A stretch of DNA of 64,000 nucleotides, taken from assembly GCF_014701235.1 (NCBI RefSeq), contig NZ_AP022873.1, positions 806,001 through 870,000 of the forward strand, in the 5' to 3' direction. Made by a program: the position numbers and the translations under genes. This document shows positions 1 through 64,000 of this stretch, one piece after another. The DNA comes from Dissulfurispira thermophila (lineage in GTDB: Bacteria > Nitrospirota > Thermodesulfovibrionia > Thermodesulfovibrionales > Dissulfurispiraceae). The stretch's first letter is position 1, and every line of letters begins with the position of its first letter. A model generated the notes under the pieces. It was not told where the DNA came from, made no database searches, and saw only the letters and a list, made by a program, of their open reading frames with translations.

Positions 1-1035
1 TGTTATAGATTTTACAGCACTTACAGGTATGTTTTGCTTGAATACAGATTTTATTGCTTGGGCTTCTGTCCTATCACCGATTGGTGTTGATGTTCCATGA
101 GCATTGATATAATCAATATCATCAGGTGAGATCTCCGCATCTTCAAGTGCAGTTTTTATTGCCATTATCTCACCCTCAATATCAGGCTTTGTTATATGAA
201 AGGCATCTGTTATGCTGCTGTAGCCAATGATTTCTCCATAAATTTTGGCATTTCTTTTTAATGCAGATTTGTATTCTTCAAGTACGAGCACGCATGCACC
301 TTCTGAAAGAACAAAGCCATCCCTTTTAACATCAAACGGCCTGCTTGCGGAAGGATTATCCTTTTCTGACAATGCACCTGAAATGCCGTATCCTTCAACA
401 CATAGCCTGCATATTGGTGCTTCTGTTCCACCTGCAATTGCTATATCAGCATAGCCATGTCTTATTAGTCTGTATGCCTCTCCAATAGCACTCGTTCCTG
501 ACGCGCAGGCATTAGAAATTCCTATGCAATGACCTTTTATCCCAAATTTTTGTGCTATATAAGAAGCAGCTATGTTTATTGTTGTCGAAGGCATTAAATA
601 TGGCGATAGGCGATAGGCTATAGGTGATAGACATGAGGAGTATAACTTTTGCAATCCTTTTTCGATAGTTGTAATTCCACCCCTGCTTGAGCCAATAATG
701 ACGCCTGCTGAATAAAGTGATGAGTTCGAGGAATTCTTATCGGCTTTTAACCCATTACTCTCTTTAATCAGTTTTGCATCATTAACAGCCATTGCTGCTG
801 CTGCAACTGCGTATTGCACAAAAAGGTCAAGTCTTAAGATCTCCTTTTTAGATAAATACATATCAGCATCAAATGTTTTTATTTCTCCTGCCATTATCCA
901 TGGTAAATCTGCGGTATTGAATCTTGAAATCCTACCTATACCTGAAATTCCATTTTTAACAGATGACCATGAGTCAGTGAAATTATCTGATAGCGGTGTT
1001 ACTGCCCCTATGCCGGTGATTGCAACTCTTCTCAT
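1..1035 (-). CDS. fabF: beta-ketoacyl-ACP synthase II (FabF-like), 3' end cut by window edge
   Basis: Condensing enzyme of fatty acid elongation (malonyl-ACP plus acyl-ACP), cytoplasmic. The minus frame is open from ATG at 1035 to the window edge and begins MRRVAITGIGAVTPL. The active-site cysteine lies in NACASGTSAIGEA and the first catalytic histidine in NAHGTSTPIGD; the second histidine region lies beyond the edge. No clear ribosome binding site precedes the ATG. A 29-bp repeat tract (602-630) is read in frame just before the RLSPYLMPST segment and adds a few residues not expected in the family. FabF versus a polyketide-type KS cannot be fully separated without the rest of the operon. Confidence 0.88.
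   Translation of the reverse strand, partial: MRRVAITGIGAVTPLSDNFTDSWSSVKNGISGIGRISRFNTADLPWIMAGEIKTFDADMYLSKKEILRLDLFVQYAVAAAAMAVNDAKLIKESNGLKADKNSSNSSLYSAGVIIGSSRGGITTIEKGLQKLYSSCLSPIAYRLSPYLMPSTTINIAASYIAQKFGIKGHCIGISNACASGTSAIGEAYRLIRHGYADIAIAGGTEAPICRLCVEGYGISGALSEKDNPSASRPFDVKRDGFVLSEGACVLVLEEYKSALKRNAKIYGEIIGYSSITDAFHITKPDIEGEIMAIKTALEDAEISPDDIDYINAHGTSTPIGDRTEAQAIKSVFKQNIPVSAVKSIT
602..630. repeat. short GGCGATAGG-type repeat inside fabF
   Basis: Three near-identical 8-9 bp units (ggcgatagg, cgataggc, tataggtgatag) in tandem. They are translated in frame on the minus strand as part of fabF. The same unit recurs near 2150-2216, 9874-9920, 16562-16602 and 32380-32430. Confidence 0.7.
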
Positions 1036-1116
1036 TGTAAACTTATATTAACATAGTAGGTTTACAAATTAAATGTTTCTTTTATGCCTAAATGGCTTAT
1101 AGGTAATGCCGAATGC

Positions 1117-1145
1117 TTGCAAAAGTGCTATTGTAAAGCTATAAT
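1117..1145 (+). promoter_or_regulatory. sigma70-type promoter for cheV
   Basis: TTGCAA at 1117-1122 and TATAAT at 1140-1145 are separated by 17 bp. They lie about 40 bp upstream of the cheV start and its GGGAGGG ribosome binding site. By sequence match only. Confidence 0.5.
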
Positions 1146-1182
1146 GTAAAATAAAATTGGTAAATGAGCGAAGGGAGGGTAT

Positions 1183-2148
1183 ATGGCTCAGAGTATTGGT
1201 GCTTTGCCTGAGGTTTTAAAAGTTGGAACAAATGAAATGGAACTTGTTGTTTTCAGGATGTATGGGACACAACCTGATGGCAGTCCCGAGGTTCTGGATT
1301 ATGGTGTAAATGTTGCTAAAGTCAGAGAGATTATCCCAATGCCTACACTCACAAAGGTGCCTGATATGCCAGCATATGCAGATGCACTTGCCGAGGTAAG
1401 AGGAGAGGTTATTCCTATAGTGGATTTGGGCAAATGGATGAAGATAGTCCCCCCATCCAGTATAGAAATAAGACCAAAGGTTATAGTGCTGGAAATGCTT
1501 GGACAAACAACAGGGATGATTGTTCATGAGGTAGAGAGGATAAGGAGGATCAAATGGGACCAGATAAAACCACCGCCATCAATGCTTCAGGCAAAGCACA
1601 GCGGAAGGATAACAGGGGTAACAAAGATAGACGATGAAGGAGAGGCACTTCTTCTTATACTTGATTTAGAGAGCATTATTTCTGACATGGGTGGTTTTAT
1701 GCCAAAGCATGAGATAGCACTTGAGGAAATAGAAAGAGTAGGGAAGAAAAAACTCAAAGGGACTGTGCTAATAGCAGATGATTCATCAGTTGCAAGGAAG
1801 ATACTGAAGGACACACTTGAAAATGTTGGGCTTCATGTAATTGAAGCAGTTGATGGAAAACAGGCAATGGATATATTGAATGATTTTCTTCAGAGGATTG
1901 GAGATCAACCAATTAACAATTTTATTCAGCTTATTATTTCTGATGTAGAAATGCCTGAAATGGACGGCTTGACATTCACAAAAAATGTTAAAGCCAATAG
2001 TAAGCTTCAATCATTGCCAATAATAGTAAATACATCATTGAGCGGCGAGGAAAACAGGGAAAAGGCAAAGAGTGTTGGTGCTGATGGCTATCTTGTGAAA
2101 TTCGATGTCACAAAACTGATACAAGAGGTATCAAAATTCTTAGGTTAA
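1183..2148 (+). CDS. cheV: chemotaxis coupling protein CheV (CheW plus receiver domain)
   Basis: Couples chemoreceptors to CheA and can be phosphorylated as an adaptation or phosphate-sink element. The 321 residues hold an N-terminal CheW-like domain (about 15-165) and a C-terminal receiver domain (about 192-321). The receiver has the acidic pair D199-D200, the phospho-acceptor D254 in IISDVEMPEMDG, the conserved T/S at 284-285 and K306. GGGAGGG lies a few bases before ATG. It stands alone with its own promoter. No other chemotaxis gene is in the window, so its receptor partner must be elsewhere. Confidence 0.93.
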   Translation: MAQSIGALPEVLKVGTNEMELVVFRMYGTQPDGSPEVLDYGVNVAKVREIIPMPTLTKVPDMPAYADALAEVRGEVIPIVDLGKWMKIVPPSSIEIRPKVIVLEMLGQTTGMIVHEVERIRRIKWDQIKPPPSMLQAKHSGRITGVTKIDDEGEALLLILDLESIISDMGGFMPKHEIALEEIERVGKKKLKGTVLIADDSSVARKILKDTLENVGLHVIEAVDGKQAMDILNDFLQRIGDQPINNFIQLIISDVEMPEMDGLTFTKNVKANSKLQSLPIIVNTSLSGEENREKAKSVGADGYLVKFDVTKLIQEVSKFLG

Positions 2149-2149
2149 A

Positions 2150-2216
2150 GGCTATAGGCAATGGGAAACAGGTGATATTCTGATTTTTCTTTTCCTTGTG
2201 CCTATTGCCTATCACC
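2150..2216. terminator. repeat-derived hairpin between convergent cheV and ADH genes
   Basis: ggctataggcaatggg (2150-2165) and its near reverse complement ttgtgcctattgcctatcacc (about 2197-2216) flank a T-rich loop between two converging genes, so it may act as a bidirectional terminator. The right arm also encodes the last residues (GDRQ) and stop codon of the minus-strand dehydrogenase. Confidence 0.5.
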
Positions 2217-3248
2217 GAACTCTATAATACATTTCAGAGAATCCTTTGCCTTTGCTGTAAGTCTGTATGCCTTTTCTGTTTCTTCTATGGCAAATCTGTG
2301 CGTAACGAGTTTGCCAGCAGTAACAATGCCTTTGCTTATGAATCTTAATGCCTTTTTTGTATCGTCAGGTCCGCATGAATAGCTGGTGACTATATTTATG
2401 TCTCTAAAATAGATATAATTTGGGTCTATAGTAAGCATCTCATCTGGTCTTGCAGGCGTGAAGAATACAACGGTCCCGCCAGATGCAACTGCCTTGATCC
2501 CTTGTTGCATTGCGCTTGCACTGTTAGGCCCGACAATAACAATATCTGCCATAAAATTATTGGTTAGATCCTTTAACCTATCAATAAAATTCTCTTTTGA
2601 AATATCTATGACATGATCTGCTCCAAATTCAAGTGCCTTGTTAAGCCTAAACTGTATCATATCGGCGCCGATTATTTTTTTTGCTCCAAACTCCCTTGCA
2701 AGCAGCACATGCATCTGTCCCATAACTCCAAGTCCGATGATGAGTATAGTGTCCCCCTCTTTTATAGATGCCCTTTTTAATGATTTGACAACACAGGCAG
2801 TTGGCTCAATTAATGTGCCATCTTCATAACTCATGGTTTCGGGTAGTTTAAGGGTATCATTTTTAAGGTTTGTCTCTGGAATGAGGATATACTCAGATAT
2901 GCCTCCGGGGATTATCTTTGTATTTTGCCATGTATTACATTGCACATAATCGCCACGATTGCAGTATTTGCAGTTTAGGCATGGCGCGTGGTGATGAACA
3001 AATACCTTATCACCAACAGAGAATGGAGTATTGTAGTGATAGAGTGCTGAACCAAGTTCGACTATTTCTCCGACAGGCTCATGTCCAAGAACAACAGGTG
3101 CTTTTTTTTCAATATACCACGGCATGACATCGCCAGAACAGATGCCGCAGGCTTTTGTTTTGATTAAAGCATCATAAGAACCTATTTGTGGTACAGGTAT
3201 GTCCTCGATGCGTATATCACTAAAACTATATAGTTTTGCAACCTTCAT
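2202..3248 (-). CDS. zinc-dependent medium-chain alcohol dehydrogenase
   Basis: NAD(P)-linked oxidoreductase of the sorbitol/threonine dehydrogenase type, 348 residues. Catalytic zinc ligands are visible in CGICSGD (near residue 37) and GHEPVGE (near 55). The structural zinc site has four cysteines in the CLNC-x2-C-x7-C segment (near 89-103). The Rossmann segment reads LIIGLGVMGQMHV. The substrate cannot be told from sequence. It is the last gene of a minus-strand run behind a second dehydrogenase with a 20-bp gap. Its final four codons and stop lie in a dispersed repeat, so the natural C-terminus may have been altered. Confidence 0.88.
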   Translation of the reverse strand: MKVAKLYSFSDIRIEDIPVPQIGSYDALIKTKACGICSGDVMPWYIEKKAPVVLGHEPVGEIVELGSALYHYNTPFSVGDKVFVHHHAPCLNCKYCNRGDYVQCNTWQNTKIIPGGISEYILIPETNLKNDTLKLPETMSYEDGTLIEPTACVVKSLKRASIKEGDTILIIGLGVMGQMHVLLAREFGAKKIIGADMIQFRLNKALEFGADHVIDISKENFIDRLKDLTNNFMADIVIVGPNSASAMQQGIKAVASGGTVVFFTPARPDEMLTIDPNYIYFRDINIVTSYSCGPDDTKKALRFISKGIVTAGKLVTHRFAIEETEKAYRLTAKAKDSLKCIIEFGDRQ

Positions 3249-3268
3249 TGTTTGATTTGTGAAATAAT

Positions 3269-4294
3269 TTACGGAATAATCGCATATTTTATTCCTTCGC
3301 CTCTTGAGAGCCTATTAAGTGCAAGATTAAGGTCTTTTAAGGGATAGCGACCGCTTATTAAATGCGAGAGGTTCAGTGTACCTTTTAATAGATTGTAGGC
3401 AATTTTCACATCGTGTGGAGTAAAATGAAATACCCCTTTTAATGTTAATTCATCATAATGAAGTCTGTATGTATCATATGTGACTTTTGTCCCTTTTTTT
3501 ACTCCTCCAAAAAGAATGACGGTCCCTCCCCTTCTTATATAATTGACAGAAGTCTCCCAGACATCTATCTGCCCTGTGCATTCAAAAACATAGTCAACGC
3601 CGAGTCCATCAGTAAATTTATCTACAGCATCTGTAAGTTCTGAGGGTAACACGGCCATTTCTGCATCAAGACTTTTGGCGAGATTAAGTCTCTCCTGTTC
3701 AAGCCCTGTAATAATGACTTTTGCTCCTTTGAGTTTTGCTATACAGAGGTGTAAAAGCCCAATCGGACCAGTGCCAATTATTAATACCCTGTCTCCTTTT
3801 TTAATATCTATTCCTTGCATACCATGCACTACGCATGAAAGAGGCTCAAGAAGTGCTGCCTCTTCAAAACTCAAATTCGCAGGCTTATGAAAGAGATTTT
3901 GTTTGACTATATGTGAGGGCAATAGAATGTATTTTGCAAAGGCGCCTAAGACCTTTGTGTCCATTATATTTTCGCAGAGGTTGTAGAGCTTTTTTTTGCA
4001 ATATTTGCATTTAAGGCATGGTGCACTGTGAACTGCCATTATTTCGTCACCGATTTTGAAGTTTTTAACTCCTTTGCCGAGTTCTACTATAACACCTGAA
4101 AACTCATGTCCAAATACCCCAGGCATTGGAATCATTGGATGTCCTCTCAGAAATGCTTTTAGATCTGTGCCGCAAGTGAGCGCTGCCTTTACCTTCACAA
4201 GCACCTCGTCTTTAGAAGGTTTGGGAACAGATGTTTGCCTTAATTCAATTATTCCTGGTTTTATTAGATAGCTTGTAAGATTAGTGTCAGGCAT
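3269..4294 (-). CDS. zinc-dependent medium-chain alcohol dehydrogenase (second copy)
   Basis: 341 residues with the same fold as its neighbour. Catalytic zinc residues lie in TCGTDLK and GHEFSG, the structural zinc site in the CLKC-x2-C-x7-C segment, and the dinucleotide-binding loop in LIIGTGPIGLLHL. The two paralogs are clearly diverged, so they may form a hetero-oligomer or handle different substrates. The start ATG overlaps the stop of the upstream 77-residue gene (TAATG), indicating translational coupling. Substrate unknown. Confidence 0.88.
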   Translation of the reverse strand: MPDTNLTSYLIKPGIIELRQTSVPKPSKDEVLVKVKAALTCGTDLKAFLRGHPMIPMPGVFGHEFSGVIVELGKGVKNFKIGDEIMAVHSAPCLKCKYCKKKLYNLCENIMDTKVLGAFAKYILLPSHIVKQNLFHKPANLSFEEAALLEPLSCVVHGMQGIDIKKGDRVLIIGTGPIGLLHLCIAKLKGAKVIITGLEQERLNLAKSLDAEMAVLPSELTDAVDKFTDGLGVDYVFECTGQIDVWETSVNYIRRGGTVILFGGVKKGTKVTYDTYRLHYDELTLKGVFHFTPHDVKIAYNLLKGTLNLSHLISGRYPLKDLNLALNRLSRGEGIKYAIIP

Positions 4295-4527
4295 TAATGG
4301 AACCCTATTTTACCACCCAGAAATTGTCCAATGACAGAAGCCAGTATAAAGAGGGGTATAAATTTGTAATCAGTATTTGTGACGATCCTTATAAGAACTA
4401 TAAATGGTATTGGCATATGAATATACATGAACCATTTTAGCGAATATTTCTTTGATTGACTTCGCAAATAGCCAAATGGAATGTGTATTATAAGAGCGAT
4501 AAGGGTTATCAATAATATCGGTGACAT
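4294..4527 (-). CDS. small integral membrane protein, unknown function
   Basis: 77 residues, almost entirely hydrophobic, with about three membrane segments (near 3-18, 33-49, 56-72) and a short basic loop RSQSKKYS. It sits between fur and the dehydrogenase pair and overlaps the next gene by one base, so it is probably a real member of the operon. No family recognised. The ribosome binding site is weak. Confidence 0.6.
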   Translation of the reverse strand: MSPILLITLIALIIHIPFGYLRSQSKKYSLKWFMYIHMPIPFIVLIRIVTNTDYKFIPLFILASVIGQFLGGKIGFH

Positions 4528-4540
4528 GTAAAATTATAAA

Positions 4541-4963
4541 TTAGCTTCTGCATTTTTCACAATACCCAAAGATCTCGAGACTGTGCCGTAGTCCTTGAAA
4601 TTTTTCTTTTTGGCATATTTCGTCCTGCAGCATTTCAAGGGTAGGAGAATAAAATTCGATTACATTGCCGCAGTTCATACATATCATGTGATCATGGTGC
4701 CTGTCTTTTGAGACTATCTCATAATGTGCATGACGGTCAGTACGCTCGACTTCTTCTATGATACCTATCTCTAACAAGAGAGGAATTGTTCTATAGACAG
4801 ATGCCCTCGATACTTTTGACCCCTTTGCCTTTAGCCTTATAAATAATTCTTCTGGATCAAAGTGCTTTTTCATGGCAAGCACTTCGTTTAGTATCTCGTC
4901 TCGCTCTTTTGTTGATTTTAAACCTTTTGTAATCAGAAATTCCTTGAATTTTTCTCTTTCCAT
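4541..4963 (-). CDS. fur: Fur-family metal-dependent transcriptional repressor
   Basis: Iron- or metal-responsive repressor. The winged helix contains SRASVYRTIPLLLEIG. The regulatory His-rich segment DRHHDHMICMNCG follows, and a second CxxC (CEKC) lies near the C-terminus, forming the structural zinc site. The ATG at 4963 is preferred because GGAGGAAATT lies directly upstream; an in-frame TTG at 4975 would add four residues. It lies just downstream of feoB, which fits autoregulated iron control. Fur, Zur and PerR are not cleanly separable by eye, but FeoB adjacency favours Fur. Confidence 0.87.
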   Translation of the reverse strand: MEREKFKEFLITKGLKSTKERDEILNEVLAMKKHFDPEELFIRLKAKGSKVSRASVYRTIPLLLEIGIIEEVERTDRHAHYEIVSKDRHHDHMICMNCGNVIEFYSPTLEMLQDEICQKEKFQGLRHSLEIFGYCEKCRS

Positions 4964-4979
4964 AATTTCCTCCAACTAC

Positions 4980-6956
4980 TCATATGCTCATATTAAAATA
5001 TCGTAATATCCAGTTCAACATCCCTCCGAATAAGAAAGCAGATGGGAATACTATAGCTATAATCCACAGGGCTGTTTTTAGACCCCTTTCTTTTATTATC
5101 ATAAAGAAATTAGCAAGACATGGAACAAAAAGGGTTATTGTAACAAGACTGACAATGGATTGTATCGGGGTTAACATACCTTGTTGTGCCATTGTGAATA
5201 ATCCTGCAGCACCATAGTCTCTTCTAAGAAATCCGAGGATGAATGCCTCTGATGTCTTTGCAGGCAGGTTGAGTAAATTGACTACAACAGGAGATGTAAG
5301 TCTTTCTAAGTGAATAAGGATATTGAATTTATGCAAAACAAAGAGTATGAATGTTCCAAGAATAAAGAGTGGTACAGCCTCTCTCAGATACCATTCAACC
5401 CTACCTGCTGTTTTTACTATGATATTCATTATATTTGGCATCCTGATAGGTGGTATTTCAAGGAAGAATTCTGTCCGTTCTCCACTGACAATTTTTGATG
5501 CAAGAAAACCTGAAATAAAGAGAACTACGAGGATAGTTGATACCCATATTATTGTAGCTCTTAAGGAGAGGGCACCGAGCATTCCAAGTATGACCCCTAA
5601 TTGTGCTGAGCAAGGTATAGCAAGTGCTAAAAGAAATGTGGTGATTATCCTGTCTCTTTTGGTCTCCAATATTCTTGATGTCATTACTGCCATTGTCCCA
5701 CATCCAAGACCAAGAACCATTGGGAGTACGGCTTTGCCATTGAGCCCTATTATATTAAATACCTTGTTGCTCATAATTGCGAGTCTTGGCAAGTATCCAC
5801 TATCTTCAAGGACTGCAAAGGCTATAAAGAAAGTTACTGTTATTGGTAATATAATAGCAATGGCATATGTTAGTGCTACTGTTATAAGACCATATTCACC
5901 GACAAGCAGTTCTTGTAACAGTTCTATTGGCATGAGGAGTTTGACAACTTTTGTAGCTGCTGGATTGATGTAACCATTGAATATGGTTTCCTCCATGAAA
6001 CCTACAAGTGTGCCAGCTCCGAATACCCCTACAAATTCATAAAGCCCATACAATACTGCCAGTAAAACAGGGATACCATATACAGGATGCATGCTTATGC
6101 TACCTATAAAGTTCAGTAATTTCCCCCCTTCAGTACTGCTTTTTTTTATGACTCTACTGACTATTTCTTCTGCTGCATCGATTCTTGTCTTGTTTATCAA
6201 ATATCCAACAGAATCTCTGAACTTAAGTTTGCACTCGTCTCGCAGTCTTTCTATTTCTGTCAAGGCATCTTCTTTTACATTTGCCTTCAGCCAGTCTCTG
6301 AGGCTTTCATCTTCTGACAGTATCATTATCGAAAGAGAGCGTTGAGAAATATTTGATGGAGGTAAAAGTTTTGAAATTTTTTGTATATAATCCTCGATTA
6401 CAGGGTTGTATTTTATCTGTATCTTTGACTTCTCCGGAGATACCATAGCCTCTTTTAATTCTTTAATTCCCTTTCTTTGGGGCGCTACAGTGCCCACTAC
6501 ATTAATACCAAGAATATTTTTTAGACTTTCTATATCTATAGATATTCCTCTGTCCATTGCTTCATCTATCATATTCAGAGCTAAAACCATAGGAAAACCC
6601 ATCTCAGAGAGTTGAAGTGTTATCAGAAGTGTCCTCTTAAGATTCTTTGCATCTCCCACCTGCACAACTGTAGAAGGCGCCTCGGTGAGGAGTATGTCTC
6701 TTGTTACTTTTTCATCTTCGCTCATTGGGATAAGACTGTTAACGCCGGGTGTATCTATTAGAAGCAATCTTTTGTTTCCCAGAGATATATTACCCTGTGT
6801 TATTTCCACAGTAGTGCCGGGATAATTAGATACAGTTACATATTTTCCTGTGAGAAGGCCAAATATTACGCTTTTACCCACATTTGGATTGCCGATAAGT
6901 GCAATTTTTTCTAAATTAATAGGCTGTCTTTTTGTTTTTGGCTTATGTTCGTGCAA
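4980..6956 (-). CDS. feoB: ferrous iron transporter FeoB
   Basis: Inner-membrane Fe(II) uptake protein, 658 residues. The N-terminal G domain has G1 GNPNVGKS (about 22-29), G3 DTPG and G4 NMID. A helical linker follows, then a polytopic membrane domain with Gate-type segments (for example LGLGCGTMAVMTSR). The start is TTG at 6956, supported by GGAGG six to seven bases upstream. No FeoA or FeoC is present nearby, so a partner is either encoded elsewhere or absent. First gene of the feoB-fur-membrane protein-ADH-ADH run. Confidence 0.95.
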   Translation of the reverse strand: MHEHKPKTKRQPINLEKIALIGNPNVGKSVIFGLLTGKYVTVSNYPGTTVEITQGNISLGNKRLLLIDTPGVNSLIPMSEDEKVTRDILLTEAPSTVVQVGDAKNLKRTLLITLQLSEMGFPMVLALNMIDEAMDRGISIDIESLKNILGINVVGTVAPQRKGIKELKEAMVSPEKSKIQIKYNPVIEDYIQKISKLLPPSNISQRSLSIMILSEDESLRDWLKANVKEDALTEIERLRDECKLKFRDSVGYLINKTRIDAAEEIVSRVIKKSSTEGGKLLNFIGSISMHPVYGIPVLLAVLYGLYEFVGVFGAGTLVGFMEETIFNGYINPAATKVVKLLMPIELLQELLVGEYGLITVALTYAIAIILPITVTFFIAFAVLEDSGYLPRLAIMSNKVFNIIGLNGKAVLPMVLGLGCGTMAVMTSRILETKRDRIITTFLLALAIPCSAQLGVILGMLGALSLRATIIWVSTILVVLFISGFLASKIVSGERTEFFLEIPPIRMPNIMNIIVKTAGRVEWYLREAVPLFILGTFILFVLHKFNILIHLERLTSPVVVNLLNLPAKTSEAFILGFLRRDYGAAGLFTMAQQGMLTPIQSIVSLVTITLFVPCLANFFMIIKERGLKTALWIIAIVFPSAFLFGGMLNWILRYFNMSI

Positions 6957-7044
6957 TGAAATCCTCCGATTATGTTATGTTGCGATTTAATCTCAATTAC
7001 ATTATAAAACATATAGAGAAAAAAATACAAATGACCGTAATCCG

Positions 7045-7062
7045 TAATAAAAAATTTTATTA
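7045..7062. promoter_or_regulatory. AT-rich palindrome upstream of feoB, possible Fur-type operator
   Basis: TAATAAAA-AA-TTTTATTA is a perfect inverted repeat about 90 bp upstream of the feoB start. It is compatible with an AT-rich Fur operator but does not match the classical GATAATGATAATCATTATC closely. Low-confidence candidate. Confidence 0.3.
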
Positions 7063-7184
7063 TCGTATAGCAGGGGGTATTATTCAGGGGTATTATTCAG
7101 AGGTGCTGAAAAGCCTTTATCAGCAATACCTTAGAGCCGAACCCTCCCGCTGTTTAAGGGCAACTTCAGTATCACCCTTTAGTC

Positions 7185-7234
7185 CGAAAGGGGGGATTTC
7201 ATCCCCCTTTCGAAAACCCCCTTTCAAGAGGGGG
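7185..7234. repeat. G/C palindromic intergenic repeat (REP-like)
   Basis: CGAAAGGGGG at 7185-7194 pairs with CCCCCTTTCG at 7203-7212. A second stem, CCCCC (7217-7221) with GGGGG (7230-7234), follows. The G/C composition contrasts sharply with the AT-rich surroundings. A related CCCTCTCCC palindrome occurs at 30175-30197. Confidence 0.65.
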
Positions 7235-7449
7235 ATCATGGGGGAGATGAAATCGCCTCCATGCTGAAACAGGCAGAAAAAATAATCTCATCACATTGAT
7301 AAAGGCTTTGATGGACTTTGTCACTTTAAGCTTTGAGCGTACACTGCTAACCATGTTTACGGATTATGGAAATGACAGAATACAAAATCCTCTGTCATCT
7401 GTTTTCTTAACTTGCATCTTATTTATAGTATCTTGTATCCTTTTAAATT

Positions 7450-8517
7450 ATGAACAATCTATTTACTGATATGCGTGGAGTGGTTGAAAGATTCACTATT
7501 TGTTTTTCTTTATTCATTGCTTTATTGACTATGTTTCTGATTTCTCCTGTTGCTGCACAGGTCAGTAACGAACAGACAGTAACTATAAAGGTTGGCAAGC
7601 ATTCTAACTTTATAAGAATTGTTTTTTTAGGCATACCTGATGAATACATACAGAAGGCATCAGTAATACTTGCAGATAATAATGTTATCAAGGTTGATTT
7701 TCGGTCTTCTGTTGTTTTTAAGCCACATAATAAAGATATTCTAAAAAGTGAAGTTCCTCTTGATATAGTTTCGGGCATTAAGATTGGTGTAAAGGGCAGC
7801 AGTTGTTCGATTATTATAGAAAATCTTGATGATATAAATGTCTTGAAACTTTCGGCACCAGCGAGACTCGTCATAGATGCCTATATCAACAAGGCAATAA
7901 AAGAAGAGATGACCGTTATGGATGCGTCTATTGATGGTAGTTCTATCCCAATTGAAACATTTGTTATAGACCCTGGTCACGGTGGATATGACAGCGGGAT
8001 TCGTGGCAAGAATTTTATAGAAAAAGATTTTGTGATGGCATTTGCAAGAGATTTTTCACATATACTCGAAAAAAAAGGCAAAAAGGTCTTTCTTACCAGA
8101 AAAGGTGACCAGGTTCTTTCGATAAAAGACAGAATCAAGATTACAAATCAGAAGTCTCCGGAAATCTTTATCAGTCTGCATTTATCGTCAAAGAATGAAT
8201 TTGTTATATATACTGCACAAAAAACGGGAGATGTTAACCAATATAGAAAAGATGCCGCATCAGAACAGGAAAACAATAAGAATATCACGAATGCTATAAT
8301 GAGTAGTGTAAGGGATGGACTTGGTATAGGTGTCAAAAATGAAAAATTGCCCTTGTCAGTGATAGCATATGTGAATGCGCCTGCCATTTTAATAGAACTA
8401 CCAAATCCTGAAAAATTTCATTATGATAAAAGAAATAAAGAGCGACTGATAAATGCAATATTGAAATGGTTATCTGTTAAAAATAGTAAAGGACAGGTAT
8501 TAACAGGTGAAAAATAA
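7450..8517 (+). CDS. N-acetylmuramoyl-L-alanine amidase (Amidase_3 family)
   Basis: Periplasmic zinc amidase that cleaves stem peptides from peptidoglycan during cell separation. The 355 residues begin with a signal peptide (to about 37, ending VAAQ). An AMIN-like beta domain (about 40-150) follows, then the Amidase_3 catalytic domain. Zinc and catalytic residues are visible in FVIDPGHGGYDSG, IEKD and ISLHLSS, and a glutamate in ILIELPNPEKF takes the place of the usual LVEVGFLSN. No good ribosome binding site precedes ATG 7450; the in-frame ATG eight codons later is possible. Overlaps the next gene by 11 bp. Confidence 0.88.
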   Translation: MNNLFTDMRGVVERFTICFSLFIALLTMFLISPVAAQVSNEQTVTIKVGKHSNFIRIVFLGIPDEYIQKASVILADNNVIKVDFRSSVVFKPHNKDILKSEVPLDIVSGIKIGVKGSSCSIIIENLDDINVLKLSAPARLVIDAYINKAIKEEMTVMDASIDGSSIPIETFVIDPGHGGYDSGIRGKNFIEKDFVMAFARDFSHILEKKGKKVFLTRKGDQVLSIKDRIKITNQKSPEIFISLHLSSKNEFVIYTAQKTGDVNQYRKDAASEQENNKNITNAIMSSVRDGLGIGVKNEKLPLSVIAYVNAPAILIELPNPEKFHYDKRNKERLINAILKWLSVKNSKGQVLTGEK

Positions 8518-9076
8518 AAGAAACTTATTGATAGCCCTGTTACTTATTTTTGTTGCAGCATTGTCAGGATGGCTGTTCACAAGGTATTATCATTCTTCAT
8601 TAGTGAAAAACGATAGTCCATTAATCGAATTGAGAGATGGTATTCCCTATGATTATCAAGATCAAACGACAAAGACAATCGGTGAAGATATGATTGCAGT
8701 GAAGATATTTTATCCCTCTACTGATGGCGAGACATCTGAAGAGAAAACAGTTCCCAATAAACTGCTGCCTGTGGCAATAGCTGATATGATCGTTGAGGAA
8801 TATCTGAAAGGGTTAAAGGATAGTGTAAAAGATGTGAAATTACTTGGTGTGTATAAGGACAGAAATAATGTGTTTTATATTGATCTTTCTGATGAGATTA
8901 GAAGAAATTTTTCAGGTGATGCAAAACAGGAATATTTTCTTTTGAAATCATTGTTTGATACAGTTGTCACAAATATAGCTCAAACAGAAGATGTAAGGTT
9001 ATTAATAGAAGGTAAGGAAGTGGAGAGCATAGGAGGCCATTTTTTGATTTTATACGGTCTAAAGGGAGTGCTATGA
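8507..9076 (+). CDS. GerMN-domain membrane-anchored protein
   Basis: 189 residues starting at GTG inside the end of the amidase gene. An N-terminal membrane segment (about 6-24) anchors a periplasmic GerMN domain, recognisable from IADMIVEEYLKGLK, the VFYIDLSDEI strand and the FLLKSLFDTVVTNI helix. In non-sporulating bacteria this domain is often paired with cell-wall amidases, which matches the overlap here. Likely a cell-envelope accessory protein; exact role unknown. Confidence 0.8.
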   Translation: MKNKRNLLIALLLIFVAALSGWLFTRYYHSSLVKNDSPLIELRDGIPYDYQDQTTKTIGEDMIAVKIFYPSTDGETSEEKTVPNKLLPVAIADMIVEEYLKGLKDSVKDVKLLGVYKDRNNVFYIDLSDEIRRNFSGDAKQEYFLLKSLFDTVVTNIAQTEDVRLLIEGKEVESIGGHFLILYGLKGVL

Positions 9077-9882
9077 ACAATGAGCCAATTGGTATTTTTG
9101 ATTCAGGAGTAGGGGGACTTACTGTTTTAAAAGAGTTAAGAAGGATATTGCCCTATGAAGATATTATTTACCTTGGCGATACCGCAAGGGTTCCATATGG
9201 TATTAGGTCACCTGAAACTGTGACTCGATATTCTTTTGAATGTACAGAATTTCTCTTGAGTAAGAAAATAAAGCTTTTGGTTGTTGCCTGTAATACTGTA
9301 TCTGCCATAAGTCTTAAAGAAATACAGAAAAAGGTATCAATACCTGTAGTAGGTGTTATAGAGCCGGGGGCAAGGGCTGCAGTAGATTCTACAAAGAATG
9401 GAAAGATAGGTATAATAGGGACAGAGGCAACTATAAAAAGTAGTGCCTACTTTAAGGCTATTAAAGCAATCAGTGAAGATTTAGAGGTCTTTGGATTGGC
9501 ATGTCCACTCTTTGTTCCTCTTGTAGAAGAGGGCTGGACAAATGGCATTATAGTTCGGCTCATTGTTGAGGAATATCTTAAAAGCATGTTGGAAATCGCA
9601 GTGGATACCCTTGTGCTTGGTTGTACTCATTATCCACTTTTAAAAGGGGTAATTCAAGATGTAATGAAAGATGTTTCTCTTGTAGATTCTGCCATAGAGA
9701 CGGCAAAGGTAGTAAGGAAGGTCTTGGAAGAGCAAGGAGTAAATAGCAACGAGCAAGGAGTTAGGGGGCAAGGCAGGTTAAAATTTTATGTGACTGACTC
9801 TACAGATAAGTTTGTCAGTATCGGAGAGAGATTTTTGCAAAGCAAGATTGAGGATATAGAAAAGATAAATCTTGGGCGATAG
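9073..9882 (+). CDS. murI: glutamate racemase
   Basis: Supplies D-glutamate for peptidoglycan. The N-terminal signature IGIFDSGVGGLTVLKEL is followed by catalytic cysteines in VACNTVSA (near residue 76) and LGCTHYPLL (near 186). ATG overlaps the GerMN stop by four bases and is preceded by GGGAG. A stretch EEQGVNSNEQGVRGQGR near residues 219-235 is an in-frame, repeat-encoded insertion (GAGCAAGGAGT twice), and the stop codon sits within another dispersed repeat. The catalytic core is intact, so the enzyme should work. Confidence 0.95.
   Translation: MNNEPIGIFDSGVGGLTVLKELRRILPYEDIIYLGDTARVPYGIRSPETVTRYSFECTEFLLSKKIKLLVVACNTVSAISLKEIQKKVSIPVVGVIEPGARAAVDSTKNGKIGIIGTEATIKSSAYFKAIKAISEDLEVFGLACPLFVPLVEEGWTNGIIVRLIVEEYLKSMLEIAVDTLVLGCTHYPLLKGVIQDVMKDVSLVDSAIETAKVVRKVLEEQGVNSNEQGVRGQGRLKFYVTDSTDKFVSIGERFLQSKIEDIEKINLGR
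9730..9776. repeat. in-frame GAGCAAGGAGT repeat tract inside murI
   Basis: Two copies of gagcaaggagt plus a degenerate third (ggggcaaggc) lie in frame near the 3' end of murI, between the catalytic domain and the conserved FYVTDS segment. Confidence 0.6.
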
Positions 9883-9920
9883 GCAATGAACTGCCAAAGT
9901 CGTTAATTGTCTATAGCCTG
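9874..9920. repeat. GGCGATAGGCAATG inverted repeat after murI
   Basis: gggcgataggcaatgaac and the reverse-orientation arm gttaattgtctatagcc form an imperfect hairpin between murI and rph. The left arm supplies the TAG stop of murI (CTT GGG CGA TAG). Confidence 0.6.
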
Positions 9921-9937
9921 TAATATTTGGAGGTAGG

Positions 9938-10669
9938 GTGAGACCTGATGGAAGAAAAAACGACGAGTTAAGAAAAGTAGAAATAAAGAGGGATTTTATA
10001 CCCTCTGCTGAGGGATCTGTCCTGATAGAGATGGGCAATACAAGGGTAATATGCACAGCCTCTATAGAGGATAAGGTCCCTCCATTTTTGCGAGATCAGA
10101 AAAAAGGATGGGTAACTGCAGAATATGGCATGATTCCAAGGGCTACACATACGAGAAGTACGAGAGAGTCAACATCTGGGCGTATAGGTGGAAGGACACA
10201 TGAAATCCAGAGATTAATAGGAAGGTCATTAAGGGCTGTTGTTGACCTCGAACTTCTTGGCGAAAGAACAGTATGGATTGATTGTGATGTGATACAGGCT
10301 GATGGAGGTACGAGGACCGCATCTATAACAGGAGCCTTTATAGCACTTAATGATGCATTATATCGTGCTATGAGAAATGGCATGATAGAAAGGAATCCTG
10401 TAAAGGATTATCTCGCTGCTATTAGTGTAGGTGTTATCAACGGTGAACCTCGCCTTGACCTCTGTTATGCAGAGGATTCTGCTGCAGAGGTAGATATGAA
10501 TGTGGTAATGACAGGTGAGTCTAAAGTAGTAGAAATTCAGGGTACTGCTGAGTTAGAGCCATTTTCAAGGAATATGCTCGATACGCTCCTTTCACTTGCA
10601 GAGAAGGGTGTTGGAGAGTTGATTAAGATTCAGAGAGAGATAGTAAAGTCAAATATGTTAAAATATTAA
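9938..10669 (+). CDS. rph: ribonuclease PH
   Basis: Phosphorolytic 3'-to-5' exoribonuclease that trims tRNA 3' ends. 243 residues, full family length, beginning [11 protein letters not shown]. Conserved segments include [21 protein letters not shown]-type phosphate-binding residues, the [14 protein letters not shown] motif and [12 protein letters not shown]. The start is GTG at 9938 with GGAGG four to five bases upstream. Sits between murI and ftsH on the same strand. Confidence 0.95.
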
Positions 10670-10722
10670 AAATATTGAGGGACTCTGTCTCTAATAAAAT
10701 GACGAAGGGGCAAGGAAACGAT

Positions 10723-12516
10723 ATGTATAAGAGTCTATTTGTCTGGTTGCTTATCGGGATGGCAATGATTCTTGTTTTTAATCTCTTTAATGTTCCACCC
10801 AAGAACGAAAAGGAGATAATATTCTCTGAGTTTATTTCAAAAGTGGAATCAGGAGATGTGGACGAGGTTATTATCAAGGATAATTATATTACTGGTAGAT
10901 TTAAGGATGGGAGTAAGTTCAGGACATATACTGTGAATTATCCTGATATGGTCAAGGAGTTAAGAGATAAGAATATTAAAATAACTGCAAGACCTCCTGA
11001 TCAAAATCCGTGGTATGTAAATTTTTTCTTTTCATGGGGTCCTATTATATTTCTTGTTCTTGTCTGGATTGTCTTTATGAGGCAGATGCAAATGGGCGGT
11101 AACAAGGCAATGTCTTTTGGAAAGGCAAAGGCTAAATTGGTCTCAGACAAAGCTGTAAAGGTTACATTTGCAGATGTTGCAGGCATAGAAGAGGCAAAGA
11201 CAGAGGTTGAAGAGATAATCGAATTCCTTAAAGATCCACAAAAGTTTTCTAAACTTGGAGGGAAAATCCCCAAGGGTGTTTTGCTGGTTGGACCACCTGG
11301 AACAGGAAAGACCCTTCTTGCTAAGGCTATAGCAGGAGAGGCAGGGGTGCCATTTTTCTCAATGTCTGGTTCTGACTTTGTGGAGATGTTTGTCGGAGTT
11401 GGTGCATCAAGGGTAAGAGACCTCTTTGAACAGGCAAAAAAGAATGCACCGTGCATAATATTTATAGACGAAATAGACGCAGTTGGAAGACACAGAGGGG
11501 CTGGATTGGGTGGAGGTCATGATGAAAGAGAACAGACTCTAAATGCCCTTCTTGTTGAGATGGATGGTTTTGAAGGAAATGAGGGTATTATTATAATTGC
11601 TGCAACTAACAGACCCGATGTGCTTGACCCTGCACTTTTGAGGCCTGGAAGATTTGACAGACAGATAGTCGTACCAACTCCTGATGTAAGGGGCAGGCTT
11701 GAAATACTTAAGGTTCATACAAGAAATATCCCTCTTGCTGATGACCTTGATCTTGAAAAGATAGCAAGGGGGACACCCGGGTTTTCAGGTGCTGACCTTG
11801 CAAATCTTGTGAATGAAGCAGCATTGCTTGCTGCAAGAAAATCAAAAGAAAAGGTTGACATGTCAGATTTTGAATCTGCTAAGGATAAGGTATTGATGGG
11901 TGTCGAAAGGCGGAGTATGGTTTTGAGTGATACTGAAAAGCGAAATACTGCATATCATGAGGCAGGCCATGCCCTTGTTGCAAAGCTTACCCCGGGAACA
12001 GACCCTATACATAAAGTGAGTATAATACCAAGAGGAAGGGCACTCGGGGTTACACAGCAACTCCCAATAGATGACAGATATACATATTCAAAGGATTATC
12101 TCGAAAAGACCCTTAATGTACTTTTAGGGGGTAGGGCTGCTGAGGAGATAGCCTTACATCATATGACTACAGGAGCTGGAAATGATCTTGAAAGGGCTAC
12201 AGAGCTCGCAAGAAAGATGGTTACTGAGTGGGGTATGAGTGAAAGATTAGGACCTCTTACCTTTGGCAAGAAAGACGAGCAGATATTTCTTGGCAGGGAA
12301 ATAGCAAAACATAAGGACTATAGTGAGAAGACCGCTGAAGAGATTGATGATGAGATAAAAAAGATTGTTACGAGTGCATATGAAAGGGCAAAGAAGATAC
12401 TTAAGGACAATTATGATCTCCTTGATGCCCTTGCACATGCCCTTCTCGAGAGAGAGACCATGGAAGGTCATGATATTGATAAACTGATTGAAGAGGCAAG
12501 AGTTGTAAAGGCTTAA
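10723..12516 (+). CDS. ftsH: ATP-dependent zinc metalloprotease FtsH
   Basis: Membrane-anchored AAA+ protease for quality control of membrane and regulatory proteins. An N-terminal membrane segment, a periplasmic loop and a second membrane segment (near 95-115) precede the AAA domain, with Walker A GPPGTGKT near 190, Walker [12 protein letters not shown] and an Arg-finger region RPGRFDRQ. The protease zinc site is HEAGH at 412-416. ATG at 10723 is preferred because AAGGA lies just upstream; an in-frame TTG at 10675 and ATG at 10699 give longer forms without a ribosome binding site. Followed by a small gene and folP. Confidence 0.95.
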
Positions 12517-12520
12517 AATC

Positions 12521-12913
12521 ATGCAGAAGTCTAAAATTAAATCAGAGGCAATTAGATATTTTGAGAATGCAAAAGAATTGCTTAGCAAGTCCCCGATTGA
12601 GGACGACACATACACAGATATTAAATATGTCCAGGAGGCGTGCGGAACGGCCTATCTTGCAGTTTTAAAGGCAATAGATGAATATTTGATAAAGAATGGC
12701 ATTAACACAAGAGATTTACCCCAGTCTGTAGAAGGCTACAGGGATATGCTCAAAAAATATCTCTCGATTTACAATGGTAAACTCACAAGAGAATTTGACA
12801 AACTGTATAAAATGCTGCACATAGCTGGATATTATCGGGGATTACTGGAAGATGTAAATGTGCTGAAAGATGCCTTTAAGGCAGCAAAGACATTTATTGA
12901 AAAGATAAAGTAA
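12521..12913 (+). CDS. DUF5618-like helical protein
   Basis: 130 residues, predicted all-helical and charged, with the pattern AIRYFENAKELL...YVQEACGTAYLAVLKAIDEYL...YRDML. This resembles the small HEPN-like/DUF5618 family seen scattered in Bacteroidetes and Nitrospirota. It starts four bases after ftsH and just before a decayed DUF4160 gene. Function unknown. A toxin-antitoxin link is only a guess from the neighbouring DUF4160 remnant. Confidence 0.7.
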   Translation: MQKSKIKSEAIRYFENAKELLSKSPIEDDTYTDIKYVQEACGTAYLAVLKAIDEYLIKNGINTRDLPQSVEGYRDMLKKYLSIYNGKLTREFDKLYKMLHIAGYYRGLLEDVNVLKDAFKAAKTFIEKIK

Positions 12914-12924
12914 AAAAACTCTCA

Positions 12925-13200
12925 TGCCGACGATTTTATTTGTAATGGGATGGAGGTTTTTCTTTTATGCAAATGAAGGAACCGAACCAATTCATATTCG
13001 TTGCAAGAAATGCGATAGGGAATGTAAATATTGGCTGGATACGGAAAACTTTGTGATTGAAGAAGTATACTCATACAAACAATATGAGCGGTAGGGAAAA
13101 GTGAGAAGTCAAAAAGATTATCTTTGAATATTTTGAATTTATAGAAGCTGAAAGGGAAAAGTTTCAGAGGGAGATTCAAAGAGGTCTGTCATATTCCTGT
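12925..13200 (+). pseudogene. decayed DUF4160-family gene with two frameshifts
   Basis: The ATG frame gives MPTILFVMGWRF, then loses register. One frame over it continues FFYANEGTEPIHIR and later CKYWLDTENFVIEEVYSY to a stop at 13092. In a further frame an in-frame TGA is followed by EVKKIIFEYFEFIEAEREKF. Joined, these follow the DUF4160 layout (MPTIFRIGGFRFFFYANEG...KFWL...KIIFE). The first shift lies at the TTTT run near 12958-12961. Either a genuine pseudogene or, less likely given two shifts, assembly error. Confidence 0.65.
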
Positions 13201-13210
13201 AAAACATGGA

Positions 13211-13414
13211 TTGTTTCAGATGGCATGTATTGGTCTTGTGGATTACAATACCTCTTTAATAAACCCTGTTGTATGCTGGAAAGATAACAATGAATGTATA
13301 GATAAAATCCATGCATGCGGTTTTAAAGATTACAAAACTGTTAAGGATATTGTTAATACTAAAAATTATTTCATATGCAACGATATCGAACATGCTGAAC
13401 AGCCCTTTGCATAA
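13211..13414 (+). other. uncertain short ORF between DUF4160 remnant and folP
   Basis: An open frame from TTG (or ATG at 13220) encodes about 65 residues with several Cys and Asn (CIGLVDYN, VVCWKDNNECID, NYFICNDIEHAEQ). No ribosome binding site, no recognised family, and it directly follows a pseudogene, so it may be a remnant of an insertion. The rest of 13415-13495 shows nothing. Confidence 0.22.
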
Positions 13415-13495
13415 ACCCATCTCGACAAATGAGCTTTTGAGAAAGGCAAGAGAGGTATCGGATAAAAAAACAGATTAAAAATGATAAAATAGTGC

Positions 13496-14338
13496 GTGAA
13501 AATCAAGTGGTCAAACTTCTCCTTAGATTTTTCTAAGAAAACCTATATAATGGGCATTCTTAATGTTACCCCTGATTCGTTTTCTGACGGGGGTCTTTTT
13601 TTTAGTGAAAAGAATGCCATTGAACATGCTCTCAGGCTTGTTGAAGATGGGGCAGATATTATAGATATTGGAGGTGAATCAACAAGGCCTGGATCTGAGC
13701 CTGTTCCAGTAGAAGAAGAAATCAGGCGCACAATACCTGTAATAAAGGCTATATCAAAAGAAATAAAAAGCCCAATCTCGATAGATACCTATAAGGCAGA
13801 GGTTGCAAGGCGTGCCCTTGATGCAGGGGCTTCGATAGTTAATGATATTAGTGGACTTCGCTTTGATCCTGACATGCCTAAGGTAGTTTCTGAATACAAG
13901 GTTCCTGTAGTAATCATGCACATAAAGGGAAGGCCAAAGGATATGCAGCAGAATCCCCAGTATGAGGCTTTGATCCCTGAGATCATGGATTATCTGAGAG
14001 TAAGCATAAGGCTTGCTAATAAATTCGGAATTTCAGGTGATAAGATTATCATTGACCCGGGCATTGGCTTTGGAAAAACATTTGAGCATAATCTTGAGAT
14101 CATAAAAAATCTTAAGGAATTTACTCTTCTTGGGAAGCCTATTGCAATAGGTGCGTCGAGAAAGGCATTTATCGGAAAGATATTAGGTGATGCCCCTCCA
14201 TCAGAAAGGCTCGAAGGCACTGCAGCGGCTGTTGCAATTTGCATATTCAATGGTGCAAATATTGTAAGGGTGCATGATGTGAAGGAAATGGCAAGGGTTG
14301 CAAAAGTTGCTGATGCCATAAAAAGCGGTAAAATTTAA
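13496..14338 (+). CDS. folP: dihydropteroate synthase
   Basis: Condenses p-aminobenzoate with the pterin pyrophosphate in folate synthesis. 280 residues with the two signatures: ILNVTPDSFSDGG near 20-32 and IDIGGESTRPGS near 57-68, plus IVNDISG, the GIGFGKT loop and GASRKAFIG. Start is GTG at 13496. It follows ftsH at a distance, an order common in bacteria, here interrupted by the DUF5618-like gene and the DUF4160 remnant. Confidence 0.95.
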   Translation: MKIKWSNFSLDFSKKTYIMGILNVTPDSFSDGGLFFSEKNAIEHALRLVEDGADIIDIGGESTRPGSEPVPVEEEIRRTIPVIKAISKEIKSPISIDTYKAEVARRALDAGASIVNDISGLRFDPDMPKVVSEYKVPVVIMHIKGRPKDMQQNPQYEALIPEIMDYLRVSIRLANKFGISGDKIIIDPGIGFGKTFEHNLEIIKNLKEFTLLGKPIAIGASRKAFIGKILGDAPPSERLEGTAAAVAICIFNGANIVRVHDVKEMARVAKVADAIKSGKI

Positions 14339-14340
14339 TC

Positions 14341-15306
14341 ATGGCTGATTTCACCCAGGACGACCTTAGAGATTTATTGTCAAAATGGCTTACACCTGAG
14401 CGCATACCAAAAAGATTCAGGATTATTACAGATACAACAGACTTCTATAGAGTAGACTATGATGATGTTGCCATATTTAAAAACAGACCATATCTTATAA
14501 GGAATGTAGAAAAGGAAGGCAGATTTGGTATCGATGAACAGCCAAAGTTCTGGGTCAAGAGGGCAATAGACATGATAACCGGTGAGACAAAGATTATAAA
14601 ATTGGTCTTCTGGGAGAGGTTTACTGCAAAGGTCGGGGGCATTTCATTTGAGTGTTTCAGGAGTCCTAAAAAAGAGGCAAGGATTCTTGATATTGTTAGA
14701 GGTCATCCAAATTTCATGCATGGATTTTCTGTTGAGGATTCTGCTGGAAACCTAATACGCATTATCGATTATATCAAGGGAAAAACCTTAAGCGATCTTG
14801 TATTTTCAATAAAGAAATCTCATGAAGAGTATTTTTATGAAGATATTCCTTTGCTTCTGAAATCTTATATTGAGTTGATAGATGCAGTAAGATTTTTACA
14901 TAAGCATGGTGAAAAACACGGTGATATAAGGAGGGACCATATATTAAAGGATACAAACACAGGGGAGTATAAATGGATAGACTTTGATTTTAATTATTAT
15001 CACAGAGAGAATAAATTTGGCTATGATCTATTTGGTCTTGGCAATATCCTCATATTCATTACCGGTAAAGGCGATTTGACCATACAGGAACTTACAAATA
15101 GACCTGATATTTTAAATTCAATAGATGAAAATGACATGAATATTGTATTTCATAATCGTGTTGCAAATCTTAAAAAGATATATCCATATATTCCTGATGA
15201 ACTTAATTATATTCTTATGCATTTCTCTAACGGAGCAGAGGTTTTTTACGAATCTACAGATGAACTATTATCTGATATGGAGAAGGCGATAAACAAAATA
15301 TGCTAA
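14341..15306 (+). CDS. protein kinase-fold protein
   Basis: 321 residues. A kinase-like C-lobe is visible: [10 protein letters not shown] (catalytic-loop equivalent with HGD in place of HRD) and WIDFDFNY (metal-binding DFD in place of DFG), preceded by the hinge-like [15 protein letters not shown]. The N-lobe is atypical: a candidate lysine lies in [11 protein letters not shown], and no clear glycine loop is seen. It starts three bases after folP and its end overlaps an alternative start of icd, so it may act on isocitrate dehydrogenase or on its own regulon. That link is inference from position only. Confidence 0.7.
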
Positions 15307-15347
15307 AATATGCATCTGAGGAAAGGCGTTTTGACAAAGGAGGAGAA

Positions 15348-16559
15348 GTGTCTAACAGGATTAGAGTGAAAAATCCCATCGTCGAAATAGACGGCGATGA
15401 GATGGCAAGGATTATCTGGCATCTTATAAAGGAAAGGCTTATATTGCCTTTTTTGGACATCGATTTAAAGTATTATGACCTCGGTATAAAGCACAGGGAT
15501 GAGACTGATGATAGTGTAACAGTTGATGCAGCAAATGCAATTAAGGAATTTGGTATTGGTGTAAAGTGTGCCACCATAACCCCTAATGCTGCCCGTGTAA
15601 AGGAGTATGGTCTCAAACAGCAATGGAAGAGCCCTAATGGGACAATTCGTTCTTTACTCGATGGTACAGTATTCAGGAAACCTATAATCATAAAAAATAT
15701 TCCACCAGCAGTCCGAAAATGGAAAAAGCCAATTATAATTGGACGCCATGCGTATGGAGATATATACAAAGATGTGGAAATGGTGGTTGACGGGCCTGGC
15801 ACTGCAGAGATTGTGTTTACTTCTGAAAACAGTGGTAAAAAGACTGTATTGAAGATTCATGATTTTAAGGGCAAAGGCATAATTATGGGAATGCACAATA
15901 CTGAAAAGTCTATCAGGAGCTTTGCACGGTCATGTGTAAATTATGCCCTTAGCGAAAAGGTTGATCTTTGGTTTGGGGCAAAGGATACAATTTCCAAACA
16001 ATACCATGGCTTTTTTAGAGATGTCTTTGCTGAGGAAGTGGAAAAGGTTAGAGACAAGTTTGAGCAGGCGGGAATACATTACCGTTACCTCCTTATTGAT
16101 GATGCTGTTGCACAGGTAATAAAATCAGAAGGCGGCATGCTCTGGGCGTGTATGAACTATGATGGTGATGTAATGTCTGATATGGTTGCAACAGGTTTTG
16201 GAAGCCTTGGTCTTATGACATCAGTTCTGGTATCACCTGATGGAAAATATGAGTATGAGGCAGCACATGGTACAGTGACAAGGCATTATTATGAATATAT
16301 CAAAGGCAATCCAACATCCACAAATTCAATAGCATCTATTTTTGCATGGACAGGTGCTATAGCAAAAAGGGGAGAGCTTGATAGTACTCCTGATGTTGTA
16401 AGATTTGCAAAGACTCTTGAGGATGTTGTCATTAAGACCGTTGAAAGCGGAATAATGACAAAAGATCTGATGCTGATAGCAGAGCCTCCTGTAACGAAAT
16501 ATGCATTAACAGAAGAGTTTATCAATGCAGTGGCAGAGGGATTGAAAAAGTATAGTTAG
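15348..16559 (+). CDS. icd: NADP-dependent isocitrate dehydrogenase (eukaryote-like type)
   Basis: Oxidative decarboxylation of isocitrate to 2-oxoglutarate. The sequence begins with [20 protein letters not shown], typical of the homodimeric eukaryote-like IDH group rather than the E. coli type. Substrate residues lie in KSPNGTIRS, and the NADP/metal region includes DDAVAQ and DGDVMSD. GTG at 15348 follows AAAGGAGGAG and matches the family start; ATG at 15300 would add 16 residues and overlap the kinase-like gene. Supports an oxidative or reverse TCA segment. Confidence 0.93.
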
Positions 16560-16561
16560 AG

Positions 16562-16602
16562 ATGATAGGGGATGTCGCTCCAATACTTTATCTCCTATCA
16601 TA
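16562..16602. terminator. hairpin between convergent icd and glutaredoxin-like gene
   Basis: atgatagggga pairs with tctcctatcat across an 18-19 base loop, immediately after the icd stop and a few bases before the end of the opposing gene. Related in sequence to the GATAGG repeat family. Confidence 0.55.
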
Positions 16603-16609
16603 ATTAATA

Positions 16610-16855
16610 TTACTCTTTATTTTCTTCGAGTTTTTTCAGCAGGTCTTTTTTTCTGATGCGACCATAGAGGGTTGTGCCGTCTTTAAACTCAAACACAGGG
16701 ATATCAAACCTGTAGAGTTCATAGAGCGCATCGTTAGAGGTTATGTCTATTTTGTTGACCTCTATTTTGTATTTTTCTATTAATCCGTTCAGCATCTCCT
16801 CGGCAGCATCGCATAACCAGCATCCAGGTTTGTAATAAAAGGTAAGTCTAGTCAT
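16610..16855 (-). CDS. glutaredoxin-like protein (DUF836 type)
   Basis: 81 residues with a thioredoxin-like pattern: RLTFYYKPGCWLCDAAEEML carries the redox CxxC (CWLC) on the first helix, and the cis-proline region is FDIPVFEF. Matches the short glutaredoxin-like DUF836 family in length. Likely a cytoplasmic thiol-disulfide protein; partner unknown. Monocistronic, converging on icd. Confidence 0.8.
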   Translation of the reverse strand: MTRLTFYYKPGCWLCDAAEEMLNGLIEKYKIEVNKIDITSNDALYELYRFDIPVFEFKDGTTLYGRIRKKDLLKKLEENKE

Positions 16856-16942
16856 ATTTCAATTTTACTTCTATATTGAGTATTTTTTCAAAAATTGGGT
16901 AAAATTTAAGAGTTTAATATCAGATGGCACGGAGGTACTTTA

Positions 16943-17275
16943 ATGGAGCTGGATGTAAGCATAGATAAAGATTCTATCTCGATTCCTATCAGCAATCCTT
17001 TTCATCTTGACATAGATGCAATTTTAAAGAAGATAGAGGATTTTGTTTCCTCTAAAGGACTTAATCTGAATGATGTTGATATAAAAGGACTCCTCCCTAA
17101 AATGGTCAGAGGGATTGCAGGATGTGAAGGTGGATGTCCAGCTAATGCATTAGAACTTGTAAGAAATGGATTTAATAATTTTGATCTCACATATATAGAA
17201 GGGGGAATATTATTAGCAAAGACTGAATTAGAGAACGGAAGTGTCCTCAATCTAAAGATGTTTCCTGATTTTTAG
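16943..17275 (+). CDS. conserved-looking protein of unknown function
   Basis: 110 residues. The central segment GIAGCEGGCPANALELVRNGF contains CEGGCP, reminiscent of a metal or Fe-S binding loop but with only two cysteines. The C-terminal half looks like beta strands (LTYIEGGILLAKTEL...LNLKMFPDF). GGAGG lies upstream of the ATG. No family recognised. It stands alone, converging on argS. Confidence 0.6.
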   Translation: MELDVSIDKDSISIPISNPFHLDIDAILKKIEDFVSSKGLNLNDVDIKGLLPKMVRGIAGCEGGCPANALELVRNGFNNFDLTYIEGGILLAKTELENGSVLNLKMFPDF

Positions 17276-17305
17276 TTTTATCAATAGAATTAGCGAGATA
17301 CACCC

Positions 17306-18931
17306 TTACATCCTTTCAGGTGCTTTTACCCCGAGTATTTTTAGTCCATGCCTTATCACAATCTGTATTGCTTTGCACATAGCAAGACGTACCCTTGTTA
17401 GCTCAGGGTCTTCTGACACTACTCTGTGTTTGTGGTAGTACGGATGGAACATCCCTGCAAGCTCTTGAAGATAAAAGGTTATTCTGTGAGGTTCATGTGC
17501 TATTGCTGCGTTCTTAAACATCATTGGGTATAGAAGAAGTTTTTTGATAATGCGAATCTCTTCTTTATTGAATAATTCTCCGTTAAAATTTGTTAAGTCC
17601 TTTACATCTTGGCTTGCCTTTTCAAATATGCTATTTATTCTTGCATGCGCGTACTGTACATAATATACAGGATTTTCAGACGATTGTGCTTTTGCTATTT
17701 CTATATCGACCTCGAGATGACTGTCTGGCCTTCTTGTTAGAAACATAAATTTTGTGGTGTCAGCACCAATTTCATCTATTACTTCCCTGAGTGTAATAAA
17801 TTCACCTGCCCTTTTTGACATCTGCACAGGTTTACCTCCTCTTAAGAGTGTAACCATCTGCACAAGCAGGACTTTTAGATAGTCTTCTGGATAACCAAAT
17901 GCTTGCATGACTGCTTGCATTCTCAGCACATAACCATGGTGATCTGCCCCCCAGATATCTATTATTTCATCGAATCCCTTTTTTGCCTTTTTTCTATGAT
18001 ATGCAATATCAGGAGCAAAATATGTGTAATCGCCTTCTTTTTTTATAACAACCCTATCTTTATCATCTTTGAATGCTGTTGATTTAAACCATATAGCCCT
18101 GTCTTTTTCATAAATGTATCCGAGTTTTTTTAGTTCTTCTATAGATTTTTCAACTTCTGACTCTTGATATAATTCTCTTTCGCTCTGCCATGAATCAAAG
18201 AAAACCCCGAAATCTTCTAAATCCTTTCTTATCTCAGATAGCATTTTTTTGTAAGAGAATTCTGTAATTTCATCTATTAATTCTTCTGTCTTCTGATCTC
18301 TATCTTTTATTTTTTGTTCTTTAAATTCCCTTGCAAGTTCTTCTATATACTCTCCTCTGTATCCATCCTCAGGAAATGGATATTCTTGCCCGAGTAACTG
18401 TTTATACTTTGCAAATACAGACATGCCAAGCAACGTTATCTGTCTGCCTGCGTCGTTTATATAAAATTCCCTTTCTACTTTATATCCTGCCTCCTGAAGC
18501 AGGTTGCTGAGTGCAGCACCTAAAGCAGCTCCCCTTCCATGGCCTAAATGTAAGGGGCCTGTTGGGTTTGCACTCACAAATTCTATCTGCACCCTTTTAC
18601 CCTTACCTATATCTTCTATTAGAAAATCATCCTGTTTTTCAAGGAGTTCTTTTAGCTCAGAGCAGAGATATTTTTTTGAAAATGTAAAGTTTATAAATCC
18701 AGGTCCTGCTATATCTATCTTTTCAAATATCTCCTTATTTTCGATGGAGTTGATAATATCTTCTGCTATTTTTCTGGGAGGTTTTCTTAGTGTCCTTGAG
18801 AGTCCCATAGCAGCAGGTGTTGATAAATCTCCAAAGTTTTGTTCTTTTGGAATTTCTATTTCAATATTTCTGGCATCTATACCTTGATCTTTGATTGCCT
18901 TTGATATTATCTCCCTTAGAATTTTTTCCAT
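17306..18931 (-). CDS. argS: arginyl-tRNA synthetase
   Basis: Class I aminoacyl-tRNA synthetase. The HIGH-type motif is in SANPTGPLHLGHGRGA (near 110-125), the KMSKS-equivalent reads VQMSKRAGEF, and the C-terminal DALR anticodon-binding domain ends the protein. ATG at 18931 (MEKILREIIS) is preferred; a TTG 14 codons upstream adds an unlikely MFDNQVLRCLNLTV extension. No strong ribosome binding site is visible. Upstream lies a region with a long-range inverted repeat. Confidence 0.95.
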   Translation of the reverse strand: MEKILREIISKAIKDQGIDARNIEIEIPKEQNFGDLSTPAAMGLSRTLRKPPRKIAEDIINSIENKEIFEKIDIAGPGFINFTFSKKYLCSELKELLEKQDDFLIEDIGKGKRVQIEFVSANPTGPLHLGHGRGAALGAALSNLLQEAGYKVEREFYINDAGRQITLLGMSVFAKYKQLLGQEYPFPEDGYRGEYIEELAREFKEQKIKDRDQKTEELIDEITEFSYKKMLSEIRKDLEDFGVFFDSWQSERELYQESEVEKSIEELKKLGYIYEKDRAIWFKSTAFKDDKDRVVIKKEGDYTYFAPDIAYHRKKAKKGFDEIIDIWGADHHGYVLRMQAVMQAFGYPEDYLKVLLVQMVTLLRGGKPVQMSKRAGEFITLREVIDEIGADTTKFMFLTRRPDSHLEVDIEIAKAQSSENPVYYVQYAHARINSIFEKASQDVKDLTNFNGELFNKEEIRIIKKLLLYPMMFKNAAIAHEPHRITFYLQELAGMFHPYYHKHRVVSEDPELTRVRLAMCKAIQIVIRHGLKILGVKAPERM

Positions 18932-19421
18932 AACTGTTAAGTTTAAGCATCTTAATACCTGATTGTCAAACAAACAAAGAATTCGTAAAATTGCCGATAG
19001 AAATAGAAAACTATTTCTGTGAGTTTAGATGCCAAACACTGCTCAAAGCCTTTAAAAAGTGTTAATTCAAGTGTATATGAGAAGACTATAAATGTATTAC
19101 TCAACAAGTATCCACTAATAGGTGGTGACGGATACAAGATAAATGTAGCTACAAGTGCCAAGTTTAAAGTCTTTTTCGCAGTGTCTGCCATCTAATTAAA
19201 AGTGTTTCCCACTACCACTTAATTTCTATCGGCAAGTTCGAGAGAATTTACAGAAAATTAACGATTATTAACCGCAAATTTACTGTGTTTAGTAGTAGGA
19301 TTTAATGTAGTAAAAACATTGAAAAGTCTGTGAAGGGGGTGGGAATGAACTAAATTGGGCAAATTAGTTAATGGAATCGAGGAAATATCTTTAGAGTTTA
19401 ATTGAATAAGGAGGTAGTGAA
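18932..19421. other. intergenic region upstream of the nitrite/nitrate reductase operon
   Basis: About 490 bp between divergent argS and the octaheme reductase gene. It holds a 14-bp inverted repeat pair (18991-19004 and 19222-19235), a 58-codon plus-strand frame (19019-19195) overlapping a 79-codon minus-strand frame, neither with a ribosome binding site or family, and an AT-rich leader. AAGGAGG precedes the reductase ATG. No clear FNR box or sigma54 promoter was found. Confidence 0.5.
18991..19235. repeat. 14-bp inverted repeat pair flanking about 217 bp
   Basis: TTGCCGATAGAAAT at 18991-19004 is the exact reverse complement of ATTTCTATCGGCAA at 19222-19235. The enclosed segment is AT-rich and has short open frames on both strands. 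It could be a small non-autonomous mobile element or a paired operator. No target-site duplication is obvious. Confidence 0.45.
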
Positions 19422-21101
19422 ATGGGTAAAAGGATGTATGTATTGTTAGTGGCTGTTCTGGCGCTCGCCATTGTAGGTGGAATTTACCACACAAGTGCAG
19501 ATGCCCAGTACAAAGCCGACACAAAGAAGGCAGCAGTCGAAAAGCCTGTAAAGGTTGAGACATGCTACGGATGCCATGCACCTGTCCAGGAGTTGCATAA
19601 GATGGGTAAACATGCGAAGGTTAATTGTTCAAGCTGTCATAAGGGACTTGATAAACATGTCAAGTCTCCCGGCCCTGACACAAGGCCTGTAACGGATAAG
19701 TCATGGCAGGCATGCGGACAGTGCCATAAGGAGCAGATGGAGAGCTTTATGAAGGAGGCATATCATAGGCCTGCAAGGGATGAAAAATCCCAGCTTACAA
19801 ACAGATCGCCCAATCCTTTCTGGGATAAGCTTATGATGGGACACGGCTTTACAAAGGAGCATAATCTTACAAGAAGCCACAAGTGGATGCTCATCGACCA
19901 TCTTGTTGTTGACAGGGCCTACGGTGGGAGATTCCAGCCAAAGAACGGATGGAATTATCTGTTTGAAGGCGGCAAGGCATGGGATGTCCTGATGGACAAA
20001 TATCCTGATGCAAAAGAGCATAAAGCATTCATTCCCCAGAGCGCACCAGCAGCAAACCCTGTCTGTCTGAACTGTAAAACACAGGATCATATCCTCGACT
20101 GGGCATATATGGGAGACCCTGACAAGGGTGCAAAGTGGTCGAGGACATCAAAGGTATTTGAGTTTGCAAAGGACCTCAATCACGCACTCAACTGCTATAT
20201 GTGTCATGACCCGCATGCTGCAAAGCCGAGAATTGTCAGAGACGGACTAATAGATGCGCTCACAAGGCCTGACGGCGATACTCTCTGGCATAAGGATCCG
20301 AAAAGGACAGGAATCAAGGTCATTGATATGGGTGTGAGAGGCTATACAAGGAAGATAGCACTTCTGGACAAATATGACACAAGGCTCCAGTGCGGACAGT
20401 GTCATGTGGAGTATAACTGCAACCCTGGTTATGACCCAACAAATCCTGATACGTCAAAATATACAGTGACAATGGCAGACAGAAGGACAAACCATTTTCC
20501 ATATAAGGATGTCTTTGAACTCTATGACCATTATGTAAATAAGGTTCACTTCCTCGACTTCAAACACGCACTAACCGGTGGTCTCCTCTGGAAGGCGCAG
20601 CATCCAGAAGCAGAATCGTACTACAATTCAAAACATGCAAAGGCAGGAGTCGGCTGTGACGGCTGCCACACCCCAAAGGTAAAGGACAAAAAGACGGGGA
20701 AGACTTATACATCCCACTTTGCAGTAACACCAAAGGCTCAGCTCAAGGATACATGCTTGAAATGCCATTCCAAATGGACAGAAGAACAGGCAAAATATGC
20801 CATTGACTCTATTAAGGCATACACAAAGGGCAAGATGAGGAAGGCTGAGTTCTGGCTTTCAGCCTTAATAGACAAGATTGTTGAGGCAAAGAAGGCAGGC
20901 GTGGATGCAGAAACCATCAAGAAGGCACAGGACCAGCACTTGAGGGCGCATATCCTCTGGGAATACTGGACTGCCGAGAACTCCGACGGCTTCCACAATC
21001 CCGAGATGGCAAGGGAGTCTCTTACAAGGTCTGTGGATGAATCACAGAAGGGTATAAAGATACTTACCGACGCAATGGCAGCAAAAACAGCCGCAAAGTA
21101 A
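19422..21101 (+). CDS. octaheme cytochrome c nitrite reductase (TvNiR/ONR type)
   Basis: Periplasmic enzyme predicted to reduce nitrite to ammonium. A signal peptide (about 1-28) precedes 531 mature residues. Eight heme sites: CxxCH at 48-52, 69-73 and 98-102 in an N-terminal domain absent from pentaheme NrfA, then the catalytic CLNCK at 215-219, then CxxCH at 258-262, 324-328, 412-416 and 445-449. HVEYNC places Tyr331 two residues before Cys333, as in the Tyr-Cys thioether pair of the Thioalkalivibrio octaheme enzyme. KAQHPEAE (His394) matches the NrfA catalytic histidine region. Strong AAGGAGG site. First gene of the nap operon. Confidence 0.9.
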   Translation: MGKRMYVLLVAVLALAIVGGIYHTSADAQYKADTKKAAVEKPVKVETCYGCHAPVQELHKMGKHAKVNCSSCHKGLDKHVKSPGPDTRPVTDKSWQACGQCHKEQMESFMKEAYHRPARDEKSQLTNRSPNPFWDKLMMGHGFTKEHNLTRSHKWMLIDHLVVDRAYGGRFQPKNGWNYLFEGGKAWDVLMDKYPDAKEHKAFIPQSAPAANPVCLNCKTQDHILDWAYMGDPDKGAKWSRTSKVFEFAKDLNHALNCYMCHDPHAAKPRIVRDGLIDALTRPDGDTLWHKDPKRTGIKVIDMGVRGYTRKIALLDKYDTRLQCGQCHVEYNCNPGYDPTNPDTSKYTVTMADRRTNHFPYKDVFELYDHYVNKVHFLDFKHALTGGLLWKAQHPEAESYYNSKHAKAGVGCDGCHTPKVKDKKTGKTYTSHFAVTPKAQLKDTCLKCHSKWTEEQAKYAIDSIKAYTKGKMRKAEFWLSALIDKIVEAKKAGVDAETIKKAQDQHLRAHILWEYWTAENSDGFHNPEMARESLTRSVDESQKGIKILTDAMAAKTAAK

Positions 21102-21111
21102 TTAAGATTCA

Positions 21112-21138
21112 GGGGCGGGGCATGGTGCCCGCCCCTTT
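21112..21138 (+). terminator. G/C hairpin between the octaheme reductase and napM-like genes
   Basis: GGGGCGGG (21112-21119) and CCCGCCCC (21128-21135) form a perfect 8-bp stem with an 8-base loop followed by TTTGATTT. Likely a partial terminator or 3' stabiliser that would raise reductase mRNA relative to the downstream nap genes. Confidence 0.65.
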
Positions 21139-21169
21139 GATTTGCTAATTGTAAAAATAAGGAGGCTCT

Positions 21170-21541
21170 ATGGAAAGGTTGCCCATGAAATTATGCTTAA
21201 TCGTATTTTCCCTTATACTTGTCCTGCCGCTTACCGTTAATGCAAAGGATAAAAAACACATAAAGACAGCAGAGGATCAGGAGTGTTATGAATGCCACGG
21301 CACTCAGATGCAGGTATGGCAGGATGGCAAGCATGGACTCATGAATGTGAAGTGTGTGGTATGTCATGGCTCAACAGATAAAAACTTTGTTTCAAAGCCT
21401 GACATTTATAAATGCAGGGGATGCCATGGTGATAAGGTCAGCGATGTGGAGAAAAAACTCCCTTTAAAATTGAGGGATTGCTTTCTCTGCCATGACCATC
21501 ACTCTGTAACGCCGAAATTCCATACAAAAGGGGGTAAATAA
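21170..21541 (+). CDS. napM: tetraheme cytochrome c, NapM-like
   Basis: 123 residues with a signal peptide (cleavage near NAKD at about 25) and four CxxCH sites at 39-43, 62-66, 82-86 and 104-108. It directly precedes napA, the position and heme number of NapM in the napCMADGH operon of Desulfovibrio desulfuricans, so it is probably the electron donor to NapA or to the octaheme enzyme. AAGGAGG precedes ATG 21170. The NapM name rests on position and heme count; a generic tetraheme cytochrome is the alternative. Confidence 0.8.
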   Translation: MERLPMKLCLIVFSLILVLPLTVNAKDKKHIKTAEDQECYECHGTQMQVWQDGKHGLMNVKCVVCHGSTDKNFVSKPDIYKCRGCHGDKVSDVEKKLPLKLRDCFLCHDHHSVTPKFHTKGGK

Positions 21542-21542
21542 G

Positions 21543-23846
21543 ATGGAGATTACGAGAAGACAACTCCTCAAATATTCTGCAGCCCTTGCAGCAGCCTCTG
21601 CAATTGGTCTTGAACTGCCTTTGCCAAAAGATCTCGAGGCTGCACATGTGGAGAAATGGATAAAAGGAGTATGCAGATACTGTGGTGCGGGCTGTGGTGT
21701 TTATGTTGGTGTTGACAAGGGAAAGATAGTTGCTGTTCAAGGAGACAAGGACAACTGGAATAAGGGATTTCTCTGTGTTAAGGGGTATTATCTGCCGCCT
21801 ATACTCTATGCAGCAGATAGAGCAAAGTATCCTATGCTAAAAAAGGGCGATAAATTTGTCCGCATCTCATGGAAAGAGGCAATGGACTTAATGACAGAGA
21901 AATTTGCCGATTCAATAAAAAAGCATGGAGTCCATTCAGTAGCGTTCTATGGCTCTGGACAGGCATACACAGAAGAATCTTATTTTATGAATAAGCTCTT
22001 CAAAGGTGGTCTTGGCACGAACAATATCGACGGAAATCCAAGACTCTGCATGGCGTCTGCAGCAGTGGGTTATGTTTCCAGTTTTGGTAAGGATGAGCCA
22101 ATGGGTGCATATGATGATATTTATCATTCTGATTGCTTCTTTATCATCGGCTCAAACATGGCAGAGTGCCATCCTGTTATATTCAGGCTCATAAATGAGA
22201 GGAAGCAGAAGGGCAAAGATGTGAAGATAATAATGGTTGACCCTCGAAAGACTCTCTCGGCAAGGATTGCTGACCTTCATATGAGCTTTATTCCAGGCAC
22301 TGACCTTGTGATTCTACACGCCATGGCGCATGTGATTGTCAAAGAGGGACTTTACAGCAAAGATTATGTGAATAACCATGTGGTATTTAAGACCATCAAG
22401 GATGATAAGCCTGCAAAGGTCTCTTTTGAGGAATATGTAAAGTTCCTCGAAGAATATACCCCTGAGATGGCAGAAAAGATATCTCATTGTCCTAAAGATG
22501 ACATTATCAAGGCAGCAAGGTGGTTTGCACAGTCAAAGGCAACAATGAGCTTCTGGACAATGGGGCTTAATCAAAGGACAAGGGGTGTATGGGCAAATAA
22601 TCTTGTGCATAATCTACATCTCCTTACAGGTCAGATATGCAGGCCCGGGGCAACATCTTTTTCACTTACCGGACAGCCCAATGCATGTGGTGGCATAAGG
22701 GATACAGGGCTTTTGAGTCATCTATTGCCATACGGCAGGCTTGTGGCAAATGAAAAGGACAGAAAGGATATGGAGAAGTTTTGGGGTGTTCCAGAGGGAA
22801 GGATTCATCCTAAGCCAGGACCGACAGCAGTAGATATATTCAGGGCATTTAATAAAGGCGAGATAAAATGCCTGTGGATAGCCTGTACAAACCCCGGACA
22901 GAGTCTTCCAAACGTGGGACCTTATAGAAAAGGGATGGAATCAAAGGATACATTTCTTGTTGTATCTGAGGCATACCATCCTACCAGGACATCAGAGCTT
23001 GCTGACCTCGTACTTCCAGCAGCACTCTGGGTTGAAAAAGACGGCACATATGGACAGTCAGAGAGGAGGTATCAGTATCTTGAAAAGGCTGTGAATCCTC
23101 CAGCAGAGGCAAGACCAGATTTAGATGTGATGATTGAGTTCAGCCATAAGCTCTTTGCAAAACTTGGCAGGGCTGATGAGGCAAAAAGACTCTTCAATTT
23201 CAAAAACTCTGAAGATGTATGGAATGAGATAAGGCAATGCTCAAAGGGCACTGCCTATGACTTTATGGGGATGACAAGGGCAAGACTGAAAAAGGCACAC
23301 GGCATTCAGTGGCCATGCCCCACTGAAGACCATCCAGGGACAGTGAGAAGATATACCTCCAGATACGGAGATGTCCTCGTAAAGAAATTTGACCCTCACG
23401 CAACGGATGTCTCATTTTATGGTGCAAAGGCTGATGGTAATAAAGCTGCTGTATGGCTCAGACCCTATAAAGGACCAGCAGAGCCACCTGATGCAGAGTA
23501 TCCATACATATTGACCACAGGCAGACAGATAGAGCACTGGCATACAGGGACAATGACATTAAAGGTGCCCGAGTTGAAAAGGTCAGCGCCAGATGCCTTT
23601 GTTGAGATTAATCCAAGAGATGCACAGAAACTTGGTATCAAGAGTAGAGATAAGGTAAAGATTACATCAAGGAGGGGTTCTATTGTCCTTGAGGCTAAGG
23701 TTGTAGATGTACCGAGGGATGGCCTTGTCTTTGTGCCAATGCACTATCCTGAGAGGTTAATCAATCTTCTCACAACCGATGCCTATGATGCCATGTCAAA
23801 ACAGCCTGAATTCAAGATCTGTGCTGTAAAGATAGAGAAGGCGTAA
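21543..23846 (+). CDS. napA: periplasmic nitrate reductase catalytic subunit NapA
   Basis: Molybdenum bis-MGD enzyme reducing nitrate to nitrite. The 767 residues start with a Tat signal (TRRQLLKYSAALAAAS). The [4Fe-4S] ligands are C44, C47, C51 and C78, with K80 of the electron path. The Mo-ligand cysteine is C169 in NPRLCMAS, which favours NapA over formate dehydrogenase (Sec/Cys in a different context) and over Asp-ligated Nar. The C-terminal MGD-binding domain includes TTGRQIEHWHTGTMT. The ATG is one base beyond the napM stop (TAAGATG). No NapB or NapC is encoded nearby, as in monomeric Nap systems. Confidence 0.93.
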   Translation: MEITRRQLLKYSAALAAASAIGLELPLPKDLEAAHVEKWIKGVCRYCGAGCGVYVGVDKGKIVAVQGDKDNWNKGFLCVKGYYLPPILYAADRAKYPMLKKGDKFVRISWKEAMDLMTEKFADSIKKHGVHSVAFYGSGQAYTEESYFMNKLFKGGLGTNNIDGNPRLCMASAAVGYVSSFGKDEPMGAYDDIYHSDCFFIIGSNMAECHPVIFRLINERKQKGKDVKIIMVDPRKTLSARIADLHMSFIPGTDLVILHAMAHVIVKEGLYSKDYVNNHVVFKTIKDDKPAKVSFEEYVKFLEEYTPEMAEKISHCPKDDIIKAARWFAQSKATMSFWTMGLNQRTRGVWANNLVHNLHLLTGQICRPGATSFSLTGQPNACGGIRDTGLLSHLLPYGRLVANEKDRKDMEKFWGVPEGRIHPKPGPTAVDIFRAFNKGEIKCLWIACTNPGQSLPNVGPYRKGMESKDTFLVVSEAYHPTRTSELADLVLPAALWVEKDGTYGQSERRYQYLEKAVNPPAEARPDLDVMIEFSHKLFAKLGRADEAKRLFNFKNSEDVWNEIRQCSKGTAYDFMGMTRARLKKAHGIQWPCPTEDHPGTVRRYTSRYGDVLVKKFDPHATDVSFYGAKADGNKAAVWLRPYKGPAEPPDAEYPYILTTGRQIEHWHTGTMTLKVPELKRSAPDAFVEINPRDAQKLGIKSRDKVKITSRRGSIVLEAKVVDVPRDGLVFVPMHYPERLINLLTTDAYDAMSKQPEFKICAVKIEKA

Positions 23847-24073
23847 TGGCTGTTGCAAGCGTGATAGTGGAAGTGGAAGAAGGAGGAGGCGAGGCTGTTT
23901 TAAACAGCCTCGCCAGTATCGATAATATTAGTGTTTATGGTATTAAGGATAACAAGATCGTGACTGTTATAGAAGGAGAGAGCATGCAGGTTATAGACAA
24001 TACTATTAAAGAGTTATATAGCATAGAGAGAATATTGGGCGTCTATCCTGTCTATGCGGGGGATTATGAGTAA
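23846..24073 (+). CDS. napD: NapD-like chaperone for NapA maturation
   Basis: 75 residues with a ferredoxin-like beta-alpha-beta pattern (SVIVEVEEGGGEAVLNSLASI...KIVTVIEGES...LYSIERILGVYPVYA). NapD binds the NapA Tat signal and holds export until cofactor insertion. Start overlaps the napA stop (TAATG). Assigned from size, pattern and position. Confidence 0.85.
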   Translation: MAVASVIVEVEEGGGEAVLNSLASIDNISVYGIKDNKIVTVIEGESMQVIDNTIKELYSIERILGVYPVYAGDYE

Positions 24074-24542
24074 AAAACCGCTAAGGCCTCCCGGTGCCTC
24101 CAAAGAGGTCGATTTTATTTCAAGCTGTATAAGGTGCAGCAAGTGTGCACAGGTCTGTCCATATAAATCAATAAAGATAGCAAGCCTCTTTGATGGCATC
24201 ACAATTATGGGAACCCCTGTGATAAAGGCAAGGGATATTCCCTGTTATCTATGCATGAAGTGCCCTCCTGTCTGTCCCTCGGGAGCGCTTAACAGAAAAC
24301 TGAGGAATAAAAAGGATGTGAGGATGGGCACAGCAAGGATAAACAAAAAAGAATGCCTTGCATGGCAGGGGACACTTTGCAGAAGCTGTTATCAGAGTTG
24401 TCCTATCTTTGATGAGGCAATAAAGATGGACAACGAACTTAGACCTGTTGTGGATGAAAAAAAGTGTGTTGGCTGCGGCATATGCGAAAATGTATGCCCT
24501 GTTGAACCAGCAGCAATAGTAGTAGTGACAGGTGGCAGGTAA
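24066..24542 (+). CDS. napG: NapG-like ferredoxin with four [4Fe-4S] motifs
   Basis: 158 residues from ATG 24066 (GGGGG just upstream; overlaps the napD end). Four cysteine groups are visible: CIRCSKCAQVCP, CYLCMKCPPVCP, CLAWQG-x-LCRSCYQSCP and CVGCGICENVCP. Classical NapG is Tat-exported and passes quinol electrons via NapH. Here no twin-arginine or hydrophobic signal precedes the first cluster, so this protein appears cytoplasmic or would need to ride with a partner. MauM/NapG-type ferredoxin is otherwise a good fit. Confidence 0.85.
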   Translation: MSKKPLRPPGASKEVDFISSCIRCSKCAQVCPYKSIKIASLFDGITIMGTPVIKARDIPCYLCMKCPPVCPSGALNRKLRNKKDVRMGTARINKKECLAWQGTLCRSCYQSCPIFDEAIKMDNELRPVVDEKKCVGCGICENVCPVEPAAIVVVTGGR

Positions 24543-25336
24543 TGAAGATTAAGGTATTAAGGCGAATAATACAGGCTTTATCAATACTATTAATAATCGC
24601 AATCCCGATATTGAATAAAAAGGGAATAAGTATCCTTGTGGGAAGCCTTTATTCTCTTTCTGTTGATGGTTTATGGATAACGGATCCGTTGAGCGGCTTT
24701 CAGGTTATTCTATCAACATTGTCAGCAGACAGCACCCTTTTAATATCAATGCTCATTCCTGTTATTCTTGCCTTAATCTTCGGGAGGGTATTCTGTAGCT
24801 GGATTTGTCCACAGAATACAATCTCAGAAATTTCTGATTATTTATCAAGAAAAATATCATTTAAAAGGGTTATAAATCTATCACCGCGGTCATTGCCGAG
24901 ATATATAATCCTTGTAGTCTCGCTCATATTGGTGCCAATAATTGGATTTCCTGTTGCAAATCTCATATCCGCACCCGGAATAATATCTGTTCAGATTTCA
25001 AAATATATCTATGAAGGAACTGTGGGATTAGAGGTGGGACTTATAGGCACAATTATTATTTCAGAGGTGTTTCTGTTTAGGAGGCTCTGGTGCAATTACA
25101 TCTGCCCTGTTGGGAGTTTCTTAGGCATATTCAGGCTTAAAAGAACAATGAAGGTTGTTTATAGAGAAGATGCAGAACATTTATGTGGCAAATGCATGGA
25201 ATGTGTTAAGGCATGTCAGCTCAGTTTAAATCCAATGGGAGGAAAGATATACCCATTATGTCATAATTGTGGTGACTGTATTGCTGCCTGCGAAGAGATA
25301 AAGGACAAAGGCAAGCCGCTTTCGTTCAAGTTTTAG
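24542..25336 (+). CDS. napH: NapH-like membrane polyferredoxin
   Basis: 264 residues with four to five membrane segments. Two CxxxCP motifs (CSWICPQN, CNYICPVG) sit near the membrane face, followed by two C-terminal [4Fe-4S] motifs (CGKCMECVKAC, CHNCGDCIAAC). NapH oxidises quinol or transfers electrons with NapG. TAATG overlap with napG. Last gene of the operon; ends only three bases from the convergent response-regulator gene. Confidence 0.88.
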   Translation: MKIKVLRRIIQALSILLIIAIPILNKKGISILVGSLYSLSVDGLWITDPLSGFQVILSTLSADSTLLISMLIPVILALIFGRVFCSWICPQNTISEISDYLSRKISFKRVINLSPRSLPRYIILVVSLILVPIIGFPVANLISAPGIISVQISKYIYEGTVGLEVGLIGTIIISEVFLFRRLWCNYICPVGSFLGIFRLKRTMKVVYREDAEHLCGKCMECVKACQLSLNPMGGKIYPLCHNCGDCIAACEEIKDKGKPLSFKF

Positions 25337-25339
25337 GCG

Positions 25340-26038
25340 CTATTCTGGCTTGAATTTATACCCTATCCCAGAAACAGTAATTATGTATTCAGGCTCAGAG
25401 GGATTATCCTCTATTTTTTGTCTCAGATGCTGGATGTGGACATCTATGACTCTACTCCACGAATATATCTTTGTTTCCTTCCAGAGATGTTTTTTTATCT
25501 CATCTCTACTCAGCACAGATCCTCTGTGAAAAACAAGGAGGCACAGGAGATCATATTCCTTCGGTGTCAGGATTATTTCCTTGTTTTTGACTTTAACAAT
25601 CCTCTTTTTATAATCAATATGCAGTTTTCCTATGGTTATTTGTTCTTCTTCTACTGGTTTTGCCCTTCTCAGACACACTTTTATTCGTGCAATTAACTCA
25701 AGTGTTTCGAATGGTTTTACAATATAATCATCAGCACCACTTTCGAGTCCTATAACTTTATCTGAAATCTTATCCCTTGCAGTAAGCATTATTATCGGTA
25801 ATGTAGGATACTGTTTTCTCAAGGTGCGACATATCTCAACTCCATCACCATCAGGAAGCATGAGGTCGAGGATCAAAAGATTTGGTTTTTTTTCAGAAAT
25901 AGCCTTTTGTCCCTCTGTCCATGATTCTGCTGTAACTACATTGTATTTATGGAACTCAAGATTTGCCTTTAAGACCTTCAGAATATCGGTGTCATCATCT
26001 ATTATCAGTATTGTATGATTTTTATTTTCTTTTAACAT
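25340..26038 (-). CDS. OmpR-family response regulator
   Basis: 232 residues. Receiver domain with acidic pair DDD near 14-16, phospho-acceptor Asp in LLILDLMLPDGDG and the switch lysine in VKPFET, then a winged-helix DNA-binding domain (LTPKEYDLLCLL...VIDVHIQHLRQKI...GIGYKF). The gene start overlaps the end of the heme-domain kinase gene by seven bases, so the two are a cognate pair. The convergent position next to napH suggests control of the nitrate/nitrite operon, which is inference. Confidence 0.92.
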   Translation of the reverse strand: MLKENKNHTILIIDDDTDILKVLKANLEFHKYNVVTAESWTEGQKAISEKKPNLLILDLMLPDGDGVEICRTLRKQYPTLPIIMLTARDKISDKVIGLESGADDYIVKPFETLELIARIKVCLRRAKPVEEEQITIGKLHIDYKKRIVKVKNKEIILTPKEYDLLCLLVFHRGSVLSRDEIKKHLWKETKIYSWSRVIDVHIQHLRQKIEDNPSEPEYIITVSGIGYKFKPE

Positions 26039-27786
26039 GGTGTTGCTATCTTTTTTGCTATCTCCAGTAGTTTGTGTTGTTCTGTCCTATTGAAGCCTTC
26101 TTGTGAAAAGCCTTCATGATGTCCTCTTGTATAAGGTAGTTTGAAATAAAAACAGCTTCCATTTTTGCCGTCGCTGTTTACGCCAATTATACCATTATGC
26201 GCCTCTATTATGCTTTTACATATAGCAAGACCGAGCCCTGTCCCTTCTTTGTTACCATTTCTGTAGAATTTTTCAAATATCTTTTCGTGTTCTGATGGAT
26301 GGATACCAGGGCCTTCATCCCATATTTCGACAATTGCATAATCTTTTTCAGGATATGCAAAGATAAGTATCTCGGATTCTTCTGGAGCGAACTTTATGGC
26401 ATTAGACAGGAGATTGATAAGAACTTGTTTTATCCTATCTTCATCAATGCTGACGATAATATTATTTGGTATATTTGCATTGAAAAATATGCCCTTTTTA
26501 TCAGCATTGATCTGTAGATAGGCAAGTACCTCTGCAATAAGATAAGAAAGATTTATATCGCTGAATCGCAATTCAGAAGCCCCCATTTCTATTCTCTCGA
26601 TATCCAGCATGGTGTTGACCATGCGTACCAATCTCTCGGAATTTTTCTTTATCACATCAAAAAATATATGAAGGTCATCGAGGGCTGATTCTTCATGATG
26701 GGATTTGAGGTATGAAGAGAGTTTTGCAGATATATAATCCATTGCACCTTTAATGGATGTTAGAGGCGTCCTGAGTTCATGGGATGCCCTTGCTATAAAA
26801 TCAGATTTTTTTATGTTCGCCTCATTGAGAAGGCGATTGGTTTCGATTAATTTCCTGTTTGTCTCTTCAAGTCCTCTTGTTGCATCTTTTATTTTATTAT
26901 TCAGACAGGTATGATAATCTGTGAGAGTGCCTGCCATCTGTGAAAATGCATTGCAGAGGTCTTCAAACTCATCTCCTGTCTTTAGTCTTTTTGATGGAAA
27001 ATATTTACCTTCTGAAAATTCATCGATTGCTGATTTAAGCCTTTTCATCGGTGTCATTACAATCTTTCTCAGCATAAAGAACATGGCAGATATAAGAGCA
27101 AGGACAGTAATAATAGCAGCAAGTAACATACTTTGTCTGTTTGAAGCAATTTCTGCAAATGTTTTATCCATGGGGATTGTGATGCTTATAGCGCCCCTGA
27201 CATCGCCAAGTTTATAACCCTGTTTTGCATGGCATTGAAGGCATGCCTCTTCAACATAAAGCGGTGATATATATCTAAGGTATCTGGAGTTATCTATTTT
27301 TTCTATTGAGATAAGCTCTTTTATAGAAGCTTTTTCAAATTGATTGAGTGCATTTCTTTCAAAGTCATCAGGTGCGTTTCCCGGGTTTATTAGTTTCAAG
27401 CTCGTTATATGAAACCAATAGAGTCCTTTGTCTTTTGCATACTTAGATAGTTCTTTTGTGACCATTGCCGGAGTTTCTCTTACATATCGCTTGCCCTGCA
27501 CATCCCTGACCTCTGAATCTTTTATATAAGGGGTAGGCTTTATCCACGGGAGCTTTTCTACGAATATCCCTCCGTGGTCTGCTATCCATTTTCTTGTGAT
27601 TACTATCTGCTTGAATATGGCACGGGCTTCATTCTCTACCTGTCCCATAATGAGTCTTTCCTGACGATGAGCAATAATATAGAAGGAAATGCCAAGGGCT
27701 AATATTAGAGTAACGCTGCATCCTATGATTAATTTAGTACTGAGGCTTATCCTCATCTCCTTTATTTTCTTTAATAAATCAGACAT
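26032..27786 (-). CDS. histidine kinase with DUF3365 c-type heme sensor domain
   Basis: 584 residues from ATG 27786. Membrane segment near 19-40, then a periplasmic DUF3365/Tll0287-like domain with a CLQCH heme motif at about 182-186, a second membrane segment (near 215-235), a HAMP-like linker, a short coiled coil (TRGLEETNRKLIETNRLL), HisKA (SHELRTPL) and HATPase (N box LSNAIKFAP, G boxes DEGPGI and GTGLGLA). Heme-bearing sensors of this class can respond to redox state or small gaseous ligands. Pairs with the downstream OmpR-type regulator. Confidence 0.9.
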   Translation of the reverse strand: MSDLLKKIKEMRISLSTKLIIGCSVTLILALGISFYIIAHRQERLIMGQVENEARAIFKQIVITRKWIADHGGIFVEKLPWIKPTPYIKDSEVRDVQGKRYVRETPAMVTKELSKYAKDKGLYWFHITSLKLINPGNAPDDFERNALNQFEKASIKELISIEKIDNSRYLRYISPLYVEEACLQCHAKQGYKLGDVRGAISITIPMDKTFAEIASNRQSMLLAAIITVLALISAMFFMLRKIVMTPMKRLKSAIDEFSEGKYFPSKRLKTGDEFEDLCNAFSQMAGTLTDYHTCLNNKIKDATRGLEETNRKLIETNRLLNEANIKKSDFIARASHELRTPLTSIKGAMDYISAKLSSYLKSHHEESALDDLHIFFDVIKKNSERLVRMVNTMLDIERIEMGASELRFSDINLSYLIAEVLAYLQINADKKGIFFNANIPNNIIVSIDEDRIKQVLINLLSNAIKFAPEESEILIFAYPEKDYAIVEIWDEGPGIHPSEHEKIFEKFYRNGNKEGTGLGLAICKSIIEAHNGIIGVNSDGKNGSCFYFKLPYTRGHHEGFSQEGFNRTEQHKLLEIAKKIATPC

Positions 27787-27813
27787 ATTCAATTATAATC
27801 AATTTTGATAAAT

Positions 27814-29277
27814 TTAGGATATGATAAAGATTATAGTTCTGTCTTTACCCAGTTCTTTTGCTTTATATAGAGCTGTATCAGCATTTTTTATCAGGTCGTT
27901 AATGTTTTTGCCATCATCAGGAAAAGATGCTATCCCTATGCTTAAAGTTATTGCAGGGTGGGGGAATTTTTTAAATCTGTAAGAAAAAGATTCTTTTATA
28001 TTGTTTCGTATTCTTTCTGTGACTATGAATGCCTCCTCTTTGTGAGTCTGGGGCATGAGGATTGCAAATTCTTCTCCGCCGAATCTACAGATGACATCAT
28101 TTGCCCTCAGACACTCCCTTGCAATGCGAGACAGTTCTTTCAGTACACTGTCCCCTGCAAGATGTCCTTCTGTATCATTGAGGAGTTTAAAATCGTCAAT
28201 ATCAAGCATTGCCAGCGAAAAGACAAGACTATATCGTTCAGAACGGTGTATCTCTTCTGTAAAACGTTCTTGAAAGTATCTTCTGTTGAATAGACCTGTT
28301 AAATGGTCTGTGATAGAGAGTTCTTTCATCTGTTCTGCAAGATTGTAATAATTAGATACTTTTAGAGAAATCGAAGCATATGATGCAAAATGATTAAGGA
28401 GGTTGAAATCTCGCTCTGTAAATTCCTCTCCTGTTGTCTTGTCTGTAACATTTAGAACACCCATCGTTTCAGATGCAAACTTCAAGGGTACGCTTACAAA
28501 AGAACCAGTCTTATAATGAGATTTTGGTTTTATGCGTGGACCTTCTATTTTGCTGATATCTTTTACAAGTAAAGGGCTTCCATTTTTAAATACATTTCTT
28601 GCAATTCCTTCACCTGACTTTATTCTTATTCCATTTGCAAGCCATCTGTTGATGCCTTTTACAGCTTTTATTAATAAGCTGTCTCCCTCTGGCAGCATTA
28701 ATGAACCCTTTTCAGCGGTCAAGAGTTCAGTGGCAGTATCTACAATTGACTCATAGAGCAAATCAGTATTATGCAACTGGGGTGTTAGTTTTTTTACAGA
28801 TGTGTTTAATATGTACATGTCATTAATGCATTCGTCGTATGCATTATGAAGTATGTTTGCCTTAAACACAAGGCAGACAAGTTTACAGAACTCTAATATG
28901 CTGTACGCCTCTTCCCGCGATATAACAGAGTTGTATATGACTATTACGCCGTGAGTGCAGTCCTTGCATGCAATAGGGAATATGTGCATTGAATTAACGC
29001 TGTCAGGCAGACCGAGCCGAGATATTTCTGCTATATCATTTGTAGATGTCGGCTTCAAGCCTTCAATGGCGCGGGAGATCAGATAGTTGTTATCTTCCAT
29101 ACAGATAGATGCTATATTGTCTCTTAGTCTACCCGATGATATAACAGTCCTAAATAATTTCTTCTCTTTGACCATTATGGAGACAGTGTCTATATGAAAC
29201 AGAAATAACAATGCGTTAACGATTAATGAATGGACATCATTTGCAGGGGCGGGTAACTGCATATTATAAAAGTACAT
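27814..29277 (-). CDS. GAF-GGDEF diguanylate cyclase
   Basis: 487 residues: an N-terminal region of unknown type, a GAF domain (about 165-310) and a GGDEF domain (about 330-487). The active site reads FGGEEF with an inhibitory RxxD (RAND) five residues upstream, so it should make cyclic di-GMP under product inhibition. It overlaps the preceding gene by 14 bp and is followed 27 bp later by the heme-domain kinase, forming one transcription unit. Input signal unknown. Confidence 0.9.
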   Translation of the reverse strand: MYFYNMQLPAPANDVHSLIVNALLFLFHIDTVSIMVKEKKLFRTVISSGRLRDNIASICMEDNNYLISRAIEGLKPTSTNDIAEISRLGLPDSVNSMHIFPIACKDCTHGVIVIYNSVISREEAYSILEFCKLVCLVFKANILHNAYDECINDMYILNTSVKKLTPQLHNTDLLYESIVDTATELLTAEKGSLMLPEGDSLLIKAVKGINRWLANGIRIKSGEGIARNVFKNGSPLLVKDISKIEGPRIKPKSHYKTGSFVSVPLKFASETMGVLNVTDKTTGEEFTERDFNLLNHFASYASISLKVSNYYNLAEQMKELSITDHLTGLFNRRYFQERFTEEIHRSERYSLVFSLAMLDIDDFKLLNDTEGHLAGDSVLKELSRIARECLRANDVICRFGGEEFAILMPQTHKEEAFIVTERIRNNIKESFSYRFKKFPHPAITLSIGIASFPDDGKNINDLIKNADTALYKAKELGKDRTIIFIIS

Positions 29278-29831
29278 CTATGAGGGTTTTGGACCACTGG
29301 TATCTTTTAAAATTTAGGTTTCTTTCGTAACTGCTTATTAGGATATTTTCAAGAAGTGATTTGAGATGAGATGCAATTTTCTGGATAGAGGCATAGTCTT
29401 TTATAATGATTGCATCTGCCCATGATTCTATCTGAGGCACTAAAAAACCGAAATTCTGCCCTCTCCTGATAACAAAATTCTCGAATTCGCTCCGCACAAG
29501 ATAAAATGCATTGCTTACCAGGACTATTTTGTTATTGTCTATGGTGACAGGGATGAAGAGGTGGTGCTGATTGACAATGCCTTTATTTAAATATTGAAGC
29601 CTCTTTTCTTGTTATTGCTTTTTCTATTCCGTTGCGAATGAATTTTTCGTGCTCGTCTTTTCCTGATGCATATGCCTTTATCCGTGAAATCAGTTTGTCT
29701 TCCCGTTTGAGTGGTATAAGCAATATCCCATTGCTGTCATATGTTGAAAAGGAAAGGTCACTGATTTCCGAAATAGCATCTTGCACATTAGATAAAAGTG
29801 CAATATCAATAAATTCGAGATTTATGGACAT
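29264..29831 (-). pseudogene. frameshifted PocR-like or small sensor protein
   Basis: The ATG frame (29831 down to 29583) encodes 82 residues, MSINLEFIDIALLSNVQDAI...EASIFK, then stops. Shifting frame at the TTTAAATAAAG run near 29580 continues YLNKGIVNQHHLFIPVTIDN...FYLVRSEFENFVIRRGQNFGF to a stop at 29264. The joined product (about 188 residues) reads as one domain and overlaps the GGDEF gene. The opening (LSNVQDAISEISDLSFSTYDSNG) resembles PocR-type ligand sensors. A genuine frameshift, programmed slippage or an assembly error are all possible. Confidence 0.6.
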
Positions 29832-29985
29832 ATATCCCCCGATTAAATGTCCTCAGAGTAACTTTTGAGAACTACAAACAGATTAAAAATAAATCTTTGT
29901 TTGCTATTATTATTTAGAAACTTAAGAACAATGTCAATGCTAATTTTTGGGCAGGCATTTCAAAGATATGATATAATTTGAAATC
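29832..29985. other. divergent promoter region
   Basis: Between the frameshifted sensor gene and the zinc-ribbon ORF. AT-rich; contains an extended -10 for the plus strand. No gene seen. Confidence 0.4.
29947..29977 (+). promoter_or_regulatory. extended -10 promoter placing the start site next to the ORF ATG
   Basis: TGATATAAT (29969-29977) is a strong extended -10 with a weak TTGGGC -35 at 19-bp spacing. The predicted start would be near 29984, only a base or two before the ATG at 29986, implying a nearly leaderless transcript without a ribosome binding site. Confidence 0.5.
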
Positions 29986-30168
29986 ATGGATACATGTCCT
30001 ATTTGTGAGCAGCCTGTAAGTGAGTGTATATGTTGTCCTGAATGAGGGCATGTATGCCCTCTGGATTTGGGGGAGCCATACTGTCCTATTTGTAAGCCGA
30101 ATCCAAAAGAAATGCTGAAGGCAACTATAGAAAGTCTTAAGAAAATGAATAGGGTTTCACAAAATTAA
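29986..30168 (+). CDS. candidate selenoprotein: small zinc-ribbon-like protein with in-frame UGA
   Basis: A 60-codon frame, ATG to TAA, interrupted only by TGA at codon 20. The sequence has three CxxC-type knuckles: CPIC (4-7), CPE-TGA (17-20) and CPIC (33-36). The TGA therefore replaces the second cysteine of a CPECGH-like motif, giving CxxU. Downstream RNA can form a stem CCCUC/GGGGG with loop UGGAUUU about 17-23 bases after UGA (bacterial SECIS spacing). A competing palindrome GAGGGCAT-GT-ATGCCCTC overlaps the UGA itself. No sel genes are in the window. Alternatives: nonsense mutation or pseudogene. Confidence 0.5.
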
Positions 30169-30174
30169 AAAATT

Positions 30175-30197
30175 CCCTCTCCCTTTTGGGGAGAGGG
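30175..30197. repeat. CCCTCTCCC palindromic repeat
   Basis: CCCTCTCCC (30175-30183) pairs with GGGAGAGGG (30189-30197) over a short T-rich loop, just after the zinc-ribbon ORF stop. Could double as a terminator for it. Similar in style to the palindromes at 7185-7234. Confidence 0.6.
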
Positions 30198-30303
30198 ATA
30201 GGGTGAGGGGAACTGCTAAAAATGCTATGTAAAATAAATCAATAAAATCAATGGATTACGAATTTTGTAAAACTCACAAGAAAATGAATTATCGGAGGTA
30301 AAA

Positions 30304-30801
30304 ATGGCAGAAGAACATTCCTTTGATATTGTATGCGAAGTAAATATGCAAGAAGTCTTAAATGCTGTTGACCAATCTATGAAAGAGATAAACCAAAGAT
30401 TTGATTTTAAAGGAAGCAAGAGCAGTATTGAATTTGATAAGGGCAAAGGCACTATTACTCTTATTTCTGATGACGAAATGAAGCTGAAAAGCGTTATAGA
30501 TATACTACAGACAAAGCTTGTCAAAAGAGGTGTTTCTTTGAAGGCATTAAATTATGGCAGGACTGAGCCAGCGTCTGGAAACACAGTAAGACAAGTTATA
30601 ACTCTACAGCAAGGCATACCACAGGAAAAAGCAAAAGAGATAGTAAAACTTATAAAAGATACAAAGCTGAAGGTCAGTGCAGAAATACAAAAAGATCAAG
30701 TCCGTGTGAAAGGTAAAAAGATAGATGACCTTCAGACAATTATATCGAGGCTTAAGGAAAAGGACTTCGGAATACATATACAGGTTACAAATTATAGATG
30801 A
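30304..30801 (+). CDS. yajQ: YajQ family nucleotide-binding protein (UPF0234)
   Basis: 165 residues, full length. Begins with SFDIVCEVNMQEVLNAVDQ and contains RFDFKGSKSSIEF, the family hallmark, plus QGIPQEKAKEIVKLIKD. YajQ proteins bind nucleotides and some bind cyclic di-GMP, which could connect with the nearby diguanylate cyclase (inference). GGAGG precedes the ATG. The stop overlaps the next gene's start (ATGA). Confidence 0.93.
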   Translation: MAEEHSFDIVCEVNMQEVLNAVDQSMKEINQRFDFKGSKSSIEFDKGKGTITLISDDEMKLKSVIDILQTKLVKRGVSLKALNYGRTEPASGNTVRQVITLQQGIPQEKAKEIVKLIKDTKLKVSAEIQKDQVRVKGKKIDDLQTIISRLKEKDFGIHIQVTNYR

Positions 30802-31637
30802 CCCTAAAACAAACTCTTGACAGGCTTTACACTACATATGACTTCAGGGATAGGATCATTCATGACCCTATAGAATTTCCACATCGTTATAAAAATCCTG
30901 CGGATATTGAGATCGCAGGCTTTATATCCTCTTGCTTTGCTTACGGAAGAGTTGAGCTATTTAAGCCTGTAATAAATAAAGTCCTTTCAAAAATGGGTGA
31001 AAGCCCTTTTATTTTTCTCAGACAATTTAATATTAACAAACAAAAAGATCTATTTTCAGGCATTAAATATAGGTTTAATGAAACAGGTGATATTGTATGC
31101 CTGCTCTATGCAATTCATAGGATTCTTAAGGATTTCGGAAGCCTTGAGACTCTCTTTAAGCTCGGATATAACAATAGCGATGATAAGATTGCAGCCGCTA
31201 TTTCATATTTTGTGAGTGAAATTCTTAGAATTAATACCACTACAGTTTATGGGAAAAATATAAAAACACATGGTTTCCTTCAATTTCTCCCATCTCCTAC
31301 AAAAGGAAGTTCATGTAAAAGAATAAACCTTTTTCTGCGTTGGATGATAAGGGACAAAGACATTGATTTCGGGATATGGAAAGGGATTCCTAAAAATAAA
31401 TTAGTCATCCCCTTAGATACACATATAGCACGCATATCTAAATGTCTTGGTTTTACGAAGAGGTCATCACAGGATTGGAAAACGGCAGTTGAGATTACAG
31501 AGGCTTTAAAAATATTTGATCCCGAAGACCCTCTTAAATACGATTTTGCATTATGCCATCAAGGAATATCAAAGCTCTGTAGCAAAATGAATTGTAAAGA
31601 GTGCGATTTTAATTATGGTGTTGTGAATACCCTTTGA
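30798..31637 (+). CDS. TIGR02757/DUF2400 family protein
   Basis: 279 residues with segments typical of this family: DRIIHDPIEFPHRYKNPADIE, FLPSPTKGSSCKRINLFLRWMIR and LDTHIARISKCLGF, the last resembling the helix-hairpin-helix fold of DNA glycosylases. The C-terminus carries a CSKMNCKECDF cluster that could bind metal. Catalytic role unknown. Overlaps yajQ by four bases and the end of the convergent cusA by about 29 bp. Confidence 0.85.
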   Translation: MTLKQTLDRLYTTYDFRDRIIHDPIEFPHRYKNPADIEIAGFISSCFAYGRVELFKPVINKVLSKMGESPFIFLRQFNINKQKDLFSGIKYRFNETGDIVCLLYAIHRILKDFGSLETLFKLGYNNSDDKIAAAISYFVSEILRINTTTVYGKNIKTHGFLQFLPSPTKGSSCKRINLFLRWMIRDKDIDFGIWKGIPKNKLVIPLDTHIARISKCLGFTKRSSQDWKTAVEITEALKIFDPEDPLKYDFALCHQGISKLCSKMNCKECDFNYGVVNTL

Positions 31638-34600
31638 ACTTTCTCCCTTTCCATATCATATATATTGCCGGATAAATGAGTAATTCAAGAATGGTGGATG
31701 TTACTACGCCGCCAACCATAGGTGCAGCAATTCTTTTCATCACATCTGAACCAGCTCCGTGGCTGAACATTATTGGAATAAGACCGGCAAGAATAACGCT
31801 GACGGTCATTATTTTAGGGCGAATCCTTTTTACTGCACCGTGCATAATTGCCGCTTTTAAATCATTAATGCCATTCAATTTACCTTCCTTTCTCCATTTC
31901 TCATATGCTAATTCGAGATAAAGCAGCATAACAACGCCTGTCTCAGCATCCAATCCTGCAAGTGCTATTATCCCCACCCATACGGCTATGCTCATGTTGT
32001 AGTTGAGTATATAAAGAAGCCAAAATGAGCCGACAAGCGAAAATGGCACTGCGAGCAGCACTATCATTGTCTTTATAACCGACTTTGTATTAAGGTAGAT
32101 AAGCACAAAAATGATGAGCACGGTGAGGGGAATAACAAGTTTCAGCCTTTCATGTGTTTTGAGGAGATATTCATATTCGCCGCTCCACTGAAGGCGGTAG
32201 CCTTCTGGGATCTTTAAAGATGCGATTTTCTTTTTTGCCTCTTCAACATATCCGCCCACATCTCTGCCTGAAAAGTCTATATATACATATGATGCCAAAA
32301 GCCCTTCTTCGCTTTTGATTTGTGTAGGTCCTCTTACTATTTTTATATCTGTTAGCTCACCGAGAGGAACTTGAGTTAAGGCTATAGGCAATGGGCTATT
32401 GCCCATGACCTCTGCTCTATTGCCTGGCATCATAGGCACGAGTACCCTTTTTAATTTTTCTATGTCACCTCTTAATTCCCTTGAATAACGGACATTTACT
32501 GGATATCTCTCCCTTCCTTCAACAGTGGTGGTAAGGTTCATTCCCCCAACGGCAGACTGTATTATTTCGTTGACATCATCTACTGTCAATCCATATCTTG
32601 CTATTTCTTTGCGATTGATATTAAAGTCAAGAAAATATCCTGTTGTTATTCTCTCAGCATATACGCTTCGGGTGCCCGTAATATCTTTTAAATGGCGCTC
32701 TAATTCAATGCCTAACCTTTCTATCTCCTCAAGGTTAGATCCCATTATCTTAATGCCTACAGGAGTCCTGATGCCTGTTGAGAGCATATCTATACGAGCT
32801 TTTATCGGCATTGTGAATGAGTTTGCCACTCCGGGGATTGTGAGGGCATCATTCATCTCGTTTTTTAGGCTTTCTACTGTAATGCCAGGCCTCCATTTTG
32901 ATTCAGGCTTTAGGTTGATAACTGTCTCGAACATCTCAAGCGGTGCTGGGTCTGTAGCAGTTTCAGCCCTACCAGCCTTTCCAAATACCTGTGCTACTTC
33001 AGGAATACCTTTCAATATCTTATCCTGCATTTGTAAGAGCCTTGAGACCTCTGATATGGAAGCAGCTGGCACTGTTACAGGCATATAAAAAAGTGTGCCT
33101 TCATATAATGGAGGCATGAATTCAGAGCCGAGTTTCAGGAAGGGATAAGCGGTTATTGCCATGATGATTAATGCAATGATGATAACCATCTTTTTAAATC
33201 TAAGGGCAAGATGTACTATAGGCTCATAAATTTTATAAAGTATTCTACTAATCGGATTTTTTTCTTCTGGTCTTATCTTGCCTTTAATGAAAAGTGTCAT
33301 TAATACAGGTGTCAGGGTTATAGCAAGGAATGATGAAAAGAGCATTGCAAAGGTCTTTGTATAAGCCAGTGGTTTAAAGAGTCTTCCTGCCTGTGCCTGT
33401 AAAGTGAATACTGGAAGGAAGCCAACAGTAATGACAAGCAATGAGAAAAATAGTGAAGGGCCAACCTCCTTTGCAGCATTTATTATTACATCTATCCTGC
33501 TGCCCTGTCTGCCGTGTTCTTCCCATTCTTCAAGTTTTTTATGTGCGTTTTCTACCATTATGATAGACGCATCTACCATTGCTCCGATAGCAATAGCAAT
33601 GCCGCTTAGGCTCATGATATTTGATGTTACACCGAGATAATACATGCATATGAACGAAATGATGATTGCAATAGGCAGTGTCAGTATGACTACAAGGGCG
33701 CTTGGTAAATGGAATAAAAATACAATACAGACTGCACTCACTGCAACAGAGAGTTTTATGATTTCCTCTTTAAGTGTATTGATAGATTGGTGTATGAGGT
33801 CAGACCTGTCGTATGTTGCTATAATCTTTACGCCTTTTGGCAGGCTTGGTTCAATATCTTTTTTAATTTTTTCCTTAACCCTGTCTATGACATTAAGGAC
33901 ATTCTGACCAAATCTTACAACTACAATTCCTCCTGTCACTTCTCCTTTACCATCAAGTTCAGCAATACCCCTCCTTATTTCCGGTCCCAGTTGTATGTTT
34001 GCAATATCTTTTAAAAATACAGGTGTTCCTGCTCCATTGGTACCTACAGAGATATTTTCAATATCACTGAGATTTTTAATGTAGCCACGCCCCCTTACCA
34101 TATATTCTGTGCCTGAGAACTCCAGCACCCTTCCTTCAACATCTCTATTGCTTTTTTTAATTGCCTCCAGGACCTTTGGCAGAGGCAAATTGTATGTAAG
34201 AAGTTTGTTTGGATCTATGGTAATCTGATACTGTTTTACAAACCCGCCGATGCTTGCAACCTGTGAAACACCTTCAACGCTTTCAAGGGCGAGTTTTATG
34301 TTGTAGTCCTGAATAGATCGAAGTTGTGCGAGGTTATGCTCACCTGTCTCATCTATTACAGCATATGAAAATCCCCATCCTACGCTTGTTGCATCTGGCC
34401 CGAGCACTGGATTGACATCTGCTGGAATTTTGTTTTTTACTGCCTGGAGATATTCTAATACCCTGCTCCTTGCCCAGTATATGTTTGTCCCTTCCTCAAA
34501 GATGACATAGATAAACGAACTTCCTAAAAAGGAAAATCCGCGCACTGCCTGTACCCTTGGAGCAGCAAGGAGAGTGGATGTTATAGGGTATGTTATTTGG

Positions 34601-34788
34601 TCTTCTACAAGGTCTGGGCTCCTTCCGGGCCATTCAGTGTAGATGATTACCTGGGTGTCGCTCAAATCAGGTATTGCATCAAGGGGTGTCTTTTTTAATG
34701 CCCAGTATCCCCATACTATGAGAAAAATCACGAACAGAAAAATGATAAACTTATTTTTTGCGCTGTATTCAATTATCTTTGCAATCAT
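31609..34788 (-). CDS. cusA: Cu(I)/Ag(I) efflux RND transporter CusA
   Basis: Inner-membrane proton-driven pump of a tripartite efflux system, 1059 residues with the twelve-helix RND layout and two periplasmic loops. The segment TMPIKARIDMLSTGIRTPVG matches the copper/silver HME-RND group and carries the metal-path methionine region. Near residue 800 an extra GNRAEVMGNSPLPIAL lies between the usual VPM and QVPLGEL, encoded by a dispersed repeat (32380-32430). Third component in an operon with cusB and tolC-like genes. Confidence 0.92.
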   Translation of the reverse strand: MIAKIIEYSAKNKFIIFLFVIFLIVWGYWALKKTPLDAIPDLSDTQVIIYTEWPGRSPDLVEDQITYPITSTLLAAPRVQAVRGFSFLGSSFIYVIFEEGTNIYWARSRVLEYLQAVKNKIPADVNPVLGPDATSVGWGFSYAVIDETGEHNLAQLRSIQDYNIKLALESVEGVSQVASIGGFVKQYQITIDPNKLLTYNLPLPKVLEAIKKSNRDVEGRVLEFSGTEYMVRGRGYIKNLSDIENISVGTNGAGTPVFLKDIANIQLGPEIRRGIAELDGKGEVTGGIVVVRFGQNVLNVIDRVKEKIKKDIEPSLPKGVKIIATYDRSDLIHQSINTLKEEIIKLSVAVSAVCIVFLFHLPSALVVILTLPIAIIISFICMYYLGVTSNIMSLSGIAIAIGAMVDASIIMVENAHKKLEEWEEHGRQGSRIDVIINAAKEVGPSLFFSLLVITVGFLPVFTLQAQAGRLFKPLAYTKTFAMLFSSFLAITLTPVLMTLFIKGKIRPEEKNPISRILYKIYEPIVHLALRFKKMVIIIALIIMAITAYPFLKLGSEFMPPLYEGTLFYMPVTVPAASISEVSRLLQMQDKILKGIPEVAQVFGKAGRAETATDPAPLEMFETVINLKPESKWRPGITVESLKNEMNDALTIPGVANSFTMPIKARIDMLSTGIRTPVGIKIMGSNLEEIERLGIELERHLKDITGTRSVYAERITTGYFLDFNINRKEIARYGLTVDDVNEIIQSAVGGMNLTTTVEGRERYPVNVRYSRELRGDIEKLKRVLVPMMPGNRAEVMGNSPLPIALTQVPLGELTDIKIVRGPTQIKSEEGLLASYVYIDFSGRDVGGYVEEAKKKIASLKIPEGYRLQWSGEYEYLLKTHERLKLVIPLTVLIIFVLIYLNTKSVIKTMIVLLAVPFSLVGSFWLLYILNYNMSIAVWVGIIALAGLDAETGVVMLLYLELAYEKWRKEGKLNGINDLKAAIMHGAVKRIRPKIMTVSVILAGLIPIMFSHGAGSDVMKRIAAPMVGGVVTSTILELLIYPAIYMIWKGRKFKGYSQHHN
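32380..32430. repeat. in-frame GGCTATAGGCAATGGG repeat inside cusA
   Basis: ggctataggcaatgggctattgcccatg holds a palindrome (GGCAATGGGCTATTGCC-like) and matches the arm at 2150-2165 for 16 bases. Read in frame it adds about 16 residues to CusA within a periplasmic domain. Confidence 0.65.
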
Positions 34789-34831
34789 GTCTTTGCCCTG
34801 TGGTATAATTTTTTATGAACAAAAGGCAGTA

Positions 34832-36064
34832 TTAATTTATTACCTCTTTTTGTTTTTTTGTAATTGGTTCAATACCTTTTAGTTTTGCCTCAGAGTCTAT
34901 GAGGAATGTGGCGGATGAAGCTACTTTTTCGCCTGCCTTCAACCCCGTTATTACCTCCCTTAATCCTTCGGCTCTCAATCCGAGTATTACTTCTCTTGGT
35001 TCAAAATACCCTTCTCCTCTGTCAACATAGACTATTTGCCGTGTGCCGGTGTCTATAACTGCATCCTCTGGAATGGTGAGTTTGTTTCCGATGTTAATCT
35101 TTATCTCTACATTGGTAAACATCTGAGGTTTGAGTTGCCCGCCGGGATTTGCAATGGTAAATCTTACTTTTGCTGTTCTTGTTTCGCCTGCAAGTGTAGG
35201 GTAGACATAATCTATTGCTGATGAAAACTCCTTACCCGGAAAATAGCTAAGGTTGATGTTTGCCTTCTGTCCTATTTTTATCAAGGGTAGTTCATATTCG
35301 TAAATATCCGAAATTATCCAGATTGTTGATAAATCAGCAACATCAAATAGCTTTTCTCCGGGCATAACACGCATGCCCTGCAATGCTGTCTTCTGCACAA
35401 TATAGCCGTTTACAGGGCTGTAGATGGTAAGTGTCCTTATAGGTTTTCCTGTCTCCTCTATTTTTTTAATTTGTTCATCTGTTATATCCCATAATCTTAG
35501 CCGTTGCTTTGCAGCCTCTATGATTGCCTCTGCATCCTTCAGAATGAGATTGCTCATTGTCTCATTTTTTATCTCTTTGCTTTGTTTTGCCCATTTTGTT
35601 ACATTTATAAATTCTTGCTGGGTTGCAAAAAGCTCCGGGCTGTAAATCTCAGCGAGAGGTTCTCCTTTTTTGACATATCTTCCTGTATAATTCACATAGA
35701 GTTTTTCTATCCATCCTTCAAATTTCGTGTTGACTGTAAACAATCTACGCTCATCATATTCTATACGTCCGACTGTCCTGATGATCTTCTGGAGGGGCTT
35801 TATAGACACCTCTACTGTCTTTACTCCTATTAACTGCTGTTTGTCAGGAGGTATTTCCACTGTGGGAGGCTCTTCAGACATTTGTCCCTCTGTCGTTGTT
35901 TGCTGCTCAGATGTGCTTTGATGTTCAGAAGGCTGTGCTTTTAACGAGTCAGCACCCCTATTTTTCAAAATAGTATTCAGAGATATTGCCTTTGAAAAAT
36001 AAAGTAGAAGACTTGCAATTAAAATCAATCCCACTGCAACCATTAATAATTTTCTCTTTTTCAT
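34832..36064 (-). CDS. cusB: RND efflux periplasmic adaptor, CusB-like
   Basis: 410 residues. N-terminal membrane anchor (about 7-25), a linker rich in Gln/Glu/Thr, then the CusB-type beta-barrel/lipoyl region GWIEKLYVNYTGRYVKKGEPLAEIYSPEL, a helical hairpin and a second barrel with KLTIPEDAVIDTGTRQIVYV. Bridges CusA with the outer-membrane channel. Its start overlaps the tolC-like stop (ATGA-type). Confidence 0.9.
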   Translation of the reverse strand: MKKRKLLMVAVGLILIASLLLYFSKAISLNTILKNRGADSLKAQPSEHQSTSEQQTTTEGQMSEEPPTVEIPPDKQQLIGVKTVEVSIKPLQKIIRTVGRIEYDERRLFTVNTKFEGWIEKLYVNYTGRYVKKGEPLAEIYSPELFATQQEFINVTKWAKQSKEIKNETMSNLILKDAEAIIEAAKQRLRLWDITDEQIKKIEETGKPIRTLTIYSPVNGYIVQKTALQGMRVMPGEKLFDVADLSTIWIISDIYEYELPLIKIGQKANINLSYFPGKEFSSAIDYVYPTLAGETRTAKVRFTIANPGGQLKPQMFTNVEIKINIGNKLTIPEDAVIDTGTRQIVYVDRGEGYFEPREVILGLRAEGLREVITGLKAGEKVASSATFLIDSEAKLKGIEPITKKQKEVIN

Positions 36065-37308
36065 TTCTTGGACTCCTCACGCTTAATGCTAATTCCTGCT
36101 ATGGCTTCAACCCTTGCTATTGCCTTTTCCCTTTCAACAAACTGATTCCAATAGAGGGTCTCAAGTTCGATAAAGGATTTCAGCCTTGATATGACTGTAA
36201 GGGCATCAATCTTTCCTGTAATATATCCTGATAGCGATAATTCAAAATCCTGATATGTTTTTGGTATTAATCCATTTTTATATAATTCCATTAATTTTTC
36301 TGCTGTTTTAATCATGGAATAATTATCCCTGATTGCTGAAGACAGCATTATCCTGGTTGATTCAAGTTCATGTCTTGCCTCTGACAAAGATGCCTCTGCC
36401 TCATTGACTGCCTGTTTCTGCTTTGTTTTATAAAAGATAGGGATATTAATGGTAGCTGTAAGACTCCACATATCAGGTACTTCCTTATTTCTTAAAAAGT
36501 AGCTACCGTTGATTGTAAAGTCAGGATAGTATTCCTTTCTTGCTATTTGAACCTTTGCCTCTGCTCCTGCAATTATCTTCTCTTTGACCATTATCTCGGG
36601 TGAATTTGCATATGCTAAATTAATTAATCCCTCCATATTTTGCTGCAACATTGTATATGGCAGTTCAGCGGGTCTGCCGAGTGGCGAATTGACATCTCTG
36701 CCTATAGTGGCATTAAGCATTGCTTCTATGGATTGTATTTTTTGTCTGAGCATTTCCTCTTTCTCAAGGAGCATATACTTTTCTGTCTGTGCCATTAATA
36801 CCTCTTGCTGTGGTGCCATGCCTGTTGAATATCGAGAAAGTGCTGCATCCTCTATCCTTGAAAAGAGAGTGGTTTTTTCTTTAATAAGGTCGATATTCTT
36901 ATATGCAAGAAACAGCTCATAATAAAGCTCCTTGACCCGTGCTATGGTCTTTAAACGAACTGATTCAGACAATGCCTTTTGGCTTTCAGCATCCCGTGAA
37001 GCTATTTCGCCTTTTAGAGATAATTTTCCAGGAAAAGGGAATGTCTGCGACGCAGAGAACATCCACCGAGAATCTGGAGAACCTGAAAAGTTATAGAGTT
37101 TTCTGAAGCCTCCATTTTGATAGCCAAACATTACCATCGGATCAGGAAGGCTCTCTGCCTGTGGTATTTTGAATTTTGAGGCAGCAGTTCTTGATTCAGT
37201 TATAAGGATTTCATGGCTGTTTTTCAGTGCCTCGTCAATTAATTGCTGAAGATTGAGTTCCTCGGCAAATACAGGAGAGGCTAATATTAAGGCTAATGCT
37301 AAGCTCAT
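36061..37308 (-). CDS. TolC-like outer membrane efflux protein (CusC role)
   Basis: Outer-membrane channel of the efflux system. Start chosen at ATG 37308, which opens a normal signal peptide (MSLALALILASPVFAEELN). The open frame extends to 37431, but that extra segment (LLHLFTSSPIHLF) is encoded by a 16-bp direct repeat tract. Paired helical repeats typical of OEP follow (ATIGRDVNSPLGRP, ANSPEIMVKEKIIAGAEAKV). Real translation may begin within the repeat-derived leader because no ribosome binding site is seen at 37308. Confidence 0.88.
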   Translation of the reverse strand: MSLALALILASPVFAEELNLQQLIDEALKNSHEILITESRTAASKFKIPQAESLPDPMVMFGYQNGGFRKLYNFSGSPDSRWMFSASQTFPFPGKLSLKGEIASRDAESQKALSESVRLKTIARVKELYYELFLAYKNIDLIKEKTTLFSRIEDAALSRYSTGMAPQQEVLMAQTEKYMLLEKEEMLRQKIQSIEAMLNATIGRDVNSPLGRPAELPYTMLQQNMEGLINLAYANSPEIMVKEKIIAGAEAKVQIARKEYYPDFTINGSYFLRNKEVPDMWSLTATINIPIFYKTKQKQAVNEAEASLSEARHELESTRIMLSSAIRDNYSMIKTAEKLMELYKNGLIPKTYQDFELSLSGYITGKIDALTVISRLKSFIELETLYWNQFVEREKAIARVEAIAGISIKREESKK

Positions 37309-37310
37309 TT

Positions 37311-37434
37311 TGAAGAGGTGAATAGGTGAAGAAGTGAATAGGTGAAGAAGTGAAGTTTTTTCCTTTTTACCTATTAGGTTCTTCACCACTTCACCCCTGT
37401 CCTTTGTCTTCTGTCTTCTGTTTTCTGTCATCTG
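37311..37434. repeat. 16-bp direct repeat and repeat-rich leader upstream of the tolC-like gene
   Basis: AATAGGTGAAGAAGTG occurs twice in tandem (37321-37336, 37337-37352), followed by an inverted related arm (ctattaggttcttcaccacttcacc) and a TCTTCTGT-rich tract. It sits directly at the 5' end of the tolC-like gene and is open in its frame. Confidence 0.7.
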
Positions 37435-37457
37435 CCCTTAACCTTAATCTGTCTTTA

Positions 37458-37853
37458 TTACCTTGCATCCACATTGAATTTCACTGTTGTTGTTTTACTA
37501 CCGCGTGTAATTTTGATTGCTATATTCCATGGTCCTGACATGGAGAGATTCATCTTTGCATTGTACTCGTTGCCTTTTAATTCTGCATTGGTCTTGTAAT
37601 TCATCGCAGGCATACCGGGCATTGCCGGCATAGAGTATTCGACCTTTACCTTCGCATCGGTGACATATTTTCCTGATGCATCCTTAATTTCGACAGTGAT
37701 ATTGTTATCTCCGACAACAGGCGGATTCTTGTCGATTTTTGCAGTTACATCATACTCGCCTGCCTTTTTCTTTACCTCATAATCCTTTGCATAAGCAATC
37801 CCTGCTACTAAAAGCAGGATTAATGTAGATACAGCCAACTTTTTCATGTTCAT
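37458..37853 (-). CDS. YtkA/FixH-like periplasmic protein with Met-rich loop
   Basis: 131 residues with a signal peptide (to about residue 22, AYAKD). An immunoglobulin-like YtkA/FixH domain follows (VTAKIDKNPPVVGDNNITVEIKD). The loop MPAMPGMPAM is methionine-rich, as expected for Cu(I)/Ag(I) binding, matching the efflux operon. AGGAGG lies upstream of ATG and overlaps the stop of the preceding gene. Likely a periplasmic metal carrier or accessory; exact role unproven. Confidence 0.82.
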   Translation of the reverse strand: MNMKKLAVSTLILLLVAGIAYAKDYEVKKKAGEYDVTAKIDKNPPVVGDNNITVEIKDASGKYVTDAKVKVEYSMPAMPGMPAMNYKTNAELKGNEYNAKMNLSMSGPWNIAIKITRGSKTTTVKFNVDAR

Positions 37854-37864
37854 ATCTTTACCTC

Positions 37865-38266
37865 CTATCGCTTAAATTCTTTTTCAACAATATCTCGTAT
37901 CCTTTTTATAGGATAGCCTTTTTTATAAAGCTCGGAAGCCCGCAGGGCCTCCCCCAGACAGATGTCTCACATTGCAGCATGATTGTCAACATAACAGCTC
38001 AGGAGACTTTTGTGTTTAAACACCGGAGACTCCTCGCACATGCAGTAGCAATAGATACTGTCCAGAACCCATGGAATTTCCTTTGCAATCTGATACGCCC
38101 TTTTTGTACGCGCATCGGTAAACAGGTTCGGGTCGAGGGTTGCCCTTGTTTCTCCCTTCCTCAGAGATTCATCTTTCACAGGTTTTTGTGCTGTTGCATT
38201 GCCTGTAAATACTGTGAGAAAAATTACAATCATGACTGGCAATAAAATCAATCTGAATCTTCTCAT
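37865..38266 (-). CDS. candidate selenoprotein: CYCYC/PCYCGC-like secreted protein with in-frame UGA
   Basis: From ATG 38266 (GGTGGTGATT upstream) a signal peptide leads to IYCYCMCEESPVFKHKSLLSCYVDNHAAM, then TGA at 37969-37967, then DICLGEALRASELYKKGYPIKRIRDIVEKEFKR and TAG. Related PCYCGC proteins have a cysteine at the TGA position (CxxC), so the motif here is UxxC. After the UGA, GGAGGCCC-UGC-GGGCUUCC forms an 8-bp stem (one G-U pair) whose loop lies 23-25 bases downstream, as in bacterial SECIS elements. The real stop overlaps the next gene's ribosome binding site. A conventional caller would truncate it by 33 residues plus Sec. Confidence 0.62.
37934..37952 (-). promoter_or_regulatory. 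SECIS-like hairpin
   Basis: Minus-strand stem GGAGGCCC/GGGCTTCC with a TGC loop, starting 15 bases after the in-frame TGA of the CYCYC-like gene. The loop has G in its second position, as in many bacterial SECIS loops. Candidate only. Confidence 0.5.
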
Positions 38267-38291
38267 GTAATCACCACCTTTCTTTTTGTGC

Positions 38292-38606
38292 TTAGTATAT
38301 CGACCTGATCCTTCCTGTCTTACAGTCGAGCAGTATTCTGTCAACAAGCTCCCCATTTTTATAAACCTCTGCCTCTGCAAATCTTCCATCCTGTTTTATC
38401 AAAATTACCCTCAGCCCTTTTTTCGAATAGTAAGCCTTCAGGGCATCTGTTATCTCTTTTTTTGTAGGTTGTCTATTGCAGTATCCGTAATCTCCACATA
38501 AAGGACAATAAGCACCGTATGGAGTAATTTCATCTCCGGAGCTTTTAGAGTAAGCTCCTGAAAGTAAAGAGGCAAACAATATAAATATGAAAACAAGCTT
38601 TATCAT
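38292..38606 (-). CDS. small secreted Cys-containing protein, first gene of the efflux operon
   Basis: 104 residues. Signal peptide (to about residue 20, SGAYS), then YCPLCGDYGYCNR with a possible metal site, and a PepSY-like tail (EITDALKAYYSKKGLRVILIKQDGRFAEAEVYKNGELVDRILLD). It precedes the UGA-containing gene by 25 bp, so it probably belongs to the copper/silver operon. No exact family recognised. Confidence 0.65.
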   Translation of the reverse strand: MIKLVFIFILFASLLSGAYSKSSGDEITPYGAYCPLCGDYGYCNRQPTKKEITDALKAYYSKKGLRVILIKQDGRFAEAEVYKNGELVDRILLDCKTGRIRSIY

Positions 38607-38646
38607 GGCTTAAAGATAACAAGAGATATTGAAGAAATTATGAAGA

Positions 38647-39414
38647 TTAGATTCTCATATCTTTGAGAAATGGAAATTTTGAGCGGACATCTGCCGCCTC
38701 TGATGGATTTATCTCTCCTGTCAGGAACTCTTTTTTATCATCGCCGCAGAGAATATTATTGCCTAATGGACCAAAAATATGGGATGCTCCATGATAGGTA
38801 ATGCCATTACCATCTGTTCCTGTGCGATTAGCGCCAATTACAAAGCATTGATTTTCGATTGCCCTGGCCTTTAGCAGTGTCTCCCAGTGATCTTTTCTGG
38901 AAGCCGGCCAGTTTGCAATAACAAATACTACTTGCACATTTTTTGCTACTTTTCTAAATACTTCTGGAAATCTCAAATCATAACAGATAAAGATGCTACA
39001 TGGAATGTTATCAATATTAAATATAACCGGGTTGCTACCCGCAATATAATATTTATCTTCATCGGAGAAAGAAAAAGGATGAATTTTTGTGTAAGTAGTA
39101 ATGCGAATGCCTTTTCTGTCATAGACAACTGCTATATTCCTGCCTTTTTCTTCATCCTGCTCCTTTACAGGGAAACCAGCAATCAGATATATGCTGTATT
39201 TTTTTGCTATTTCTGACAGCACCAAATTTGTCTCTCCGTTTTCGCTTTCTGCAATGGCAGACACATTCATGGAAAAGCCTGTATTGAACATCTCAGGGAA
39301 GACGATGACATCGCATTTTTCTTTTGTTGCTTTTTTTGCAAAAAACTCTGCCTTTTCGTAGTTTACCTTCTTTGATTCCCAAGCAATATTTAGTTGTATT
39401 AGAGCGATTTTCAT
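38647..39414 (-). CDS. carbon-nitrogen hydrolase (omega-amidase/nitrilase family)
   Basis: 255 residues with the nitrilase triad: Glu in VVFPEMFNTGF, Lys in YTKIHPFSF and Cys in IFICYDLRFPEV. Closest in layout to omega-amidases (YafV type) that hydrolyse alpha-ketoglutaramate or similar amides. Its start lies three bases after the stop of the histidine kinase gene. Substrate not determinable here. Confidence 0.88.
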   Translation of the reverse strand: MKIALIQLNIAWESKKVNYEKAEFFAKKATKEKCDVIVFPEMFNTGFSMNVSAIAESENGETNLVLSEIAKKYSIYLIAGFPVKEQDEEKGRNIAVVYDRKGIRITTYTKIHPFSFSDEDKYYIAGSNPVIFNIDNIPCSIFICYDLRFPEVFRKVAKNVQVVFVIANWPASRKDHWETLLKARAIENQCFVIGANRTGTDGNGITYHGASHIFGPLGNNILCGDDKKEFLTGEINPSEAADVRSKFPFLKDMRI

Positions 39415-39417
39415 CTG

Positions 39418-40767
39418 TTAAGCTCCTTTGGGTAAATAGATTCTGAATACAGTCCCTTTATTTACCTCACTTTGCACATTTATCATTCCATCCATAACAT
39501 TTACCAGTTCTTTTACAATGGCGAGTCCAAGTCCTAATCCATTGGTTCTTGAGCCTTCAATTCTGTAAAAACGCTCGAATATATGTGGCATTTTATTTTC
39601 AGGTATGCCCCTTCCAGAATCTCGTATTTCTATGTAAAAATTGTTTTCTTCTGTTCCGTAATCAATCCACACCCCACCCTTCTCAGTAAATTTCAAAGAG
39701 TTTGAAACGATATTTCTTATTATTTTCTCCAGTTTTTCTATATCAGTGACAACTATCAAGTCATCCTCTTTTGCGATATTTATATCAAGACCCTTTTCTT
39801 TGAATGCTGGTCGTACTTCTTCGGATATTTCTAACAAAAATTCTCTTAGATTAACTTCCACCATCTCTCCTTTAACAAAAAAACTCGCCTCTGCAGTTGT
39901 GATGTCCTCTATGCCTTTTATGAGCCTTATCAAACGGTTAAGCTCGTCTTTTATATTTTCTAAACCTTTTCCTGTCTCGGTTACTCCATCCTCTATTGCT
40001 TCTATATAAGATTTCAGTATTGTCAATGGTGTTCTTAGTTCGTGTGCAATATTTGACATGAGATGTCTTCGTAATTCTTCTTCCTTTCTGAGCGATTCTG
40101 CCATAATATTGAAGCTCTCGGATAATTTTCCGACCTCGTCGCTCGTTTTTGGTGTTATTTTCACATCGAGATGACCTTTTGCAATGTTTTCTGCTGCTGT
40201 CTTGAGGTCAGTCAATGGTTTTGACAGATACTGGCTAAAGAATAGGGCTACTATTAGCGAGCCCACGCCTGCTATAAGAAATGAGACGATGATGAAATTT
40301 TTTGACCTCATTCTAAATACAGCTTCCTTCTCTTTTATCACATCCTTCTCAAATGGCCTTGACAGAAGTTTTCCGATATTTTTGTCTTTAATGTAAAGGG
40401 GATATTCCTCGTATTTGCCTTCTGTTATGTGTGTGTGAAAGAGTGATTTCATTCTATGTTTCATGGTATCTGAAAGAGATTCCATAACCTCTCTGGATGA
40501 AATGATCTCATGTCCATTAGCATTAAGGATTTTTATATCAAGACCAAACATCATTGCCCAGTGTATTGATTCTGATAGTGCTTTTATATCCCATTTCCCA
40601 TCAGAGTAACTACCTTCGACTGATGCAAGTATCCAGTAAAACTGGTCTTCTTTTACGCCATTCACATAGTTGTCAAAATCTTTTATTATTAGCCATTCAA
40701 ATATGAAATTTGAAAAAAGGACCAAAAGTATTACAACTATAAACGCAAGAAATATCTTTGTCTTCAT
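39418..40767 (-). CDS. HAMP-domain sensor histidine kinase
   Basis: 449 residues: membrane segment (about 4-20), periplasmic sensor (about 25-155), second membrane segment, HAMP (LSKPLTDLKTAAENIAKGHLDVKI), HisKA with phospho-acceptor in IAHELRTPLT, and HATPase with IVSNSLKFTEKGG, DSGRGIP and GLGLGLAIVKE. Envelope-stress (BaeS-like) architecture. Forms a pair with the upstream response regulator, 16 bp away. Confidence 0.9.
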   Translation of the reverse strand: MKTKIFLAFIVVILLVLFSNFIFEWLIIKDFDNYVNGVKEDQFYWILASVEGSYSDGKWDIKALSESIHWAMMFGLDIKILNANGHEIISSREVMESLSDTMKHRMKSLFHTHITEGKYEEYPLYIKDKNIGKLLSRPFEKDVIKEKEAVFRMRSKNFIIVSFLIAGVGSLIVALFFSQYLSKPLTDLKTAAENIAKGHLDVKITPKTSDEVGKLSESFNIMAESLRKEEELRRHLMSNIAHELRTPLTILKSYIEAIEDGVTETGKGLENIKDELNRLIRLIKGIEDITTAEASFFVKGEMVEVNLREFLLEISEEVRPAFKEKGLDINIAKEDDLIVVTDIEKLEKIIRNIVSNSLKFTEKGGVWIDYGTEENNFYIEIRDSGRGIPENKMPHIFERFYRIEGSRTNGLGLGLAIVKELVNVMDGMINVQSEVNKGTVFRIYLPKGA

Positions 40768-40783
40768 ATAAATGTTTTCTCTG

Positions 40784-41473
40784 TCAATCAGGCACTCCTA
40801 TAAATTTATATCCCGTGCCGTAAACTGTTTTTATAAATACAGGTTTATGAGGATTGTCTTCTATTTTATGTCGTATATTTTTTATGTGTGCATCAATAAC
40901 TCTATCATATCCTTCAAAGTCATATCCCTGTACAGCATTTACAATCTGAAGCCGCGTTAAGACAATCTGCGGCCTTTCTGCAAGGTGGAGGAGTATCTTA
41001 AACTCTGTGGATGTAAGCGATATAACCTTTCCACCTTTTTTAACCCCCATAGAAGGAGTGTCTATTAGCAGAAGACCATTGTTGAATGATAAAACATTTT
41101 TTTTGTATTTTTTTATTCTTCTTAAGTGTGCCTTTACCCTCGCCACAAGCTCTCTCGGGCTAAAGGGTTTTATAACATAGTCATCTGCGCCTATGCCAAG
41201 ACCTTTTATCCTGTCATCTTCTGAGCTTTTAGCAGTGAGCATAATTATCGGCACATCAGAAAATTCTCTTATTGCAGTGCATATTGCCTCTCCATCAATG
41301 TCTGGAAGCATCAAGTCAAGGATTATGAGGTCAAAATTATTTTTAATCTGTTGAAGTGCGTCCTGTCCTGTATTCGCTATAGCCACCTTAAAGCCATCTC
41401 TCTCAAGATACGACTTGACAATGTCAGCAATCTTTTTTTCATCTTCTACTATGAGGATACTCTTATTACTCAT
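40784..41473 (-). CDS. OmpR-family response regulator
   Basis: 229 residues: receiver with VEDEKK acidic patch, phospho-acceptor in LIILDLMLPDIDG and VIKPFSP lysine, then winged helix (LTSTEFKILLHLAERP, VIDAHIKNIRHKI, YGTGYKF). Overlaps the galT stop by four bases. No target site was identified in the window. Confidence 0.92.
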   Translation of the reverse strand: MSNKSILIVEDEKKIADIVKSYLERDGFKVAIANTGQDALQQIKNNFDLIILDLMLPDIDGEAICTAIREFSDVPIIMLTAKSSEDDRIKGLGIGADDYVIKPFSPRELVARVKAHLRRIKKYKKNVLSFNNGLLLIDTPSMGVKKGGKVISLTSTEFKILLHLAERPQIVLTRLQIVNAVQGYDFEGYDRVIDAHIKNIRHKIEDNPHKPVFIKTVYGTGYKFIGVPD

Positions 41474-42468
41474 GATGGAATCTTTACACTCCTCAGAAAT
41501 TCTGCACTCATTTCAGGCATGAGTGGATTGATGTACATGCCTGAGCCGAGCTCAAACCCGGATGCCATTGCAACCCTTGGGACTATGCTGATGTACCAAT
41601 GTATAAATTCTGAAGATGAATTGCTGGGTTTGCCAGACCTTATCACATAATTAAAATCAGGATGTTCCAGACCATAATAGAGCATTGACATTGTCTTTTT
41701 TAAGTTTATTGAGAGGTCCCACATCTCATCAGGTTTTATGTCAGAGAATGAGCCTGAATGCCTTTTTGGAAATATCCATATATGAAATGCAGAAAGGGCT
41801 GCATATGGGACAAAGGATACAAAGTGATCAGTATTGCAGAGTATCCTGCTTCCATCGTTTATCTCATCATTTAATGTATTGCATAAAAGACACTCTCCTG
41901 TATCATCAAAATATCTCATAGAATTTTCTATTCTGCCTCTTATCTGTAGAGGTGTTACAGGAATTCCTACTATCTGTGAGTGTGGGTGTTCTATAGTAGT
42001 GCCTGATGCAGTGCCGCTATTTTTGAATATAATTACATGCTCTATCCTGCTGTCATTGTATATCTCGATGAAGCGGTCTTTGTATGCCTGTATAACCTCT
42101 TTCAATTGCTCCACGGGCATGGTTGCAGTTGTGAGATTATGGACAGGAGATTCTATGATTATCTCGTGCAGCCCCACACCATTTACACTTTTTTTTAATC
42201 CAATGTTTATCCTTTGCCTTTCACCCTCCTTCGAAAGTACAGCAAATTTATTTGGAACTACTCTTATCTTCCATCCTTTTTCATCGCTAATCCTGTATTG
42301 TTCATATGGTGTCTTTGCCTCATTTCCCGGACAGAAAGGGCATGTCTCGATAAATTCTGGAAGCCTCTTACGCTCCCTTGCGCCTATAAAATCTTCTGGC
42401 ATTTTCCCTTTTTCTCTGGCAATGATAACCCATTCTCGTGTTATAAGATTTAGTCTGAGTTCTGGCAT
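41470..42468 (-). CDS. galT: galactose-1-phosphate uridylyltransferase
   Basis: Leloir-pathway enzyme of the HIT superfamily, 332 residues. The nucleotidylated histidine lies in TTIEHPHSQIVG (HxH), zinc ligands include CPFC (near residue 41) and the FIHWYISIVPR segment is typical. In bacteria lacking galactose catabolism such proteins often act as general nucleotidyltransferases. Leading gene of a galT-regulator-kinase-nitrilase run; GGGGG precedes ATG. Confidence 0.92.
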   Translation of the reverse strand: MPELRLNLITREWVIIAREKGKMPEDFIGARERKRLPEFIETCPFCPGNEAKTPYEQYRISDEKGWKIRVVPNKFAVLSKEGERQRINIGLKKSVNGVGLHEIIIESPVHNLTTATMPVEQLKEVIQAYKDRFIEIYNDSRIEHVIIFKNSGTASGTTIEHPHSQIVGIPVTPLQIRGRIENSMRYFDDTGECLLCNTLNDEINDGSRILCNTDHFVSFVPYAALSAFHIWIFPKRHSGSFSDIKPDEMWDLSINLKKTMSMLYYGLEHPDFNYVIRSGKPSNSSSEFIHWYISIVPRVAMASGFELGSGMYINPLMPEMSAEFLRSVKIPS

Positions 42469-42581
42469 AGTTTACCCCCTCTTGGCTTTTATCTAATATT
42501 ATCACATCTTGCATGAAACTTTTACGACAGTAATCCAAATCAGACTTCCCTTGCTGGTACAAGGCTGTGAGGATGTATCTT

Positions 42582-43583
42582 TTACGGGTGTGTGAGGGTG
42601 TGGATAAAAGGCATGATGGCTCTTAATTCATCAGGAGAGACATGGGAATGCCACTTGCCTGTTAGTTTTGCTATCAAGACAATGCCAAAGAATACTGCAA
42701 TTACTGTAAAAATAAAAACCTCTGGTCTCAATGCCTTTTTATTTAAAATGGCTGGATTAAGGGCATCTTTAGCAGGGCAATGGCTCACGCATATGAGGCA
42801 TCCTGTGCATTCAGGTGAATGTATGGTTTCTTTTTTATCAACAGATAGAAGTGAAGGGCAATTTTTTGCACATAACCCACACTTAATGCATTTGTCTTTG
42901 TTTCTTCTTATCTTTATGGGGCTTAATATGCTTAATAACCCGAGCAATCCGCCATAAGGGCAGAGATACCTGCACCAGAAGTTTTTATAAAGGAGTGATA
43001 AAACAAAGAGAATGCTCAGTGTTATCTTTGTTGTAAGAGACATCTCTGTAAAGAACTTTAACAATTTTATATCTGAGACCTTCCAGTATGGCGTGTTCAG
43101 AAAAATCCCAATCTCAGAAGGTGACATCTTTATGACAATTACATAGAGGAAAAAAGCCATTAAAGCATATTTCAGAGACCTCAGGGGATAATCTATATAT
43201 TTTGGAATGACAAAATTTTTCCTGAATATTTTTTTACCCACCTTCCATATCACCTCAGACAATGTCCCTACAGGACATATCCATCCACAGAAGGATTTCT
43301 TCAGGATAATTACAAGTAATAATGCACTAATAAATATTACGAGTGCAGCAGGATGTATTGGGTCAAATATGCCTTCTGTTATCCACTGCTTTAATGCCAT
43401 TAATGCACCGATTGGCATGAACCCTTCTACTGATGGAGGACGGGTGACAGATGGTATTAGTCCATTTTCTAATGCTTGTGTAAAAAGATAGAATTTATAG
43501 CCCGAATATATGACTACTAAAAATATTGCCCACTGAATGGTATATCTAATTTTTCTGATATATGAACGGTTTATTTTTACCAT
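42582..43583 (-). CDS. 4Fe-4S membrane polyferredoxin (NapH/YccM-like)
   Basis: 333 residues with about six membrane segments, two membrane-face CxxxCP motifs (CGWICPVG, CRYLCPYG) and two [4Fe-4S] motifs (CIKCGLCAKNCP, CTGCLICVSHCP). A C-terminal membrane helix ends with a His-containing tail (WHSHVSPDE). Likely moves electrons between the quinone pool and a periplasmic or regulatory acceptor. Stand-alone, with no reductase neighbour, so the partner is unknown. Confidence 0.85.
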   Translation of the reverse strand: MVKINRSYIRKIRYTIQWAIFLVVIYSGYKFYLFTQALENGLIPSVTRPPSVEGFMPIGALMALKQWITEGIFDPIHPAALVIFISALLLVIILKKSFCGWICPVGTLSEVIWKVGKKIFRKNFVIPKYIDYPLRSLKYALMAFFLYVIVIKMSPSEIGIFLNTPYWKVSDIKLLKFFTEMSLTTKITLSILFVLSLLYKNFWCRYLCPYGGLLGLLSILSPIKIRRNKDKCIKCGLCAKNCPSLLSVDKKETIHSPECTGCLICVSHCPAKDALNPAILNKKALRPEVFIFTVIAVFFGIVLIAKLTGKWHSHVSPDELRAIMPFIHTLTHP

Positions 43584-43634
43584 ATTAGTTGCATTTTAAT
43601 ACGCTAAATGGCTTGAAGTATATGATTTAGGTCA

Positions 43635-44951
43635 TTAATATGTGCTATCTATCATTTTTTTAACCACCTTTAATGCTTCTTCATTTGAGGTTATTTTACC
43701 TTTTAAAACCAAATCCTCTATAGCAGCAAGTATTTCTTTAAACATGGGTGACGGCTTTAAATTGAATGTATTCATGATGTCATTGCCTGTAATGATTGGA
43801 AGTAATGCTGCTCTTGGTTTGAACACATTTTCATAGAGTTTAATCATTTCTTTACAAAACTCTGCAGTGGAAGGTTTTTGTGCAATAGTTAATATTATCA
43901 ACGAATATACATCATCTCTGAATACTTTTAATAGTTCGATAATCTCTGTTTCATCTGTAATTCCCAGCATTTTTCTGTAACAGTTTAAAATCTTGCTTCG
44001 ATTAACCACCATCTTATGGATGAATTCCACTTCCTTTCTCGACATCTTTAATTCTATAGCAGATTGTTTGGCTGCATTTGGGTCATAAAAAAGAGTAGAT
44101 AGTTTTAGACATATCTTCTTGTAAGCTATTTCAAAATATTTAATTAAAGGCTGAAGGCTTAAGGCTGAAAGTCCGAGGCTATCGGACAGATTGCCTAAAA
44201 TTTCTTCAGTATCTTTGTATAACTTCAGAGAGTTTATTCTGACATCAGGAAAGATATTTGCAAGGATCTTGTTATCCATCAATGCCTTCATTGTTTTATA
44301 TGAGTTGTTAAGTCTGATGATATATCTTAATTCTTCTGCAATCCTCTCCATAGCGACAGAGGTTATCAATGGTGCAAGCCTTTTTGTTGCATCAAGGGTA
44401 TTTTTTTCTATTGAAAAATTCAGTGCTGCTGCAAAACGGTAAATACGAATAATTCTCAATGGATCTTTTATAAGATTTTCTTCAGATACCATCTTGATAA
44501 TTTTGTTAAAAAGATCATTTCTGCCGCCATATGGGTCTATGATTTTACTTCTTACTTTTGACAAAGGAGTCCCCAGAAAGTCGCAGACTTTCTTGGATGC
44601 TAATGGCATTGCCATTGCATTTATTGTTATGTCTCGTTTCCGGAGATCATCATAGATTGTGTTTCCTCTCATCATGCAAATATCAATAAAATAACTATCT
44701 GTCTTTTGCCTTTTGCCTCTTTGTACTACCCTTGCAATTGCAAATTCTTTATCCATAAGCACAAATGAGGCATTGATTTTATCTGCAAACCTTTTAGCAA
44801 CATCAATGGCATCTCCTTTTACAGCTATATCTATGTCTTTTAACTCTTTCCCCAAAAGGATATCCCTGACAGCACCGCCAACAATGAATGAATTGGTTGT
44901 GAAGCCTTCTTTTTCAGCAAAATCTATGAATAGTTCTAAAAGTGGATGCAC
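43635..44951 (-). CDS. CCA-adding enzyme / poly(A) polymerase family protein
   Basis: 438 residues, class II nucleotidyltransferase. The head domain has FIVGGAVRDILLGKELKDIDIAV (GG and DxD) and RDITINAMAMPL. The neck domain includes DPLRIIRIYRFAAAL. The C-terminal part lacks an obvious HD phosphohydrolase motif. Two repeat tracts are read in frame: QRGKRQKTDSYF (44702-44722) and LSALSLQPLI (44147-44170). CCA-addition versus polyadenylation cannot be decided by eye. Confidence 0.88.
   Translation of the reverse strand: MHPLLELFIDFAEKEGFTTNSFIVGGAVRDILLGKELKDIDIAVKGDAIDVAKRFADKINASFVLMDKEFAIARVVQRGKRQKTDSYFIDICMMRGNTIYDDLRKRDITINAMAMPLASKKVCDFLGTPLSKVRSKIIDPYGGRNDLFNKIIKMVSEENLIKDPLRIIRIYRFAAALNFSIEKNTLDATKRLAPLITSVAMERIAEELRYIIRLNNSYKTMKALMDNKILANIFPDVRINSLKLYKDTEEILGNLSDSLGLSALSLQPLIKYFEIAYKKICLKLSTLFYDPNAAKQSAIELKMSRKEVEFIHKMVVNRSKILNCYRKMLGITDETEIIELLKVFRDDVYSLIILTIAQKPSTAEFCKEMIKLYENVFKPRAALLPIITGNDIMNTFNLKPSPMFKEILAAIEDLVLKGKITSNEEALKVVKKMIDSTY
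44147..44170. repeat. in-frame AAGGCTGAAGGCTTAAGGCTGAAA repeat inside the CCA/PAP gene
   Basis: Two to three copies of aaggctga(a) in tandem, read in frame on the minus strand, in a variable region between helices of the tail domain. Confidence 0.6.
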
Positions 44952-44982
44952 AGCAGACTTATTTTACTTGAGTTTTTTAGTA

Positions 44983-45012
44983 TTGACAAATATTTTTTTG
45001 GAATGCTATGCT
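44983..45012 (+). promoter_or_regulatory. sigma70 promoter of the Ni/Co transport operon
   Basis: Consensus TTGACA at 44983-44988 and TATGCT at 45007-45012, 18-bp spacing. The predicted start is near 45018, giving a leader of about 90 bases before the first gene. Confidence 0.6.
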
Positions 45013-45028
45013 CTTATCAGAATATTAG

Positions 45029-45086
45029 AGCCACGAAGGCCTAAACAGACCAGCAGGTCGGATTAGAAAGCCTTTGTGGCTTTTTT
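45029..45086 (+). terminator. structured leader with intrinsic terminator upstream of the Ni/Co operon
   Basis: GCCACGAAGGC (45030-45040) pairs with GCCTTTGTGGC (45070-45080), followed by TTTTTTATTTTT. Inside the loop CTAA/TTAG and GACC-AGCA-GGTC extend the hairpin. It sits between the promoter and the first gene, so it must be read through or regulated: an attenuator or riboswitch expression platform is plausible. It could not be matched confidently to the NiCo or cobalamin riboswitch by eye. Confidence 0.6.
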
Positions 45087-45109
45087 ATTTTTAGAGTTTA
45101 GGAGGAGAG

Positions 45110-45913
45110 ATGAAAGTTTATAATTCAGGATTTAAGTTTCAAGGGTTATGGTATAAGCTTTTTTATTATTTTATGATGGCTACTGTTTTTTGCTCAATAC
45201 CGGTTATCTCCTTTGCTTTTCATCCGTTGATTACAGATGACACAGGTACGCAAGGCAAAGGTAAATTTCAGCTTGAGATTAATGGCGAATATGGTCATGA
45301 TAAGGAAGACGGTGTAACAAAAAATACTACGCAGACTGTTACTACATTGACTTATGGATGGCTCGATAATATGGACATTGCCATTGGTATGCCATATCAA
45401 TATATAAGGACAAAGGACTCCGAAGGCATTACGAGGCACGATGGCATGTCAGATCTATCAATTGACTTGAAATGGAGATTTCATGAAAGAGATGGTTTTA
45501 GCCTTGCATTGAAGCCTGGTATCACATTGCCAACAGGTGATTATGAAAGAGGCTTGGGGGCTGGTAGGATGACTTATGGAGTATTTTTTATAGTCACTCA
45601 AGAATTAAAGCCCTTTATAATCCATGCAAATTTAGGATATAGGAGAAATGAAAATAAGATTGATGAGAGAAGAGACATATGGCATGCATCTCTGGCTGGC
45701 GAGCTTGAGATTATAAAAGGACTAAAAGCAGTGGCAAATATTGGGGTTGAGAGAAATCCTGATAAGGCATCAAATACCCATCCAGCATTTGTTATAGGTG
45801 GTCTGGTTTATTCAGTTACAGATAATTTCGATATAGACATTGGGATAAAAGGTGGGCTTAATAAACCAGAGACAGACATAACAACGATGGCTGGTATTAC
45901 ATTGAGATTTTAA
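45110..45913 (+). CDS. outer-membrane beta-barrel protein (phenol_MetA_deg/transporter-like)
   Basis: 267 residues with a signal peptide (to about 36, VISFAFHP) and alternating beta strands ending in the aromatic C-terminus GITLRF expected for outer-membrane assembly. The pattern LITDDTGTQGKGKFQLEINGEY...LPTGDYERGLG resembles the MetA-pathway-of-phenol-degradation porin family. First gene of the cobalt/nickel operon, so probably an outer-membrane port for the metal or its chelate (inference). Confidence 0.8.
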   Translation: MKVYNSGFKFQGLWYKLFYYFMMATVFCSIPVISFAFHPLITDDTGTQGKGKFQLEINGEYGHDKEDGVTKNTTQTVTTLTYGWLDNMDIAIGMPYQYIRTKDSEGITRHDGMSDLSIDLKWRFHERDGFSLALKPGITLPTGDYERGLGAGRMTYGVFFIVTQELKPFIIHANLGYRRNENKIDERRDIWHASLAGELEIIKGLKAVANIGVERNPDKASNTHPAFVIGGLVYSVTDNFDIDIGIKGGLNKPETDITTMAGITLRF

Positions 45914-45928
45914 GGAGGAGGAGGATAT

Positions 45929-46615
45929 ATGCATATACCTGATGGATATTTAAGCCCGCAAACTTATGTGCCACTTTATGGCGCTTCATTTGTTTTTTGG
46001 ACAATTGCACTAAGAAAGTTGAAAAAAGAAATGGATGCTAAATATGTTCCATATCTGGCAATGGCAGCAGCATTTTCCTTCCTCATCCAGATGTTCAATA
46101 TTCCAATTCCCGGTGGAACAACGGGCCATGCTGTAGGTGCAGGTATTATTGCCATTCTTTTAGGTCCGTGGACAGCAGTAATAGCAGTATCAGTGGTTTT
46201 GATAATTCAGGCGATTATATTTGGCGATGGAGGTATAACAGCCATTGGAGCGAACTGCTTTAATATGGCTGTTGTAATGCCATTTATATCGTACTGGATA
46301 TTTAAAGTCATAAGAGGAAATTCAGAGAAAGGGATGAGATTATACATAGCGGCATTCCTCTCAGGATGGTTAGGGCTCTTGATTGCCGCATTAATTACCG
46401 CCGTAGAGTTTGGAATTCAGCCAATGATTGCCATGTCTCCTGACGGCAGACCCCTTTATGCGCCATATCCTTTATCCGTAGCTGTTCCTGCAATGGCGCT
46501 GGAGCATCTGCTGGTATTTGGTATAATTGAAGGAGTGGTAACAGCGATGCTTTTGAAATATTTTTTTAAACATGAACCTGACCTCATTTATGCCCTTCAT
46601 GGAGGTGCAAGATGA
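45929..46615 (+). CDS. cbiM: CbiM/NikM-type metal substrate-specific component
   Basis: 228 residues starting MHIPDGYLSP, where the N-terminal His2 is a metal ligand in the CbiM/NikM family. Seven or so membrane segments, including HAVGAGIIAILLGPW and FGDGGITAIGANCFNMA. Captures Co(II) or Ni(II) for an ECF-type transporter. GGAGG precedes ATG. Cobalt versus nickel cannot be settled from this sequence alone. Confidence 0.9.
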   Translation: MHIPDGYLSPQTYVPLYGASFVFWTIALRKLKKEMDAKYVPYLAMAAAFSFLIQMFNIPIPGGTTGHAVGAGIIAILLGPWTAVIAVSVVLIIQAIIFGDGGITAIGANCFNMAVVMPFISYWIFKVIRGNSEKGMRLYIAAFLSGWLGLLIAALITAVEFGIQPMIAMSPDGRPLYAPYPLSVAVPAMALEHLLVFGIIEGVVTAMLLKYFFKHEPDLIYALHGGAR

Positions 46616-46944
46616 CATCTTTTCAGAAAAAACTCTGGATAGGTCTTATCATAATGGCATTATTATCTCCGCTCGGTATTATTCTCCCTGAAAAGTTCAA
46701 GGCAGGGGATGCGTGGGGAGAATGGGGAACAGATACCCTTGAAAAACTTCTCGGATATGTGCCGGAGGGATTAAAGAAATTAGCTGATTTGTGGAAAGCT
46801 CCGATAGCCGACTACAATCTCGGAAGCGAAAACTCTCCGCTTATTATTCAGGTTGTGTCTTATGTCATATCCGGGATTTTGGGTATAGCGATAGTAGGTA
46901 GCGTGATTTATCTAATTTCGAATCTTTTGGTAAAAAAGAGTTAA
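46612..46944 (+). CDS. CbiN/NikN-like small membrane component (PDGLE type)
   Basis: 110 residues with two membrane segments (about 9-26 and 80-105) flanking a periplasmic loop (WGEWGTDTLEKLLGYVPEGLKKLADLWKAPIADY), as in CbiN- or PDGLE-domain partners of CbiM. ATGA overlap with cbiM, so translationally coupled. Confidence 0.8.
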   Translation: MTSFQKKLWIGLIIMALLSPLGIILPEKFKAGDAWGEWGTDTLEKLLGYVPEGLKKLADLWKAPIADYNLGSENSPLIIQVVSYVISGILGIAIVGSVIYLISNLLVKKS

Positions 46945-47056
46945 CTGTTTAGCAGACTTAAGCTGACTTTCGTAACTTTGCTCCTCTGAGAACCCAGAAA
47001 TTTTGCTTCAAGTCAGCCCAAGCCTGCTGAAGTATAGTTTGAGGTGAAAGGTTAGA
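46945..47056 (+). other. gap with an inverted repeat inside the Ni/Co operon
   Basis: 112 bp. GCTGACTT (about 46964) and AAGTCAGC (about 47012) could form a stem. GAGG precedes the next gene. No ORF. Confidence 0.35.
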
Positions 47057-47905
47057 ATGTCTTTTATCGACAGCAGCATAAGTCATTTAGGAAAAGTTAT
47101 CAAGAGTGGTTATATTCAGTGGGAGCTATCGTCAAAAGATGGATTTTTTCATGGGCTCGATGCGCGCGTAAAGATGCTTTTCTTAATTTTTTTTATTATC
47201 ATCATAAGCTTGAAAAAAGAGATACTATCCGAACTTATCATTGTCCTTTTTATATTTGGTCTAACAGCAATATCGCGACTGAATCTCTTTAATTTCTATA
47301 AAAAAGTGATTCCACTCGGATTTATATTTGGTTTTCTTATTGCTTTGCCTTCTTCATTTAATGTCATTACAAAGGGAGAGATTATTCTGCCTGTCATACA
47401 TTTTTCAAAATCCTATGATTTCTGGATTTATCATATACCTGAGACAATAGGCATTACAAGACAAGGGATCTCAGGTGTTTTCATGCTCACGCTCAGGGTT
47501 TTTAATTCCATTGCCCTGTCTTTTCTGATTCTATACACAACCCCTTTTTCTGAGATTATCAGGGCATTAAAGGTTTTTAAAGTCCCTGATGCTGTCTTGA
47601 TGATTATAACCCTTACTTACAAGTATATATTTATTTTTGCAAAAACAGTCGAGGATGTATATCTTGCAAAAAAGAGCAGGACTGCCGTAAAAATAGACAA
47701 CAACGATGCAAGAAACTGGACCGCGGGTAGGATAGTATTTATGCTAAAAAAGACACAGCAGAGATGCGACGATGTTTTCAAGGCTATGCTTTCGAGGGGA
47801 TTTTCTGATACTATTAAACTTTATGGTTTCAGAAAAATGGATAGCAGGGATTGGACCGCAGGATTGTTTTTATTTTTTGCAGGAGTGATGTTTTTGTGGA
47901 TTTAA
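47057..47905 (+). CDS. cbiQ: CbiQ energy-coupling transmembrane protein
   Basis: 282 residues, ECF-T component. Membrane segments near 38-55, 65-110 and at the C-terminus. The two coupling helices that bind the ATPase are visible as LPSSFNVITKG-adjacent and ARNWTAGRIVFML...DVFKAMLSRGF (the A-R-G coupling motif). Partner of cbiM and cbiO. Confidence 0.9.
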   Translation: MSFIDSSISHLGKVIKSGYIQWELSSKDGFFHGLDARVKMLFLIFFIIIISLKKEILSELIIVLFIFGLTAISRLNLFNFYKKVIPLGFIFGFLIALPSSFNVITKGEIILPVIHFSKSYDFWIYHIPETIGITRQGISGVFMLTLRVFNSIALSFLILYTTPFSEIIRALKVFKVPDAVLMIITLTYKYIFIFAKTVEDVYLAKKSRTAVKIDNNDARNWTAGRIVFMLKKTQQRCDDVFKAMLSRGFSDTIKLYGFRKMDSRDWTAGLFLFFAGVMFLWI

Positions 47906-47935
47906 CTCAAACTCCTCAACTTTAACCTAAATTTT

Positions 47936-48751
47936 ATGAATGACAGGCAAATCATAAAGACAGAAAATGTGAGTTACAGTTATTACGGCAAAATTTCTGC
48001 CCTTGTAGATATAAGCCTTTTAATAGAAGAAGGGGAGAAATTTGCAATAATAGGTGCAAATGGAAGCGGAAAATCAACTTTGCTTCAAATAATGAACGGC
48101 TTGATATATCCTTCTGCTGGCAATGTTTTTTTTCAGGGCAAAGAGGTATCAGAAAAGACATTAAAAGACAAGGAATTCTTGAGATTTTTTCGTAAGGGTG
48201 TAGGGTATGTGTTTCAGGACTCAGATGTTCAGTTGTTCTGCCCCAATGTCCTTGATGAATTACTTTATGGTCCAATGCAATTGGGTATGGATGAAAGTGA
48301 AGCCATAGATAGGGCATTTGAGGTTATGAAGATGCTCAATATAGAAAATCTCAAAGACAGACCTTCTTATATGCTCTCTGGTGGAGAAAAGAAAAGGGTT
48401 TCCATAGGCTCTGTCTTGACAATAAATCCTGATGTATTGCTCTTTGATGAGCCTACAAATGGCCTTGATCCAAGAACACAATGTTTCCTTGTCGAACTCT
48501 TATTTGAATTGAATGAGGCTGGAAAGACTATTGTGATTGCCACACATGATTTGTCATTGGTGGATGAGCTTCATTGCAGAGTGGCAGTGCTTTCAGAAGA
48601 TCATAGGATTGAAAAAACAGGAAGTGCAGAAAGTATTCTGAAAGATGAAGAATTATTGTTGAGGGTTAATCTTGTGCATGAGCATATGCATTGTCATGGG
48701 CATTTAGCTCACAGGCATATTCATTCACATTATCTTTTTCATAAACACTGA
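47936..48751 (+). CDS. cbiO: CbiO ATP-binding protein with His-rich tail
   Basis: 271 residues. Walker A GANGSGKST (near 41-49), Q loop, signature LSGGEKKRV, Walker B VLLFDEPTNGLD and the switch His in ATHD. The last 24 residues hold 11 histidines in an alternating pattern (HEHMHCHGH then AHRHIHSH), an unusual addition likely to bind Ni(II), Co(II) or Zn(II) at the cytoplasmic face, either as storage or as a sensor that gates uptake. Confidence 0.93.
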   Translation: MNDRQIIKTENVSYSYYGKISALVDISLLIEEGEKFAIIGANGSGKSTLLQIMNGLIYPSAGNVFFQGKEVSEKTLKDKEFLRFFRKGVGYVFQDSDVQLFCPNVLDELLYGPMQLGMDESEAIDRAFEVMKMLNIENLKDRPSYMLSGGEKKRVSIGSVLTINPDVLLFDEPTNGLDPRTQCFLVELLFELNEAGKTIVIATHDLSLVDELHCRVAVLSEDHRIEKTGSAESILKDEELLLRVNLVHEHMHCHGHLAHRHIHSHYLFHKH

Positions 48752-48764
48752 AAGGAGAAAATAA

Positions 48765-48965
48765 ATGGACGATTTGCAAAAACTAAAGCACTTGCTTCGT
48801 CACTGGATGGAGCATAATGACGAACATGCAGAGACTTATAGAAACTGGGCAGAAAAGGTATCATCATTAGGGAACAAAGAACTGTCTGAGATACTTGGCC
48901 AATTATATCATCAGACAAAAAAAATGAATGAACTTTTTGAAGAGGCGATAAAAAAAATAGATTAA
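48765..48965 (+). CDS. small helical protein linked to Ni/Co transport operons (DUF8180-like)
   Basis: 66 residues: LKHLLRHWMEHNDEHAETYRNWAEKVSSLGNKEL. The HWMEHNDEHAE helix has regularly spaced His/Glu that could bind metal. Similar small proteins occur at the end of CbiMNQO operons. GGAG precedes ATG, 14 bp after cbiO. Function unknown. Confidence 0.75.
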   Translation: MDDLQKLKHLLRHWMEHNDEHAETYRNWAEKVSSLGNKELSEILGQLYHQTKKMNELFEEAIKKID

Positions 48966-49002
48966 GGTTAGGGAGTTTAATAGATAAAGTCCCTTAAAGC
49001 TG

Positions 49003-49032
49003 TTGACAACACTATATGAATTTTTGTAAATT
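49003..49032 (+). promoter_or_regulatory. promoter for the methyltransferase-TonB operon
   Basis: TTGACA at 49003-49008 and TAAATT at 49027-49032, 18-bp spacing. Mirrors the arrangement before the Ni/Co operon (promoter, structured leader, terminator). Confidence 0.45.
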
Positions 49033-49097
49033 AAAAAACATTAAATTCTGAACACGAAGTTTAGATTTTAATAATTCATAATTAATAATTAAAGAAT

Positions 49098-49147
49098 AAA
49101 GCCATGAAGGCTGTGCGTTAAGAAAACGCGGACTTCATGGCTTTTTT
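49098..49147 (+). terminator. leader terminator upstream of the methyltransferase-TonB operon
   Basis: AAAGCCATGAAG (49098-49109) pairs perfectly with CTTCATGGCTTT (49133-49144), an inner GCGTT/AACGC stem sits in the loop, and a T-run follows. The arm GCCATGAAGG closely resembles GCCACGAAGG in the other leader. Downstream at about 49170 a further gctacgaaggcctg copy occurs before the ribosome binding site. Confidence 0.6.
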
Positions 49148-49226
49148 GTTTTTAAAAATTTGTATGCAAGCTACGAAGGCCTGCCAGTCCTCCACGAAGG
49201 AGAAGAGAAAACTTTTTGGAGGATTT

Positions 49227-49943
49227 ATGACTAATACTATCTGTAAAAGGGCTGCAACAGTTCAATTCTGGGATGATTATGCAAAGTGGTATAAGTTATG
49301 GATAGAGCATAATAGCTACCACAACAAAATTATTGATGCTTTAACCACAATGGTTGAGCCGGGCTGGAAAGTCCTTGACATCGGCGCAGGAAACGGGATT
49401 CTCTCTTTGCCTCTCTGTGCAATCGGATGCGATGTTACAGCAATTGAGCCTTCTGTCGGGATGAGAAACCTTCTTTACGAAGATGCATTTAACAGAGGCA
49501 TTGATTGGATTAATGTTGATGAAAGAAGATGGGAGGATATTCCGCTTTTTGAGTTAAAAAATTATGATTTGATAGTGGCATGTAATAGTCTGCATTTGAC
49601 AGGAATGGGATTTAAGCAAGCACTTGAAAAGATATTTCATGCAAAACCTAAAAATGTGTTTGTTATTACAGAACTCGGCACACCAGAAATAAAGGTCAAA
49701 TGGCAATATGGAGATTATACAATGGTATTTACAAAATGCTATGAGACAGAAAGTTCTTTTGCCTATCACACGACTGAGGAGGTTGAAGAATATTGGTCTT
49801 TTATAAAAGGCAGACGGCTTAATGAATTTGAAGTGCAAGGAATTAAGTCAAGAGTTGTTTTTGATGAGGAGCATATGTGGCTCAAGGACATAGCTCATGT
49901 TGGCATGTATTGGTGGGGAAGAGGTAATGGTAAAGCTGAATAA
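49227..49943 (+). CDS. class I SAM-dependent methyltransferase
   Basis: About 238 residues from ATG 49227, chosen because GGAGG lies just upstream (the longer frame from 49137 runs through the terminator region). SAM motif I reads VLDIGAGNGILSLPL, motif II includes AIEPSVGM, and the acidic-post region is YDLIVACNSLHL. It opens the TonB operon, so it may act on the imported tetrapyrrole or chelator, but no substrate is evident. Confidence 0.82.
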   Translation: MTNTICKRAATVQFWDDYAKWYKLWIEHNSYHNKIIDALTTMVEPGWKVLDIGAGNGILSLPLCAIGCDVTAIEPSVGMRNLLYEDAFNRGIDWINVDERRWEDIPLFELKNYDLIVACNSLHLTGMGFKQALEKIFHAKPKNVFVITELGTPEIKVKWQYGDYTMVFTKCYETESSFAYHTTEEVEEYWSFIKGRRLNEFEVQGIKSRVVFDEEHMWLKDIAHVGMYWWGRGNGKAE

Positions 49944-50589
49944 TTACGGAGTTGCGTTATCATTGCTTATTCATGGGATTATCATGGTCATACCTTTTTC
50001 AATGCTTGCCACAAGGCATTTTAAAGATGTTGAGATTTTTGTTATTGACGAAAGACCTGTTCAGCCTGTGCAGGAAAAAATTATTAAACAAAAACCGAAG
50101 GATGCGCCGAAACAGGTTATAAAAGAATCACTGCCTCAGCCTGTTTTAGATAAACCTGAAGTCAAGGAAGCATCTACGCCAGAGGTAGTAGAGCCTGTGG
50201 CTGTTTCAGATATTAAGGATACTACAATTGCAAAACCCGTAGCTCCAGCAGTAAAAACATCGCCTCAGATTGCCAAAGAAGAAGTCAGACCATTGTTAGA
50301 TGTTGAGTTTGGTTCAGTAAATGCGCCGAGATTTCTTCATAGAGAGATGCCTGTTTATCCACTCATGGCGCGCAGGCTTGGTAAGGAAGGGAGGGTCTTA
50401 CTAAGGCTTACTATTGATGAAAATGGAAGACTTCTTAATATTGAGGTAATTGAAGGTGCAGGCTATGGTTTTACAGAGGCTGCGGTAGAGGCGGTCAAAA
50501 AATCAACATTTTTGCCTGCCATGTCAGAGGGTAATCCAGTAATGTCAAAGGCGATCTTGCCAATAAGATTTAGCTTAAGGAGAGATTAA
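49927..50589 (+). CDS. tonB: TonB energy-transducing protein
   Basis: 220 residues from ATG 49927 (overlaps the methyltransferase gene; GGGAAGAGG upstream). N-terminal membrane anchor (about 7-27), a Pro/Lys/Glu-rich spacer to about 120, and a C-terminal TonB domain with YPLMARRLGKEGRVLLRLTI and AVEAVKKSTFLPA. Energises the TonB-dependent receptor encoded downstream. Confidence 0.92.
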   Translation: MVKLNNYGVALSLLIHGIIMVIPFSMLATRHFKDVEIFVIDERPVQPVQEKIIKQKPKDAPKQVIKESLPQPVLDKPEVKEASTPEVVEPVAVSDIKDTTIAKPVAPAVKTSPQIAKEEVRPLLDVEFGSVNAPRFLHREMPVYPLMARRLGKEGRVLLRLTIDENGRLLNIEVIEGAGYGFTEAAVEAVKKSTFLPAMSEGNPVMSKAILPIRFSLRRD

Positions 50590-50699
50590 TGAGACTTTTT
50601 TACTTTCTTCTTTTCGTTTCTTTCAGTAATGATTATAAGGGCGTAAATTATAATTGCGAAAATCACTATTCCGATCAATGCAACATAATATCCTTCCAT
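50586..50699 (-). CDS. 37-residue single-span membrane protein
   Basis: Minus-strand ORF from ATG 50699: MEGYYVALIGIVIFAIII then a basic tail (ERNEKKKVKKSH). A strong AAGGAGGAATAA lies immediately before the ATG, overlapping the end of the upstream 63-residue gene. Antisense to the tonB-exbB gap. Function unknown. Confidence 0.55.
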   Translation of the reverse strand: MEGYYVALIGIVIFAIIIYALIIITERNEKKKVKKSH

Positions 50700-50891
50700 T
50701 TATTCCTCCTTGTCTTTTGGTATAACATAAAAAGCTATGAGTCCTATTATAACCGCTGCAATTATCCCCGCAATAGATGTTATAAAATTAATTCTTTCTG
50801 CAAAAATATTTCCAATCACAATGATAGTCAACAAGTACTTTACAACATCAACGAGCATCTGACCAAAGATCTTTCTTTTATCTCTAATCAT
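50700..50891 (-). CDS. small membrane protein (DUF6722-like)
   Basis: 63 residues, MIRDKRKIFGQMLVDVVKYLLTIIVIGNIFAERI then a second hydrophobic helix. The K-x-Gly-Gln-x-Leu-Val-Asp-x2-Lys-Tyr opening matches the small DUF6722 type. Convergently placed on the minus strand inside the tonB operon with the 37-residue gene after it. Confidence 0.6.
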   Translation of the reverse strand: MIRDKRKIFGQMLVDVVKYLLTIIVIGNIFAERINFITSIAGIIAAVIIGLIAFYVIPKDKEE

Positions 50892-50920
50892 AAGCCAATT
50901 ATACCATATTGGAGGACTGA

Positions 50921-51463
50921 ATGATTGACCTATTTTTTAAAGGTGGATTTTTGATGTATCCCATAGCATTATGCTCTGTTATCGGTCTGACGATACTGAT
51001 TAATAAGGCTGTTCAATACCGTTTGCTGTTAAAGGAGATAGAATCTCAGCCAGATGAGATAGCAAAAACAAAGCCTCAGATAATGGCGCCTATACTCAAG
51101 GCTCTTCAAGATGGTTGTGATGAAAGGGAACTCTCTATAGTTGGCACAAGACAGGTAAGAGAAATAGAAAAGGGCTTGAGCTGGCTTGGTTTGATTGCAA
51201 CCATTGCGCCGCTATTAGGTCTTACAGGTACAGTCACAGGTATGATAAAGGCATTTATGGTGATTGCCGAAAGCTCAAGCGTAAATCCATCAATGCTTGC
51301 AGGCGGCATCTGGGAGGCACTAATTACAACTGCAGCAGGATTGCTTGTGGCAATCCCAATCCACATAGGCCATCACTACCTTGAAAAACAAGCAGATGAG
51401 ATAGCATTTGTAATGAAAGAAATAACAACAAGCCTTTATATGAGGTGTAAAGGTGGAGTTTGA
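50921..51463 (+). CDS. exbB: ExbB/MotA-TolQ family proton channel
   Basis: 180 residues with three membrane segments (about 7-27, 82-105, 120-145). Conserved helix GLIATIAPLLGLTGTVTGMIKAF and ALITTAAGLLVAIPIHIGHHYL. Forms the TonB-ExbB-ExbD motor. GGAGG precedes the ATG. Overlaps exbD by 11 bp. Confidence 0.92.
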   Translation: MIDLFFKGGFLMYPIALCSVIGLTILINKAVQYRLLLKEIESQPDEIAKTKPQIMAPILKALQDGCDERELSIVGTRQVREIEKGLSWLGLIATIAPLLGLTGTVTGMIKAFMVIAESSSVNPSMLAGGIWEALITTAAGLLVAIPIHIGHHYLEKQADEIAFVMKEITTSLYMRCKGGV

Positions 51464-51851
51464 AAGGAAGCGGCATAATCACTCACATATGAATATTGCA
51501 CCACTTGTAGATGTGGTATTTCTGTTGCTTTTATTTTTCATGCTCACATCGCATCTGATGCAAGAGCCCACAATAAAGATAAAACTGCCTGAATCAAAGA
51601 CTGCAGAGGCTACGAAGGATGAAATCAAGACAATCTATATCTCAAAACAGGGTGAGATATTTTTTAAGGATACAAAAGTGACTTTAAAAGACCTTCAAGC
51701 AGTTATTAAAACTGATTTAAAAGATGCTGAACATGACTTTGTGCGAATAAAGGCAGACAAAGAATCAGATGTGGGCATACTTGTCAGTGTAATTGACGAA
51801 GTAAGGCTTGCAGGGGTAAGGAATTACAGTATAGCGACGGAGAGGATGTGA
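51453..51851 (+). CDS. exbD: ExbD biopolymer transport protein
   Basis: 132 residues with one N-terminal membrane helix carrying the essential Asp (APLVDVVFLLLLFFML) and a periplasmic domain. Completes the TonB motor. The ATG/GTG start lies within the end of exbB. Confidence 0.92.
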   Translation: MEFERKRHNHSHMNIAPLVDVVFLLLLFFMLTSHLMQEPTIKIKLPESKTAEATKDEIKTIYISKQGEIFFKDTKVTLKDLQAVIKTDLKDAEHDFVRIKADKESDVGILVSVIDEVRLAGVRNYSIATERM

Positions 51852-51857
51852 GAAAAA

Positions 51858-51952
51858 GGCAGGGAGACCCAAACTCGCAATAAGGTTTCACCCCTGCCCG
51901 GAAGGAGACGCTGTGAACGCCCCCTTATTTTGATTTTATCAGAAATGGGGGG
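51858..51952 (+). promoter_or_regulatory. structured leader before the TonB-dependent receptor gene
   Basis: GGCAGGG (51858-51864) pairs with CCCTGCC (51892-51898), with AGACC/GGTTT inside. A second stem, CCCCC (51920-51924) with GGGGG (51947-51952), follows. The segment CGGAAGGAGACGCTGTGAACGCCCC between them has some flavour of cobalamin or Moco leader motifs but no match that can be claimed. Could be a riboswitch, attenuator or repeat. Confidence 0.4.
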
Positions 51953-51982
51953 TGAGAGGGAAATTGATTTGAGGAGGTTTTG

Positions 51983-54169
51983 ATGAAAAGGTGGTGGTTT
52001 TTTATTTTCTTGATGTTTTTTTTTACAAATATCCAGTTGCTCTATGCTGAGGAAAAGGAGAGCAGGTTAGAAGAAATCGTTGTTACTGCCACAAGGACGG
52101 AAAAGGATATAGAATCCGTTCCCGGAAGCGTGGCGGTGATAACCAAAGATGATATCGAGAAAAGAAATATTAAGTCCGTTGACAACGCTTTGAATACAAT
52201 AGCTGGCGTATATAACAAAAGCGGAAAGAGTTTCATGGAGACGACATCTTCCATATCCCTGCGAGGCATTCCTGATGACAAGAGAACTCTATTTTTGCTG
52301 GACGGGATTGCGATTAACGACGCTTATTCAGGCAGTGTAAGCTATCAATTGTTGTCGGTTGAAGACATAGAAAGAATAGAAGTTGTCAAAGGGCCATTTT
52401 CAAGCCTTTACGGTGGATATGCAATGGGTGGTGTGGTAAATGTCATCACAAAGATGTCTGAAAAACGGGAATTTACTTTAAAGACAGGCTATGGGTCAAG
52501 TTGGAACCGAGGAGAAGGCTTAGATGATTTAAGAAAGGTTTATCTTTCTTACGGCGACAAATTTAAAGATAAATTCAGCCTTTTTGCGAGTTATGGCTAT
52601 AGAGCCACAAACGGCTATCCAACAGATTTTAATGTTCAGAGCAGTAAGCCCACGACAGGCATCACAGGCTGGTCTTACACAACGGACAATAAGGGGAATA
52701 CCCGTTACTTAATTGGCGACAAAGGTGACAACAGATGGTGGGATGACCAGCTAACTCTGAAGGCAAGATATGACTTCACAAAAGAAACCAAGCTGAATCT
52801 TTCATTTATGAGGAGTCGCTATGAGTACAACTACGATGATCCGCATACATATCTAAGAAATGCGACAGGCGACCCTGTCTGGGCATATGGGACGGTAAGA
52901 GAATCATCTTTTCTTTCAGGCGCTGGAGGCAGGCTTCAGAATACTTATAACATAGGCTTTGAGACGGTCTTTTCTTCTGGCAAGGTGAAACTTTCTCTGG
53001 GTATAATGGACAGAGAAAAATCATGGTATGTGACAAGGGGCACAACTGCTACCCGCACGGGAGGTCCGGGCACACTTAGCGAGACACCATCACAAAGCTA
53101 TAACGCTGATATTCAGTTTACCGTGCCGGCATTTGACAGGCATATACTGACTTTTGGCGGTGCCTTCAGGCATGGATGGGCAGACACAAAGGAACACAAT
53201 CTCACAAACTGGAAGGATGAAGACTCAAAAACAACTCTTTCCTATCAATCAAAAGGCAAGGATAGGACATATGCCATTTTTGTTCAGGACGAAATAATGA
53301 TTTTAGATAACCTTACCGCTTACATAGGCTTCAGGCAGGACTGGTGGGAGACCTATGATGGGTATGCAAATGATGTGGGTAAAGCGGGGTATCCAAAAAA
53401 ATATACCAAGAGGAGGGCCTCATCCTTTAGTCCAAAGGCTGCCATTGTGTATAAACCCCTTGAAAAGACAACACTGAGGACATCTATTGGGAAGGCCTTC
53501 AGACCACCCACGGTTTATGAGCTCTACAGGACATGGACATCCTCATCAGGTATTACCTATGCTGGAAATCCAGATCTAAAACCAGAGATGACTACATCAT
53601 GGGATTTAGGAATTGAGCAGGGATTATGGAAGGGTGCAAAGATAGGAATAACCTATTTTGAGAACTACATGAAAGACCTCATTTACAGAAAGACTGTTAC
53701 ATCCACATATCAGGAGTTAATAAATGCTGGCAAGGCTGAAAGTAAAGGAGTTGAGATTGATGCAGAGCAGAGGTTTGATAAGTGGTTGAGAATCTTTGCT
53801 AATTTTACCTACACTGATGGAAAGATTAAGGAAAATATTGCAAAGCCATCAACTGTAGGAAAAAGGCTTATACAGGTTCCGCAACGGATGTTCAATCTTG
53901 GGGCAGAACTTGAAAAAGGTCCCCTTTCAACATCCTTTACCGGTCGTTATATAAGCAAGCGATTTGGAAATGACGATAATAGCGATACGGTTAACGGTGT
54001 TTATACATCCTATGACCCTTACTTTACTGCTGATGTAAAGGTGTCTTACAAGATTATGAGAAATGCCGCTGTATCTTTTTCTGTTGACAATATCTTTGAC
54101 AGGGATTATTGGGGATACTACAAAGCACCCGGTAGGTCGTGGTTTGCTGATTTTACCCTGAGATTTTGA
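51983..54169 (+). CDS. TonB-dependent outer membrane receptor
   Basis: 728 residues from ATG 51983 (GAGGAGG upstream). Signal peptide (to about 23), TonB box EEIVVTA, plug domain (SVAVITKDDIEKR...GIPDDKRTLFLLDGI) and a beta barrel ending in ADFTLRF. FRPPTVYELY and GNPDLKPE near 510-540 correspond to the FRAP/NPNL region found in heme and cobamide receptors. Substrate is probably a tetrapyrrole or metal chelate given the chelatase genes downstream. Confidence 0.9.
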   Translation: MKRWWFFIFLMFFFTNIQLLYAEEKESRLEEIVVTATRTEKDIESVPGSVAVITKDDIEKRNIKSVDNALNTIAGVYNKSGKSFMETTSSISLRGIPDDKRTLFLLDGIAINDAYSGSVSYQLLSVEDIERIEVVKGPFSSLYGGYAMGGVVNVITKMSEKREFTLKTGYGSSWNRGEGLDDLRKVYLSYGDKFKDKFSLFASYGYRATNGYPTDFNVQSSKPTTGITGWSYTTDNKGNTRYLIGDKGDNRWWDDQLTLKARYDFTKETKLNLSFMRSRYEYNYDDPHTYLRNATGDPVWAYGTVRESSFLSGAGGRLQNTYNIGFETVFSSGKVKLSLGIMDREKSWYVTRGTTATRTGGPGTLSETPSQSYNADIQFTVPAFDRHILTFGGAFRHGWADTKEHNLTNWKDEDSKTTLSYQSKGKDRTYAIFVQDEIMILDNLTAYIGFRQDWWETYDGYANDVGKAGYPKKYTKRRASSFSPKAAIVYKPLEKTTLRTSIGKAFRPPTVYELYRTWTSSSGITYAGNPDLKPEMTTSWDLGIEQGLWKGAKIGITYFENYMKDLIYRKTVTSTYQELINAGKAESKGVEIDAEQRFDKWLRIFANFTYTDGKIKENIAKPSTVGKRLIQVPQRMFNLGAELEKGPLSTSFTGRYISKRFGNDDNSDTVNGVYTSYDPYFTADVKVSYKIMRNAAVSFSVDNIFDRDYWGYYKAPGRSWFADFTLRF

Positions 54170-54172
54170 GAA

Positions 54173-55153
54173 ATGACAAGGAAGATTTTACTATTTATTG
54201 CTTTATTTATTCTGGTGCTGGCAGTCTCAATTCAGGCTGCCAGCATAACCTATAAAGATAAGCTGGGCAGAGTTGTAAATATCTCTGTGCCTGTGAAAAG
54301 AGCTGTCTTTTTTGAAACTTATGAGATATTGGCTTTGCTTGATGTTTGGGACAAGATTGTTGGGATTGGAAGTTATGCATATGATAACGACTTAATAAAT
54401 GCTGTAAAACCAAATATAAGAAATATACCTACAGCAGGCAGTGGGGGTGGACAGATAAACATAGAGGTTTTGTTAAAGCAAAAGCCAGATGTAGTGATTG
54501 CATGGACGTGGAAACCAGAAAATATCAAGTTTATGGAAGAAAAGGGACTCAAGGTAATAGGTGTTTATCCAGAAAGCCTTGATGAATTATATGATGTGAT
54601 GAGACTACATGGTAAGTTGTTTAACAGGCAAAAAAAAGTTGATTTTGCAATCAAAGAGATGCAAAAAATCTTCTCTCTTATCAAAGAAAGATCATCCCAA
54701 ATTCCTCAAGATAGCAAAAAAAAGGTGCTATGGATTGGTGGTAAGCCCACTTCTGTTGCCTGCGGGATAGGTATAACAAATGACATTTTTAGGATTATCG
54801 GTGGTATAAATCAGGCAGGTCATATCCCTCAGAGAAATGCTGATGTATCAATTGAGCAGATAATAGCGTGGAACCCTGATGTGATCTTTATCTGGGGCAA
54901 TGCAAAGTATCAGGCAAAGGATATTCTTTATAATCCCCAATGGAGACATATTAGAGCAGTAAGAGACGGCAATGTTTATAAGTCTCCACAGTGGTCCACA
55001 TGGTCACCAAGGCTTGCTATTGTAGCACTATGGATGGCTATTAAGACATATCCTGAACATTTCAATGATATTGATTTTGAAAGAATTGCTGAGGATTTTT
55101 ATAAAAAGGTCTATTCGATATCATATTCACAGGTGAAACAAATTGAAAACTAA
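54173..55153 (+). CDS. periplasmic substrate-binding protein (BtuF/FepB-like)
   Basis: 326 residues with a signal peptide (to about 22, IQAAS) and a class III binding fold: ITYKDKLGRVVNISVPVKRAVFF, then KPDVVIAWTWKPENI and a C-terminal lobe with QIIAWNPDVIFIWGNAK. Delivers the substrate to the FecCD-like permease. Cannot separate B12, heme and siderophore by eye. Four bases after the receptor gene. Confidence 0.9.
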   Translation: MTRKILLFIALFILVLAVSIQAASITYKDKLGRVVNISVPVKRAVFFETYEILALLDVWDKIVGIGSYAYDNDLINAVKPNIRNIPTAGSGGGQINIEVLLKQKPDVVIAWTWKPENIKFMEEKGLKVIGVYPESLDELYDVMRLHGKLFNRQKKVDFAIKEMQKIFSLIKERSSQIPQDSKKKVLWIGGKPTSVACGIGITNDIFRIIGGINQAGHIPQRNADVSIEQIIAWNPDVIFIWGNAKYQAKDILYNPQWRHIRAVRDGNVYKSPQWSTWSPRLAIVALWMAIKTYPEHFNDIDFERIAEDFYKKVYSISYSQVKQIEN

Positions 55154-56150
55154 GAGACTTAAACATATATTGATATTTATATCACCACTTGTTATTGGCT
55201 GGATAGCCATTTTTATTGGTGCGTATGATGTATCTCCAACAATGGTATTGAAGATATTGTTTAATGAAATAGTATCATTTGCAAACATTCTTGATATTTC
55301 AGAAAAGGCAATAATCATTGATATACGTCTGCCCCGTGTTATCCTTGCAGGACTTGTTGGTATAGCCCTTTCGAGTTCGGGGGTAACCCTTCAGGGTATT
55401 TTTCGAAATCCACTTGTTGACCCATTCATTCTTGGCATATCTGCAGGTGCAGCCTTTGGTTGTGCTATTTCTGTTGGTTTTTTAGCCAATATGCCAATTC
55501 AGGTTATGGCATTTGTATTTGGAATATTATCGGTTTTGCTCACCTATTCAATCGCAAAGATTCAAGGAGAGGTGTCTCGTCTGCCACTTATACTTTCAGG
55601 TGTGATAATATCGGCATTTTTTCAGGCAATGGTTTCAATTGTGAAGTTTATTGTAGACCCTCACAAGTTACAGAGTATTGTTTTTTGGCTTATGGGGAGT
55701 TTCAGCCTTGCAAATTGGAGCCTTGTGAAGATAAGTACAATTGGCATTGGACTATCACTCCTACCCATATTACTCATGAGATGGAGACTTAATGTAATGA
55801 GTATGGGAGAAGATGAGGCAAAGACACTGGGAGTGAATGTAAGGAGAGACAGGATAATCTTCATAGTCTCTTCAACTATAGCAGTAAGCATTGCAGTATC
55901 AGTAAGCGGTATTATTGGATGGGTAGGGCTTATGGTGCCTCATCTAATGCGAATGATGGTAGGACCTGACCATAAATCCCTTGTACCTTTAAGTATGGCA
56001 GGAGGGGCAACATTCATGATATTTGCTGATACTGTAGCAAGGAGTCTTACGAATTTTGACATTCCAGTGGGGATAATCACGGCGGTCAGCGGGGCGCCGT
56101 TTTTTGTCTATCTGATGAAAAAAGGTGGTAAGGAGAGCTGGGGGAGATGA
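55143..56150 (+). CDS. FecCD/BtuC-type ABC permease
   Basis: 335 residues, about ten membrane segments, with GLVGIALSSSGVTLQGIFRNPLVDPFILGISAGA and VSGIIGWVGLMVPHLMRMMVGPDH typical of the family. The start is TTG at 55143, inside the end of the binding-protein gene. Partner of the binding protein and the ATPase that follows with an ATGA overlap. Confidence 0.92.
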   Translation: MKTKRLKHILIFISPLVIGWIAIFIGAYDVSPTMVLKILFNEIVSFANILDISEKAIIIDIRLPRVILAGLVGIALSSSGVTLQGIFRNPLVDPFILGISAGAAFGCAISVGFLANMPIQVMAFVFGILSVLLTYSIAKIQGEVSRLPLILSGVIISAFFQAMVSIVKFIVDPHKLQSIVFWLMGSFSLANWSLVKISTIGIGLSLLPILLMRWRLNVMSMGEDEAKTLGVNVRRDRIIFIVSSTIAVSIAVSVSGIIGWVGLMVPHLMRMMVGPDHKSLVPLSMAGGATFMIFADTVARSLTNFDIPVGIITAVSGAPFFVYLMKKGGKESWGR

Positions 56151-56923
56151 TGGAGATAAAAGATATACACTTCTGTCACCATCACAATGATAAGCCCGTG
56201 CTTAAGGGAATTACCTTTCAAGCTGAAAAGGGGAGACTTACTACAATTTTAGGCCCCAACGGCTCAGGCAAGACGACTCTTTTTAGGTGCATTGCCGGGC
56301 TATGGGTGCCGCAAAAGGGAGATATTGTATTTGAAGGCAAAAGCATTGTTCACTGGGGGCATGACAGGAGAGCAAAGATAATTGCTGTCGTCCCTCAGGA
56401 GCATGAGCCTCCATTTCCTTATTCTGTCTTTGATGTGGTGCTGATGGGAAGGGCTGTTTATGTGGGTATATTTTCCGCTCCTTTAAAAGAGGACTATAAA
56501 AAGGCTTTTGAGGCAATTGAAATGGTTGGAATCAAGCATCTTAAGGATCAACCCTATGCGAAAATAAGTGGTGGGGAACGCCAGCTTGTGCTAATCGCCC
56601 GTGCGATAGCTCAGGATTCGCCTGTAATGCTCCTTGATGAACCAACCTCACATCTTGATTTTAAAAATCAGGTGCTTGTTCTAAAAAAAGTGAAAGAAAT
56701 AGTTAAAGAGAGGCAAGTTACAGCCATTATGACAATTCATGACCCCAATCTGGCAATGCTCTTTTCAGACAGCATTGTAATGATTAACAGCGGAAGTGTA
56801 GTAGCCGATGGAAGTGCAAAAGATGTGATAAATGAGGAAAATCTCAAGCGGATTTACGGGATTGATGTTACTGTAATCAGCGTGAATGGGACAAGAGTGG
56901 TAGCACCGAAAATAGAGGTATAG
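56147..56923 (+). CDS. FepC/BtuD-type ABC ATP-binding protein
   Basis: 258 residues: Walker A GPNGSGKTT, Q loop VPQEHEPP, signature ISGGERQLV, Walker B VMLLDEPTSHLD and switch His in IHDPN. Completes the importer. The start overlaps the permease stop. Confidence 0.92.
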   Translation: MMEIKDIHFCHHHNDKPVLKGITFQAEKGRLTTILGPNGSGKTTLFRCIAGLWVPQKGDIVFEGKSIVHWGHDRRAKIIAVVPQEHEPPFPYSVFDVVLMGRAVYVGIFSAPLKEDYKKAFEAIEMVGIKHLKDQPYAKISGGERQLVLIARAIAQDSPVMLLDEPTSHLDFKNQVLVLKKVKEIVKERQVTAIMTIHDPNLAMLFSDSIVMINSGSVVADGSAKDVINEENLKRIYGIDVTVISVNGTRVVAPKIEV

Positions 56924-56943
56924 TAAAGTAGAACGACAGGGTT

Positions 56944-57804
56944 ATGAAAAATAAATTTATAATAGAAGTTTTTGACCTACAAAAACACTACGGCCCGCCC
57001 GAAAAAAGGATAACGGCAGTTAGCAGTATATCATTCAAAATTGAAGTGGGAACTGTATTTGGCCTTCTCGGACCGAATGGAGCAGGAAAGACTACTACCA
57101 TAAAAATACTCACTACCCTCACAATGCCTGATTCGGGCAGGTGTGTAATTGATGGATTTGATGTTGTTAATGACCCAATGGAGATAAAAAGGCGGATAGG
57201 TGTTGTCCCTCAGGAGAACAATCTTGACAGGGAACTTACAGCCTATGAGAATCTCCTCATTTATGGAATGCTGCACAATGTAAAGAATCTGAAGGAAAAG
57301 ATAGAGGAAAAGTTAAGGATGGTGGGACTCTGGGAAAGAAAGGACTCCCTCGTCTCACACTTCTCAGGGGGTATGCAAAGAAGGCTTCTTTTTGCCAGAG
57401 CGCTCTTACCTGAGCCATCAATCCTTTTTCTCGATGAACCCACCATTGGGCTTGACCCTCAGATAAGGAGGCAGCTCTGGGATGTTATCCGCAAGACAAG
57501 AATAGACGGCAGAACTGTTGTATTAACCACGCATTATATAGAAGAGGCCGAGGCACTTTGTGACAGAATCGGCATTCTTGCAAAAGGCCGGTTGATTGCT
57601 CTTGACACACCGTCAAACCTTAAGAAACTGGTAGGGGAATATGTCGTTGATGTGATAGATGATGAAGGGAGGCTTATGCAATATATGTTCAAGACCCGGG
57701 ATGAGGCGCATCAGAAAGCGATGGAACTGCAGAATGGTGTGACCATACGCCGCTCCAATCTGGAGGATGTCTTTGTGAAGCTTACCGGTGGGAGGATTGA
57801 ATGA
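56944..57804 (+). CDS. ABC-2 type exporter ATP-binding protein
   Basis: 286 residues: Walker A GPNGAGKTTT, signature FSGGMQRRL, Walker B ILFLDEPTIGLD, then a DrrA-like C-terminal extension (VTIRRSNLEDVFVKLTGG). Couples to the ABC-2 permease with an ATGA overlap. An exporter inside an uptake operon suggests removal of a by-product such as the free tetrapyrrole or metal (inference). Confidence 0.9.
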   Translation: MKNKFIIEVFDLQKHYGPPEKRITAVSSISFKIEVGTVFGLLGPNGAGKTTTIKILTTLTMPDSGRCVIDGFDVVNDPMEIKRRIGVVPQENNLDRELTAYENLLIYGMLHNVKNLKEKIEEKLRMVGLWERKDSLVSHFSGGMQRRLLFARALLPEPSILFLDEPTIGLDPQIRRQLWDVIRKTRIDGRTVVLTTHYIEEAEALCDRIGILAKGRLIALDTPSNLKKLVGEYVVDVIDDEGRLMQYMFKTRDEAHQKAMELQNGVTIRRSNLEDVFVKLTGGRIE

Positions 57805-58544
57805 ACCTTAGCTGGTATCCAATCTTTTTGCGTGAGATGCTTCTTTTTAAGCGCAAGCTTTTGAGGCTCGGCTATCTTTTTTCGGCGATGGTGGTGCCTG
57901 TTATTTATCTTATTACCTTTGGACTTGGACTTGGTAGGAATGTTCAAATTCAGGGAACAGATTATCTCAGCTATTTGATCCCTGGACTTGTTGCTATGAG
58001 TTCTATGAATAACTCTTACACATGGGTTGCCAGTGCACTCAACCTGAACCGGCTTTACTTTAAGACCTTTCAAGTCTTTGTGCAGGCACCTGTTTCTCCA
58101 TTTGCCATCATGATAGGAGAGGTGTTGGCAGGGATGGTCAAGGGGCTGTTTGCCTCGGTTCTTATTCTCATAGTCGGACTTATCACGGCCCGTGAGCTTT
58201 ACATTACGCCTGTTTTTATGGCCGCTCTACTGCTTAATTGCTTTATGTTTGCTTGTCTCGGTGTCATAACAGGCATGATTACGAAGTCTCACGAAGACAC
58301 GTCTACTTATAATAATTTCTTTATCATGCCCATGGCATTTTTCAGTGGGACTTTTTTCCCTATAGACCGTATGCCTTATCTGCTGAAGATGGTTATATAT
58401 ATCTTTCCGCTTACCCACACCAATATTCTTATAAGGAAGAACCAATTAGATGCGGAAGCTATTGTTTCACTTACAGTGATTCTTGCATATGCCCTGATAT
58501 TTTTTGTATACGGCGAAAGGCTAATAAAAAACTATAACGAATAA
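57801..58544 (+). CDS. ABC-2 type permease
   Basis: 247 residues with six membrane segments and the ABC-2 signature region SYLIPGLVAMSSMNNSYTW and FNNFFIMPMAFFSGTFFPID-like TYNNFFIMPM. Forms an exporter with the preceding ATPase. Substrate unknown. Confidence 0.9.
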   Translation: MNLSWYPIFLREMLLFKRKLLRLGYLFSAMVVPVIYLITFGLGLGRNVQIQGTDYLSYLIPGLVAMSSMNNSYTWVASALNLNRLYFKTFQVFVQAPVSPFAIMIGEVLAGMVKGLFASVLILIVGLITARELYITPVFMAALLLNCFMFACLGVITGMITKSHEDTSTYNNFFIMPMAFFSGTFFPIDRMPYLLKMVIYIFPLTHTNILIRKNQLDAEAIVSLTVILAYALIFFVYGERLIKNYNE

Positions 58545-58561
58545 AAGAGGAGGACAATAAA

Positions 58562-61500
58562 ATGAAGATACTTGCAATCATGTGGTCAACCTATCTACAG
58601 ATACTTAAGGAGGCGGCAAAGGAATTGAATATTGACTTAGAGGCTTACTCAAACAAACATATAACTCAGAAGCCTGAAGCCCTACAATCAATATTTTCGG
58701 GCATGAAGGAAGCTGACCTGATTCTCCTTTACCGGACAGGCGATGCCTTCTGGGAAGATGTGGAAGGGGAGTTGAAGAATCTATGCAAAAAACAGCCTGT
58801 TATTATGGTAGGCAGTGACCCTTCTTATTGGACTCATTCAACAGTAGATTTGGATATTGTTGGTACCGTCTATCGCTACATTCTGTTTAATGGCAAAGAG
58901 AATTTCCTCAACATGTTCCGTTATATTCTTAATAAGGTTTTTAAAAGAGAGATAGACTTTAAATGGCCTGAGGAGATAGCATGGCAGGGGATATGTCATC
59001 CTAATATTTCAGGCGCATTTCAGGATATTGATGATTATCTTGATGCATACAAAGCCTATTGGGCCGGACATTATCAAGCCGCTCAGATGCCCTCCCTGTA
59101 TGCCGGGCTTCTGTATTCCCGCTCCTCATGGATTACAGGAAATATTGAAATAGAGAGGTTCCTCGTCTCATTTCTTGAAGAACGAGGCATAGGTGTGATC
59201 CCTGTATTTTTCTATCCACTTAAGGATGAAGGTCTCGGAAACATGAGCGGTGTGGAGATTATAGAGAAATTTTTTGTTAAGGAAGGAAGTCCAATAGTTG
59301 ACGGAATTATAAAGCTCAGTATGTTTTTTCTTGCCAATGCGCGCGGCGAATTCAAAGAATCGGATGCGACTGGCGGCGTCAGCCTTTTAAAAAGGCTCAA
59401 TATCCCTCTTTTCTGTCCTGTTACTTCCTACTACAAGGATAAGGATGAATGGCTGAATGACCCTGAAGGGCTTGGCGCACAGGTAGCATGGAGTATTGCT
59501 ATGCCGGAGTTTGAAGGTGCTATAGAGCCACTCATAATCGGGGCTACAAAAAAAAGCGGCACAACTGATGAAGCCTATGAGGCTATTGAAGACAGGTTAA
59601 GACGATTTGCAGACAGGGTTACGAGATGGTTTAAGCTTTCTAAAAAGCCAACTAACGAGAAAAAAGTCGCTTTTATACTCCATAACAATCCCTGCGCCTC
59701 TGTTGAGGCAACGGTAGGTTCTGGAGCGCATCTCGATACTCTTGAGAGCGTTGCCCAAATATTGAAGAGAATGGAGAAAGCAGGCTATATGGTATCACCG
59801 CCTGAAAACGGAAAGGAATTGATAGATACGATTATGGAAAGAAAGGCCATCTCAGAGTTTAGATGGACCACGATAGAAGAGATTGTGGATAAAGGTGGTG
59901 TGCTGGCTAAGGTTGATAAGGATACATATATGAGGTGGTTTAATGAGCTGCCTGAAAAGACAAGACGCAGGATGTCAGAGGCATGGGGGAATCCGCCTGG
60001 AGAACCAAAAGACGGCATCCCTGCTGCTATGGTGCATGACGGCAGGATAGTTGTGACAGGAGTAAGTTATGGAAATGCTATTGTATGCGTCCAGCCTAAG
60101 CGTGGATGTGCAGGCGCAAGGTGTGATGGTCAGGTTTGCAAAATTCTTCACGATCCTGATGTGCCACCGCCGCACCAGTATGTTGCAACCTATAAGTGGC
60201 TATCGAGGGAATTTGGAGCCGACGTTATTGTGCATGTTGGTACACATGGCAATCTTGAGTTTCTCCCTGGCAAGGCTACCGGGCTTTCCTCAGGCTGCTT
60301 TCCGGATATAGGTATAGACTCTATGCCGCATCTTTATATTTACAACGCAGACAATCCACCTGAGGGAACAATTGCTAAAAGGAGAAGTTATGCAACACTT
60401 GTGAATCACATACAGGCAGTTATGGTTCAGGGTGAGCTTTATGGAGATTTAGAGGAGATCGAAAGGCTTTTAGAATCATATGAGAGATATAAAAATACAG
60501 AGCCTGCAAAGGCGCACACAATATCACACTTAATAACTGATAAGGTTAAGGGATTGAATATATCAGATATAAATCACGACAACTTTGACGAGAAGGTGAA
60601 AGAGATTCACGAGAAACTTTCACTTTATAAAAATACCTATATTCCGAAAGGTATGCATATATTTGGAAAACTTCCTGAAGGAGACAGGTTTTCTGATTTT
60701 ATATATGCTATTGTAAGATATGAAAATACACCTGATTCTCTGAGGGGTATTGTTTCAAATATTATCTCAGAAGTTGAGAGACTTTCAGATGATAAACTTT
60801 CAGATGATAAACTGAAAGAAAAGACCGATGCTGTTGCAAGAAAGATATGTAAGGCATACCTTGATGAAGGCGTTGAACTTATTACTTCTTTAAGTAACCT
60901 TTATCCACAGTTTTCTGGGTTTGAAGATCTTATTACCACCCTTAAAAAAATAGAAGCCCAGATTGATGATGTTAAAAATAGAACACTGCTTTCTGATGAG
61001 ATGGGTTCTCTCTTTAATGGCTTTAATGCTGGTTATATCCCTCCAGGACCTTCCGGAATAATGACAAGGGGAAGGAGCGACATCCTTCCAACTGGAAGAA
61101 ACTTTTACTCCCTCGATCCCCACAGAGTTCCTACAGAGGCTGCATGGGAAGTGGGACTTATGCTTGCTCAGAAAACTATAGATAAATATTTGCTGGAAAA
61201 TGGCACTTATCCTGAAAATATAGCATTCTACTGGATGTGTAACGACATAATGTGGGCGGACGGCGAGGGCATGGCTCAGATGATGTATTTAATAGGAGTC
61301 AAACCAGTGTGGGCAAAAAATGGCAGAGTAAAAAGCTTCGAAATAATACCGTTAGAAAAACTAAGAAGACCGCGCATTGATCTTACCATTAGGGTTTCGG
61401 GCATTACCAGAGATAACTTTCCAAACTGTATAGATATGCTGGATGAGGCAATACAGTCGGTGGCAGTGCTTGACGAACCTGTTGAGATGAATTTTGTAAG

Positions 61501-62383
61501 AAAGCATGCTCTTGAGAAACTGGAAAAGATAGGTAAATCTGATGAAAACAGCTTAAGAAAAGCTACCTATCGTATATTTGCAAGTATGCCAGGTACTTAT
61601 CAGGCGGGGACACAGCTTGCGGTCTATGCTTCAGCATGGAAGGATGAAAAAGACTTAGCTGATGTTTTTATTTACTGGAATGGCTATGCCTATGGTAAGG
61701 GTGTTTTTGGAGAGCCGGCACATAATGAGCTTAAGAGTTCACTGAAAACGGTGAAGGTCTCTTTTAATAAAACAGTTACAGATGAGTATGACCTTACGGG
61801 ATGCTGCTGTTATTTTGGCACTCATGGAGGCATGATTGCTGCTGCCAAGGCTGCATCTGGAGAGGAGATAAAAAACTACTATGGTGATACAAGGGAGCAA
61901 GGAGAAGTACAGATAAGGACATTAAAGGATGAGGTAAGAAGGATTGCAAGGGCAAAGATATTAAATCCGAAATGGATAGAAGGTATGAAAGAACATGGAT
62001 ATAAGGGAGCTTCTGAGATAAGCAAAAGAGTTGGCAGACTATACGGATGGCAGGCAACATCAAAAGAGGTAGATGGAGAGATCTTTGATGATATTACAAG
62101 GACATTTATGATGAATGAGGATAACAGGAAGTTCTTTGAAGAAAATAATCCATATGCCCTTGAAGAGATTGCAAGAAGGTTAATTGAGGCTGCAGAAAGA
62201 GGGCTATGGGAGCCGGCACCTGATGTAAAAGATGCACTAAAAAAGATATATATTGAGATAGAAGGTTGGATTGAAGAAAAGATGGGCGATATCAAGGGTG
62301 AGTTTCAAGGTGGAAGCATTGATATTATAACAAAAGAAGAGGTTGAGGGCTGGAAAAAAAAGATGATGGAGGTTCTTAAATGA
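58562..62383 (+). CDS. CobN-like chelatase large subunit (cobaltochelatase or HmuS-type dechelatase)
   Basis: 1273 residues, the size and domain order of CobN/BchH-family large subunits. The metal-site motif is [14 protein letters not shown] near 558-571, with [13 protein letters not shown] just upstream. The C-terminal half keeps [22 protein letters not shown]. Gene context (TonB-dependent receptor, FecCD-type importer) resembles HmuS in hmu heme-uptake operons, a CobN relative shown to remove iron from heme; ChlI/ChlD-like ATPases downstream also fit cobaltochelatase. A 15-bp in-frame tandem duplication gives [10 protein letters not shown] near residue 741. GGAGG precedes ATG. Confidence 0.9.
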
Positions 62384-63390
62384 TTTTCCCTTTTACAGCA
62401 ATAGTAAATCAGGAAAAGATGAAGCTTGGATTGATCCTTAATGTGATTGACTCATCCATTGGTGGTTTATTGATAATGGGTGAAAAAGGAACGGCAAAAA
62501 GCACTGCAGTTCGTGCATTAGCTGAGCTTTTACCAGAAATAGAAGTATCTTGTGAATGCAGATTTAATTGTGATCCCAAAGGATATTTATGCAGTGAGTG
62601 CAAGGAAAAATTATTGCAAGAAGGGGGGCTTCAAACGGAGAAAAAACGCATGCGGGTAGTTGAACTTCCTCTCGGTGTAACAGAGGACAGATTGGTAGGG
62701 ACCCTTGATATTGAACACGCAATTAAAAAAGGTGAAAAGAGATTTGAGCCCGGGATCCTGGCTGGTGCCAACAGAAATTTTCTTTATGTAGATGAGGTAA
62801 ACCTCCTTGAGGACCATATTGTTGACCTTCTTCTTGATTCTGCAGCAATGGGTGTAAATACCGTTGAAAGAGAAGGTATATCATTCTCACATCCTGCAAG
62901 GTTTATTCTGGTTGGAACAATGAACCCGGAGGAAGGAGAGTTAAGGCCTCAATTACTTGATAGATTTGGTCTTTGTGTAAGTGTTGCTTCAATAATGGAT
63001 AAAAACCAGAGAATTGAGATTCTAAAAAGAAAGGCAGCTTTTGATTTAAATCCGGAAGAGTTTGCAGAAGAATGGAAAGAGGAACAGGGAAGATTAGCAA
63101 AAAGAATAGTTACAGCCAAGGAAAGGCTAAACTCTATTAAGGTGGATGATGAAATACTGGAAAAGATAGTATCAATCACATCTAATCTGAATCTTGATGG
63201 ACACAGGGCGGATATTGTGATATTAAAGACAGCGAGGGCTCTTGCCTCATTCAGAGAAAAAGATGCGATTACAAGAGACGAGATAAAGGATGCAGCAGTG
63301 ATCGCATTAAGACATAGGCTTAAAAGACTACCCTTTGAGGATATCGAAGAAGAAGGGAAAAAACTAAATCAAATCTTTGCAGAGTTTTAA
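62380..63390 (+). CDS. ChlI/BchI-like AAA+ chelatase ATPase
   Basis: 336 residues: Walker [10 protein letters not shown] at 34-42, a five-Cys insertion (C58, C60, C64, C71, C74), Walker [11 protein letters not shown], and [19 protein letters not shown] with the Arg finger. The motor subunit for the CobN-like chelatase. Overlaps its stop (ATGA). Functional residues look intact. Confidence 0.92.
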
Positions 63391-63391
63391 G

Positions 63392-64000
63392 ATGAACTTT
63401 AGTGACTTCATAGGACACGATGATGCTAAGTTAAGCTTGATACTAAACGCTATAGATCCAAACTGTGGCGGGGTAATATTTGTTGGTGAAAGAGGCACTG
63501 GCAAATCAACCCTTGCAAGACTTTTAAAAAATATACTGCCTGATGATACTCCTTTTGTGGAGATGCCTCTCAATGTTACTGAAGATGCGCTTTTAGGCGG
63601 TATCGATATTGATGCCACGATTAGAACAGGCAAGAGGGTCATTCAGAAGGGATTATTAAGCAGGGCAAATAATGGATTTTTTTATATTGACGATATAAAC
63701 CTTTTACCTCCACACATACTTTCAATTATCCTTGAGGTTCAAAATAGAGGCAAGGTTGTTATTGAAAGAGAAGGCTTCTCAATCAAAGAGTCTGCAAGAT
63801 TTATAATCCTTGCGACAATGAACCCGCAGGAAGGCTTAATTTCGCCACATATGCTCGATAATTTTGGCATGTGTGCATTCTTTGAATCCCTTAAAGATCC
63901 TGCAAAAAGAGTGAGTATCTTAAAGACGCAGCTTGGGCTTGCACAGAGTGAGTCAGATAAGGGTTTGCTGAATAAGATTGGTACTGCCAGAATGAATTTA
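63392..64000 (+). CDS. ChlD-like AAA+ subunit, N-terminal part (truncated by window end)
   Basis: 203 codons seen, open to the edge. Walker A GERGTGKST, Walker B FFYIDDINLL (DD instead of DE) and ATMNPQEGLISPHMLDNFG, where the Arg of the ChlI LLDRFG motif is replaced by Asn. These changes suggest a catalytically weak platform subunit as in ChlD. The integrin-like domain would lie beyond the window. Starts two bases after the ChlI-like gene. Confidence 0.85.
   Translation, partial: MNFSDFIGHDDAKLSLILNAIDPNCGGVIFVGERGTGKSTLARLLKNILPDDTPFVEMPLNVTEDALLGGIDIDATIRTGKRVIQKGLLSRANNGFFYIDDINLLPPHILSIILEVQNRGKVVIEREGFSIKESARFIILATMNPQEGLISPHMLDNFGMCAFFESLKDPAKRVSILKTQLGLAQSESDKGLLNKIGTARMNL

What the first reader, a model, noticed from the sequence alone, without database searches (positions are those of the whole stretch)
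19422..25336. Nitrate-to-ammonium in one operon: TvNiR-type octaheme nitrite reductase leading napM-A-D-G-H
Seen: eight heme motifs with one catalytic CxxCK and a Tyr-x-Cys (331/333) like the thioether-linked pair of the Thioalkalivibrio enzyme, directly followed by a tetraheme cytochrome and napADGH. Known: Nap normally pairs with NapB/NapC; Desulfovibrio uses napCMADGH. Inference: here an octaheme enzyme takes the place of napC, channelling nitrite straight to ammonium.
Basis: partly seen in the sequence, partly recalled or inferred. Interest (0 to 1): 0.72.

Follow-up and report, generated by a model that had tools for sequence, protein, structure and literature searches.

The report
Nitrate-to-ammonium operon with shared switch
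This bacterium carries, in one gene cluster, an eight-heme enzyme that should turn nitrite into ammonium and the genes that make nitrite from nitrate; the pairing is known elsewhere, but here it sits behind an apparently undescribed DNA switch that related bacteria keep even when they swap the nitrite enzyme for another.

Summary
Window 19422-25336 encodes an octaheme nitrite reductase (ONR; hemes HHHKHHHH, all six TvNiR active-site residues present), then tetraheme NapM, NapA, NapD, NapG and NapH, tightly packed. Nap-ONR modules are already known (Trichlorobacter, Desulfurivibrio), and so is napMADGH without NapC, so the enzyme set is a variant of a known kind. In related genomes the same slot holds NrfH-NrfA or an HAO-type octaheme cytochrome, which supports its role as the nitrite-reduction slot.

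The new part is regulatory. A 37-bp quadruple direct repeat (TTWAC-N6-TTWAC-N5-TTWAC-N6-TTTAC) lies before ONR, with a -10 hexamer 12 bp further on. Over 200 genomes of the class it occurs 107 times (reversed control 4); 78 of the 107 precede ONR, HAO-type, NrfH or nap genes, and only one site is in the window's genome. It co-occurs with the OmpR-type regulator encoded next to the operon (54 of 62 operator genomes), whose partner kinase carries a c-heme sensor domain of a family reported to bind NO. Binding, signal and co-transcription remain untested.

The parts
19247..19283 (+). Operator: four direct repeats TTTAC-N6-TTAAC-N5-TTAAC-N6-TTTAC, 138 bp before the ONR start codon
   Evidence: the only match at <=1 mismatch in the 2.37-Mb genome
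19296..19301 (+). Probable -10 hexamer TAGGAT, 12 bp after the last repeat; TANNNT at this exact offset in 71 of 90 assigned operator sites
19422..21101 (+). Octaheme nitrite reductase (ONR), 559 aa, hemes HHHKHHHH, R165 K219 Y331 C333 Q393 H394
21111..21136 (+). GC-rich hairpin right after the ONR stop codon (stabiliser, partial terminator or attenuator; role unknown)
21170..21541 (+). NapM-type tetraheme periplasmic cytochrome, 123 aa
   Evidence: named by heme count and position
21543..23846 (+). NapA catalytic subunit, 767 aa, Tat signal, Fe-S cysteines C44 C47 C51 C78 and Mo-ligand position C169
   Evidence: ligand roles recalled
23846..24073 (+). NapD chaperone, 75 aa
   Evidence: PF03927
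24054..24542 (+). NapG ferredoxin, 162 aa, no Tat signal in the frame
24542..25336 (+). NapH membrane polyferredoxin, 264 aa
25340..26038 (-). OmpR/PhoB-type response regulator, proposed to bind the operator
26032..27792 (-). Membrane histidine kinase with periplasmic c-heme Tll0287-like (sCache_heme) sensor domain, CLQCH
   Evidence: (PF11845 E 1.1e-24)
27814..29277 (-). GAF-GGDEF protein downstream of the kinase; possible extra output of the same system
   Evidence: 67% identity neighbour in L005

Best explanation
This is a nitrate-ammonification operon under one dedicated switch. NapA (with NapD as chaperone) reduces nitrate to nitrite in the periplasm, and the ONR reduces nitrite to ammonium at its Lys-ligated heme. 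NapGH takes electrons from menaquinol and the tetraheme NapM relays them to NapA and probably ONR (inferred; none of the electron path was tested). A membrane histidine kinase with a periplasmic c-heme Cache domain senses a nitrogen oxide, most likely NO formed from nitrite (inferred from the published biochemistry of the domain family), and phosphorylates the PhoB-like regulator encoded beside it. The regulator binds four direct repeats that end 12 bp before the -10 hexamer, standing in for the -35 element, and turns on ONR and, by read-through past a hairpin, napMADGH. In relatives the switch is kept while the nitrite reductase (ONR, NrfH-NrfA or HAO-type) and the form of NapA are exchanged.
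For: Enzyme: PDB match and residues, tree, HHHKHHHH in 108 of 131 full-length relatives; the other 23 show seven motifs by the strict pattern, and of four of these looked at three have a longer-spaced eighth site while L078 showed seven. Slot exchange: HAO-type in L151, NrfH-NrfA in L152, NrfH-NrfA plus ONR in L030. No NapB, and no second full PF02335 protein, in the genome. Operator: 107 sites in 62 of 200 class genomes against 4 for the reversed pattern; 78 of 107 precede ONR 26, HAO-type 24, nap 22 or NrfH 6; 36 of the 62 operator genomes have no ONR match. -10 hexamer at one exact offset in 71 of 90 assigned sites, 0-6 at 17 other offsets. Regulator: 54 of 62 operator genomes carry it and 54 of 67 regulator genomes carry the operator, odds ratio 65. 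Kinase: 13 of 13 close relatives keep CxxCH; a member of the domain family binds NO (PMC12889525).
Against: No expression, binding or activity data. The pattern was learned from ONR-upstream sequences, so (36 of 41) is not an independent test, and the co-occurrence statistics ignore shared ancestry. 8 operator genomes lack the regulator at E<=1e-75 and 13 regulator genomes lack the operator; 30 of 56 ONR genomes have no operator. 25 of 107 sites precede other genes and 4 lie at contig ends. 8 of 36 codirectional ONR-nap loci show no operator at <=2 mismatches (one had no upstream sequence). The window hairpin between ONR and NapM scored as terminator-like, so ONR and nap may not share all transcripts. 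NapM and NapGH as electron path are inferred; a decaheme with a NapC-like N-terminus sits elsewhere in the genome and could serve instead.
Confidence: 0.75

Rival explanations
1. It is simply another member of the published Nap-ONR module (Trichlorobacter type), with ordinary local regulation; the repeat is a promoter feature of no special regulon.
For: Nap next to ONR is published; ONR identity about 51% to 8rv0; Geobacter loci L044, L045 and L047 hold nap and ONR together.
Against: The repeat also precedes NrfH, HAO-type and nap genes in genomes without ONR, keeps a fixed -10 offset and co-occurs with one regulator. Geobacter loci have nap first and ONR last, a NapA about 45-47% identical, no NapM found and no operator at <=1 mismatch.
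Confidence: 0.15
2. The octaheme protein serves as the electron entry (NapC-like) or relay for NapA rather than as a nitrite reductase.
For: It occupies the position of napC in Desulfovibrio napCMADGH (PMC5701242).
Against: All six TvNiR active-site residues are kept (133 of 133 rows; Cys 132 of 133); NrfA or an HAO-type enzyme fills the same slot in relatives.
Confidence: 0.03
3. Nitrite made by this Nap is mainly handled by the HAO-family octaheme cytochrome at 1041 kb, and ONR is a detoxification or sulfite enzyme.
For: The genome has an 8-heme, 417-aa PF13447 protein; TvNiR also reduces sulfite (PMC8840924 passage); HAO-type genes carry the operator in relatives.
Against: In this genome the operator is only before ONR, and ONR is the gene clustered with nap.
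Confidence: 0.08
4. A different regulator (Fnr/Crp, NarL or sigma-54 type) binds the repeat, and the neighbouring two-component system is a bystander.
For: The binding match rests on co-occurrence only.
Against: Repeats of 11-10-11 bp fit PhoB-like regulators (recalled); the regulator scores best with PhoB/OmpR-type models and is often adjacent to operator sites (compare places).
Confidence: 0.12

Closest known systems
Nap-TaNiR module of Trichlorobacter ammonificans (Sorokin et al. 2023; paper not held, abstract recalled; described in PMC11972089 and PMC12142623 passages)
   Same: Periplasmic Nap genes next to an octaheme ammonifying nitrite reductase; NapGH proposed as quinol-side donor (recalled).
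   Different: There ONR follows nap; here ONR leads, NapM is present, NapA is of the Desulfovibrio short type (recalled), and a heme-kinase system and repeat operator flank the operon. In the Geobacter loci examined no NapM and no operator were found.
Desulfovibrio napCMADGH, and napMADGH of Thermosulfurimonas and Deferribacter (PMC5701242, PMC4911364, PMC6896113; passages)
   Same: Same M-A-D-G-H order; Deferribacter has napMADGH beside an HAO gene.
   Different: Their nitrite reductase is NrfA, unresolved or HAO-type; none of the passages seen reports an ONR leading the operon.
Thioalkalivibrio octaheme nitrite reductase (PDB 2ot4 and others)
   Same: 52% identity over 508 residues, all tested active-site residues, 3+1+4 heme order.
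   Different: This one leads a nap operon; oligomeric state untested.
PhoB-type operators (tandem direct repeats of 11 bp; recalled)
   Same: Repeat spacing and placement just upstream of the -10 hexamer.
   Different: Repeat unit TTTAC/TTAAC, and linkage to nitrate and nitrite reductase genes.
sCache_heme (DUF3365/Tll0287) sensor domains (preprint PMC12889525; abstract, section 12, passages)
   Same: Pfam PF11845 match and CxxCH in a histidine kinase.
   Different: In a search of that paper the words nitrate, nitrite and operon do not occur; a link to ammonification is added here.

Membership tests
Octaheme nitrite reductase (ONR) | Heme order three CxxCH, one CxxCK, four CxxCH (PMC10716430) | tested here: met
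Octaheme nitrite reductase (ONR) | Catalytic His between sixth and seventh heme sites, plus Arg, Lys, Tyr, Cys, Gln of TvNiR | tested here: met
   H394, R165, K219, Y331, C333, Q393; residue roles recalled
Octaheme nitrite reductase (ONR) | Phylogenetic place among ONRs, apart from NrfA | tested here: met
   (one NrfA row only, on a very long branch; no HAO row)
Octaheme nitrite reductase (ONR) | Reduces nitrite to ammonium; hexamer | not testable with these tools
   Needs protein
Hydroxylamine oxidoreductase (HAO) | All-CxxCH octaheme of the PF13447 type | tested here: not met
   CxxCK present; Pfam scan lists PF02335, not PF13447; no HAO chain listed at E<=0.01
Pentaheme NrfA | Five hemes | tested here: not met
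   Eight hemes; 32% identity to L152 NrfA
Nap-ONR ammonification module | nap genes and ONR adjacent, no pentaheme NrfA | tested here: met
Nap-ONR ammonification module | NapAB heterodimer | tested here: not met
   No NapB in the genome; NapM instead
napCMADGH cluster | NapC-type membrane cytochrome in the cluster | tested here: not met
   only a decaheme with a NapC-like N-terminus elsewhere
PhoB/OmpR-type regulon | Winged-helix response regulator (Trans_reg_C) | tested here: met
   PF00072 and PF00486
PhoB/OmpR-type regulon | Regulator binds the direct repeats | not testable with these tools
   Co-occurrence only
sCache_heme histidine kinase | Tll0287-like domain with CxxCH | tested here: met
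   PF11845 E 1.1e-24; CLQCH
sCache_heme histidine kinase | Binds NO | not testable with these tools
   Reported for a family member (PMC12889525, section 12 read)

The most novel reading that the evidence does not exclude
A single, apparently undescribed regulon governs nitrate ammonification in the window's class of Nitrospirota and in some MAGs labelled Deltaproteobacteria: a periplasmic c-heme (NO-sensing) kinase and a PhoB-like regulator act on a quadruple TTTAC/TTAAC repeat that replaces the -35 element. The switch stays fixed while the nitrite reductase behind it is exchanged among ONR, NrfH-NrfA and HAO-type cytochromes and NapA among at least three forms, one of them 1111 aa long.
Probability: 0.7. 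Interest if true: 0.7.

Novelty: new variant of a known kind. Interest (0 to 1): 0.57.

Why it matters
Whether nitrate ends as ammonium or as N2 depends on which nitrite reductase a cell switches on. A short operator that marks ONR, NrfH-NrfA, HAO-type and nap promoters alike gives a sequence tag for ammonification genes, including HAO-type cytochromes whose role has been argued over, and it names the likely sensor. It turns 'is this octaheme cytochrome a nitrite reductase?' into a regulon question that can be tested with one protein and one 37-bp site.

Tried and rejected
HAO assignment: rejected (CxxCK, Pfam and PDB matches). ONR as NapC substitute: rejected on residues and slot exchange. 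Promoter scan with sigma-70 consensus: uninformative, 14 found against 13.9 expected. Window hairpin as a strong fold: only z -1.92, so no function is claimed. Weak PF03264 matches in the own genome: one is a 94-101-aa two-heme ORF, one a decaheme, one a multiheme protein; none is a plain NapC. NapA matches below about 42% identity mostly carry an in-frame TGA or lack the N-terminal part and look like formate dehydrogenases; they were not counted as Nap. Rows dropped: 4 of 135 ONR rows shorter than 480 aa (131 of 135 used), near-duplicates of the same contig, and tree rows reduced to 111. Motif counts use mononucleotide shuffles only. Structure prediction was not run: solved homologues exist.

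Literature: searches (10 of 10 used) listed no paper on this operator or on an ONR-led napMADGH in Nitrospirota as far as titles, abstract starts and the passages I opened show; subscription papers are not held.
Full report
What is there. The window lies in a single-contig 2.37-Mb genome. Its nearest named relatives by ONR are Nitrospirae MAGs (L003, 90% identity), so it is taken to be a Nitrospirota bacterium, probably of the Thermodesulfovibrionia (inference from labels such as L019 and L027). ORFs in order on the + strand are ONR, NapM, NapA, NapD, NapG and NapH with gaps of 68 and 1 bp and then overlaps; on the - strand, convergent, lie a response regulator, a histidine kinase and a GAF-GGDEF protein. 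Families: PF02335 for ONR; NapA, NapG and NapH best among their NCBIfam relatives though below the equivalog cut-offs; NapD by Pfam; the kinase with PF11845 (Tll0287-like) and CLQCH.

The octaheme enzyme. phmmer finds the eight-heme nitrite reductases at E about 2e-167 and 8rv0 (which I take, from recall, to be the Trichlorobacter enzyme TaNiR; the call gives no organism) at 2.8e-155; NrfA follows at about 3e-25 and no HAO is listed at E<=0.01. Identity is 51.8% over 508 residues to TvNiR and 50.8% over 486 to 8rv0; 32.2% over 397 to a pentaheme NrfA. TvNiR residues R131, K188, Y303, C305, Q360 and H361 (roles recalled) map to R165, K219, Y331, C333, Q393 and H394 and are the same in 133 of 133 aligned rows, except C305 in 132. 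Of 131 full-length relatives 108 show HHHKHHHH; 23 show seven motifs by the strict pattern, of which four were inspected: three have a longer-spaced last site and L078 showed only seven. A tree of 111 rows puts the window protein among ONRs with Nitrospirota neighbours; the rooting NrfA branch is very long, so only the position inside ONRs is used.

Neighbourhoods. Of 80 named loci, 9 have ONR with NapA of the window's kind (type A), 11 with a long NapA (type B), 4 with a 923-aa NapA (type C) and 4 with more distant NapA (three Geobacter, one Deferribacteraceae), and 52 have no NapA hit by this screen, some because the contig ends. In 200 genomes of the class ONR occurs in 56; in the 55 other than the window's own the counts are 3, 20, 5 and 0, with 27 none. 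The named and class sets overlap. NapA at 76% identity or more occurs in 7 of 200: four (window, G022, G165, G107) have ONR in front; G180 has an HAO-type octaheme protein there (L151); G123 has NrfH and NrfA (L152); G179 is cut by a contig end. L030 has NrfH, NrfA, ONR, NapM and NapA in a row. On the tree the window-type arrangement needs at least three changes, so it was gained or lost more than once.

The operator. The ONR upstream region carries four direct repeats at 19247-19283. The two-repeat core was seen upstream of 36 of 41 ONR loci that have a nap partner or the regulator nearby (mean 3.7 of 41 in shuffles, maximum 10) and 10 of 66 others; this set suggested the pattern and is not an independent test. 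In 2.0 Mb of fetched loci, 66 hits with at most one mismatch in the 26-bp core occur, against 1 in 0.83 Mb of shuffled sequence. The full 37-bp pattern, searched in 200 whole genomes with at most one mismatch, gives 107 sites in 62 genomes; the reversed pattern gives 4. All 107 were fetched and read: nearest same-strand gene within 900 bp is ONR 26, HAO-type 24, nap (NapA, the one-heme gene before long NapA, or NapD) 22, NrfH 6, other 25, contig end 4. Over the 90 assigned sites of all loci TANNNT begins exactly 12 bp after the last repeat in 71, against 0-6 at 17 other offsets; 16 of 26 'other' sites have it too. So the repeat stands where a -35 element would, as in PhoB-type promoters (recalled).

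The regulator. The response regulator (E<=1e-75) is in 67 of 200 genomes, the operator in 62, both in 54; Fisher odds ratio 65, p 1e-27, without correction for ancestry. ONR itself is a weaker companion of the operator (26 of 62; odds ratio 2.6). 13 of 13 kinase relatives of at least 45% identity and 400 aa keep CxxCH in the N-terminal part. A 2026 preprint (PMC12889525; abstract, section 12 and passages seen) reports that this domain family carries covalent heme c and that a member from a signalling protein releases NO slowly, like known NO sensors. That the window's kinase senses NO is inference.

Transcription. In 36 codirectional ONR-nap loci an operator (at most 2 mismatches) lies before ONR in 28 and between ONR and nap in none; the two distinct divergent loci (L007, L012) have operators for both sides. 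This favours one transcript from the ONR promoter. Against a simple operon, a GC hairpin follows the ONR stop codon in the window (21111-21136) and in 30 of 33 type A and B loci (at least 6 G-C pairs, window included), and also in 45 of 64 loci without nap; the window's hairpin fold is only z -1.92.

Electron path. No NapB exists in the genome and no plain NapC/NrfH; a decaheme with a NapC-like N-terminus lies at 653.6 kb. NapGH as quinol-side donor and NapM as relay follow published proposals for related systems and are inferred. NapG has no Tat signal in the window, and none was seen in L026, L040 and L096, while the type B NapG proteins listed have a twin-arginine start; I recall the same absence noted for Desulfovibrio.

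Known or new. The pairing of Nap with an octaheme nitrite reductase is published for Trichlorobacter (PMC11972089 passages; original not held) and Desulfurivibrio (PMC12142623 passages); napMADGH without NapC for Thermosulfurimonas and Deferribacter (PMC4911364, PMC6896113 passages). 'Candidatus Sulfobium', a Nitrospirota relative, was reported with NapAB, NapGH and NrfAH (PMC5812927 passages). A 2026 review says the role of NapM is unclear (PMC13223375 passage). I saw no report of an ONR-led napMADGH in Nitrospirota nor of the operator in ten searches of the held library. The enzyme set is therefore a variant of a known kind; the regulon is the new claim.

Noticed in passing
L013:10531-13866 and 19 other class loci: ONR clusters with a 1111-aa NapA that has several large inserts but keeps all Fe-S and Mo-ligand cysteines, plus a 163-aa one-heme protein without a Pfam family.
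   Followed up: partly
L005:8001-8705 (same contig as L099): A truncated second ONR copy lies directly upstream of the full ONR.
   Followed up: no
Window genome G000:C1:1041.4-1042.6 kb (L001): A second octaheme cytochrome, 417 aa, all CxxCH, PF13447; it has no operator in front in this genome.
   Followed up: partly
L231, L233, L245: The operator precedes small secreted-looking proteins with repeated CDPCDYN motifs; function unknown.
   Followed up: no
L253; L235 and L236: Operator sites in front of a sigma-factor-like gene and of about 985-aa ATPase-type regulators (judged by eye), suggesting a wider network.
   Followed up: no
L030:5485 and 7864: NrfH-NrfA and ONR stand side by side, each behind its own operator copy.
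   Followed up: partly
window 42582-43583 (-): A further membrane polyferredoxin resembling NapH/NosR, away from the nap operon (judged by eye from the ORF).
   Followed up: no
window 21111-21136: GC hairpin immediately after the ONR stop codon, present in relatives with or without nap genes downstream.
   Followed up: partly

What the first reader, a model, noticed from the sequence alone, without database searches (positions are those of the whole stretch)
37865..38266. UGA at a cysteine position in a CYCYC/PCYCGC-like copper-operon protein: candidate selenoprotein (UxxC)
Seen: reading continues 33 codons past TGA to a natural TAG, in the same frame and with family-like sequence, and that TAG overlaps the next gene's AGGAGG. 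The TGA replaces the first Cys of a CxxC in relatives. An 8-bp hairpin follows with its loop 23-25 bases downstream. Known: bacterial SECIS elements lie about 15-37 bases after UGA. Inference: Sec insertion in a secreted protein within a Cu/Ag efflux operon.
Basis: partly seen in the sequence, partly recalled or inferred. Interest (0 to 1): 0.85.

Follow-up and report, generated by a model that had tools for sequence, protein, structure and literature searches.

The report
Known CYCXC-family selenoprotein in copper-efflux operon

Summary
On the minus strand, the ORF at 38266-37865 has an in-frame TGA (37969-37967) followed by 33 codons to a TAG that overlaps the next gene's GGAGG. Read through, the protein matches NCBIfam NF041379, "CYCXC family (seleno)protein" (OS_HP4), at 127.9 bits against a cut-off of 90; cut at the TGA it scores only 83. 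In 65 distinct homologs from the same phylum the site is TGA in 55 and Cys in 10. The segment past the TGA is under purifying selection. An 8-bp hairpin whose loop begins after 22 nt meets the bacterial SECIS model. Its pairs are kept in 94% of cells in Sec homologs, 51% in Cys homologs and 66% under synonymous shuffling. The genome has selA, selB, a tRNA-Sec (anticodon TCA) and a selD that itself carries a TGA. The family is not new: two reviews list OS_HP4 (UxxC; PF13798), citing Zhang and Gladyshev 2007. The only modest additions are a conserved Cus/YtkA operon context and the SECIS conservation evidence. The protein's function remains inferred: a periplasmic metal-thiolate or redox accessory to Cu/Ag efflux.

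The parts
37865..38266 (-). CYCXC-family selenoprotein gene: 133 residues with Sec at position 100, TAG stop
   Evidence: NF041379 127.9 bits (cut-off 90), PF13798 40 bits (cut-off 25) when read through; 83 and 21.7 bits if cut at TGA
37967..37969 (-). In-frame TGA read as selenocysteine, first position of a UxxC motif
   Evidence: 55 TGA and 10 Cys codons at the same position in 65 homologs
37934..37952 (-). Bacterial SECIS-type hairpin: 8-bp stem, loop UGC, 22 nt between UGA and loop
   Evidence: Local fold -14.7 kcal/mol; pairing kept in 94% of cells in Sec homologs, 51% in Cys homologs, 66% in synonymous shuffles
38038..38052 (-). CYCMC motif (three invariant Cys)
   Evidence: Invariant with H59, C65, H70, U/C74 and C77 (mature numbering) in a 57-sequence alignment
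37458..37853 (-). YtkA-like exported protein, next gene of the operon
   Evidence: PF13115 72.6 bits; conserved neighbour
36061..37431 (-). CusC-like outer-membrane efflux protein
   Evidence: PF02321 146.7 bits
34832..36064 (-). CusB/CzcB-like periplasmic adaptor
   Evidence: NCBIfam TIGR00999 and CusB model NF007303, both below their cut-offs; RND_mfp TIGR01730 above its cut-off
31609..34788 (-). CusA/CzcA heavy-metal RND transporter
   Evidence: TIGR00914 1114.9 bits, cut-off 701
38292..38606 (-). Small exported CxxC protein (104 aa), upstream neighbour
   Evidence: No family match above a cut-off; found near the homolog in 11 loci scanned

Best explanation
The gene encodes a small exported member of the known CYCXC (OS_HP4, PF13798) selenoprotein family. 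SelB with Sec-tRNA recognises the hairpin just downstream of UGA 37969 and inserts selenocysteine, giving a 133-residue precursor with a UxxC motif beside an invariant CYCxC motif. Well supported by computation: the gene structure, the family, the SECIS-type hairpin and the Sec machinery. Inferred only: in the periplasm the Sec/Cys cluster with two invariant His binds or redox-handles soft metal (Cu/Ag) or thiols in support of the adjacent Cus-type efflux pump (about 0.3-0.4 likely; the stated confidence is for the selenoprotein reading).
For: Family match only complete across the TGA. Complete sel set: SelA, SelB, SelD with its own TGA, tRNA-Sec with anticodon TCA. 55 Sec and 10 Cys homologs aligned at one site. 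Purifying selection past the TGA: pN/pS 0.25-0.37, equal to upstream. SECIS rules met (rules from PMC13188914); hairpin pairs kept 94% against 66% in synonymous shuffles and 51% in Cys forms; synonymous diversity 0.02-0.07 at codons +5, +7, +11 against mostly 0.3-0.75 elsewhere. Sec form tracks SelB: 52 of 56 genomes against 7 of 19 Cys-only, Fisher p 2e-6. Cus/YtkA gene order conserved in about a dozen relatives; one other homolog lies beside a gene whose protein has GMSCTAC and CPC motifs, by eye a Cu-type P-ATPase.
Against: No mass-spectrometry or Se-labelling data. Four genomes with the TGA form lack a detected SelB, all drafts. About ten homologs have a UUA or UUC loop that misses the loop-G rule. 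The link to copper is not universal: several homologs of the UxLC subgroup sit among housekeeping genes, and in many loci no Cus gene was found.
Confidence: 0.97

Rival explanations
1. The TGA is a true stop and the protein ends after 99 residues; the downstream frame is open by chance.
For: Open frames this long after TGA are common in the window (21 of 97).
Against: Family match crosses the TGA; same TGA and 33-codon tail in dozens of relatives under purifying selection; RNA-level constraint.
Confidence: 0.01
2. Sequencing error or mutation of a TGC/TGT codon.
For: Cys is found at this site in 10 homologs.
Against: The TGA recurs in 55 distinct homologs from many assemblies, and the hairpin is kept in 49 of these but in none of the 10 Cys forms.
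Confidence: 0.005
3. UGA is read as another residue, such as Trp or Cys, by a suppressor tRNA rather than as Sec.
For: None found.
Against: Complete Sec machinery, SECIS-type hairpin, Cys as the alternative state, co-occurrence with SelB.
Confidence: 0.015

Closest known systems
CYCXC family (seleno)protein, OS_HP4 (NCBIfam NF041379; Zhang and Gladyshev 2007, listed in PMC9312934 and PMC13188914)
   Same: Same family above the equivalog cut-off; same UxxC motif, one Sec
   Different: Nothing essential; here the gene lies in a Cus/YtkA operon, a context not mentioned in the passages read
PCYCGC family (Pfam PF13798), e.g. a lipoprotein of Parageobacillus (PMC13068155)
   Same: CYCxC motif and further conserved Cys
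   Different: The member described there is a lipoprotein beside an iron-binding protein; the passage read says nothing of Sec
CcmH N-terminal domain (PDB 2kw0)
   Same: Weak fold resemblance: helical bundle, VIA Z 4.8, rmsd 3.1 over 65 residues
   Different: No sequence support; may be only a common helical arrangement

Membership tests
CYCXC / OS_HP4 selenoprotein family (NF041379) | Score above equivalog cut-off of 90 bits | tested here: met
   127.9 bits
CYCXC / OS_HP4 selenoprotein family (NF041379) | CYCxC motif and UxxC with one Sec | tested here: met
   CYCMC and UDIC; motif as listed in PMC9312934 and PMC13188914
Bacterial selenoprotein | In-frame UGA with Cys in homologs | tested here: met
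   55 U, 10 C
Bacterial selenoprotein | bSECIS: loop 3-9 nt with G in first two, stem 4-16 bp, 16-37 nt from UGA, MFE at most -7.5 | tested here: met
   Loop UGC, 8 bp, 22 nt, -14.7 kcal/mol (rules)
Bacterial selenoprotein | selA, selB, selC, selD in genome | tested here: met
Bacterial selenoprotein | Se found in the protein | not testable with these tools
   Needs 75Se labelling or mass spectrometry
PF13798 PCYCGC | Score above gathering cut-off of 25 | tested here: met
   40 bits; all 57 aligned homologs match the family
CcmH-type thiol oxidoreductase fold | Same fold and sequence profile | tested here: inconclusive
   Z 4.8 only; no Pfam CcmH match among 57 members

The most novel reading that the evidence does not exclude
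The Sec form is a dedicated Cu/Ag-handling selenoprotein of Cus operons, with selenium used as a metal ligand or as a redox switch for metal release: a function not assigned to this family in the sources read.
Probability: 0.3. Interest if true: 0.55.

Novelty: already known. Interest (0 to 1): 0.22.

Why it matters
It confirms that an unaided reading of sequence can pick out a real selenoprotein, but the family has been known since 2007. What remains open is its function; the conserved Cus/YtkA neighbourhood gives a testable lead toward periplasmic Cu/Ag handling.

Tried and rejected
Rfam search of 37400-38700 found nothing; I did not check which SECIS families Rfam holds. PDB by sequence gave no relative, with one protein or with the profile. 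Foldseek gave no match at E 0.001 or better; the best named natural resemblance, the CcmH N-terminal domain, has no sequence support, and CcmH itself was not found in 40 relatives, so no direct comparison was made. The column-wise synonymous shuffle is a weak control, since the columns are nearly invariant (0.922 against 0.939 observed); the pooled-codon shuffle and the Cys homologs are the informative ones. The automatic bSECIS test by itself is permissive: 6 of 10 Cys forms and 13-30 of 55 synonymous shuffles also pass somewhere in the stretch, so the fixed-column test carries the weight. The promoter and terminator scan of the region found no more than shuffles.

Full report
Observation. 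The minus-strand ORF begins at ATG 38266 and runs 99 codons to TGA 37969-37967, then 33 further codons to TAG 37867-37865. That TAG overlaps the GGAGG ahead of the next gene's ATG. The stretch read through is ...CYVDNHAAM-U-DICLGEALRASELYKKGYPIKRIRDIVEKEFKR. On its own the open frame is weak evidence: 21 of 97 TGA-ended ORFs of 60 codons or more in this window also have 33 open codons beyond.

Family. Read through, the protein scores 127.9 bits with NCBIfam NF041379, whose name is "CYCXC family (seleno)protein" (cut-off 90), and 40 bits with Pfam PF13798 PCYCGC (cut-off 25). Cut at the TGA it falls to 83 and 21.7, below both cut-offs. Two reviews list hypothetical protein OS_HP4 (in the later one, CYCXC family protein, PF13798) as a selenoprotein family with a UxxC motif, citing Zhang and Gladyshev 2007 (PMC9312934, PMC13188914). 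The discovery claim is therefore already in the literature.

Machinery. The genome (2.37 Mb, one contig) holds SelA (E 6e-159), SelB (378 bits, cut-off 242), SelD (327 bits, cut-off 125) and a tRNA-Sec with anticodon TCA. SelD carries its own in-frame TGA, in AAGUAAKMGP.

Homologs. In a sample of 396 genomes of the phylum, 82 have a match to the family, and most of those matches contain one TGA. Of 65 distinct homologs extracted, 55 have TGA and 10 have a Cys codon at the same position. In nearly all Sec forms the tail is 32-35 codons; one homolog has UxxU. Genomes with the Sec form nearly always have SelB (52 of 56), those with only the Cys form less often (7 of 19; Fisher p 2e-6). The four exceptions are draft assemblies.

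Selection. pN/pS beyond the TGA is 0.37 over all Sec homologs and 0.25 in the closest clade, the same as upstream (0.35 and 0.25). The tail is therefore maintained as protein sequence.

SECIS. The hairpin GGAGGCCC-UGC-GGGCUUCC has its loop after 22 nt, G at loop position 2, an 8-bp stem and -14.7 kcal/mol. This meets the published bacterial model (3-9 nt loop, 4-16 bp, 16-37 nt, at most -7.5; PMC13188914). 46 of 55 Sec homologs meet the model by an automatic test, but that test is permissive (6 of 10 Cys forms pass too). At the window hairpin's exact columns 94% of pair cells are standard, against 51% in Cys homologs and 66% (sd 1.8) when codons are replaced by synonyms; 49 of 55 Sec forms and 0 of 10 Cys forms keep at least 7 of 8 pairs. 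Synonymous diversity falls to 0.02, 0.04 and 0.07 at codons +5, +7 and +11, whose third positions lie in the stem, against mostly 0.3-0.75 elsewhere. About ten Sec forms have UUA or UUC loops that miss the loop-G rule.

Context and function. Next in the operon come a YtkA-like protein and a CusC-CusB-CusA heavy-metal RND pump; the order Sec protein, YtkA, CusC, CusB, CusA recurs in about a dozen relatives, in several with a two-component system and the 104-aa CxxC protein upstream. Another homolog lies beside a protein that by eye is a Cu-type P-ATPase (GMSCTAC and CPC motifs), but some subgroup members lie among housekeeping genes. Twelve columns are invariant, including six Cys/Sec positions and two His. 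The model is confident (pLDDT 92.9) and all-helical, with no solved relative found. A weak resemblance to the thiol-handling CcmH domain (Z 4.8, rmsd 3.1, 65 residues) is only a lead. I infer a periplasmic metal-thiolate or redox accessory of Cu/Ag efflux; this step is not shown.

Verdict.

Noticed in passing
G000 C1:665512-666426 (L056): selD of this genome is itself a probable selenoprotein gene, with TGA in AAGUAAKMGP.
   Followed up: partly
window 38292-38606, minus strand: A 104-aa exported protein with CPLCGDYGYC, no family match above a cut-off, recurs near the selenoprotein in 11 of the loci scanned.
   Followed up: partly
L084:5175-5276: A homolog with UxxU instead of UxxC, two in-frame TGA codons.
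   Followed up: no
L060, L069, L075, L081, L091, L093, L096: Sec homologs with a UUA or UUC loop in a hairpin at the same place, outside the published loop-G rule for bacterial SECIS.
   Followed up: partly
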